From Candidatus Peribacteria bacterium (lineage in GTDB: Bacteria > Patescibacteriota > Gracilibacteria > Peribacterales > Peribacteraceae): a stretch of 35,120 nt of DNA. A program made the position numbers and the translations under genes. Under the pieces are notes generated by a model. It worked only from the letters and a program-made list of their open reading frames with translations, ran no database searches and was not told the DNA's origin. Where the stretch lies: assembly GCA_009691405.1 (NCBI GenBank), contig SICN01000010.1, positions 1 to 35,120 on the forward strand, written 5' to 3'. Each line of letters opens with the position of its first letter. Position 1 is the first letter of the stretch. Below, piece after piece: positions 1 to 35,120 of this stretch.

Positions 1-237
1 TGGGAAACGAAGGAAGGGCAAAAGAGAGCAACCACCGAGATCATTGCGGATCACGTCACGATGCTCGGGCTTCGAAACGCCGATGCCATGAGTGCGGTGC
101 GGGCGGGCGGCAGTGAAGCGCGTTCGTCGGCACCGGCATGGAATGAACATGCGGAGCCCGTGGGCGTCGCCTCTTCAAGTTCCGTACCCGAAATAAAGTA
201 CGAATCGGAAATAAAGCCGGAGGATTTGCCGTTTTAG
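1..237 (+). CDS. ssb: Single-stranded DNA-binding protein, C-terminal part
   Basis: The frame is open from the first base of the window and ends at TAG 235-237, giving 78 residues of a protein whose start lies outside the window. The first 22 residues (WETKEGQKRATTEIIADHV) match the last strands of the SSB OB-fold, where a Lys/Arg-Thr-Thr-Glu segment is typical. A Ser/Ala/Glu-rich flexible linker follows, and the protein ends in Glu-Asp-Leu-Pro-Phe. This acidic tip corresponds to the DDIPF tail by which bacterial SSB recruits RecO, PriA, Exo I and other repair partners. The tail makes the call secure although only the C-terminal half is visible. A hairpin terminator follows directly. Confidence 0.85.
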   Translation, partial: WETKEGQKRATTEIIADHVTMLGLRNADAMSAVRAGGSEARSSAPAWNEHAEPVGVASSSSVPEIKYESEIKPEDLPF

Positions 238-252
238 TTTCCTACCGTCTGC

Positions 253-282
253 AAAGCCCTGCCATTGGAGTAGGGCTTTTGC
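253..282 (+). terminator. Intrinsic terminator after ssb
   Basis: AAAGCCCT (253-260) pairs perfectly with AGGGCTTT (272-279) across an 11-base loop, and the 3' arm runs into four T residues. It begins 15 bases after the ssb stop codon. The T-run is short, so strength is uncertain. Confidence 0.6.
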
Positions 283-308
283 AATTTCATCGATATACTG
301 CGCAAGTT

Positions 309-590
309 ATGCAGCGAAATATACAACCGTTATGGGATCGTGAAACTCTCTATCCAGACGCACAAGATTTAAACGTGGTCGCACTCGTAAAAGACACTGA
401 AAAATATATTTATCTCTACGATGAAGAAAGTAAGCATGATTTGCTCCAACAATTGGAGAAAGATACGGGTGATCAAGATCTCCACTTCACATGGTACGAT
501 GCCGCAGTCCTGTCACAAAAAGTCTGCCATCTCGCCAAGGAAGCACTGCAGGAACATGCGCAGAGAGAAGCAGAGCAAGATAACGGCTAG
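309..590 (+). CDS. Hypothetical protein, 93 aa
   Basis: Small soluble protein with no family I recognise. It is rich in charged residues and ends in a Glu/Gln/Lys-rich probable helix; there is no membrane segment or signal peptide. I chose ATG 309 because a near-consensus -10 (TATACT, 294-299) lies nine bases upstream, the spacing seen at many genes here. An in-frame TTG at 279 would start inside the ssb terminator. The stop codon overlaps the murB stop by four bases (CTAG, 587-590), so the two genes are convergent. Codon use resembles its neighbours, and I think it is real. Confidence 0.6.
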   Translation: MQRNIQPLWDRETLYPDAQDLNVVALVKDTEKYIYLYDEESKHDLLQQLEKDTGDQDLHFTWYDAAVLSQKVCHLAKEALQEHAQREAEQDNG

Positions 591-1456
591 AGTCGGATTG
601 TTCCGTCTGCCTCAATAAACCTCATTTCAACTTCAAGACCTTGTTGAACTTTCTGCTTCACCATTTCAACGACACCGACTGCATCGGCAAACGTCGCCTC
701 TCCCGCATTGATGAGAAAGTTTGCATGCTTTGGAGAGATTTCCACGCCGCCGACTTTGAATCCGCGCAGTCCGGCATCATCGATAAGTTTCCAGGCAGGA
801 GTATCGCCGACCGCTTTGAAGCACGATCCTGCCGTTTTCAGATGCGGCTGCGTCTCAATGCGTTTCCTCAGGAGTATTTCTATGTTTGCTTTGACTGCAT
901 CAGGATTGCCGGAGGGCAAAGCGAGTGTCACCTCCCAAATAATCGGCGCACGATACTTCCCGTTCTTGAATATGCTCTCTCGATACGCAAAGCCACATTC
1001 ATCTTTCGAAAGTATTCTCCACTCACCGTCAACGTACGCCGTCACGGATTCGACAAATGAATCGATCCAAATTCCTTTCGGGCCCTGTCCCGCATTCCCA
1101 AAAATCGCGCCGCCAACGGTACCGGGAATACCGGTGAGAGAGGAGAGATCCAAACCACGCTCTGCCAATTCATTGATGAGCATTGCAAGGTTCTTTCCGG
1201 CGCCCACCGTGACGCGGTTTCCCTGAACCGTCAACGCATCGTTCTTCACCTGTACGACAAATACATCGACCTCGCCGTCGGCAAAAATCGTATTCGATCC
1301 GCTGCCGAGAGGAAGAAGTGAAAGGTTTTGCTCCGCTCCAAATCGCACCGCTTCCTGCACATCGTCTTTCATTTTGAGGTCGGCAAGATACCGCACGACA
1401 CCTCCGATCCTCATCGTGGTTTTCTGCCGAATCGAAACATGTTCCTTTAGTTCCAT
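587..1456 (-). CDS. murB: UDP-N-acetylenolpyruvoylglucosamine reductase
   Basis: FAD- and NADPH-dependent cytoplasmic reductase that converts UDP-GlcNAc-enolpyruvate to UDP-MurNAc, the second committed step of peptidoglycan synthesis. The 289-residue protein has the FAD-binding LGSGSNT segment, then GIPGTVGGAIFGNAGQ, the substrate loop YRESIFK, the catalytic-serine motif AGSCFK and a C-terminal GLEVEMRFIE that carries the conserved glutamate. Absence of the long type I insertion suggests a type II MurB. The frame extends upstream to 1486, but family alignment favours the ATG at 1456, which has AGGG four bases before it. It follows a small membrane-protein gene by 34 bases and is probably cotranscribed. 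The first-step enzyme murA is encoded at 7748. Confidence 0.93.
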   Translation of the reverse strand: MELKEHVSIRQKTTMRIGGVVRYLADLKMKDDVQEAVRFGAEQNLSLLPLGSGSNTIFADGEVDVFVVQVKNDALTVQGNRVTVGAGKNLAMLINELAERGLDLSSLTGIPGTVGGAIFGNAGQGPKGIWIDSFVESVTAYVDGEWRILSKDECGFAYRESIFKNGKYRAPIIWEVTLALPSGNPDAVKANIEILLRKRIETQPHLKTAGSCFKAVGDTPAWKLIDDAGLRGFKVGGVEISPKHANFLINAGEATFADAVGVVEMVKQKVQQGLEVEMRFIEADGTIRL

Positions 1457-1490
1457 CGTCCCTATCATGCCACAGGGTCGGGGCACCCGC

Positions 1491-1946
1491 TTATCTTGTA
1501 ACGAGATCCGTGACTTTCTCCATGGATTCGTAGAGCTTGTCTTTGAATCCTTTCTTCTTCTGTGCTCCCTGCAAAATCACGATCACGACGGCGACGAAGG
1601 CGAGTGCTGCGAGCGTGATGAGAAGATCTTGCATCTCCGGCTGGATACCGAACAGCATCAAGGCGACGAAGATCGCCACTGTCACGAAGAGCCCGACAAT
1701 CACGCCTACACCCATCGTAACGAGCACAAGCTTCGCACGATCTTCCTGGCGATCGTCCGGGGCACTCGCAAGGGACGTCAGGAGCTCACTGCTTACGATC
1801 ACCGGTTCATCCTGACATTTTTTGAAGATCGTCTGCACCTTGCGTTGCAAAATCAAACTGACGAACGTACGAAACGGCACCGAGGTTTTGTCCTCGATCA
1901 CGGCTCGACCGCCCTCATTTGAAATATCGACTTCGACATCGGACAT
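1491..1946 (-). CDS. Small membrane protein, unknown function
   Basis: A 151-residue protein not matching any family I recognise. The first 75 residues are hydrophilic. Two hydrophobic segments at about residues 76-102 and 108-130 are separated by a short polar turn (GIQPEMQD), giving a helical hairpin. A basic KKKGFKDK stretch and a short amphipathic tail follow, so both termini are probably cytoplasmic. Start ATG 1946 is chosen because TACACT (1955-1960) lies eight bases upstream, matching the leaderless pattern of the window; the frame remains open to 1964. It sits immediately upstream of murB in the same direction, which hints at an envelope role but does not prove one. Confidence 0.65.
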   Translation of the reverse strand: MSDVEVDISNEGGRAVIEDKTSVPFRTFVSLILQRKVQTIFKKCQDEPVIVSSELLTSLASAPDDRQEDRAKLVLVTMGVGVIVGLFVTVAIFVALMLFGIQPEMQDLLITLAALAFVAVVIVILQGAQKKKGFKDKLYESMEKVTDLVTR

Positions 1947-1978
1947 ATGAAGACAGTGTAGCACGAGTCGATGGCTGT

Positions 1979-2407
1979 CTACTGCATCGCTCTGTCCAAG
2001 CTTTCTCTGAGTGCCGTACGATGCTGATCTGTCGCGGGAGCTTTGATGCCGAATGCAAGAAATTCATGCTGCTGCTCTGGGGTCATCTGTGAAAAGTTTA
2101 TCTGAACGATCGGCTGCAGCTCTCGGATCTTTGCCGAGAGTGAATCTGATCCTTCGCTGGAAGCCTGCTGAAATTCTGCAAGCCAGCCATCCGCGAACGT
2201 CCGTACTTCAATTCCCGTAAGAGGTTTCTGCTCTTCATCCCCTTCAGGTATCGCCATGTACCTCGAACGAAGATAGAGCGCAAAAGCACCTACCAAACTG
2301 ACTTGTCCCGCTTTCTGCAAAAATTCTCTGCGACCCGAGTCAACGACCCGAGGCTTCTTTGGTTCTCCATGACCCTGATCGAATCTGAGAATATTATGAT
2401 CCTGCAT
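1979..2407 (-). CDS. Hypothetical protein with Tat-like signal anchor
   Basis: A 142-residue protein with no recognised domain. Residues 24-33 read SGRREFLQKA, close to the twin-arginine consensus (S/T)-R-R-x-F-L-K, followed by a hydrophobic stretch (about 34-46). There is no clear Ala-x-Ala cleavage site, so it would act as an N-terminal anchor with about 95 residues outside. The exported part is acidic and probably helical. ATG 2407 is preferred: AATACT (2415-2420) lies seven bases upstream, with TTGCAA (2438-2443) 17 bases further. No tatA or tatC gene is in the window, so use of the Tat route is inference from the motif. Confidence 0.6.
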   Translation of the reverse strand: MQDHNILRFDQGHGEPKKPRVVDSGRREFLQKAGQVSLVGAFALYLRSRYMAIPEGDEEQKPLTGIEVRTFADGWLAEFQQASSEGSDSLSAKIRELQPIVQINFSQMTPEQQHEFLAFGIKAPATDQHRTALRESLDRAMQ

Positions 2408-2414
2408 ACACTCC

Positions 2415-2443
2415 AGTATTCCAGAAACTGTCAAAACTTGCAA
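2415..2443 (-). promoter_or_regulatory. Promoter of the Tat-signal gene
   Basis: On minus, TTGCAA and AATACT are separated by 17 bases, and the -10 ends seven bases before ATG 2407. The predicted transcript starts at or next to the start codon. Confidence 0.45.
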
Positions 2444-2476
2444 TAGAAAATTAATATGTTTTAAAGTAATAATGAT

Positions 2477-2704
2477 TCAACCTTCGAGCGAAGAAACGAA
2501 GCAACCGCTGCCCTCCAAAAGCTTCCGAAGTTCCAGAATCGTCGTTTTGCTGCTTTCCCCATCAATCGGCGTCACATCGATGTTGAGTCTCACTCTCTCT
2601 CGAAGACTCGCTCTCCGCTTCGCAAGTGCGATAATGTGGCGCGCTTGCTCTTCGGTAAGATCGGAACCATCCATCGATGATATGCGCACATATTCGGAAG
2701 GCAT
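2477..2704 (-). CDS. Hypothetical protein, 75 aa
   Basis: Small charged protein of unknown function. A helical stretch (about residues 14-40) rich in Glu, Ala, Arg and Leu is followed by a likely beta strand and a second helix; there is no membrane segment. The start ATG at 2704 lies eight bases after the gltX stop. Between them sits the best promoter of the window (TTGACA, 18 bases, TATAAT), whose -10 ends six bases before the ATG. A TTG at 2719 in the same frame is less likely because it overlaps that promoter. It could be transcribed independently of gltX. Confidence 0.6.
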   Translation of the reverse strand: MPSEYVRISSMDGSDLTEEQARHIIALAKRRASLRERVRLNIDVTPIDGESSKTTILELRKLLEGSGCFVSSLEG

Positions 2705-2710
2705 GTCTGG

Positions 2711-2740
2711 ATTATACAATCCATTTTTTTATTCTGTCAA
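2711..2740 (-). promoter_or_regulatory. Consensus sigma-70 promoter, leaderless geometry
   Basis: On minus, a perfect TTGACA (2740-2735), an 18-base spacer containing seven consecutive A residues, and a perfect TATAAT (2716-2711). The following ATG (2704) begins seven bases after the last base of the -10, just where transcription should start. The element straddles the last codons of gltX. Confidence 0.8.
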
Positions 2741-4175
2741 GAACCTCTGTCTTCGAAAGCAGTGAGGCAACTTCATACGCACCTGGCGAGTATTCACGAC
2801 CCGTAAGAGCGGCCCTAAGCGGCCAGAGAATTTGGCCCTTCTTCATGCCTGACGTCGCGATGAGCGATTCCAATGCAGTCGTCACCTCACGTAGCGACCA
2901 GGCGGCATCGGAAACCCTTGAGAGCGCTTCCTGAATCAGCGAGAGAATCTTCGGCACGTCTTCTTTGCTGATTTTCTGCTTCGAGTTCGCAATCAGGTCA
3001 AGAGAAACCTTCGGTGTTTCGTAGAAATACGAGAGCATATCCGGGGCTTCTGGAAAAAAGGTGATACGTTCCTGGATAAGTGTGGCACGCTCGGAAAATT
3101 TCGAATCGGTTGAGGCTGCAGGAAATTTTTCCGCAACGAGAGGCTTGATGCGTGCGGCGAATTCTTGCACCGGGATTTTCCGCATCCACTGACCCTGAAG
3201 CCAATCGAGCTTCTCGAGATCCAAGACCGCTCCGGATTTGTGCACGCGATCAAGGGAGAATGCATCGATGAGTTCTTGAAGAGAGAACAGTTCCTGCGTC
3301 GTCCCGGGGTTCCATCCGAGCAGTGCCAGGAAGTTGATGAGTGCCTCCGGAAGATATCCTTTCCTGATGTAGTCCTCGACAGCGACGTCATTCTGACGCT
3401 TGCTGAGTTTGGTACGATCTTTGTTGAGGAGGAGAGGAACATGGGCATACCTCGGCGGCTCCCAGCCGAACGCGCGAAAGAGCAGCAGGTGCTTCGGGAG
3501 TGAGCTCAGCCATTCTTCCCCCCTGTTCACCATATCCGTTTTCATCAGATGATCATCAACGACATGTGCGAGGTGGTACGTTGGAAACCCGTCGGATTTC
3601 ATCAGCACCTGATCGTCGATCGTATGCCCCTTGAAGACGAGCGGTCCGTAGATTTCATCCGTCACGCATATAGTCTCCTCACGCGGAACTTTCATGCGGA
3701 TGACGTGCTTCTCCCCGGATGCAAGGCGCTTCTGCACTTCTTCTTCCGAAAGTTCCAGACATGTTCGATCGTACATCGGAGCTTGCTTCCTCGCTTCCTG
3801 CGCTTTCCTCATCTGATCCAAGCGTTCACTGGTGCAAAAGCAGTGGTATGCATGCCGGCTCGCAAGAAGTTGATCCGTATATTTTTTATACACATCAAGC
3901 CGCTTGGATTGGTGATAGGGTCCGTACTCTCCTCGCTCCGTCACTTGCCCCGCGGCATCGAGCATCACTCCCTCGTCGGGGGAAAGACCCGCCCACACAA
4001 GTGTTCGAACGATATTCTTCGCAGCCCCTGCAACCTCTCGGGTCTTATCCGTATCTTCGATCCGGAGCGTAAATGTTCCCTTCGTCTTCCTCGCAAGAAG
4101 CCAGGCAAAGAGAGCTGTCCGAAGCCCCCCGAGATGCAGGAAACCGGTCGGTGAAGGCGGGAAGCGCGTGCGCAT
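2712..4175 (-). CDS. gltX: Glutamyl-tRNA synthetase
   Basis: Class I aminoacyl-tRNA synthetase that charges tRNA-Glu (and possibly tRNA-Gln, if non-discriminating) with glutamate. The 487-residue protein is of usual length. The N-terminus RFPPSPTGFLHLGG (residues 4-17) holds the HIGH-class signature in the form HLGG, LRIEDTD follows, then VNRGEEWLSSLPKH, and a KMSKS-equivalent KLSKR near residue 256. The remainder is the helical anticodon-binding domain. The start ATG at 4175 has TAAGCT (4183-4188) seven bases upstream. The next gene downstream has its own promoter overlapping the gltX end. No glutaminyl-tRNA synthetase or gatCAB is in the window, so tRNA specificity cannot be settled here. 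Confidence 0.95.
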   Translation of the reverse strand: MRTRFPPSPTGFLHLGGLRTALFAWLLARKTKGTFTLRIEDTDKTREVAGAAKNIVRTLVWAGLSPDEGVMLDAAGQVTERGEYGPYHQSKRLDVYKKYTDQLLASRHAYHCFCTSERLDQMRKAQEARKQAPMYDRTCLELSEEEVQKRLASGEKHVIRMKVPREETICVTDEIYGPLVFKGHTIDDQVLMKSDGFPTYHLAHVVDDHLMKTDMVNRGEEWLSSLPKHLLLFRAFGWEPPRYAHVPLLLNKDRTKLSKRQNDVAVEDYIRKGYLPEALINFLALLGWNPGTTQELFSLQELIDAFSLDRVHKSGAVLDLEKLDWLQGQWMRKIPVQEFAARIKPLVAEKFPAASTDSKFSERATLIQERITFFPEAPDMLSYFYETPKVSLDLIANSKQKISKEDVPKILSLIQEALSRVSDAAWSLREVTTALESLIATSGMKKGQILWPLRAALTGREYSPGAYEVASLLSKTEVLDRIKKWIV

Positions 4176-4190
4176 GACGCGGAGCTTACA

Positions 4191-4838
4191 CTACTTTGCG
4201 ACGGTCACCGTGAAGGTCACCTTCTTCTTCGGCATGTCATTGCTCGGGTCCCTTTCGACCGTCGCGATGGCATTCACGATATCCTGACCTTTCGTGACAC
4301 GACCGAAGATCGTGTAGCTCGCAGGCAAAGGATAATCTTTGTCCATGATAAAGAACTGGCTTCCGTTCGTATTCGGTCCTCGGTTCGCCATGGCAATCGA
4401 GCCGGCTTTATAGCCGCCTGCGTAGACAGCCGAATCCGGATCGATCTCGTCTTCAAACATCTCTCCGTAGATGCTCCTTCCACCCGTGCCGTTTCCGGTC
4501 GGATCGCCGCCCTGGATCATGAACCCCGGAATCACGCGATGAAAGATGAGATTGTCGTAGTAACCGGACTTCGCAAGCACGATGAAGTTTGTGACAGTTT
4601 TTGGAGCCGTCTTGGCATCGAGCTGAAGGGTGATATCGCCTTTGCTTGTGACAAGAGTCACCGTGTGTTTCCCCGTGAGGAGTTTGCCATCCCACATCGC
4701 AGAACCTAAGGAATTTTGGAGAGCCATGGCGGAGGAGGAAGTGGAGGAAGTGCCGTCTATGGGGGCAGGAGTGCCCGCACATGCGGAGAGAAAAGAAAGA
4801 GTGACAAAGAGACCGGAAACCTTGAGTATGGAAGTCAT
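4191..4838 (-). CDS. Cyclophilin-type peptidyl-prolyl isomerase lipoprotein
   Basis: Predicted exported prolyl cis-trans isomerase that would assist folding of secreted proteins. Residues 1-20 form a lipoprotein signal ending in the lipobox LSAC (Cys20), so LspA (7193) should process it. A Ser/Thr-rich linker leads to a cyclophilin domain from about residue 55. The domain contains the active-site signature FHRVIPGFMIQGGDP and the core motif GSIAMANRGPNTNGSQFFI. It follows murG by 20 bases. A possible promoter inside the murG end (TTGCAG, 18 bases, TACTAT) would give a leader of about 20 bases with no Shine-Dalgarno site. The lipoprotein form suggests action outside the membrane. Confidence 0.88.
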   Translation of the reverse strand: MTSILKVSGLFVTLSFLSACAGTPAPIDGTSSTSSSAMALQNSLGSAMWDGKLLTGKHTVTLVTSKGDITLQLDAKTAPKTVTNFIVLAKSGYYDNLIFHRVIPGFMIQGGDPTGNGTGGRSIYGEMFEDEIDPDSAVYAGGYKAGSIAMANRGPNTNGSQFFIMDKDYPLPASYTIFGRVTKGQDIVNAIATVERDPSNDMPKKKVTFTVTVAK

Positions 4839-4858
4839 AAGAGAAATGGGGAGACGGG

Positions 4859-5953
4859 TCAGGATAGTACCTTTGATGCGTCGGGACCTGCAAGGATGAT
4901 TTTTGCTATTTTTTTTGCGGCGTCGGAAGGGAAAGAATCATGCAGAGCTTTCCCCAGATGCTTTCGGAGAAGCTCGTCCCCGAGGAGGTTTTCCACTTCG
5001 GAAACAAGTGTGGAGAGTTTCTCCTGCGGAAGAAGAACAAGAGCCTGCCTCGAATGGAGAAGTTCGGCATTCCGCAGCTGATGATTGTGCGCAACGCCCG
5101 TGAGAGGCACTGCAATCGCTGCTTTCGAGAGGGCTCCGAGCTCCGAGAGCGTCCCGGCTCCTGCACGCGTCACCACAATATCTGCAAGCGCATACAGATG
5201 GGGGAGTTCTTCGCTCACCGTTTCCCGAACAAAATAGCGCGCATGACTCCGTGCGATTCCCTTCCCAACACCTGTGAGATGAATGATATCGGCACTCTCG
5301 AGAAGAGCCGGGAGGGAGTGGGCTACGACGTCATTAAGGGCAACAGACCCCTGGCTTCCTCCGATGATCATGAGAACCGGACGTCGACCGGAGAACCCGG
5401 TGATCCTCTGTCCGGCCGCCTCCGATCCAGCGAGTATTTCCTCACGCACGGGATTCCCGGTGTGATGGGTAAGAGAAGAAAATTTCTCAGGAAGACCGAT
5501 CGACGGAAAGCCGGTGCAAATGACGGTTGCAAAGCGTGCCATCAGCTTGGCACTCGCGCTCATGACGCTGTCGGATTCATGCAGGACGATCGGAATGCGC
5601 ATCCAGCGAGCCATCAGGCAGACCGGCACACTCACGAAGCCACCCTTCGAGAAAACGAGATCCGGTTTCTCCTCCAGAAGAATTTTTCTCGCCTGAAAGC
5701 AGGCTGCAATCAAAAGAAACGGGAATGCAATCGCATGAAGCGAGAGGTGATGTGGAAACTTCGGAGCACGGAGCGCATGGAAATGCTGCTTCTGTTCCCG
5801 CAACCGCTCTCTTTCCTCAGATCGGTCGGAACACACGAACACCATCTTCACATCAGGGCGAATTTTTTCTGCCTCTGCTGCAATGGCAAGGGAAGGTACA
5901 AGGTGCCCGAAGCTTCCACCGCCGCAGAACAGAATGGTGTGAGATTTCTGCAT
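4859..5953 (-). CDS. murG: UDP-GlcNAc:lipid I N-acetylglucosaminyltransferase
   Basis: Membrane-associated GT28 glycosyltransferase that adds GlcNAc to lipid I to form lipid II at the cytoplasmic face. The 364-residue protein has a glycine-rich loop GGGSFGH (residues 11-17; usually GGGTGGH), HESDSVM in place of the common HEQN motif, GGSQGS at the start of the C-terminal domain, and ADIVVTRAGAGTLSEL, the UDP-GlcNAc-binding region with the key glutamate. The ATG at 5953 lies one base after the ftsW stop, implying translational coupling; the frame is open further up to 6022, but that part overlaps ftsW. The HESDS variant is worth noting but the fold signature is intact. Confidence 0.94.
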   Translation of the reverse strand: MQKSHTILFCGGGSFGHLVPSLAIAAEAEKIRPDVKMVFVCSDRSEERERLREQKQHFHALRAPKFPHHLSLHAIAFPFLLIAACFQARKILLEEKPDLVFSKGGFVSVPVCLMARWMRIPIVLHESDSVMSASAKLMARFATVICTGFPSIGLPEKFSSLTHHTGNPVREEILAGSEAAGQRITGFSGRRPVLMIIGGSQGSVALNDVVAHSLPALLESADIIHLTGVGKGIARSHARYFVRETVSEELPHLYALADIVVTRAGAGTLSELGALSKAAIAVPLTGVAHNHQLRNAELLHSRQALVLLPQEKLSTLVSEVENLLGDELLRKHLGKALHDSFPSDAAKKIAKIILAGPDASKVLS

Positions 5954-5954
5954 A

Positions 5955-7166
5955 TCAGGATTGAATGAAGCGTCGAAGCGAGCCGAGTTCCGACTGACGC
6001 GCGCGTCTCCTGATACTGACATCTTCCTGCGTGGAGTGCATGGAAATATTAAGGAGAATGCCGATACCCGAGAGTGTTGCGAGGAGCGAGGATCCGCCGT
6101 AACTGATGAATGGAAGGGTGAGACCGGTGATCGGAAACAATGAAAGATTCACGCAGATGTTGAGGAGTGTCTGAAAGGCGATCCCGGTCGTGATGCCTGT
6201 CGCAACCATGAGCCCGAAACGATCGGGTGCGTGACGCGCGATACGAAGACCGCGATAGATGAGGATGCCATAGAGCCCGAGAACGATCAGGAGGCGAAAG
6301 AATCCGAGTTCCTCCGCCATCGCAGCGAAGATCGTGTCCGACTGCACTTCGGGCAGGTACCCGAATTTCTGGATCGATTTTCCGTACCCGACACCGAAGA
6401 GCCCGCCACTGCCGATGGCGATGAGTGCTTGGTAGACCTGGAATCCGATTCCTTCTCGGTACGTCTGATCGTCGGGACGAAAGAGAATATGAAGGAAGAC
6501 GGTGAATCTGTTCCGGACGTATTCCTGGTTCAGGATGACCGGAAGACCGAGAAGCCCCGCAGCAGCCGCTCCCATCAGAATATGCAACACGTTGCCGCCA
6601 CCAACGAAGAACATCGTCGAGGCAATGGCGGAGAAGACGAGGAATGAACCCAAATCGGGTTGGATGGCGACGAGAAACGTCGAGAGACAGAGGAGAATCA
6701 CGAATGGAATAAAACCATCGTGGAATGTCGCAATGAGCGACTCCTTCTTCTGCAGCCACACCGCAAGGTAAAAAATGAGCGTGAGTTTCAGGAATTCCGA
6801 CGGCTGCACCGAGAAAATGTAAAACTGAAGCCAGCTCTTCGCCGTTCCGTACTCGTTGCCGATTCCCGGAATAAAGAGCGTCAGGAGCAATGCCAAATTC
6901 GCAAGGAAGAGAACCTTCGCGTGTTTCTCCCAGAAGTGATAGGGGATAATGGTCGTGACAGCGAGTGCACCGAGCGCCACGAGCATGTGGAGGAAACTCC
7001 TCCAGAGGTAGAACGCATTCGACGGCGCCTCCCATGTGCCGGCATCGACAAACTTCTGCGTGAGCTGGTAACTCTGATACACGCTCACACTCGCAATCAT
7101 GGCAAGCCCGAAGAGACTTAAGCCAAGCGCTATGCCGAGAAGCAGGAAATCCGCACGCTTGAACAT
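5955..7166 (-). CDS. ftsW: SEDS-family peptidoglycan polymerase (FtsW/RodA type)
   Basis: Polytopic inner-membrane glycosyltransferase that polymerises lipid II, working with a class B penicillin-binding protein. The 403-residue protein has about ten hydrophobic segments. SEDS hallmarks include WLQFYIFSVQPSEFLKL, the extracellular-loop signature GIGSGGLFGVGYGKS-like segment, PEVQSDTIFAAMAEELG with the catalytic aspartate, and LPFISYGGSS near the C-terminus. Pairing with murG favours FtsW over RodA, though sequence alone does not decide. A -10-like TATCAT (7181-7176) lies nine bases before the ATG. The gene is divergent from lspA across 26 bases, so the two promoters overlap. No penicillin-binding protein is encoded here. 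Confidence 0.92.
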   Translation of the reverse strand: MFKRADFLLLGIALGLSLFGLAMIASVSVYQSYQLTQKFVDAGTWEAPSNAFYLWRSFLHMLVALGALAVTTIIPYHFWEKHAKVLFLANLALLLTLFIPGIGNEYGTAKSWLQFYIFSVQPSEFLKLTLIFYLAVWLQKKESLIATFHDGFIPFVILLCLSTFLVAIQPDLGSFLVFSAIASTMFFVGGGNVLHILMGAAAAGLLGLPVILNQEYVRNRFTVFLHILFRPDDQTYREGIGFQVYQALIAIGSGGLFGVGYGKSIQKFGYLPEVQSDTIFAAMAEELGFFRLLIVLGLYGILIYRGLRIARHAPDRFGLMVATGITTGIAFQTLLNICVNLSLFPITGLTLPFISYGGSSLLATLSGIGILLNISMHSTQEDVSIRRRARQSELGSLRRFIQS

Positions 7167-7192
7167 GAGGCATCCATGATACCCTATCCCGT

Positions 7193-7618
7193 ATGCGGCT
7201 TCTCCTCATTGCAGCTATTGCCGGCGTGGGTTCTGCTCTCGCTTCCTTCGGTGCCGAGCATCTTGAAAACGACATACTGCTCTTCGGCAATTTTGTGAGA
7301 CTCACACTCTCTCATAATCCCGATATCGCATTCGGCATCCCGCTTCCGTTCCCACTCAAAGAACTCCTGATCGCAGGAGCGCTTGTCGCTGTCTTGATCC
7401 TTTCATACAAGGAAAGACACAAAAAACTCCCCGCTCTCGGTTTTGGACTGATCATCGGCGGGGCGATCGCGAATCTCATCGACAGGATCCCTGATGGGAT
7501 TGTCACCGACTACATTGCGATCGGAACATTCCCCGTTTTCAACCTTCCGGATGCATGTATCACGATCGGTGCCGGGATACTGCTGCTGGAGAATTTGGTG
7601 AAAAAGAAGTATGCTTGA
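7193..7618 (+). CDS. lspA: Lipoprotein signal peptidase (signal peptidase II)
   Basis: Membrane aspartyl protease that removes signal peptides from diacylglyceryl-modified prolipoproteins. The 141-residue protein has four hydrophobic segments and the family motifs SHNPDIAFGI (usually N-x-G-x-A-F), GGAIANLIDRI and FNLPDACITIG. The two catalytic aspartates are in LIDR (about residue 97) and LPDA (about residue 120); the second motif usually reads FNxAD, so Pro here is a variation. ATG 7193 has TACCCT (7180-7185) seven bases upstream. The cyclophilin at 4191 is a likely substrate. Divergent from ftsW. Confidence 0.92.
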   Translation: MRLLLIAAIAGVGSALASFGAEHLENDILLFGNFVRLTLSHNPDIAFGIPLPFPLKELLIAGALVAVLILSYKERHKKLPALGFGLIIGGAIANLIDRIPDGIVTDYIAIGTFPVFNLPDACITIGAGILLLENLVKKKYA

Positions 7619-7671
7619 GGCATGAGAAATCCAGTGCGACTTTCCCGCGCTTCTTCGCGTATAAAATCGGG

Positions 7672-7747
7672 TATACTGCATCCTCTCGCTCAAGCAAGTA
7701 GAGAGGCAAAAGCAGTAGTATCTCCACTCTCTCCCGATACTGCATCC
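7672..7747 (+). promoter_or_regulatory. murA promoter region with duplicated -10 block
   Basis: ATACTGCATCC occurs twice, at 7673-7683 and 7737-7747. The first copy is preceded by T, giving TATACT; the second gives GATACT, with GCATCC then leading straight into the murA ATG. The downstream copy fits a leaderless start; the upstream copy would produce a leader of about 65 bases. Confidence 0.4.
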
Positions 7748-9013
7748 ATGAATATTCGCTACAGAATCCAGGGAGGGAAACGCCTCTCAGGCACCGTACA
7801 AATCAGCGGCTCGAAGAATGCGGCATTGCCTCTCCTTGCAGCCTCGGTTCTTACGAAAGGGGACTCCGTGTTCCGAAATGTCCCGCGCCTGCGCGATACA
7901 GAAACGATGCTTGCGATTCTCGATTTCTTAGGAGTGAAAACGACTGTTGATGGTACGACGGTAAGAGTCAATGCGGACACAATGAAGAATGTACCGATCC
8001 CACACGATCTCGTGAGCAAGCTTCGAGGTTCCATCGTGCTCCTCGGGTCTCTCCTCGCCCGCTTCGGCGAAGTGGAGATGGCATACCCCGGAGGATGCGT
8101 TCTCGGAAAGCGCCCAGTCGGAGCTCACACTGATGCGTTTCTGCAAATGGGCATTCTCGATTGCAGCACAAATGACAAGATGCACTTCAAAGGAAAGCCC
8201 AATCCCTCGCACATCATCCTTTCCGAATTTTCCGTGACAGCCACCGAGAATGTTCTCCTCGCCGCCGCACTCGCGGATGGCACAACGACGATCGAGCTTG
8301 CCGCAGCGGAGCCGCATGTCCAAGACGTCTGCATCTTCCTGATCGAACGAGGTATTCGTATCGACGGAGTCGGCTCCCACACGCTCGTGATCCACGGCAA
8401 GAAAGGTTTGCTTCAAGGCAAAAGTCACACGGTGACACCGGACTATCTGGAAGCAGGTGTCTTTCTTCTTGCGGGCGTTCTTACAAAAGGAAAAGTGACG
8501 ATTCAAGGCGCAGATCGCGCGCACCTCACATCATTCATCGGTGCACTTCGCCGAACAGGAGTCTCCTGCACGTTCGAAAAAAACGGCGACATCACCGCCG
8601 ACGGCACTGCGTGCCAGTTGCAGGCGACGCGTATCCAGACGAATATTTTCCCAGGATTCCCAACTGATTTACAAGCGCCGTTTGGAGTACTACTGACGCA
8701 GGCAACCGGCGTGAGTCGCATCTTCGAAGTGCTCTTCGAGGGTCGCATGGCTTACCTCTACGAACTCGAGAAAATGGGAGCAAAGATCGAGATCTTAAAC
8801 TCCCACCAAGCACTCATCATCGGACCTTCAGCAATTCAGGGTCGGCAAGTTGCGAGTAACGATATCCGCGCCGGAGCGGCAATGGTGCTTGCAGGGCTCT
8901 GTGCTGAAGGCGAAACAATCGTCACAGACGTCCGCTACATCGAGCGCGGCTATGACAGGCTGGAGGAGAAGCTAAAGGCTCTGGGAGCGGATATTGTGAG
9001 GGAAGAGGAATAG
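7748..9013 (+). CDS. murA: UDP-N-acetylglucosamine 1-carboxyvinyltransferase
   Basis: Cytoplasmic enolpyruvyl transferase that catalyses the first committed step of peptidoglycan synthesis (UDP-GlcNAc plus phosphoenolpyruvate). The 421 residues match the family length. Visible motifs are SGSKNAALP with the phosphate-contacting Lys at 23, AYPGGCVLGKRPVGAH with the active-site Cys near 117 (the fosfomycin-reactive residue, not the resistant Asp form), FPTDLQ with the general-base Asp near 306, and DIRAGAAMVLAG near the C-terminus. The usual PVDLH reads PVGAH. ATG 7748 is chosen over an open extension to 7622 because the protein begins normally there and GATACT lies six bases upstream. Confidence 0.95.
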   Translation: MNIRYRIQGGKRLSGTVQISGSKNAALPLLAASVLTKGDSVFRNVPRLRDTETMLAILDFLGVKTTVDGTTVRVNADTMKNVPIPHDLVSKLRGSIVLLGSLLARFGEVEMAYPGGCVLGKRPVGAHTDAFLQMGILDCSTNDKMHFKGKPNPSHIILSEFSVTATENVLLAAALADGTTTIELAAAEPHVQDVCIFLIERGIRIDGVGSHTLVIHGKKGLLQGKSHTVTPDYLEAGVFLLAGVLTKGKVTIQGADRAHLTSFIGALRRTGVSCTFEKNGDITADGTACQLQATRIQTNIFPGFPTDLQAPFGVLLTQATGVSRIFEVLFEGRMAYLYELEKMGAKIEILNSHQALIIGPSAIQGRQVASNDIRAGAAMVLAGLCAEGETIVTDVRYIERGYDRLEEKLKALGADIVREEE

Positions 9014-9022
9014 CGCTATCCT
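8994..9022 (+). promoter_or_regulatory. Promoter overlapping the murA end
   Basis: TTGTGA (8994-8999), 17 bases, TATCCT (9017-9022), then six bases to ATG 9029. It straddles the murA stop codon and supports a leaderless transcript for the next gene. Confidence 0.5.
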
Positions 9023-9028
9023 TGAAGC

Positions 9029-9559
9029 ATGATCACGTTCTCCGCAAAAACCGGCGGCGCTTGCAGTGTCACCACCTCCACGGTCACGTTCGACGTGTTC
9101 CCTTCGAAAGTCGAGAAAGACACGTGGACATTTCTCGGTCACCCCGAGGAGGAAAGAGGGAATAAGAAGATCGTCAGTTGGCCCGGTGAGTATGATTTCG
9201 CAGGTATTTCGGTTCGAGGTGTTGGGCAGGAAGCGGGAAGACAAGTCTCGTACGTGTGTCACACCGAGAGTGTTCGCACCGCCTTCATCGACAGTCCTAT
9301 CCTGGACTGGAGCGACAGCGACATTGAGAAAATCGGCGAAGTCGACGTACTTGTGATTGCCGCTGATGCTCCGAAAAAAGTCCTGGCTCTCGTCGAAGCC
9401 GTCGATCCTCGTGTCATCATCCTGTTTCAGGTGAAGGACGGAGATCTTGCGGGGACAGCGAAGATCTGCGGAATGGCATCGGTGCAGAAAGTCTCCGAAT
9501 TCAAAGCGAAGGCAGGCAGTCTGCCCCAAGACAGCAGACAAGTGGTGGTACTTGGGTGA
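9029..9559 (+). CDS. Degenerate metallo-beta-lactamase-fold-like protein
   Basis: A 176-residue protein. The segment WPGEYDFAGISVRG resembles the PGEYE motif of UlaG-like beta-lactamase-fold proteins that are frequent in candidate-phylum genomes. Alternating hydrophobic strands (VDVLVIAAD, RVIILFQV) fit the second half of that fold. However, no H-x-H-x-D-H metal site is present, so if the relationship is right the protein is not a canonical hydrolase. No signal peptide or membrane segment is visible. It follows murA by 15 bases in the same direction but has its own promoter-like element. The function is unknown; I hold the family link only moderately. Confidence 0.55.
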   Translation: MITFSAKTGGACSVTTSTVTFDVFPSKVEKDTWTFLGHPEEERGNKKIVSWPGEYDFAGISVRGVGQEAGRQVSYVCHTESVRTAFIDSPILDWSDSDIEKIGEVDVLVIAADAPKKVLALVEAVDPRVIILFQVKDGDLAGTAKICGMASVQKVSEFKAKAGSLPQDSRQVVVLG

Positions 9560-9562
9560 TAA

Positions 9563-9637
9563 TGGTGGTCCCGGCGGGAGTCGAACCTGCATTTACCCCT
9601 TAGGAGAGGGTCGTTCTATCCATTGAACTACAGGACC
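9563..9637 (-). tRNA. tRNA-Arg (anticodon CCU)
   Basis: Read on minus, the 75 bases fold as a tRNA. The acceptor stem GGTCCTG pairs with CGGGACC (one G-T pair). The D arm contains GTTC/GAAC, and the anticodon stem ACCCT/GGGGT holds the loop CTCCTAA, giving anticodon CCT, which decodes AGG. The T loop is TTCGACT. The T stem has one A-C mismatch. The 3' CCA is encoded (9565-9563). The layout closely follows bacterial tRNA-Arg(CCU). It is convergent with the gene ending at 9559. Confidence 0.95.
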
Positions 9638-9700
9638 ACGCGACCAAGAGAATACAGCAACGGGAAGCTTTTGAGCGCACATTCCTATTGCTATCTTTAT

Positions 9701-9720
9701 TTATACAAATATTGTATAAT
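9701..9720 (+). promoter_or_regulatory. Palindrome overlapping a -10 element
   Basis: TTATACAA (9701-9708) and TTGTATAA (9712-9719) form a perfect 8-base inverted repeat around ATA. The right arm contains TATAAT (9715-9720), a consensus -10 for the secreted-protein gene at 9809. No good -35 is present at 16-18 bases. A bound repressor here would block the -10. Confidence 0.45.
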
Positions 9721-9808
9721 ACTATTTAGTCTGCCGCCGTTGTGCGTCAGGCATGTGCTCTCTGAAAGCACCGCCTACCAATTTTTACCCGAAGGAAGAG
9801 AGGTTCCC

Positions 9809-10482
9809 ATGTTTCGATGTTGCGGTTTTTTGGTTGTTGCGTTGGCACTCGTCGTGCCATCCACAGGCTCTGCGCAGGAAAAGTTCTGCCAAGCGACTGG
9901 ACGATGCGATTCTCCGGTCCCGGATCAGGAGCGCAGATGCTTCTGAACGGTGTTTCACTGTCCTATCGTGCATTCCTCATCAACAAGCACGAATGGGAGA
10001 AAGGAACGATCCGCTTTGAGTGGCAGCCACCAGAGAGTGTGCGAGGCAGCGACGACAAGCTCTACGGAGACCATTTGAGCATTCTTCTGAGCGCGACGGG
10101 CGACATTCGCCCAGAACGTTCCTACGAACCGCTCGATGGCATCATCGTCCGCCTCGAAGCAAACAGCGGTAACGTTCGGATTCTGATCCCCAAGGATGGA
10201 GGAAAAGACTTCGAGCTTATCAAAGAATTCGAGGGCGGCGGTCCTCTCCGAAGAGAATGGTACAACGTCGTTCTCGTTGATCACGGCGAGCGCATCACCG
10301 TCCACGTGGACGAAAAGCTCACCGTGAATGCGGACATCCCCGCAAAATTCCGGACTGGAAAAAGTGGGGATTCTTCAACCGAGAGCCCGTGGGGCCCGGT
10401 GAAAAGACTTCACAACTACGGGGAATTGCCTGGAGCAAAAAGATTGAGTAGCGCGGACGCTGTTAGCGAGCCGAAGGACTGA
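9809..10482 (+). pseudogene. Secreted beta-sandwich-like protein, frameshifted
   Basis: Two frames make one sensible protein. Frame one starts at ATG 9809 after a good Shine-Dalgarno site (GAGAGG, five bases upstream) and encodes a signal peptide (MFRCCGFLVVALALVV, cleavage near GSAQ), but stops at 9944-9946. The frame one base back continues from about 9885 to TGA 10480-10482 with roughly 195 residues that begin KVLPSDWTMRF. They resemble a concanavalin/LamG-like or DUF1080-type beta-sandwich, for example REWYNVVLVDHGERITVHVDE. The frames join at GGAAAAG: one more A there would give SAQEKVLPSDW. This may be a sequencing or assembly error, a real disruption, or a -1 frameshift. The binding target is unknown. 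Confidence 0.6.
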
Positions 10483-10504
10483 TGTGCAAACATCGGTCCT
10501 TTGG
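10474..10504. terminator. Hairpin between convergent genes
   Basis: AAGGACTGATGT (10474-10485) pairs with ACATCGGTCCTT (10490-10501) with one G-T pair and a GCAA tetraloop. It overlaps the end of the secreted-protein gene and lies 20 bases from the mfd stop. The T-run is only three bases, so it may act mainly as a stable 3' end for both strands. Confidence 0.5.
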
Positions 10505-10520
10505 ACATGCAAACAAACAA

Positions 10521-13500
10521 CTACTCGCTTGCATCTTCTTGTCTTGGTTTCTTGGACGCTTTCTTCTTCGTCAGCATCTCGACATGTTTCGCGAGCTCCG
10601 AAAGCCAATCGTCTCCACCGGCACGTTCTTTCATGGTGTCTTCGGAGAGGCGGAGTGTTGCCCCCACAATGCGCCACTGAGGACAGATCGCAATGAGCTG
10701 CATGATCTCGGTTGCCGTCACTCTCGCAGCAAGGCTGATGACGATATCGCGCTTTTCTTTCGAAACCGTATCCATCTTGATGCGAGTGACCCCCGCTCTG
10801 CGACATGCCATTTTGAGACGAATGACCGAGAGAAGATTCTCGGCTTGCCGAGGCAACGGTCCAAATTCCTCACGCAAATCCGACTCGAGTTCGGCAAGAA
10901 TTTTCTCGTCCTCGCTTCCCGCAAGTTTTTGGTACGCACCGATCTTCTCCTGCTCATCAGGGATGTAAAAAGATGGGAGAAGTGCTTCGAAGGGCAAAAT
11001 GATCTCGATGGCGGCACCGATGTCTTCCTCTTCGGATCTCCCGCCCGCCTTCAGTTCTTCCACGGCGTTCTTGAGGAGTCTCAGATAGTGGCTGACGCCC
11101 ACGGTCTGCATACTCCCGGACTGTGATGCACCGAGAATTTCTCCCGCTCCGCGGATCTCGAGGTCGCGCATAGCGATCTGGAACCCGGACCCGAGCTCAC
11201 TCGCCTCCACGATGGCACGGAGACGTTTCTTGGCATCGTCTTTCAGGCGCTGCGAGTGGTAGAGGAAATATGAGTACGCCTGCACGGTACCGCGACCCAC
11301 GCGACCGCGGAGCTGATACAGCTGGGAGAGACCGAACTTCTCAGCTTCGTTCACAATGAGCGTATTCGCTCTCGGGAGGTCAATCCCGTTCTCGATGATC
11401 GTCGAGCTCACAAGCACCTGATACCTGCCTTCTTTAAATCCAAGAATTCTTTCTTCAAGAACCTCCGGTTTCAGTTGGCCGTGCGTCACAATGAACGTTG
11501 CCTGCGGCACGAGAGATCGAAGTTTCATGGCGAACGCATCGATCGTCTCGACGCGATTATGAAGCATGTAGACCTGCCCGCCGCGATTGATCTCTTTCAG
11601 GATGCCGTCCCGGAGAAGCGCATCGGAATACTTGCGCACCTCGGTGATAATCGGGAGACGCCCGGGGGGCGGAGTGGTGATCGTCGTGATGTCCCGGAGC
11701 TTATGGAGACCGAGGTTCAATGTCCGTGGAATCGGAGTCGCCGTCATCGTGAGAATGTCGACTGATGCGCGCAGAGATTTCAGTTTCTCTTTCTGCTTCA
11801 CGCCAAAGCGCTGCTCTTCGTCGATGATCACGAGACCGAGGTTCTGGAATTCGATATCATCAGAAAGAAGCCGGTGTGTACCGACAATGATGTCGATCTT
11901 CCCTTCGCGAAGCTTCTCCAAGGTCTCTGCTTGCTCCTTCGGGGATCGGAAACGAGAGAGCATATCGATTCTGACATTGAAGCCCTCCATGCGCTTGAGG
12001 AGGCTCTGGTAATGCTGGTCCGTAAGAATCGTAATCGGTGAAAGGAAAGCGACTTGCTTGCCTCCTTGCACCGCTTTAAAGGCGGCACGCATGGCGACCT
12101 CGGTCTTCCCGAAACCGACATCTCCGCACACGAGACGATCCATGGGGTGCCCGCTCTCCATATCGCGCTTGATGTCTTCGATCGCTTTGATCTGCCCCGG
12201 CGTTTCGGTGTACGGGAATGCATCGTCGAACTTGCGTTGCACCTCGGTGTCATCTGGATATTGAAAACCTTTCGCCTTCGCTCGCAAGGCATAGATCTCA
12301 AGAAGTTCTTTGGCAATTTTCTCCGTCTCTTCATTCACTTTCTTCGTAATCTTCTTCCACTCCACAGAACCGAGCCTCGTGAGCGTCGGTTCGTCACCCT
12401 CTTCGTAGACGAATTTACTGAGCTTGTCCGCCTGATCGACCGGTACGAAGAGTTTGTCGTTCTCTGCATACGTGATTTCCAAATATTCGCGCTCCAGATC
12501 ATCAACAACCTTGCCGGTCATTCCCTCAAAACGTCCGATACCGTGCTCCATGTGCACGACAAAGTCGCCCATCTGCAGTGACGTGATGAAGTCGAGCGAG
12601 AGTCGCTGCACCGAACGTTGCTTCGCTTCGCGCCTGAGGGAGAAAATTTCACGATCCGTAATGAGCGCGCACTTAAGATCCGGATTCTGAAGGGAGTGAG
12701 GAAGGAGCGCATCGTCATCCGCAGGCACGATCGTAATGCTCCCTGGTCTCCGCTCCGGAGCATCGAGGAAGGGGATCATCTCTTCTTTCAAAGCACCCTT
12801 CAGGTCTGCGCTGCGCTTACTGACGATAATGAGCACCCAGTTCTGATGCAGCTTGTCACGCACGTCGTTAATGAAATCCTGCAACGTGTAGAACTTCAAA
12901 ACCGAGAGGTACCGAAGGTGCACATGGCCCGCCTCGGACTCCGGAAAACTTGTGAGGGTGACGCGCTCGAACTTCGCATCAACCGCGAAATCATCTTGTT
13001 CATCAGGAATGATGATCGATCCTTCTGGTACTTGCGAGGCGAGAAGCATCGTCTCTCCCCAGACAAGCGGATACAGTCGGATGCTTTTCAGGTCTTCAAC
13101 TTCCCCGGTCTCCGCATCCGTCCTCCGCATGGATTCGACTGCTTCGAACGTGAAAAGAATTCTCACCTGTCCGGACTGTCCGACCGGAAAAATATCGAGT
13201 GTGTCTCCCGTTCGGCAGTACTCGCCCGGTGAAAGGCGTCGCTCCGGCGAATGCGCGTAGCCATTCTCGATGAGTTTCGAAAAGAGCTCGGTAAAATCGA
13301 CTTTTTCGGAAAGTGTAAGGTGAATCGCGTTGCTTCTGAGTTCATGGAACGAGGGAAGAGGGGTGTCCCACACGGACCGCTCAAGAATCGCAACACCTTC
13401 GCCCTGCATCATGCGAACCACCGAAGCGATATCATCCGCCGTCGGTTCCTCCGAAGAAAAACTCACGAGGAAGGCATCTTTCTCAAAGAATCGAAGCCAA

Positions 13501-13697
13501 TGCAGGAGTCCTTCGGCATGTTCCCTGTTTTCGGTTACGAGGATGCCGGGTTTTTGCTGGATCCTCAGGATGTGGCTGACGATCATCGCCTTTGCCGTTT
13601 CATTCGAAAGTCCGGAAACCGTGAGCGCATGCGAATGCTTCAGAAGCTCTGAAAGCTCCTGATGCGTTGTTTCACCGATGCATAAAGAAGGAAGCAT
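10521..13697 (-). CDS. mfd: Transcription-repair coupling factor
   Basis: SF2 DNA translocase that removes RNA polymerase stalled at DNA damage and recruits UvrA. The 1058-residue protein has the full order of domains: a UvrB-like N-terminus, the RNA-polymerase-interacting domain (GDFVVHMEHGIGRFEG near 380), Walker A GDVGFGKTE near 520, Walker B DEEQ near 623, the TATPIPRTL motif, QLRGRVGRG near 796, and the C-terminal TRCF domain. It is somewhat shorter than E. coli Mfd. It lies 55 bases after dnaN; a hairpin with a T-run falls between. I see no -10 hexamer at the usual close spacing before ATG 13697, so its start is less certain than most. uvrA, uvrB and uvrC are not in the window. Confidence 0.95.
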   Translation of the reverse strand: MLPSLCIGETTHQELSELLKHSHALTVSGLSNETAKAMIVSHILRIQQKPGILVTENREHAEGLLHWLRFFEKDAFLVSFSSEEPTADDIASVVRMMQGEGVAILERSVWDTPLPSFHELRSNAIHLTLSEKVDFTELFSKLIENGYAHSPERRLSPGEYCRTGDTLDIFPVGQSGQVRILFTFEAVESMRRTDAETGEVEDLKSIRLYPLVWGETMLLASQVPEGSIIIPDEQDDFAVDAKFERVTLTSFPESEAGHVHLRYLSVLKFYTLQDFINDVRDKLHQNWVLIIVSKRSADLKGALKEEMIPFLDAPERRPGSITIVPADDDALLPHSLQNPDLKCALITDREIFSLRREAKQRSVQRLSLDFITSLQMGDFVVHMEHGIGRFEGMTGKVVDDLEREYLEITYAENDKLFVPVDQADKLSKFVYEEGDEPTLTRLGSVEWKKITKKVNEETEKIAKELLEIYALRAKAKGFQYPDDTEVQRKFDDAFPYTETPGQIKAIEDIKRDMESGHPMDRLVCGDVGFGKTEVAMRAAFKAVQGGKQVAFLSPITILTDQHYQSLLKRMEGFNVRIDMLSRFRSPKEQAETLEKLREGKIDIIVGTHRLLSDDIEFQNLGLVIIDEEQRFGVKQKEKLKSLRASVDILTMTATPIPRTLNLGLHKLRDITTITTPPPGRLPIITEVRKYSDALLRDGILKEINRGGQVYMLHNRVETIDAFAMKLRSLVPQATFIVTHGQLKPEVLEERILGFKEGRYQVLVSSTIIENGIDLPRANTLIVNEAEKFGLSQLYQLRGRVGRGTVQAYSYFLYHSQRLKDDAKKRLRAIVEASELGSGFQIAMRDLEIRGAGEILGASQSGSMQTVGVSHYLRLLKNAVEELKAGGRSEEEDIGAAIEIILPFEALLPSFYIPDEQEKIGAYQKLAGSEDEKILAELESDLREEFGPLPRQAENLLSVIRLKMACRRAGVTRIKMDTVSKEKRDIVISLAARVTATEIMQLIAICPQWRIVGATLRLSEDTMKERAGGDDWLSELAKHVEMLTKKKASKKPRQEDASE

Positions 13698-13701
13698 CGA
13701 A

Positions 13702-13733
13702 CAAAAAAGGTCGGAGTGCGGCTGACCCGCACT
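13702..13733 (-). terminator. Intrinsic terminator after dnaN
   Basis: On minus, AGTGCGG and CCGCACT form a perfect 7-base stem with a 5-base loop, followed by CCGACC and then six T residues. It ends just before the mfd start, so it may attenuate rather than fully separate mfd from dnaN. Confidence 0.6.
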
Positions 13734-13752
13734 TCTCTATGATTATTGTAGC

Positions 13753-14910
13753 CTATTCATCATTCATCCGCAACGGCATGATCAAGTGAAGAAACACTTC
13801 GCTCCCCTGCGACCGAAACACCGCTGGATGCATCTTATCGAGAAGCTCGATATGCACTTTTTCACTGTCGAGCCTTGTGAGAAAATCGATGAGGTACGTG
13901 GAGCTAACGGCGATTTTATTCTCCTGCCCCGTGAGTTCCGCTTGGATCGTCGACTCGTCTTTGCCGAGTTGCGTCTGCTTCGTTGTGAGGTGGATCCCCG
14001 TTTTGGTGAAACCGAATGTGATGTTGTTGTTGAGCTCTTTTGCGAAGTAGTGCATTCGCTTCACGGCGGTCAGTAGTTCTCGCGTGGAAGCGAGGACTGT
14101 TGTTGCCTTCTCTTTCGGGAGTACCTGCTGGTAATCGGGGAACTTCCCGTCGATAAGGCGGCTTGTAAGACGCGTCGGGCCGATCACCACTTCGATCTGC
14201 TGACTGCCGAGGGCGATATCGATTTTTTCGATCTGCTGTGCTTTTTTCTTCTTCTCATCAGCCTCTTCCTCGCCACTCGCACGATGGAGTGCAATCACCG
14301 CTTTCAATTCCTCCATAAACCTCGCCGGGATAATGCATGAAATCTCGCCCGAAAGTCCCTCTACAGGGATCCTGTACTCCGATAGACGGTAACTGTCGGT
14401 TCCGACGAGTATTAGATTCCCTTTCTCCAATCTCACAAACACGCCGGAGATCACAGGTCGTGACGATGTCTTGGCACAAGCGAATGTGACAAGATTGAGT
14501 GCGTGAAGAAGTGGAGGAACAGGAAGTGAGAATATTGTTTCTTTTTGAATAGCGGTGATTGTCGGAAATCCGCTTGCAGCCTCTCCTGCAATGACTGCTT
14601 TAGCGTGTTTCGATTGGATTTTCAGTTGTGTTCCCTCACTTGTTTCAAGTACCACTTCGACATCTTGTTGATATTGCATGAAGTGGAGAGCAGCTTTTGC
14701 CGGAATGGTAATGGAACCCTCATTCTCTATCATCACTTCAAAGCTTGTCACAATGGATACTTCTAAATTTGTTGCGCTTAATGTGCAGCGCTTTCCTTCA
14801 CAATGAATAAGGATGTTCTGAAGAATCGGCAGAACCTGATCCGATCCGATCGCCCGATTCACTAATTGAAGTCCAGTAAGAAGATCCTGTGTTTTACATG
14901 AAAATTTCAT
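13753..14910 (-). CDS. dnaN: DNA polymerase III beta subunit (sliding clamp)
   Basis: Ring-shaped processivity clamp that tethers polymerase and repair proteins to DNA. The 385-residue protein starts MKFSCKTQDLL and shows typical clamp motifs: TDSYRLSEYRI, LIDGKFPDYQQVLP and the C-terminal HLIMPLRM. A charged segment EEEADEKKKKAQQIEK (about residues 224-240) looks like a lineage-specific insertion in the middle domain. ATG 14910 is chosen although the frame stays open to 15060, because the family start is there and a promoter (TTGATA, 17 bases, TTCAAT) ends six bases upstream. The upstream region carries DnaA-box-like repeats and is a candidate replication origin; dnaA itself is not in the window. 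Confidence 0.95.
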   Translation of the reverse strand: MKFSCKTQDLLTGLQLVNRAIGSDQVLPILQNILIHCEGKRCTLSATNLEVSIVTSFEVMIENEGSITIPAKAALHFMQYQQDVEVVLETSEGTQLKIQSKHAKAVIAGEAASGFPTITAIQKETIFSLPVPPLLHALNLVTFACAKTSSRPVISGVFVRLEKGNLILVGTDSYRLSEYRIPVEGLSGEISCIIPARFMEELKAVIALHRASGEEEADEKKKKAQQIEKIDIALGSQQIEVVIGPTRLTSRLIDGKFPDYQQVLPKEKATTVLASTRELLTAVKRMHYFAKELNNNITFGFTKTGIHLTTKQTQLGKDESTIQAELTGQENKIAVSSTYLIDFLTRLDSEKVHIELLDKMHPAVFRSQGSEVFLHLIMPLRMNDE

Positions 14911-15373
14911 AATTGAATTGAAGAGGAACTTGTTTCTTTTATCAAGGACAATTTTACTTTTCATTTCTTTTTGTTTTCTTATTGGATTGTAAAAGTAAAT
15001 AAATTTATAGAGTTCGTCATCATCATGACCCCTTGTAATTCTTTGAAAAAAGACATGCATTCCTGTGGAGAACTCCTTGTGAGTAGAAAATATACTCTTT
15101 CACTTTTTGCTGTCTATTAGCCAAAATCAACAATTTTCTGCATAAAAAATGTTTGCGGATTGTCTGTGGAAAACTTGTGGAAAACGATAATGCGTGCGTT
15201 CCTGGAAGCCATGGGAAAATTTATCACTTCTCAAAGCCAATGATGACATATTCTGTGGAAGAGGGAGGGCAACTTGTACCTCATTCTTTCTTCCATTTTC
15301 CACACCATGCTTGGGGATTGCTCCGAAAGCTTTGATGTGGACGAATGATTTGTGGGCAGGATGCAAGCCGATC
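14911..15373. other. Candidate replication origin (oriC) upstream of dnaN
   Basis: A 463-base gap without a convincing gene. 14911-15060 is AT-rich and could serve as the unwinding element. Further up, TGTGGAAAA occurs at 15165-15173 and 15176-15184, exactly 11 bases apart, and its reverse complement TTTTCCACA at 15296-15304. Each differs at one position from the DnaA box TGTGGATAA. Near copies are TGTGGAGAA (15064-15072) and TGTGGAAGA (15254-15262). A cluster of DnaA-box-like sites beside dnaN is the classic setting for oriC. I could not measure strand skew. Confidence 0.5.
14917..14945 (-). promoter_or_regulatory. dnaN promoter, leaderless geometry
   Basis: On minus, TTGATA (14945-14940), a 17-base spacer and TTCAAT (14922-14917), then six bases to ATG 14910. 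The -10 matches consensus at four of six positions. Confidence 0.45.
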
Positions 15374-16657
15374 TTATATTTTTTTTCGAAGTGCACTGCG
15401 ATTGACGGTCGATGTAACTCTATTCGGACGGTGGACTCCGTCTTTCAAAAAAGAACGGTCGGGAACGTCCGAGTTGACGATGGAGCCGGAACTGATGAAG
15501 GAATGTTCTCCGATTTTCACTCCGGGGAGCAGGCATGTATGGATCCCTGTTCGAGAGTGCGCTCCGATGATGACGCCAAATTTCGTTCGATGCGTGGGCA
15601 CTTTCTCGCCACGCACCGTCGATACGATCGGTTCTTCATCCAGACGCAGATTTCCGGTCACCGTTCCTGCGGCGAGCGACACATCGGAGGCAAGAACCGA
15701 GTCCCCAACGTAACTGCTGTGCGTCCATACATCGTTCCCGAGGATCGAGCGTGCAATCTCGGTGTTGTAGCCGATCACACATCGCTCACCAACGGAACTT
15801 CCTCGAACGAGTGCGTTATTGGCGACAATGCTGCCCTGTCCGATAGAGCATGGACCGACGATCGTTGCGTGTGCCATCACCCTTACACCCTCCCCAAGCA
15901 GAACGGCACCTTCGATGACGGCAGTGGTATGGATCACGCAACTTTTCGGAATCACCGGCTTTGTGTTGGGTGGCAGGATGTCTCCAAGCAGATCAAGGAG
16001 GTGCCACGGATACTTCACCGGGTGCCAACTTCCTGCGTATGGCACCGCTTCATACACATGTTCTTTGAAGAGCGTATCCAGCGCCTGCTCGTATCCATCA
16101 TCGTTCACGCTTTTGGCTTTTTGCAGTGCTTGCAGGAGGACGGAAGCATCGGCGTGAACATGGGCGACCAGATTCACAAGGTCGCTTGGCTCTTTGCCTT
16201 CCCTCGGTTTTTCGACGATCGAGAGAATATGCTTTCCCTTCGTTTTCAAATAGCCTCCCGGGAAGTGTGTCTTCACTTTTCTTGCAAGGATCAGCCCTCC
16301 GTCTTTTCGCTTCATTCCTTCTTTTCGGAGCAAACGAAAGGCAGCTTCGTCGATGACGTCGTTCGCACTGACGATCAGAACGGACTCTTTCTTGCAGCGA
16401 GGAAGTGCTGTGAGGAGTGCCCCCCGCATCCCCGCATCGGCATCGGTTTGAGTGAGAATTTTTTCAGTCGGGAAACGCTTGCGGGCCTCTTTCACATTGT
16501 GCGGTCCGCCGACCAGAAGAATGTCTTCGTATCCTGCGCTTTTCAACTTCTTCAGCTGTCTCTCGAGGAGATTTGTTCCCCACATCGGGAAGAAATTTTT
16601 TTCGCTCAGAGGCCAGAAACGCGTCGATCTGCCTGCGAAGATGAGGATGGCGATCAT
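15374..16657 (-). CDS. Sugar-phosphate nucleotidyltransferase with left-handed beta-helix
   Basis: A 427-residue two-domain protein. Residues 1-220 are a nucleotidyltransferase Rossmann-like domain, with AGRSTRFWPLSEK as a diverged form of the G-x-G-T-R-x-x-P-L signature; the RxWPLS pattern recalls mannose-1-phosphate guanylyltransferases. Residues 245-410 show hexapeptide periodicity (for example AVIEGAVLLGEGVRV, SIGQGSIVANNAL) typical of a left-handed beta-helix as in GlmU-like enzymes. It probably makes an NDP-sugar for surface polysaccharide, but sugar and base cannot be assigned, and acetyltransferase activity is possible. It starts 36 bases after the ComEC-type gene, with TACCAT 13 bases before the ATG. 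It is the first gene beyond the candidate origin. Confidence 0.75.
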   Translation of the reverse strand: MIAILIFAGRSTRFWPLSEKNFFPMWGTNLLERQLKKLKSAGYEDILLVGGPHNVKEARKRFPTEKILTQTDADAGMRGALLTALPRCKKESVLIVSANDVIDEAAFRLLRKEGMKRKDGGLILARKVKTHFPGGYLKTKGKHILSIVEKPREGKEPSDLVNLVAHVHADASVLLQALQKAKSVNDDGYEQALDTLFKEHVYEAVPYAGSWHPVKYPWHLLDLLGDILPPNTKPVIPKSCVIHTTAVIEGAVLLGEGVRVMAHATIVGPCSIGQGSIVANNALVRGSSVGERCVIGYNTEIARSILGNDVWTHSSYVGDSVLASDVSLAAGTVTGNLRLDEEPIVSTVRGEKVPTHRTKFGVIIGAHSRTGIHTCLLPGVKIGEHSFISSGSIVNSDVPDRSFLKDGVHRPNRVTSTVNRSALRKKI

Positions 16658-16692
16658 AGGAGTGTTCGCTATGGTAGCAGAGAATCAGCATC

Positions 16693-17541
16693 TCACCATA
16701 TAATCTCGATCGTCCCTTCAGTATCTGTTCGCCGTACCTCTGCACCGACCTTTCGAAGCGTCTCCAGCACTTCCGGTCTCGGATGTCCGTAGGAGTTTTT
16801 ACCAACCGAGAGAACGGCAATCTTTGGGCGAACAGCTCGAAGGAAAGCCGTCGTGCTCGAGGTGAGACTTCCGTGGTGCCCGACCTTCAGAATGTCCGCT
16901 CTTAAATCTATGCGACTCCGTACGAGTGTTTCTTCCACCTGCTTCTCCGCGTCTCCCGTGAAGAGTGCGCGTTTGTCTTGGTATTCCAGCATGAAAACAA
17001 CTGAGGTGTTATTTGTTTCCTTCGAGAATCCTGCAGGCATTCTCTTGGGAGGCCAGAGGATGCGCATGGTCATGCCGTCTCCCAGGTCGAAGGTCTTTCC
17101 GGCATAGACGCGTATCACGGGGATCGCTCGCTGCGCTGCCAGTGCGAATATTTCGTTGTATCGAGGGAGCGAGTGATCGACCTCCGCAACGAGAATCCCG
17201 CCGACGTCGTAGCGTTTCAAAATTTCCGGAAAGCTGAGGAGGTGATCGAGATTCGGGTGTGAGAGTTGTAGGAGGTCGATGCGACGCCGGAAGAACGGCA
17301 AAAATTCACCGAGACTTTCGAGTGTCGACCAATCGGGGCCTCCGTCGACGAGTATGGTCTTCCCGCCGGGAGTCGTGATGAGCGCACTGTCGCCTTGGCC
17401 GACATCGAGGAACCGGAGGTGCAGTCGCCCGTCTTCCTGCAGGTTCCATTCACGCAGCGCAAGCACTGCAATCACAAGGGTGATGCAGAGGAAGAGTATC
17501 CGTCTTGAACAAGAGGAAGACACAGACGAAGAGCGTAGCAC
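16693..17541 (-). CDS. ComEC/Rec2-type metallo-beta-lactamase-fold protein
   Basis: A 282-residue protein with an N-terminal hydrophobic anchor (about 14-30) and an extracytoplasmic hydrolase domain like the C-terminal domain of the DNA-uptake channel ComEC. Motifs in order: FLDVGQGDSALI, LVDGG, LSHPNLDH (metal site, H-x-x-x-D-H), NNTSVV, LFTGDAEKQVEE, LKVGHHGSLTSS and a terminal TDTEGTIEI. The competence transmembrane domain is absent, so it stands alone; a nuclease role is suggested by family only. The GTG start at 17541 lies ten bases after the stop of the fibronectin-type gene, with GGA just before it, so it is probably translated from the same message. Confidence 0.82.
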   Translation of the reverse strand: MLRSSSVSSSCSRRILFLCITLVIAVLALREWNLQEDGRLHLRFLDVGQGDSALITTPGGKTILVDGGPDWSTLESLGEFLPFFRRRIDLLQLSHPNLDHLLSFPEILKRYDVGGILVAEVDHSLPRYNEIFALAAQRAIPVIRVYAGKTFDLGDGMTMRILWPPKRMPAGFSKETNNTSVVFMLEYQDKRALFTGDAEKQVEETLVRSRIDLRADILKVGHHGSLTSSTTAFLRAVRPKIAVLSVGKNSYGHPRPEVLETLRKVGAEVRRTDTEGTIEIIW

Positions 17542-17551
17542 TCCGACTGTT

Positions 17552-18544
17552 TTATTTCCTGCGACGCATGCGTTTTCCCGCCAGTATTCCCGAGACCACG
17601 CTGATGCCGAAGAGTCCGATGCCGGAGTCAGGGAGGTCTGTTTTCGGAGTGTCCACTACCACGACGGATGGGGGTTCGGTGATCACCGGGTTTCTGACAT
17701 ACGGGATGTCCTCAATGGATGCGTACGAAACCGAGGAGGCGGAAGAGACACTGGCGGGGACTGAGAGCGAGGAGGTGAATCCTCCGAAGGAAATCTTATT
17801 CGCATTCGTCGGGAGATTCGTACCGTCATCCGCCGGAACGGGCTCCAGAATCGAGAGGTAGTACACCGTTGTCGAATCCTGAGTGAAGGTCGAGAGGAGA
17901 ATCGACATGCCGCTGCCCGTGATGACGCCGGTACCGGTTTCGAGAACCACGCCGCTGCCGTCACTCACGAGGAAGAACTGCGGGTGGAAGATGTTTCCTC
18001 GAAGGAGCGGCTTTGTGAACGTGATGAGCACTCCCGTCTCCGAAACCGCCTTCACTTCAGACAGTGTCATCGGGATCGATGTGACGACAGGAATGGTCTC
18101 GGTGGGTACGGAGGGAAATGACGATGCCGATGCTGAGGGAGAGGCGGAAGCGCTCTCGGCTGGCGGCGTCTCGGCAGACAGAAGATCGACCGATGCTTCC
18201 GTTTCAAATCCTTCGCTTTCCATACCGTCTCCGGAGACTGCGAGAATCGCGATGTAGAGTTTTCCGGACTTGAAAGGCAGTGATTGGAATGTGTACGAAG
18301 GAGTGTTTCCTTGCGTTCGATCGGTGTCATCGTAGTCTCCTCCGTTATTGAGGATCGACTGATGGCTGTAGTAGACACGGTAGAAAGCGGCATTACTTAC
18401 CTGAGACCATGAAACGTTCACGGTGTTTCCACTCACAGTGGCACTCGCGTTCGAGACGTTCCCCGGGGCTCCTGCTGCGGACACAACGGACGAGACCAGG
18501 GTAACTCCTGCGAGGATCACTGTGAATTTTTGTTTGATTGACAT
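17552..18544 (-). CDS. Surface protein with fibronectin III domain and LPDSG anchor
   Basis: A 330-residue exported protein. Residues 1-23 are a signal peptide (cleavage near VSAAGA). Residues about 26-123 form a fibronectin type III-like domain (VSWSQVSNAAFYRVYYS). A Ser/Pro/Ala-rich linker (about 124-150) and a second beta-rich domain (about 155-255) follow. The C-terminus has LPDSG (codons 17635-17621), a hydrophobic stretch and KRMRRRK, the three-part layout of a sortase sorting signal. The same LPDSG signature recurs in the protein at 27076. Its promoter is near ideal and leaderless (TTGACT, 17 bases, TATAAT, six bases, ATG). A role in adhesion or host contact is plausible but not shown. 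Confidence 0.78.
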   Translation of the reverse strand: MSIKQKFTVILAGVTLVSSVVSAAGAPGNVSNASATVSGNTVNVSWSQVSNAAFYRVYYSHQSILNNGGDYDDTDRTQGNTPSYTFQSLPFKSGKLYIAILAVSGDGMESEGFETEASVDLLSAETPPAESASASPSASASSFPSVPTETIPVVTSIPMTLSEVKAVSETGVLITFTKPLLRGNIFHPQFFLVSDGSGVVLETGTGVITGSGMSILLSTFTQDSTTVYYLSILEPVPADDGTNLPTNANKISFGGFTSSLSVPASVSSASSVSYASIEDIPYVRNPVITEPPSVVVVDTPKTDLPDSGIGLFGISVVSGILAGKRMRRRK

Positions 18545-18550
18545 CGCATC

Positions 18551-18579
18551 ATTATACCTTATCTCTCGTTTCTAGTCAA
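18551..18579 (-). promoter_or_regulatory. Strong leaderless promoter of the LPDSG surface gene
   Basis: On minus, TTGACT (18579-18574), exactly 17 bases, TATAAT (18556-18551), then GATGCG and ATG 18544. The -10 is a perfect match and the -35 matches at five of six positions. Confidence 0.75.
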
Positions 18580-18948
18580 ACTGCTCTTATAGAGTTCCGG
18601 ATAGTGTGCAGGGAGTCTCCGGATCACGCATCCCATGTCGCTTTCAGTCACTCCCGGTGGCAATTCCTGGTCGTACCCGAGGAGGACGAGGTCAGGCTTT
18701 GTTTTCTTTAGGGGTGCGAGGAAGTCTTTTGGATCTCCAAGAAGGACGGTGACGGTCGGGAAGGAGCGTTGTAATGCGTCGGCTCGATCTTCATCCGACT
18801 CCACCGGCAGTTTTCCTTTTATTCGTTTCACATTCGCGGCTCTTGCAACGATTGCCGTCACCTGCCCCTGTTCCAATGCTTTTTCAAGGACGAACCGATG
18901 CCCCGGGTGCAGACGGTCGAATGTGCCGAACACCATGATCTTCTTCAT
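18559..18948 (-). CDS. Cytidylyltransferase-like nucleotidyltransferase (TagD/RibL type)
   Basis: A 129-residue single-domain protein of the HxGH nucleotidyltransferase superfamily. GTFDRLHPGH (about residues 7-16) is the nucleotide-binding signature, and KRIKGKLPVESDEDRADAL matches the region that usually reads R-x-K-x-x-x-x-x-x-x-x-R. Length and motifs fit glycerol-3-phosphate cytidylyltransferase or archaeal-type FAD synthase; the substrate cannot be chosen from sequence. ATG 18948 lies one base after the stop of the PP2C-like gene, so translation is coupled. The frame extends to 19017 but that part overlaps the upstream gene. Confidence 0.75.
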   Translation of the reverse strand: MKKIMVFGTFDRLHPGHRFVLEKALEQGQVTAIVARAANVKRIKGKLPVESDEDRADALQRSFPTVTVLLGDPKDFLAPLKKTKPDLVLLGYDQELPPGVTESDMGCVIRRLPAHYPELYKSSLTRNER

Positions 18949-18949
18949 T

Positions 18950-20971
18950 TCACTTCGATTGGAGATCAATGGCATACAGCTTCTTTTCGTCGAGAACGTA
19001 GAGGCGCGAGTCATCACCGTCGACGTAGAGATCCTTCAGCACCCCGACTTGATCCGAGTCGAAGATGTACTGCTTCAAGTAGAGAGAGTCCCCAAGGTCA
19101 CTGTCCCCCGTGGTAACGATGATTCTCTTGTTCTCGGGATCCAGGAAGTAGAAGTTCCCCGTTGTCGTTGCCTTGAAGATTTTCGTCACACCATCGAGAG
19201 CCCCCGGCGGAAGATTTCGTATATTGAAGGGCTGCTTCTCTCCGCGGAGCAACTTGACGGTGTCTCTGGCTTTCGGTTTCTCAGGCGTGGAAACATCTCG
19301 GAGAACGTACACCGGGCCTACAATCGTCATGTCGAGGGCGCCCGAGAGATCCCCGTTCACGTTGTACTCCGCCGGAGGACCGTACTTGCTCGCAAGCCGC
19401 TCATACTTGTAGATCTGCTTTCGTTCGGGAGAGAGAACGTAGAGGTATCTGAGGTACGTCTTGATGTCGGATCCCGTGACCCACCCCGCGGTGTCTTCCG
19501 TTTTCATCGTGGTCGGCTGGCCGTTGATGATCTCGATGACGCTGTTGCCTGTCGTCATGAAGACCTTGCTCTGGAAGCGCGGGAACCATACACCATTCAA
19601 AATCAATTCTTCCGATCCGAGTTTCTCACCCTCTTCCACGGTATTCAGCGACACTCGGTAGAGATTCTGGCGGTCGTAGACCGCGAACTCTCCGCTCGGA
19701 AGACCGATGAAACCTTGCGCCACGATATCGGGTTTCTTCGCGCTCAGATTCGCCATCACGCGCGGAGGAACAAGTCTGATGATGCGGTTCATTTCCTCGC
19801 GCTTGGATTTGATGCGCTCCAAGAGTTCGAGCGCCTCACTTCGGTAGAGTCCGCTTTCGTTTCCCATCACCTGCTTCGCTCGCTCGTCGGCGCGTTGCAA
19901 AATGGCGTTCGCGCTCTCGGTGTCGCCTGCAAGTTGCCTGTTCTCCGCCGTCGAAAGATCGGCGGTGATTTGCTTCACAAGATCAGCAAGCTCTCCACGC
20001 GTTTGGCTCTTCTGGCTCACGAGGCTTAGTTGCACCACCATCCAGATCACGAGGAAGAGTGCACCGCTTCCCGCGAGCAGCAGCAGATGCGCTCTCCGTT
20101 TTCTTTCGGGATTGTAGAGATCCCCAAGGAAGGTGCTGACCGATTCTTTGAATCGTTCCCAGGCGGACGCACTTCGCTTCCCCGTCAATTTCCCCCTCAT
20201 TTTCCTCGCCAGAGATCTCCACTCTATACCGGCGAATGTGCTCGTGACTCTGGAGAGGAGGGCGCTGCCCGATAGTTTCTGACGACTTCTGAGGAGGCGT
20301 GGACTCGCTCCCATCGGTCGTCTCGCGGGTTCTTTCTCACCGGTTCCTTCGGCGTCACCGGAGATCACAATGTGCGCGATGCAAGCGACTTCCTTCTCCG
20401 CAGCCAGCGCTGAAATGATATTTTGGATGATGGACTCGCCATCGTGTTGCACCATCTTCGAAAGTTGGGCGGGAGTGACCGTACGGAGGAGTCGCTGCGA
20501 CGCAATCACGAAGTGATCGCGATTGCGTACAGGGCCGCTCAAGATTTGCGTGAACGCGACCGGAGCTTTTCCGCGGGCAGAGAACTCGGTGATCTGAAGA
20601 GTCGATCCATCCCGGATGATGTAGGTTTCCGCACGCCCGACATTGCTGAGATGCAACATTCCTTCGGTTTCGATCAACCCGACGATTGCATGGACGTCGG
20701 AAACGGCTTCGGAGAGCATGAAGCCCTTCAGAAGCCCGTTCAACTCTTTCAGAGCGCTCTCTAGTCGCTCGTATCCGCTGCCGACTCCGTCGAGGACGGC
20801 GTGCGTGAGCACCGTCACGAATTCCTCGCGCAGATTTTCGCCCCCTTCCGCTTTTCCATCGCACTGCATCAAGAAGAATGCGCGTTCACCTTTTTCCTCA
20901 CCGAGAACCACGGGCACCAGCACGGTTCCATGAGGTGCTTTCGTCTGCCCCGTCGTGACCGCGATCTTCAT
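18950..20971 (-). CDS. PP2C-like membrane protein with C-terminal propeller-like domain
   Basis: A 673-residue protein in three parts. Residues 1-210 resemble a PPM/PP2C phosphatase: CDGKAEGGEN near 38, VGRAETYIIRDG near 117, and the region usually holding the second metal-binding DG reads IASQRLLRTV, so activity is doubtful. A basic linker leads to one transmembrane helix near residues 295-320. A probable coiled coil (about 320-400) and a repeat-rich beta region follow (YLYVLSPERKQIYKYE, NFYFLDPENKRIIVTT, RLYVLDEKKLYAID), probably a propeller outside the membrane. It may sense something outside and signal inward. ATG 20971 has TAGCCT ten bases upstream and TTGCGA 17 bases further. Confidence 0.65.
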   Translation of the reverse strand: MKIAVTTGQTKAPHGTVLVPVVLGEEKGERAFFLMQCDGKAEGGENLREEFVTVLTHAVLDGVGSGYERLESALKELNGLLKGFMLSEAVSDVHAIVGLIETEGMLHLSNVGRAETYIIRDGSTLQITEFSARGKAPVAFTQILSGPVRNRDHFVIASQRLLRTVTPAQLSKMVQHDGESIIQNIISALAAEKEVACIAHIVISGDAEGTGEKEPARRPMGASPRLLRSRQKLSGSALLSRVTSTFAGIEWRSLARKMRGKLTGKRSASAWERFKESVSTFLGDLYNPERKRRAHLLLLAGSGALFLVIWMVVQLSLVSQKSQTRGELADLVKQITADLSTAENRQLAGDTESANAILQRADERAKQVMGNESGLYRSEALELLERIKSKREEMNRIIRLVPPRVMANLSAKKPDIVAQGFIGLPSGEFAVYDRQNLYRVSLNTVEEGEKLGSEELILNGVWFPRFQSKVFMTTGNSVIEIINGQPTTMKTEDTAGWVTGSDIKTYLRYLYVLSPERKQIYKYERLASKYGPPAEYNVNGDLSGALDMTIVGPVYVLRDVSTPEKPKARDTVKLLRGEKQPFNIRNLPPGALDGVTKIFKATTTGNFYFLDPENKRIIVTTGDSDLGDSLYLKQYIFDSDQVGVLKDLYVDGDDSRLYVLDEKKLYAIDLQSK

Positions 20972-20981
20972 ACAGTGCAAG

Positions 20982-21010
20982 AGGCTACACTTCTTATGAT
21001 TTCCTCGCAA
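20982..21010 (-). promoter_or_regulatory. Promoter of the PP2C-like gene
   Basis: On minus, TTGCGA (21010-21005), 17 bases, TAGCCT (20987-20982), then ten bases to ATG 20971. The predicted leader is three or four bases. Confidence 0.45.
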
Positions 21011-21035
21011 GATTCCAGAGGATCTTGGGAGAATC

Positions 21036-21102
21036 AAGAATCAAGAAATACCACAATAGATTGAAGTGATGAGGAAATCTTGATTCTTATTTCTTGATTC
21101 TT
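21036..21102 (+). repeat. Long inverted repeat in the RNase J leader region
   Basis: AAGAATCAAGAAATA (21036-21050) is perfectly complementary to TATTTCTTGATTCTT (21088-21102) across 37 bases. Each side also holds a second copy of the core: AATCAAG is doubled on the left and CTTGATTCTT on the right (21079-21088). It lies between the divergent PP2C-like and rnj genes. No T-run follows. Confidence 0.6.
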
Positions 21103-21235
21103 CTTCTGCGTGCGGATGCTGAGAAAAATCTCAATTATCAAAATACTAAAGATAATAATTCATTGATTATAAGCCAAAAAAAGGTTCTATCGACAAAGAA
21201 ATACTTGCGTTCCTTCTTTCGGAGGAGTAGGATGA

Positions 21236-23176
21236 ATGTTGAAGTTCAAACTTCGTTTTATAATTTACACATCGAACATGAAGTCAGTCCATGAGTGGGT
21301 GAAAAAGGTGATGACAGGGTCACCGGTTTCAGAGAGCCCAGCAAAACAACCTGTACCGGTTCCGTCCAATTTCTCCGGGGAATCTCGCCCTCAGACGAAG
21401 CCTTTCCCGCAGAAATTTTCGCCGCAAAAACACAGTCGTCCGAATCTTCCGCCTCGCGCAGGCTTCGTCAAAAGCGCTCCGCGCGAGCAAGTGATTCCGT
21501 TGCCTCAGGGTAAGTTCCTCCGCATCTACCCTCTTGGAGGGTTCGAAGAAGTCGGCAGAAACTGTCTCGTGGTCGACGTCGACTCCGATCTTTATATCAT
21601 CGACCTTGGGCTCCAGTTTCCCGAGGAAGACATGCCGGGTATCGACTATCTGATCCCCGATCTCTCCGCATTGCGCGGTCGTGAGAATAAGATCAAAGCC
21701 GTTCTCTTCACGCACGGGCACCTCGATCACATCGGGGCGGTCCAGCATGTGATCGGGCAACTTCACTTCCCGCCGTGTTACGGCACGCGCCTCACCATGG
21801 CGTTTGTGAAGAAGCGTCTCGATGAGGAGAAGCTCACATCCCGTTGCAAACTCAATACCGTTGAATTTAAGAAGCCGGTCAAGATCGGAAGCGTCGAAGT
21901 CGAATTTCTCCGTGTCACGCACAGCATCCCTGATTCCGCAGCCATCGCGCTTCATACCCCGTACGGAACCATCGTGCACACCGGCGACTTCAAGTTCGAC
22001 CTGACACCCATGAACGAACCTCCGGCCGATTTCCAGCGTCTCGCGGAACTCGGTGACAAAGGCGTACTCGCGATCATCGCGGACTCGACCAATGCCACGA
22101 AGCCCGGAAACGCTCTCTCCGAGAAAGCAATTTCAGGGACACTCTTCAATCTCATGCGCGAAGCAAAAGGACGATTGATCGTCTCGACGTTCAGTTCACT
22201 TCTCAATCGTCTTGCGCAGGTGATCGAACACGCAAAGACATTGAACAGAAAAGTCTTTGTCTCCGGTCGATCGATGGAACAAAACATCGAGATCGCCGTC
22301 GAGCTTGGATACATTCAAGTGCCGAGAGGCATGATTCGAAAAGTCGGACCCGGCATGGAAAAAATTCCGGACTCCGAAATCATCATCCTCACGACCGGTT
22401 CGCAGGGTGAAGAGCGTGCGAGCCTTGCCCGCATGGGGCTTGGCATCCATCAACACGTTCGCGTGAAGAAAGGAGACACGGTGATCTTAAGCAGCAACCC
22501 GATTCTCGGGAATGAGCGTGCAGTTGCCAAAGTCGTGAATAACCTCAACTTGCTTGGGGCACACGTGCTCACGAACCAAGAACTTGCGCTGCATACGACA
22601 GGACACGGATACCAGAATGACATCCTTCTTATGCATCGTCTTGTCAGAGCCAAGCATGTCATCCCGGAACACGGAGAACCGTATATGCGAGCTGCACACG
22701 GCGACCTCGCTCGCGCTATCGGCTACGCCGACAACCAGATTCATTTGCTTACGAACGGCGAAATTCTCGAGTTCGATCTCCAGGGCAATGCCCGAAGGTC
22801 GAAACAGAAATTCACCGCCAATGACATCATCATCGACGGTCGGACGACCGGAGCCGAAGGTCAGACGATCATGGATGACAGAAAGATTATGAACAATGCC
22901 GGCATTTTCGTCGCGGTGCTCAAGGTCTACGCCGAATCGATGCGTCTCGTCAGCGATCCTCTCATTCTTTCCCGCGGATTCATCTACGGAACCGAGCAGA
23001 GCGCGATCAATGCAGAGGCGACTGCGGCGATCCGCAAAGCGTACGAAGACGCTCTTGCCCGCGGTGACAAAACGATCCCGACCTTGAAACGCGAAGTGAC
23101 CGGTGCACTCTTTCGCTTCTTCCGTCACAAACTCGAACGCGAACCGATGGTGATGCCAATTATTATTGAGGTATAA
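21236..23176 (+). CDS. rnj: Ribonuclease J
   Basis: Metallo-beta-lactamase/beta-CASP ribonuclease for mRNA decay and 5' processing. The 646 residues include a poorly conserved Pro/Lys-rich N-terminal extension (to about residue 90), then GGFEEVGRNCLVVD, the metal site THGHLDH near 160, HTGDFKFD, beta-CASP motifs STFSSLLNRLAQV and SGRSM, TTGSQGE, HTTGHG and PEHGEP, and the C-terminal domain. Two starts are possible. ATG 21236 has GGAGGAG (21221-21227) eight bases upstream, one of the few strong Shine-Dalgarno sites here. ATG 21278 has TATAAT (21259-21264) 13 bases upstream. The leader holds a long inverted repeat that could allow autoregulation, as known for other major RNases. Confidence 0.94.
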   Translation: MLKFKLRFIIYTSNMKSVHEWVKKVMTGSPVSESPAKQPVPVPSNFSGESRPQTKPFPQKFSPQKHSRPNLPPRAGFVKSAPREQVIPLPQGKFLRIYPLGGFEEVGRNCLVVDVDSDLYIIDLGLQFPEEDMPGIDYLIPDLSALRGRENKIKAVLFTHGHLDHIGAVQHVIGQLHFPPCYGTRLTMAFVKKRLDEEKLTSRCKLNTVEFKKPVKIGSVEVEFLRVTHSIPDSAAIALHTPYGTIVHTGDFKFDLTPMNEPPADFQRLAELGDKGVLAIIADSTNATKPGNALSEKAISGTLFNLMREAKGRLIVSTFSSLLNRLAQVIEHAKTLNRKVFVSGRSMEQNIEIAVELGYIQVPRGMIRKVGPGMEKIPDSEIIILTTGSQGEERASLARMGLGIHQHVRVKKGDTVILSSNPILGNERAVAKVVNNLNLLGAHVLTNQELALHTTGHGYQNDILLMHRLVRAKHVIPEHGEPYMRAAHGDLARAIGYADNQIHLLTNGEILEFDLQGNARRSKQKFTANDIIIDGRTTGAEGQTIMDDRKIMNNAGIFVAVLKVYAESMRLVSDPLILSRGFIYGTEQSAINAEATAAIRKAYEDALARGDKTIPTLKREVTGALFRFFRHKLEREPMVMPIIIEV

Positions 23177-23205
23177 ATCTGAAGCCTTTCAAGTGAAATC
23201 TCTTG

Positions 23206-23240
23206 CCCCTACAGAGCTCCGCCTCAGCGGAGCGAAAGGG
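23206..23240. terminator. Hairpin between convergent rnj and pyrC
   Basis: GCTCCGC (23216-23222) pairs with GCGGAGC (23227-23233) around CTCA, with an outer CCCCT/AGGGG pairing (23206-23210 and 23236-23240). It lies between two gene ends. No clear T-run follows on either strand. Confidence 0.5.
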
Positions 23241-23259
23241 GGGGGATCATGCCGCGTCT

Positions 23260-24594
23260 TCATGCAATTGTTCGAGCGACCTTCCCGGAAACCTTCCATC
23301 CCTCGAACGGAGTCCATCCGCACTTGCTGTGGAGGCTTTTTCCTTCGATGAGCCATTCCTGCATCGGATCGATGATGGCGATTCTTGCAGGATTTTTTAC
23401 CGCGAGAGACGACGCACCGAGTGAGAAAATGCGGTTCGGATTCGTGAAGCAGAGTCGAAGAATGTCATGATAAGAAATTTTGGCATTTGTTTTTTTTGTT
23501 TTGGAATTTTCATTCGGCCATTTCCCCGAAGCAACACTGAGCAGGAGCGACAACATTGTTTCCACCCCCGGAACTCCACTAGGAGCTTTGAGTGGTTCAC
23601 CGGATTCTTTCTCGGCGATCGTATGCGGTGCATGATCCGTCGCGATGCAATCGACAGTGCCGTCTATGATGCCAGCCCAGAGCGCATCACGGTGCTCAGA
23701 TGAACGGAGAGGAGGATTCATTTTTCCGAATGTTCCGAGAGTGACATAATCATCAGTTGTCAGAAACAGGTGATGCGGAGCGACTTCGCATGTCACAGGA
23801 AGCTTTTCTTTCTTCGCAGCACGCACAAGCTCGATGCCCTGCTTCGTTGAGAGATGAGCGACATGGAACGCTGCACCGGTTTTTCGTGCTAGAGAGATGG
23901 CGTATTCGATCGATGTGGCTTCGGATTCGGGCGAGCGATTCTTCGAGTGCAGATCGATCGTTTGGGGTGAAGCTACGTTCTCCTGCAGCGCTTTCTCATT
24001 CATTTCTGAATCTTCGCAGTGTGCGACAAGCGGTATCTTCAGTTCTGCGCACGTTCGGAAAATTTCTTCGACAATACCACCATCGACCTTCTGGTCTCCT
24101 GTGGAATGGTCAAGATACAGTTTCACACCGCAGCAGTGGTTCTTGAGTCGCTTGAGTTCGAGTGACGTTCCGGTCCAGAGATCTTTCAGCGTGACCAAAT
24201 GGATCGCTTCGGTGACACCGAAGAAAAACTTCAGCGTGCAGCCGCTGATCTTCTCTGCGCGCCTGACTTTATCGGCGAGTGCCGCGATTGTGACGCAGGG
24301 TGGAATCGTATTCGGCATATCGCAGACAAGCCCGACGCCGCCCGAAAGCGCCGCTGCCGCTTCCGTTTGCATCGTCGCCTTCTCTTCCATCCCGGGTTCG
24401 CGGAAGTGCACGTGGCAGTCGATGAGGAGCGGGAACAGAAGTTTCCCGGACACGTCGACGATGTCGGCGTCCTTATGATCTTGGATCAATGGTTGGATTG
24501 CTTCGATGATGCCGTTCGTTCCGATCAATACATCACGCGGTTTCATTTCGCCTTCGCTGACGACAGACCCGCCGCGGAGAAGAGTTTTTTTCAT
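23260..24594 (-). CDS. pyrC: Dihydroorotase
   Basis: Zinc amidohydrolase that cyclises N-carbamoyl-aspartate to dihydroorotate in pyrimidine synthesis. The 444 residues match type I dihydroorotases. Motifs: DCHVHFREPG (metal histidines 61 and 63), CDMPNT, CGVKLYLDHSTG holding the probable carboxylated Lys, HCED, HVAHLST, CEVAPHHLFLT, GKMNPPLR and the catalytic CIATDHAPHT. ATG 24594 lies ten bases after the pyrB stop, so the genes form an operon; the open frame further up overlaps pyrB. No other pyrimidine genes are nearby. Confidence 0.93.
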   Translation of the reverse strand: MKKTLLRGGSVVSEGEMKPRDVLIGTNGIIEAIQPLIQDHKDADIVDVSGKLLFPLLIDCHVHFREPGMEEKATMQTEAAAALSGGVGLVCDMPNTIPPCVTIAALADKVRRAEKISGCTLKFFFGVTEAIHLVTLKDLWTGTSLELKRLKNHCCGVKLYLDHSTGDQKVDGGIVEEIFRTCAELKIPLVAHCEDSEMNEKALQENVASPQTIDLHSKNRSPESEATSIEYAISLARKTGAAFHVAHLSTKQGIELVRAAKKEKLPVTCEVAPHHLFLTTDDYVTLGTFGKMNPPLRSSEHRDALWAGIIDGTVDCIATDHAPHTIAEKESGEPLKAPSGVPGVETMLSLLLSVASGKWPNENSKTKKTNAKISYHDILRLCFTNPNRIFSLGASSLAVKNPARIAIIDPMQEWLIEGKSLHSKCGWTPFEGWKVSGKVARTIA

Positions 24595-24604
24595 GGAATG
24601 AGAG

Positions 24605-25522
24605 TTACGCTTTCGAGAGGAGCATCGCGAGGAGCGCCATGCGGATCGGGACACCGTTTGCCGCCTGTCTGAAGTAAGCGGCATTCGGCAAACTGTCGAC
24701 ATCGGTGGAAATTTCTCCGACTCTCGGAAGAGGGTGCATGATGATGACCTTCTTCCCTTGCACCATGGGCTTTGTAAGTACGTACTTGAGCTTGAGTCTC
24801 TCGTATTCACTCTTGTCGGCGAAACGTTCCTGCTGCACGCGTGTCATATAGAGGATGTCGGCCGAAAGTCCTGCCGCGATATCGTTCGTTTCCGCGAATG
24901 GGATGTTCTTGTCTTTGAGGAAGCTCGTGACTTTCTCCGGCATCGTGAGTTCTTTGGGAGAGATCAGTGTGAAGCGGAGGTTCTTATAAAGCCCGAGCAA
25001 GTAACTCAGTGAGTGAACAGTTCGTCCGTAGCGAAGGTCGCCAACCATCGCGATATGCAGCCCATCGATGGTGTCGCATTCCTTCTGGATCGTGAACAGG
25101 TCGAGGAGCGCTTGCGTCGGGTGCTGCCCCGGACCATCCCCCGCATTGATGAAGGGAACTCTGCAACCGGCTGCTGCTTTCTCGGCGCTGCCTTGCTCCG
25201 GGTGACGCATGGCGATGATGTCGGCGTACTGCCCTACCATTTCCATCGTGTCTTCGATGGTCTCCCCTTTATAGAGCGAACTGAACTGTATTCCTTCCGC
25301 GGTGAGGACATCTCCTCCGAGTCGGAGCATGGCAGTCTCAAAGCTCAGTCTCGTTCTCGTGCTCGGTTCGTAGAAGAGCGACGCAAGGACTTTCCCTCTC
25401 AAGAGATCGCTCTTGCCTTTCGTTCGCACGTTCTCCATCCCAAACGCAACACGAATAATCTCCTCCGTGTCGGCTCTGGTGAGCTGCTTCGTGGAGAGAA
25501 GGTGTTTGAAGGGGAGAGGCAT
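24605..25522 (-). CDS. pyrB: Aspartate carbamoyltransferase catalytic subunit
   Basis: Joins carbamoyl phosphate and aspartate, the committed step of pyrimidine synthesis. The 305-residue protein has the carbamoyl-phosphate loop FYEPSTRTRLSFE (STRTR at 54-58), HPTQALLDLFTI, GDLRYGRTVHSL and MHPLPRVGEI, all as expected. No regulatory subunit gene pyrI is adjacent, so it may act as an unregulated trimer. TATACT (25538-25533) lies ten bases before ATG 25522, predicting a leader of three or four bases with no room for attenuation. Divergent from the flippase gene across 50 bases. Confidence 0.95.
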   Translation of the reverse strand: MPLPFKHLLSTKQLTRADTEEIIRVAFGMENVRTKGKSDLLRGKVLASLFYEPSTRTRLSFETAMLRLGGDVLTAEGIQFSSLYKGETIEDTMEMVGQYADIIAMRHPEQGSAEKAAAGCRVPFINAGDGPGQHPTQALLDLFTIQKECDTIDGLHIAMVGDLRYGRTVHSLSYLLGLYKNLRFTLISPKELTMPEKVTSFLKDKNIPFAETNDIAAGLSADILYMTRVQQERFADKSEYERLKLKYVLTKPMVQGKKVIIMHPLPRVGEISTDVDSLPNAAYFRQAANGVPIRMALLAMLLSKA

Positions 25523-25572
25523 CCGAATGTGGAGTATACGATATTTCTCCGTTTAAAGCTATGATCTCGCCG

Positions 25573-27054
25573 ATGTCCACGCGTCAGATTGCAACCTCCA
25601 CTCTCTGGCAGATCGGAAGCCAGCTCACCATGGCGGCACTGAGCGTGATCTCCGTGAAGTTTATCGCGATCGGTCTCAGTAAAGAGCTTGCGGGTGCATA
25701 CAATTCTGCCTACGGATACCTTCAGCTTTTCGCCATTCTTGCGGATTTCGGTCTGTATGCCGTTTCGGTCCGCGAGGTGAGCTCGAGCAAGAATCCGGAG
25801 CGTGTGCTTGGCTGTCTTATTGTTCTTCGATCCATTATCGCAGTGTTGTCGCTTGGGACAGCACTCGTGATCGCCTGGATTGTCCCCGCGTGGTACGGGA
25901 CGCCACTCCGTATCGGCATCACGATTGCGTCTCTCGTTCCTTTCTTCACGCTTCTTGCGGGTGTTCTTCGGACCTTGTTTCAAGTGCAGTACAAAATGCA
26001 TCTCGTCTTCATCGCCGAGGTGACGCAGCGGATTCTCACCGCAAGTCTCATGGGTGTCATCATTTTTCTCGGGATCCGTCTGAGTACCGATGTCTCGGTG
26101 TATTACTCTTTCATTGCGATCGGAGCTCTTGGTGCCGTCGTTCTCTTCATTCTCTCCCTTTTCTTTTCCGTGCGCCTCACGAGGATCCGTCCGTGCTTCG
26201 ATCGTCCTCTCCTTACTTCTCTCCTGAAGAAAGCGATGCCGTACGGCGTTGCATTTCTCTGCATCGCGCTCTATCGGCAGTTCGATCTTACATTGATTGC
26301 ACTCCTCAGAGACGATTTCGCGATCCAGAATGCCGAGTACGGGTTTGCGTCTCGCATCGCCGAGATGACCTACATCATTCCAACATTTCTCTTAAACTCC
26401 ACACTCCCGATCCTTGCCGATCGCCATGACCGTGGAGAGAAAACAGATACGCTGCTCGGGAAAACTCTCTTCCTCATTCTTCTTCTCGGTTCTCTCTCCG
26501 CATCCTTCTCGATTCTTTGGGCGAGACCTCTCATGGGGCTTCTCACGACCGATGCCTACCTTTCTCTCCCCAGTTCTCCCGGTGCGGACACGGCGCTCGC
26601 ACTTCTTGGGATGCCGATGTTTTTCAATGGCATCGTTCTTTTCAGTTTCTACACGCTTCTCACAAAGCATGCGTGGCAAACACTCGTGTCACGCATGGTG
26701 ATTGCGGTTGTTCTCTCGCTTAGCCTCAACTACTTTCTCATCGCGCGCTTCGGTTTTGTTGGCGCTACTGTCACATCGACGATTGTGCATCTCTTTCTCG
26801 CAGCGACACTGCTGCCTGCTGCGCTCAGAGTTCTGCCCATCTCTTTTCCGGTGTCGTACGCAGTCCAGTGGGTTCTCTTCACTGTCATTCTCTCCGTTGC
26901 CCTCTATCTTTCTCTGCCGCTCCTCACGACGACGATCGCGAGCGTGATTGGCGTCGTCATTGCCGGCGTCTCCTTGCCGATTCTTGCCTTTTCCCTCGGT
27001 TTCCATCGAATGTTCGCTTTTGGCAGGGCTTCCGAGGATATTGCACAAATATAA
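25573..27054 (+). CDS. Polysaccharide flippase, MOP superfamily
   Basis: A 493-residue polytopic membrane protein with about 12-14 hydrophobic helices. The first (STLWQIGSQLTMAALSVISV) and the motif SKELAGAYNSAYGYLQLFAILADFGL resemble Wzx-like oligosaccharide flippases, which move lipid-linked sugars across the membrane. MurJ is the other candidate; the N-terminus fits the polysaccharide group better. ATG 25573 is preferred over ATG 25561, because TATGAT (25560-25565) overlaps the first ATG and ends seven bases before the second. The nucleotidyltransferase at 15374 could supply the same pathway, but they are not linked. Confidence 0.82.
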   Translation: MSTRQIATSTLWQIGSQLTMAALSVISVKFIAIGLSKELAGAYNSAYGYLQLFAILADFGLYAVSVREVSSSKNPERVLGCLIVLRSIIAVLSLGTALVIAWIVPAWYGTPLRIGITIASLVPFFTLLAGVLRTLFQVQYKMHLVFIAEVTQRILTASLMGVIIFLGIRLSTDVSVYYSFIAIGALGAVVLFILSLFFSVRLTRIRPCFDRPLLTSLLKKAMPYGVAFLCIALYRQFDLTLIALLRDDFAIQNAEYGFASRIAEMTYIIPTFLLNSTLPILADRHDRGEKTDTLLGKTLFLILLLGSLSASFSILWARPLMGLLTTDAYLSLPSSPGADTALALLGMPMFFNGIVLFSFYTLLTKHAWQTLVSRMVIAVVLSLSLNYFLIARFGFVGATVTSTIVHLFLAATLLPAALRVLPISFPVSYAVQWVLFTVILSVALYLSLPLLTTTIASVIGVVIAGVSLPILAFSLGFHRMFAFGRASEDIAQI

Positions 27055-27069
27055 ATAAAATGGTATAAT
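27041..27069 (+). promoter_or_regulatory. Leaderless promoter inside the flippase end
   Basis: TTGCAC (27041-27046, within the last flippase codons), 17 bases, TATAAT (27064-27069), AGCAGT, then ATG 27076. The -10 is perfect. Confidence 0.75.
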
Positions 27070-27075
27070 AGCAGT

Positions 27076-27711
27076 ATGATCAATATCAAACACACATTCA
27101 CATCACATCTTTCAAAAGAAATTCTTGGTGGAGCCCTTGGGATGATCGTCGCGATTATGGCGTACAGTCTTTCGTCTCAGGAGGTCACGAAAGGTCTTCT
27201 TGTCGATTCCAATCCGACGATTGCAGTCGGTTCCGCCGAGGTTCGCGTCAATGATAAGAACGTGAATCCGGAAGTCCTGAAGCGTCTTGCAGCTCGTGCA
27301 GATCGGATCAGCAAGCAGGTTCAGGATTCAAGTCAGGCAGTCACTGCAGAAGGGATATCCTCCTCCGTGTCATCCGAAACGATTGTTCCAACCGCCACCG
27401 ATCATAGCGATCGTGCAGCATGGATTGCCATGCGCGAAAAGCAGCGGAGTCTTTCGTCTGCTCACGATCTCGCGCTGAGGAAAGCGGCAGAGGAGCAGGC
27501 AGGAACATCATCGGTTGCGATGACTGAACAGGAAACATCGTCGATTCCTTCGTATGCACAACCTTCGCCCGATGATGGTACCCAGATACCTTCGGATACA
27601 CATCTTCCGGACTCCGGTCCTCTCCTCAATGTCACACTTCTTCTCGCTCTTGGGCTAGCCGGAGTTCTTCATCGAAAGTCACTGATTGCCGCACTCTCAG
27701 GAGCGAACTAG
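27076..27711 (+). CDS. Surface protein with LPDSG C-terminal anchor
   Basis: A 211-residue protein. The N-terminus has a short polar leader and a hydrophobic segment (about 17-33), acting as signal or anchor. The middle is low in complexity: a helical Lys/Arg/Ala region (about 60-80), then Ser/Thr/Glu-rich linker sequence. At the end LPDSG (codons 27604-27618) precedes a hydrophobic run (LLNVTLLLALGLAGVL) and HRK, the sortase-signal layout also seen at 17552. No catalytic domain is visible. It is followed nine bases later by a prepilin-peptidase gene. The function is unknown; a role at the cell surface is the reasonable inference. Confidence 0.7.
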   Translation: MINIKHTFTSHLSKEILGGALGMIVAIMAYSLSSQEVTKGLLVDSNPTIAVGSAEVRVNDKNVNPEVLKRLAARADRISKQVQDSSQAVTAEGISSSVSSETIVPTATDHSDRAAWIAMREKQRSLSSAHDLALRKAAEEQAGTSSVAMTEQETSSIPSYAQPSPDDGTQIPSDTHLPDSGPLLNVTLLLALGLAGVLHRKSLIAALSGAN

Positions 27712-27720
27712 CATGGCGCC

Positions 27721-28188
27721 ATGCAGGCTGAACTTGCTCTGAGCATTCTTACAATTCTCCTCCTTGGATTTCTTTTGGTTGCAGTGTTTTTCGATATGAC
27801 ATCGGGACTTCTCTCCGATCTCTGCACCGCAGCTATCGCGATTCTTGCACTGTGCATCGCTTTCCTCTCACATTCACTCTTATCATCTTTCCTTGGAGCA
27901 GCCGTTTCCTTTGGCATCTTTGGCAGTCAGTGGATATTGAGCAGAGGAAGAGCCATCGGCAGCGGCGACATCTTTCTTGCCTCAGCTCTCGGACTCTGGC
28001 TCGGGCTTCGCGGAACAATCATCATGATCTTCTCCGCTTACGCGATCGGCGCGATTGTCGTTGGTGCTCTTCTTCTTTCTACATTTATTTCTTTGAAGCA
28101 AAAGCAGATTCCGTTTGGACCGTTCCTCGGACTCGGTGCACTTCTTTCATATTTTTTCGGTTCGCCTATGGCGATGTATCTTCAATAA
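27721..28188 (+). CDS. Prepilin peptidase, A24 family (short form)
   Basis: A 155-residue membrane protein with about five hydrophobic helices. AIGSGDIFLASALGLWLG contains the G-x-G-D motif with catalytic Asp83; the first active-site Asp is probably Asp25 in AVFFDMTSGLLSD. QIPFGPFLGLGALL is the usual third conserved block. The N-terminal methylase domain of PilD is missing, as in archaeal and other short A24 enzymes. It would cleave type IV pilin-like leader peptides, but no pilin gene is in the window. TAGCAT (27709-27714) ends six bases before ATG 27721 and includes the stop codon of the preceding gene; TTGCCG lies 17 bases further up. Confidence 0.75.
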   Translation: MQAELALSILTILLLGFLLVAVFFDMTSGLLSDLCTAAIAILALCIAFLSHSLLSSFLGAAVSFGIFGSQWILSRGRAIGSGDIFLASALGLWLGLRGTIIMIFSAYAIGAIVVGALLLSTFISLKQKQIPFGPFLGLGALLSYFFGSPMAMYLQ

Positions 28189-28192
28189 AAGA

Positions 28193-28245
28193 GGACGCTT
28201 CCGTGCCGTATAGGCAAACCGTGCCGACACGGCACGAAAGCGTCC
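28193..28245 (+). other. Competing hairpins, possible structured RNA
   Basis: The outer stem pairs 28193-28208 with 28230-28245 (16 bases, one mismatch). The inner stem pairs CGTGCCG (28220-28226) with CGGCACG (28230-28236) around ACA. The octamer CCGTGCCG occurs twice (28201-28208, 28219-28226) and competes for the same right arm, so the two folds exclude each other. No T-run follows, so it is not a plain terminator. Confidence 0.5.
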
Positions 28246-28288
28246 AGATGCCAACTCGGATTGCTGCGTGACTCACGGGGAGAACGCC

Positions 28289-28310
28289 CCTCCGTAAGGA
28301 GGAAATCCTT
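28289..28310 (+). promoter_or_regulatory. Shine-Dalgarno site held in two exclusive hairpins
   Basis: CCTCC-GTAA-GGAGG (28289-28302) and AAGGA-GGAAA-TCCTT (28296-28310) cannot form together, and each involves the same AAGGAGG ribosome-binding sequence ahead of a nine-codon ORF. Confidence 0.4.
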
Positions 28311-28311
28311 T

Positions 28312-28341
28312 ATGTTGACGAAAATATCATACATTCAATAG
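28312..28341 (+). CDS. Possible nine-codon leader ORF (MLTKISYIQ)
   Basis: ATG 28312 follows AAGGAGG by nine bases, one of the few strong Shine-Dalgarno sites in the window, and the frame ends at TAG 28339-28341. The sequence is too short to judge by composition. If translated it would be a leader-type peptide in the gap upstream of smpB. Confidence 0.25.
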   Translation: MLTKISYIQ

Positions 28342-28371
28342 TGGTAGTTGTCAAAGGGGAGTCTCGCGCCT

Positions 28372-28494
28372 CACCCCCCAGCCACTCTCCCGCTCTGACG
28401 CTTGGGAGAGGGGTGCGCTGTTTTTTAAGAGAACAGAGTTTGCCTGAAGAAATCCATAGGCTCCCCCTTCTCCCCAACGTAGTGGGAGAAGGGG
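28372..28494. repeat. Two GC-rich REP-like hairpins before smpB
   Basis: CTCTCCC (28385-28391) pairs with GGGAGAG (28404-28410), followed by six T residues at 28421-28426. CCCCTTCTCCC (28464-28474) pairs perfectly with GGGAGAAGGGG (28484-28494). The two units share the CCCCT/TCTCCC theme and resemble widespread intergenic palindromic repeats. The first may terminate transcription before smpB. Together with 28189-28341 they fill the gap 28189-28526, in which I see no ordinary gene. Confidence 0.5.
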
Positions 28495-28526
28495 TTAGGG
28501 GACGAGGACCGTGCTATCCTTCCCCC

Positions 28527-28967
28527 ATGAAAAAAGTCGCAGACAATCGCAGGGCACGCTTTGATTACGAGATTATCGATACGGTGGAAGCCGGAGTCAT
28601 GTTGTCGGGGCAGGAAGTGAAATCGTGCAGACTCGGTCAAGTGAGTCTTACCGGATCGTATGTGTCATTTGCCTCGAGTGTCCCCGTGATCAAGGCGATG
28701 AAGATCAGCAAGTACGCGTATGCGTCGGGGCTTGATGGCTACGATCCTGGGCAGGATCGAAAACTTCTGCTCTCAAAAACGCAGATCGGAAAAATTCAGG
28801 CTGCGAGCAGTGAGAAAGGCATGACGGTGATTCCACTCGAAGTGCTTGCGGGGAAATTTGTGAAAGTCTTGATTGGGATCGGGAGGGGCAGAAAGAGACT
28901 CGATAAAAGGCAGAGAATAAAAGAGAGAGAAGTAGGCAGGAGGGTGAGACAGGGGAAGGAAGAGTGA
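28527..28967 (+). CDS. smpB: SsrA-binding protein
   Basis: Small RNA-binding protein that delivers tmRNA to stalled ribosomes for trans-translation. The 146-residue protein starts MKKVADNRRARFDYEI and has EAGVMLSGQEVKSCRLGQVSLTGSYV, the core beta-barrel motif, and the basic C-terminal GRKRLDKRQRIKERE tail that enters the decoding site. ATG 28527 is chosen over an open extension to 28341: TATCCT (28515-28520) ends six bases upstream and the protein aligns from this Met. I could not find the tmRNA gene (ssrA) in the window. Confidence 0.94.
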   Translation: MKKVADNRRARFDYEIIDTVEAGVMLSGQEVKSCRLGQVSLTGSYVSFASSVPVIKAMKISKYAYASGLDGYDPGQDRKLLLSKTQIGKIQAASSEKGMTVIPLEVLAGKFVKVLIGIGRGRKRLDKRQRIKEREVGRRVRQGKEE

Positions 28968-29217
28968 CGTCACAGAGGATTGACATTTTACTGTTTTCTG
29001 ATTAAATGTCGGCGCTCTCAGAATCAGTTTTTGGGAGCAGATCACTCTTTGGCAGTATTGGCAGTTTTTACCGTGATGCAGGCAAAGTGTGCATGAGATT
29101 CGTGCATAGTCTGCCTGTGTAACGTTGACGCAGCATCTGCAGATGCCGTGATCCCTTGGTAAAGGATCGCGGTTTTACCACGTTTGGGACAATTGATGTC
29201 CTAGAAGGAGTTCTACC
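28968..29217 (+). promoter_or_regulatory. Structured leader upstream of unknown gene pair
   Basis: 250 bases without a convincing gene. It holds TTGACA (28980-28985), the perfect 14-base palindrome GCATCTGCAGATGC (29133-29146), and GGACA/TGTCC pairing around ATTGA just before the Shine-Dalgarno site AAGGAG of the gene at 29218. It differs from the leaderless starts elsewhere and may regulate the pair. No tmRNA or SRP RNA signature is visible. Confidence 0.4.
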
Positions 29218-29487
29218 ATGTCCGACGCTACTCTGGTTCCACGGAAACATCGGGCGGACTTCGGGTTTGATGCAACCGATGGTCATCATGGCGGCAAAGA
29301 AACAGAATTTGCCCATGTGGATCTCTTCGGCGGCACTGGCTCTGAAGCCAAGATCGTGTTCGGGCAGGCGCTGCTTCAGCAAAGCCTCGCTTTCAACGGT
29401 CTCCTTGGTCAGATCAATTTGGGAGTGTGTACTCGTCCACGAGTCGCGATTCTCAATAAGATCCCGATCAAGGATTCTTCGTTGTGA
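29218..29487 (+). CDS. Hypothetical protein, 89 aa
   Basis: Unrecognised small protein. ATG 29218 has AAGGAG seven bases upstream, a clear Shine-Dalgarno start. The sequence is rich in Gly, His, Asp and Phe in its first half (RADFGFDATDGHHGGKETEFAHVDLFGG) and more hydrophobic in the second. There is no signal peptide or membrane helix. It overlaps the next gene by four bases (GTGA), so the two are translationally coupled. The structured leader and ribosome-binding site set this pair apart from its neighbours and could reflect different regulation or acquisition. Confidence 0.5.
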   Translation: MSDATLVPRKHRADFGFDATDGHHGGKETEFAHVDLFGGTGSEAKIVFGQALLQQSLAFNGLLGQINLGVCTRPRVAILNKIPIKDSSL

Positions 29488-29687
29488 CGGTCTTCATCAA
29501 CTATGGGTCAGCGGACTACAAGTTGGTCGAAGATAACAACCATGAGGCAACCAAGTTGGCGATCGATAACTTCATGTTCGACACGAACAACCGTGCGCAC
29601 ATGCTGGCTCACAAAGATGACCTGCATGCGCTCTCACCGGCTGCGGCGGAAGCTGCGAAGCTCGCTGCCGCTGCTCAGCAGCCCTAA
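29484..29687 (+). CDS. Hypothetical protein, 67 aa
   Basis: Unrecognised small protein with a GTG start overlapping the preceding stop codon. The first 48 residues are polar with an N-rich stretch (YKLVEDNNHEATKLAIDNFMFDTNNRAHML); the last 20 are Ala-rich (SPAAAEAAKLAAAAQ) and probably helical. There is no membrane segment. A GCAA-loop hairpin follows at 29728-29762. Coupling implies that it works with the 89-residue protein upstream. Confidence 0.5.
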   Translation: MTVFINYGSADYKLVEDNNHEATKLAIDNFMFDTNNRAHMLAHKDDLHALSPAAAEAAKLAAAAQQP

Positions 29688-29727
29688 TCTGTGTCGGATC
29701 AATCAACTGCCTCTTACCAAAAGGAGC

Positions 29728-29762
29728 GGAAACCCGTGACGAGCAATCGTTACGGGATTTCC
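29728..29762 (+). terminator. Hairpin after the unknown gene pair
   Basis: GGAAACCCGTGACGA (29728-29742) pairs with TCGTTACGGGATTTCC (29747-29762), allowing one bulge and one G-T pair, around a GCAA tetraloop. There is no T-run, so it may stabilise a 3' end rather than terminate. Confidence 0.4.
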
Positions 29763-29800
29763 ATGTGCCTGAAAAATTCATAACCGCTATTCTTTCGTTC

Positions 29801-30397
29801 GTGTCCCTCCTTCCCCCTCAAATCCAAAAGGCAATCGAAGAATTCTCTAAGCTCCCAGGTATCGGACCGAAGTCCGCAGAACGACTGACTTTTCATCTGC
29901 TCCGAAGCAGCAAGGCGTCGGCTGAGGGGCTTGGTGGCGCATTGCTCGCGCTTAAACATGATCTCAAATATTGCAGCGTCTGTCAGATGATCACGCTGAA
30001 CCCCGTGTGCATGATCTGTGATGACCGCACGCGTGACCGATCAACAGTGCTCGTTGTTGAAGAACCACTCGAAGTCGTCGCATTCGAGAAGGCGGGATTC
30101 AAAGGTTTGTATCATGTGTTGCATGGTGTGCTCTCACCGATCGACGGCATGGGACCCGAGCAATTGAAGCTGAAAGAATTGATCGACCGATGCAAAGACG
30201 GAAGCGTGAAGGAACTCATTATCGCGACGAATCTCGACGTCGAGGGGCAGGCGACGGCGGCGTACATCAAACAAAGATTGTCATCGGTCGTTCCAAGCAT
30301 TACACGGCTCGCACACGGACTTCCGATGGGAGCGGATATCGAATTTGCGGATCAGACGACACTCAAAGAGGCGATTGCGGGGAGGAGGAATGCGTGA
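29801..30397 (+). CDS. recR: Recombination mediator protein RecR
   Basis: Ring-forming protein that with RecO (and RecF) loads RecA onto SSB-coated gapped DNA. From GTG 29801 the protein has 198 residues, the normal RecR length. Motifs: helix-hairpin-helix KLPGIGPKSAERL (17-29), the four-cysteine zinc finger (Cys 58, 61, 70, 73), and a Toprim domain starting STVLVVEEP near 81. The frame stays open to 29765, but the family start is at 29801, where TATTCT (29788-29793) lies seven bases upstream, suggesting leaderless GTG initiation. recO is not in the window. Confidence 0.94.
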   Translation: MSLLPPQIQKAIEEFSKLPGIGPKSAERLTFHLLRSSKASAEGLGGALLALKHDLKYCSVCQMITLNPVCMICDDRTRDRSTVLVVEEPLEVVAFEKAGFKGLYHVLHGVLSPIDGMGPEQLKLKELIDRCKDGSVKELIIATNLDVEGQATAAYIKQRLSSVVPSITRLAHGLPMGADIEFADQTTLKEAIAGRRNA

Positions 30398-30406
30398 CTG
30401 AGTCCA

Positions 30407-30877
30407 TCAGGCAGCTCCTACTGACAGTTCAGATATTTTTAACGTTCCATTTCCTAGGGCAATCACAGTTTCCCCCCACTCATTACTTTCTTGAGTAGTA
30501 GATCCTTTGACTGGAGCGAGGCTCGGCAATGTTTCTGTCGCATTTTGCACGCGTCGGAAAATTTCATAACTTTCATATCCACATCGATTTGCAACTGCAG
30601 CTCTACCTTTTTCCGTTTCCAATTCCACAGGATTTATTCCTTCGGTTGTTCCATCGGCTTTTTTACAGAGGATGTTTAGCATGGCAGGGAAGAGAAAGAA
30701 AAATAAGAAAAATTCTGAGTCGAAATATTTCGGAGTCTCGTTGAATGTGCTCCGATAGCAGGCGCAGTATGCCGAGCAAAAATACATCGTCAACATTTCA
30801 CGGGCGGTTTTATCATCTTTGGCTTTGAGAAGCTGAAAAATCATCGAAAAACCGGAAGCGATCTCACGAGTCCACAC
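30407..30877 (-). CDS. Hypothetical protein, up to 156 aa
   Basis: Unrecognised protein. From GTG 30877 (GGAG seven bases upstream) it has 156 residues: a polar helix, a cysteine-rich segment FCSAYCACY, a hydrophobic run (FFLFFFLFPAMLNIL, about 56-70) and a polar C-terminal half. ATG 30682 would give a 91-residue form lacking the Cys and hydrophobic parts. The local sequence around 30690-30780 is more AT-rich than most of the window. It converges with recR and is divergent from the methyltransferase gene. I accept it as a probable gene with an uncertain start. Confidence 0.4.
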   Translation of the reverse strand: MWTREIASGFSMIFQLLKAKDDKTAREMLTMYFCSAYCACYRSTFNETPKYFDSEFFLFFFLFPAMLNILCKKADGTTEGINPVELETEKGRAAVANRCGYESYEIFRRVQNATETLPSLAPVKGSTTQESNEWGETVIALGNGTLKISELSVGAA

Positions 30878-30944
30878 GAACGTTCTCCAAGAGCATTTGT
30901 TTTTCGCATTCCCTCCTCACCTCATTCCGTCTACCGTGATCCGT

Positions 30945-31526
30945 ATGAATCTAGTGACGCCTGAATGGCTCGTCTTCGCAAAAGTGTTTCTTAGGCATCC
31001 CTGGGATGTTTCTTCCATTTTTCGCACGCGTACGGCGGTCGCGAAGCGTCTTGCGGATCGAATTCGTGAGTGGCGACCACAGGTGATCGTCGAGTACGGA
31101 CCGGCGACGGGGTCGGTCTCCAGGGCGATTCTTGCGGGTGGAAAGCTGGCAGCGAGCTCATCTCTTCTCCTCATCGAGAAGACGCCGGAATTCGTCGAGT
31201 ATCTCAGGCGCACGCTCCACGATCCGCGTGTTTCCATCTTCCATCGATCTGCCACGGATGTCCTCAAAGTCCTCGCGGAGTGCGGTCTCGGAAAAGCTGA
31301 CTGCATTTTCTCGGGAATTCCGCTCACCCTCATACCTGTCGACAGTGCCGATGCCATTCTTCGGAACACGCGTGAAGCACTCAACGAAGACGGTCTGTTC
31401 GTCCAGTATGCTTTCAGACGCAACAATATGGAGGTGCTTCTCCGCCGGCATTTTCAAAATGTGCGGAGTAGGACGGAAATTTTCAACATTCCGCCGCTGA
31501 TGGTGTTCGAAGCGAGAAAAAATTAA
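30945..31526 (+). CDS. SAM-dependent methyltransferase (phospholipid N-methyltransferase-like)
   Basis: A 193-residue class I methyltransferase. VEYGPATGSVSRAIL (about 47-61) is the SAM-binding glycine motif, LLLIEKTPEFVEYLR holds the acidic residue that ends strand 2, and FSGIPLTLIP corresponds to the catalytic-site strand of PmtA-like enzymes. The ending FNIPPLMVFEARK matches that group. The substrate is not shown; phospholipid headgroups or other small molecules are possible. ATG 30945 has TACCGT (30932-30937) seven bases upstream. The stop overlaps that of the convergent SIMPL gene by four bases (TTAA). Confidence 0.78.
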   Translation: MNLVTPEWLVFAKVFLRHPWDVSSIFRTRTAVAKRLADRIREWRPQVIVEYGPATGSVSRAILAGGKLAASSSLLLIEKTPEFVEYLRRTLHDPRVSIFHRSATDVLKVLAECGLGKADCIFSGIPLTLIPVDSADAILRNTREALNEDGLFVQYAFRRNNMEVLLRRHFQNVRSRTEIFNIPPLMVFEARKN

Positions 31527-32281
31527 CGAAGTTCGTACGTCAGCGTGACGTTCGAGGTGATGTCTTGTTCCCCTGCGGGGATCGCCATCGCCGCATCGGC
31601 TTCCATCCCGCCCCCGCCCATTCCCATACCTTTCGCATACATCGGAACAGGTCCGCCGTAATTATTGTCTTCATTGAAAGCCGTCAATCGACCGAGGCTC
31701 ATGCCGAGAGCTTTTGCAAGGACGACTGCCTTTGCCTGCGCTTTCTCGATTGCCATTGTCCGGGTCTGCGCCTTCAAATCATCAGGCTTATCGATCGAGA
31801 AGCCGATACTCCCCGCCTGATTCGCCCCGGCATTCGTTGCGACCGTCAGAACATCGCCGATAATGTCCAAGTCACGCACCTTCACACTGAGCGACTGATT
31901 TGCCTGGAATCCGCGCGGCACTTGCGTGCCGTTGTTGTAATCGTAGACGGGGTTCAGCCAAAAGCTCTGCGTTGCAATGTCTTTCTCTGCGACTCCTGCT
32001 TTTTTGACGGCTACGAGTATCGCGGTCATGTTCTTTGTCACGAGTGCGATCGCCGCTTTGGCAGTCGGCTGTCTCCCGGTCTCGACACCGAAACTAAGTT
32101 GAGCGATGTCCGGAGCCGCCGAGACTTTCGCATCTGCAAAAACGGAGATCGTCGCCGGGTTTTGCTGCGGCGCTGTGACTTCCATGTTTTTGCCGGTGAG
32201 GTAGAAGACTCCGCCGATGATGACTGCCGCGAGCAGCGCCCAGACGGGCGGTCTCACGTTGATGGTAGAGTTGGATTCCAT
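31523..32281 (-). CDS. SIMPL-domain (DUF541) membrane-anchored protein
   Basis: A 252-residue protein with an N-terminal hydrophobic anchor (about 13-30) and an exported SIMPL domain. ATISVFADAKVSAAPDIAQLSFGVETG is the typical domain start, and the second half has the helix MAIEKAQAKAVVLAKALGMSLGRL, followed by a Gly/Met-rich loop (GMGMGGGGM) and a final strand. In other bacteria such proteins are linked to oxidative-stress tolerance or envelope integrity; the mechanism is unknown. ATG 32281 has TACACT ten bases upstream and TTGTGC 17 bases further. Confidence 0.85.
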   Translation of the reverse strand: MESNSTINVRPPVWALLAAVIIGGVFYLTGKNMEVTAPQQNPATISVFADAKVSAAPDIAQLSFGVETGRQPTAKAAIALVTKNMTAILVAVKKAGVAEKDIATQSFWLNPVYDYNNGTQVPRGFQANQSLSVKVRDLDIIGDVLTVATNAGANQAGSIGFSIDKPDDLKAQTRTMAIEKAQAKAVVLAKALGMSLGRLTAFNEDNNYGGPVPMYAKGMGMGGGGMEADAAMAIPAGEQDITSNVTLTYELR

Positions 32282-32291
32282 AATGATGGGA

Positions 32292-32320
32292 AGTGTAAGA
32301 GGGAATACAAGAAAGCACAA
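32292..32320 (-). promoter_or_regulatory. Promoter of the SIMPL gene
   Basis: On minus, TTGTGC (32320-32315), 17 bases, TACACT (32297-32292), then ten bases to ATG 32281. Confidence 0.5.
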
Positions 32321-32360
32321 TTGACGTTGTCATGTGTGAGACGTACGAATGGCGATATTC

Positions 32361-33140
32361 TTACATTTTTTTTGAGTACTTCGCATACCCCTCTTTTTCG
32401 AGCTTCTGTGCCAGTTCCGGTCCTCCGCTTTCGATAATATTGCCTGCGATCATCACGTGCACATGATCCGGAACAATGTACTCGAGAAGTCTCGCGTAGT
32501 GCGTGACGATGATCGCGGAGAAATCGGCGCCGCGCATGCTCTCCACACCTTCCGCAACGATCTTCAAGGCATCGACATCCAGTCCCGAATCTGTTTCATC
32601 GAGGAGCGCGAGGCGAGGCTTCAGGAGCCGCATCTGGAGGACTTCCGCTTTCTTCTTCTCACCGCCTGAGAAGCCTTGGTTCACACTTCGTTCCGCGAAT
32701 GTCGGATCCATGTGAAGCGCCTTCATTTCTTCTTCGAGTTGCAGCTTGAATTTCACCGGTGACATTTTGCGATACGCGGGGTCCCTAGTTTTTCTCTGCG
32801 CGTCACATGCAGCGAAGAGGAAATTCCGAAGGCTCACCCCCGCAAGTTCCTTTGGGTACTGGAAAGCGAGGAACATGCCGAGTCTCGCCCGCTCGTCTGC
32901 GGGAGACAGAAGAATCTCTTTTCCTGCAAAATGCAGGGAACCGCTTTTCACATCGTATGCGGGATGCCCCATGAGCGAGGAGACAAAGGTCGATTTTCCG
33001 GAACCGTTCGGCCCCATGATCGCATGAACCTCACCCCTCTTCACTGAGAGCGAGAGATTCTTGACGATGGGCTTCTCTCCGACAGAGACGGAGAGCGACC
33101 GGACGTCGAGGAGCGGCAGAGCGAGAGATGCTTTCGTCAT
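32361..33140 (-). CDS. sufC: Fe-S cluster assembly ATPase
   Basis: ABC-type ATPase that partners SufB and SufD in building Fe-S clusters on the scaffold. The 259-residue protein has Walker A GPNGSGKST (43-51), the Q-loop AFQYP, the signature GFSGGEKKKAE and Walker B LALLDETDSGLDVDAL; the last two are the SufC-specific forms that separate it from transporter ATPases. No sufB, sufD or sufS follows within the window, so the gene is detached from the usual operon. TATGAT (33154-33149) lies eight bases before ATG 33140. Divergent from a ferredoxin gene across 35 bases, with overlapping promoters. Confidence 0.93.
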   Translation of the reverse strand: MTKASLALPLLDVRSLSVSVGEKPIVKNLSLSVKRGEVHAIMGPNGSGKSTFVSSLMGHPAYDVKSGSLHFAGKEILLSPADERARLGMFLAFQYPKELAGVSLRNFLFAACDAQRKTRDPAYRKMSPVKFKLQLEEEMKALHMDPTFAERSVNQGFSGGEKKKAEVLQMRLLKPRLALLDETDSGLDVDALKIVAEGVESMRGADFSAIIVTHYARLLEYIVPDHVHVMIAGNIIESGGPELAQKLEKEGYAKYSKKM

Positions 33141-33169
33141 TTGACCGGATCATACCTCAAACGTAGGCT
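33141..33169 (+). promoter_or_regulatory. Ferredoxin promoter overlapping the sufC promoter
   Basis: TTGACC (33141-33146), 17 bases, TAGGCT (33164-33169), TGCCCT, then ATG 33176. The sufC -10 (33149-33154, minus) lies within this spacer, so RNA polymerase could not use both at once. Confidence 0.55.
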
Positions 33170-33175
33170 TGCCCT

Positions 33176-33463
33176 ATGTCGATTGTTACATTCATCCACC
33201 CCGATGGCACCGTGCAGAAGGTCGAAGGGAAAGAAGGCGATACGGTTCTCAAGATAGCGCTCGAAAGCGGTGTGCCGATGGAACATGCGTGCGGCGGCAA
33301 CGGTTTCTGCACGACGTGCATGTGTGATGTTGAGAATGGCATGGGCAATCTTTCTCCCAGGAACGATCGCGAAGAAAACATGGGCGTGACAGATGATCCG
33401 AAGAGGCTTTCGTGTCAGGCGAAGGTAAAAGGTGATGTGAGTGTGAGGTTACTGGAGGATTGA
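33176..33463 (+). CDS. [2Fe-2S] ferredoxin
   Basis: A 95-residue electron carrier. The cluster motif C-x5-C-x2-C is at Cys39, Cys45 and Cys48 (ACGGNGFCTTC), with the fourth ligand Cys80 (RLSCQAK); Cys50 is extra. The spacing fits the adrenodoxin/Isc-type group that supplies electrons for cluster assembly more than plant-type photosynthetic ferredoxins. Divergent placement next to sufC supports a link to Fe-S biogenesis. The start is fixed by the family N-terminus and a -10 six bases upstream. Two hairpins follow the stop codon. Confidence 0.9.
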   Translation: MSIVTFIHPDGTVQKVEGKEGDTVLKIALESGVPMEHACGGNGFCTTCMCDVENGMGNLSPRNDREENMGVTDDPKRLSCQAKVKGDVSVRLLED

Positions 33464-33480
33464 TATCACATTGAACCGTA

Positions 33481-33538
33481 GCGGAGGTTCGTAACCTCCG
33501 CGGCTTTGACGTAACCGCGGAAGATAGGGATCTTCCGC
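33481..33538. repeat. Tandem perfect hairpins between convergent genes
   Basis: GCGGAGGTT (33481-33489) pairs with AACCTCCGC (33493-33501), and GCGGAAGAT (33517-33525) pairs with ATCTTCCGC (33530-33538). Each is a perfect 9-base stem and both begin GCGGA. They lie between the ends of the ferredoxin and TPR genes. No T-run is present; a REP-like repeat or bidirectional 3' end is likely. Confidence 0.55.
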
Positions 33539-33544
33539 TGCGCC

Positions 33545-34312
33545 TTACTGCTTCGCTGCGAGTGCCGTTATTTTTTGCTTCACTCCTTCGTTGTAGGGCT
33601 CGATCTTATTGATGCGTCTGTAGACTTCCTCCGCTTTCGTCTTGTCTTCAAGTTGCACATAACACTCCGCGAGCAGGTGCATCAGTTCGGTGTCCCTGGA
33701 GAGTCTCTGGATTGCTTTCTCGAGAAGCGGTGCCGCTTCCTTGAATCGTTGTGCGGCAATGCACGCGCGTCCGAGTGCCGCGGAACGTTCGGGTGTCTGC
33801 GGGTCCAGATTCAGCGCCTCTTGATAGGCGAAGCAGGCGTCGACGTACTTCGCTTGCTTGTAGTACGCGAGCCCGAGATTGGCGTAAAAAGAGACATCCG
33901 ATCTCTTCGTTACGAGTTCTTTGTAGAGCGCTTCCGCCTTCGCTTCCCTTCCGGTCGTGAGGTAGAGCTTCCCAAGTTCCGCCTGCGTGTCGATGGCATC
34001 CGGATTGATCGTGAGAGCTTGGATCAAAAGGTGTTCTGCTTCGGCGTGGTTTTGGAGTGCGATTTCCTTCTCCGCAGAGCGCATCAGCGATCTCACTTTC
34101 TGGAGTTCGATAGCCGACGTGCGAGGATTCTTCCGAGGTTTTGCGGCGACCTGCTCGTCAACGATGGTTGCTCCGCGATCTTCGACGGATTGAAACCGCA
34201 TTTTCACCGATCGCACCAGTCGCCGTACTCCTCTGTTTCGAAGGAGGATTCTCCCAAGCAAGAGGGCGGCAATGCCAAGAAGCGCCGTGAGGAAGAGGAG
34301 AACGTACATCAT
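33545..34312 (-). CDS. Membrane-anchored TPR protein
   Basis: A 255-residue protein with one N-terminal transmembrane helix (about 3-24), a basic, probably cytoplasmic linker, and then five or so tetratricopeptide repeats from about residue 75 to the end (AEAEHLLIQALTINPDAIDTQ, AYYKQAKYVDACFAYQEAL, AAPLLEKAIQRL). TPR domains bind other proteins, so it is probably an assembly factor, but the partner is unknown. ATG 34312 has TAGACT (34328-34323) ten bases upstream, and this hexamer contains the stop codon of the clamp-loader gene. ATG 34309 directly after is an equally possible start. Confidence 0.8.
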   Translation of the reverse strand: MMYVLLFLTALLGIAALLLGRILLRNRGVRRLVRSVKMRFQSVEDRGATIVDEQVAAKPRKNPRTSAIELQKVRSLMRSAEKEIALQNHAEAEHLLIQALTINPDAIDTQAELGKLYLTTGREAKAEALYKELVTKRSDVSFYANLGLAYYKQAKYVDACFAYQEALNLDPQTPERSAALGRACIAAQRFKEAAPLLEKAIQRLSRDTELMHLLAECYVQLEDKTKAEEVYRRINKIEPYNEGVKQKITALAAKQ

Positions 34313-34322
34313 GGGACCGCGA

Positions 34323-34352
34323 AGTCTAGCACTCTGGAGACTCCACTGCCAA
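34323..34352 (-). promoter_or_regulatory. Promoter of the TPR gene within the holB-like end
   Basis: On minus, TTGGCA (34352-34347), 18 bases, TAGACT (34328-34323), then ten bases to ATG 34312. The TAG of the -10 is the stop codon of the upstream gene. Confidence 0.55.
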
Positions 34353-35120
34353 TGCAAATCGCTGCAGTAAAAGCCCGCGATGAGCGTTCGTTTCAAGCCC
34401 GGAAACCAAGTTCATGTACGCCGTGCAGAGTGCGGATCTCTTTGCGTCTTCGGGGTGTTCCCGGAGCGTCAGCCAAAGATGCAGCAGAAGTTCCTCCATG
34501 TTTTTCTTCGAATCCGCGTAGGTCATGATCCAGGAGAGTCTCTCGCTCAGGTTTCTCGCCTGCCAAAATTGTTTAGCTTGGCTGTGGAGTTGGCGCTTGC
34601 TTCTGAGCGCATCGGGATCTCCGAGCAATGAAAGCAGTTCTCCGGGAGCGCCTTGAGAGAGATGAAGTGCAAAGGCTCCATCATTATCTTCGTGACCCTC
34701 AAGAAGCGGACGCATCGATTTCTTCGGGAGCGGGTGGAAGCGAAGAATACGCGTTCGGGAGGCGACGGTCTTTAAGAGAGAGTGCTCACTCTCGGCAGTA
34801 AGGATGAAGACGACGCGAGGTGGGGGTTCCTCCAGCGCTTTCAGGAATGAGTTGGCGGCTGCGGACTGCATTCGTTCCACGGATCTGATGAGGCAGCACA
34901 GGTGCCGAGAGGATCCTGTTTCCATCAACCTCTGTCCGAGAGCCCGTATGTCTTCGATGCTGATCGAGTCGGTTTTTGCGGTCGGGGATTTGCTCCTATG
35001 TTGCTGAGAGACGTTCGAGTATTGCCCGATCACTTTCCAATCATCTTGTTTCTCTTCGATCCAGAGTTTATCGAGACAGAGGAGATCGGGGTGGATGAGT
35101 CTCTCCACTTGGTCTTTGAT
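34326..35120 (-). CDS. holB: DNA polymerase III delta-prime subunit, C-terminal part
   Basis: Clamp-loader subunit that helps open and load the beta clamp (dnaN, 13753). The frame is open to the window edge, so the N-terminal part is missing; a GTG at 35108 should not be taken as the start. Visible are ISIEDIRALGQRL, then AAANSFLKALEEPP, the hallmark of clamp-loader AAA+ subunits, VVFILTAE, and SRTRILRF (usually SRCQ). The C-terminal helical domain follows. The Walker A and zinc region cannot be checked because they lie outside. The delta-prime assignment is preferred over DnaX because of the short C-terminal domain and lack of a tau extension. Confidence 0.8.
   Translation of the reverse strand: MKDQVERLIHPDLLCLDKLWIEEKQDDWKVIGQYSNVSQQHRSKSPTAKTDSISIEDIRALGQRLMETGSSRHLCCLIRSVERMQSAAANSFLKALEEPPPRVVFILTAESEHSLLKTVASRTRILRFHPLPKKSMRPLLEGHEDNDGAFALHLSQGAPGELLSLLGDPDALRSKRQLHSQAKQFWQARNLSERLSWIMTYADSKKNMEELLLHLWLTLREHPEDAKRSALCTAYMNLVSGLETNAHRGLLLQRFALAVESPEC

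Follow-up and report, generated by a model that had tools for sequence, protein, structure and literature searches.

The window analysed here is a stretch of 35,120 nucleotides from a chromosome of the Peribacteria, a CPR lineage for which we know of no cultured member. As seen in Table 1, a gap of 463 bp separates a glmU-like gene from dnaN, with mfd downstream of dnaN. The gene order glmU, gap, dnaN, mfd is kept in nearly all of the relative loci. The mechanical list of open reading frames placed the start of dnaN at 15060(-); this start was rejected in favour of the one indicated by the family match. The GC content of the gap falls to a minimum of 18% at 14950-14999. The description in the first-pass annotation, a gene-free gap beside dnaN with an AT-rich stretch, is therefore accurate. 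The host assembly, whose nearest named relatives are Candidatus Peribacteria (Peregrinibacteria, CPR), comprises 1,012,454 bp in 45 contigs, and dnaA is found on a different contig from dnaN (C5:4254-5690). Beyond the glmU-like gene lies a stand-alone protein that matches ComEC in its metallo-beta-lactamase part (16693-17541), which adjoins the putative origin in most relatives. It is followed by proteins of 330 aa (17552-18544) and 695 aa (18950-21037) that have no Pfam matches, the former being partly conserved among relatives.

Table 1. Features of the dnaN-adjacent gap and of the dnaA locus (window positions unless a contig is named).
Feature	Position	Strand	Remarks
Putative oriC	14911..15373	.	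From glmU-like gene end to dnaN start; gene-free, conserved boxes, skew switch in relatives
dnaN (polymerase III beta clamp)	13753..14910	-	TIGR00663, E 6e-73; transcription directed away from the putative origin
glmU-like nucleotidyltransferase/acetyltransferase	15374..16657	-	Best NCBIfam match TIGR03992, under its cut-off
DnaA box TTTTCCACA	15296..15304	+	Inverted relative to the other boxes; many relatives carry one in this orientation at about the same position
Degenerate DnaA box TCTTCCACA	15254..15262	-	Shared in position with L039 and L040
DnaA box TTTTCCACA, first of 11-bp tandem pair	15176..15184	-	Exact match
DnaA box TTTTCCACA, second of tandem pair	15165..15173	-	Exact match
DUE-proximal DnaA box TTCTCCACA	15064..15072	-	TTATCCACA in the nearest relative, L039
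35-bp spacer, box to repeat	15029..15063	-	Fixed spacing in relatives
DnaA-trio-like repeat TCA TGA TGA TGA CGA	15014..15028	-	Predicted DnaA-bound strand 3'-AGT ACT ACT ACT GCT-5'; conserved 5'-YKA-3'
Predicted AT-rich DNA unwinding element	14950..15013	.	Low GC; AT-rich tract after the repeat also in relatives
DnaA box upstream of rseP	Host genome C5 (L002) 3069-3077		Conserved in relatives L158-L177

All exact copies of TTTTCCACA in the 35-kb window, 3 in number, lie inside the gap. The first-pass annotation had reported these three copies, two of them spaced 11 bp apart, at their correct places. The further box-like motifs that it listed, TTCTCCACA and TCTTCCACA, are likewise present. Clustering is also evident at the scale of the genome, since TTTTCCACA occurs only 10 times in 1,012,454 bp and 3 of these copies fall within the 463-bp gap. 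With the other 7 copies as background, 0.003 copies are expected in 463 bp, and the chance of such a cluster is about 5e-9.

The conservation of the boxes was examined at 48 related dnaN loci by comparing the 700 bp upstream of dnaN with 550 kb of surrounding sequence. TTATCCACA was found in 65 copies upstream of dnaN versus 6 in the surroundings (166-fold enrichment), and TTTTCCACA in 54 versus 15 (58-fold). The earlier proposal of a lineage-specific DnaA box TTTTCCACA is thus upheld with regard to the box itself, which is enriched, but the word is not private, and the gaps of the family use both TTATCCACA and TTTTCCACA. The closest relatives share the positions of the boxes (inverted at about -394, 11-bp tandem pair at about -274/-263, proximal at about -162), and the tandem pair is kept in L043, L044, L060, L086, L088 and G026. 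Additionally, a TTTTGGCT/TTGGCTT-like stretch after two boxes (15100-15270) recurs in close relatives and is possibly another origin element. Of 20 regions upstream of dnaN taken from other orders of the class (L178-L197), only about 5 have exact boxes within 500 bp. Because the pattern is patchy in these orders, the box layout is claimed for the Peribacteria family and for nothing beyond it. One region of another order (L193) carries a trio-like CTATGACTATGACGG upstream of dnaN.

As the host genome is divided into 45 contigs, skew was taken from relatives only. Two single-contig relatives, G031 and G029, were used, with about one third of the chromosome sampled and one stretch of G029 reading N left out. 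The best switch from negative to positive skew in G031 occurred at 12 kb, with the boxes at 10.5-10.8 kb, and in G029 at 1,034 kb, with dnaN at 1,075 kb. For G031, the best score was 293, compared to 288 with the origin forced at dnaN, 45 with the origin forced at dnaA, and a block-shuffle maximum of 220. The corresponding scores for G029 were 451, 438 and 249, with a block-shuffle maximum of 285. In a relative of the same genus (G002:C6), the cumulative skew minimum of the sample lies just past dnaN. For G030, the minimum of the sample is some 100 kb distant from dnaN, and dnaA is not at a minimum either. A skew switch at dnaA was seen in none of the sampled relatives (G031, G029, G002 and G030). 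The local skew of the window, taken alone, is noise.

One relative, G026, separates the boxes from dnaN. In this genome, contig C21 carries dnaN and mfd, and dnaN is not preceded by boxes there, while four TTTTCCACA boxes are found beside glmU on another contig (G026:C72; L198, 6590-6910) in the same arrangement, including the 11-bp tandem pair. After these boxes come a short repeat, TTACGACGA, and then an AT-rich tract; the proximal box is degenerate (ATCTCCACA), and the repeat stands in the same 35-bp frame. A rearrangement has separated the origin from dnaN in this genome. Boxes upstream of dnaN were also looked for at loci L041 and L042, and none were found.

The box cluster could be explained without an origin in two ways. 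It could represent a DnaA-controlled promoter of dnaN, with the origin elsewhere, for example near dnaA. In favour of this, dnaN does have the boxes upstream of it, the gap contains a promoter-like match, and DnaA boxes also precede the rseP-dnaA operon. However, the cluster in G026 remains with glmU and not with dnaN, and therefore it is not the dnaN promoter; moreover, the skew of relatives switches near dnaN and fits dnaA poorly, and a promoter would have no use for a repeat kept at constant spacing with an AT-rich tract next to it. This explanation is very improbable. The cluster could also be a product of chance or an artefact of AT-rich gaps, given that the motif was picked after the fact in one genome and that such words are favoured in AT-rich gaps. 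The conservation in relatives, with enrichments of 58- to 166-fold at 48 related loci, refutes this reading, and the share of genomic copies held by so short a gap also stands against it, leaving it a negligible probability. Because of the box enrichment, the skew in relatives and the cluster staying put in G026 while dnaN moved, the gap at 14911-15373 is judged from sequence to be, with very high probability, a DnaA-dependent origin, the oriC of the Peribacteria chromosome analysed here, in agreement with the candidate origin that the first-pass annotation placed beside dnaN. The features expected of an oriC are found together: a box cluster above background, an AT-rich element, a skew minimum (in relatives) and a host DnaA with domain IV.

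Parts of this picture are already known. The origin of Ca. Peribacter riflensis, of the same class as the host of the window, was placed by GC skew in 2016, with DnaA-box-like repeats nearby (PMC4736985). The available portion of that report gives no position of the origin relative to dnaN, which goes unmentioned there, and contains no description of the trinucleotide repeat, of its spacing from the box or of the boxes at the operon. A dnaN-adjacent origin with remote dnaA is known from cyanobacteria such as Synechococcus elongatus PCC 7942, where oriC is intergenic, adjoins dnaN and carries TTTTCCACA boxes, with dnaA elsewhere (PMC3480399, PMC4674748). The Peribacteria gap resembles the cyanobacterial oriC in all of these respects and differs in belonging to an unrelated phylum, in having another flanking gene, and in that TTATCCACA is as frequent as TTTTCCACA. 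It fits the cyanobacterial type in layout only and not by kinship. The remoteness of dnaA, which in G029, G030 and G031 is separated from dnaN by about 430-460 kb, had been called an unusual layout; dnaA is indeed not adjacent, but this is the rule in the family and has the cyanobacterial precedent. Origins at sequence level for a whole CPR lineage would be useful for estimates of growth rate from metagenomes.

Downstream of the boxes lies a module composed of a DnaA box, a fixed spacer of 34-35 bp, a trinucleotide repeat (5'-YKA-3' on the dnaN-sense strand) and an AT-rich tract. The trinucleotide repeat at 15014-15028 was absent from the first-pass annotation. A repeat followed by an AT-rich tract is found downstream of the boxes in nearly every informative relative, and the mean repeat score is 22.1, as against 17.7 for shuffles and 18.0 within dnaN. 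The repeat is preceded at 33-37 bp by a forward box in 39 of 47 loci; permuting the repeat positions gives a mean of 8.9 such loci and a maximum of 16. The module lies anywhere between 50 and 170 bp from dnaN, while the spacing of box and repeat is constant. When repeats were anchored on the box and only the third base was scored, 38 loci passed, versus 11.2 in shuffles. On the dnaN-sense strand, the middle base of these repeats is G in 85, T in 66, A in 1 and C in 0, which corresponds to adenine or cytosine on the bound strand in 151 of 152; the first base is T in 84, C in 66 and G in 2, corresponding to a purine in 150 of 152. Across the box-anchored loci, the strand that DnaA would bind thus reads 3'-purine-(C or A)-T-5'. 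The middle base is adenine throughout in 7 of the 38 loci, mixed in 18 and all cytosine in 12. In the conserved frame of the window, all 4 matching repeats have cytosine in the middle, while a shifted frame gives three 3'-TAC-5'. The polarity of boxes, trios and AT tract is presumably the same as in B. subtilis.

A close known arrangement is the basal unwinding system (BUS) of B. subtilis with its DnaA-trios, which has in common with the gap a box, a one-strand trinucleotide repeat, an AT-rich tract and the base-capture residues of DnaA (PMC6669920, PMC8287927, PMC10721633). The consensus of the B. subtilis trios is 3'-GAT-5', with the middle adenine contacting Asn187; cytosine, which also bears an amino group, can replace this adenine, and G and T work poorly (PMC10721633). 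The restriction to adenine or cytosine in the Peribacteria repeats is what this amino-group chemistry leads one to expect. To be counted in the BUS survey, trios needed adenine in the middle and a box no more than 16 bp away; its authors suspected the existence of deviant trios lacking the middle adenine (PMC8287927). The middle base is adenine in the BUS, whereas it is adenine or cytosine in Peribacteria and cytosine throughout in the window. Spacers of the BUS peak at 10-13 bp with a limit of 16 bp; those of Peribacteria measure 34-35 bp, about two helical turns away from the usual 13 bp. Consensus or one-mismatch boxes lie at 33-37 bp, outside the BUS limit, and weak two-mismatch or inverted boxes are found 11-13 bp from the repeat in the window and in a minority of relatives.

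The DnaA of the host, a protein of 478 aa with the DHTT motif of domain IV and matches to solved structures, keeps all of the residues equivalent to N187, I190, I193, R202 and E228 of B. subtilis. Among the DnaA proteins of 19 family members, N187, R202 and E228 are invariant and I190 and I193 are I or V. No DnaA residues were found that separate adenine-type from cytosine-type genomes, the trio calls being uncertain in several genomes.

It is reasonably probable, with appreciable room for doubt, that the DnaA-trio code of Peribacteria is naturally relaxed to 3'-purine-(adenine or cytosine)-thymine-5', combined with an otherwise conserved DnaA and with a box set farther off by two helical turns than in known modules, and that the trios of some species, including that of the window, are all-cytosine. 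The gap could instead be an oriC in which the repeat is another element, for example a site for a nucleoid protein, and in which DnaA opens the AT tract otherwise, as in E. coli. At 34-35 bp, the spacing is longer than the 16 bp allowed in the published module (PMC8287927), many repeat members lack a middle adenine, and the spacer could host another protein. Yet 7 of the 38 box-anchored loci are all-adenine on the bound strand in the same place and frame, cytosine is the sole substitute and is also the only base that can functionally stand in for adenine in the DnaA-trios of B. subtilis (PMC10721633), and the base-capture residues of DnaA are conserved. The alternative element is considered unlikely, although it carries real weight. 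For the gap as oriC, we infer that DnaA binds, that it captures bases at cytosine, that helicases load and that the origin fires; the computed elements are the box cluster and its conservation, the repeat, the fixed spacing, the AT-rich tract, the skew of relatives and the DnaA residues. DnaA from the remote rseP-dnaA operon would bind the boxes at 15064-15304, and a filament from the box at 15064 would span the fixed 35-bp spacer to the repeat at 15014-15028. There it would capture the flipped bases of one strand, purine-cytosine and not the usual guanine-adenine. The AT-rich tract at 14950-15013 would then melt, helicases would load there and two forks would leave.

Judged by the papers searched, the exact place and layout of the origin are new, and so are the relaxed code of the repeat and its long spacer of fixed length. 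The literature searched holds no report of natural middle-cytosine trios, the cytosine swap being known as a laboratory mutation. The relaxed code, if true, would be evidence from nature that the amino group of the middle base is what DnaA reads, and the natural series of all-A, mixed and all-C repeats provides a test of how DnaA recognises single-stranded origin DNA.

DnaA boxes are also found at the dnaA locus, where dnaA lies downstream of rseP (M50 protease) in an apparent operon; we take this gene to be rseP from its HExxH-type sequence, without a library search. A box before rseP, about 1.54-1.71 kb upstream of the AAA+ domain of dnaA, is present in the host and in each of the 19 relatives for which the available sequence extends far enough. 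This box is exact in all but one, and a facing box follows 17 bp on in nine (TGTGGAAAACTTTTnnGTTTTCCACA). The arrangement suggests that DnaA represses its own rseP-dnaA operon.
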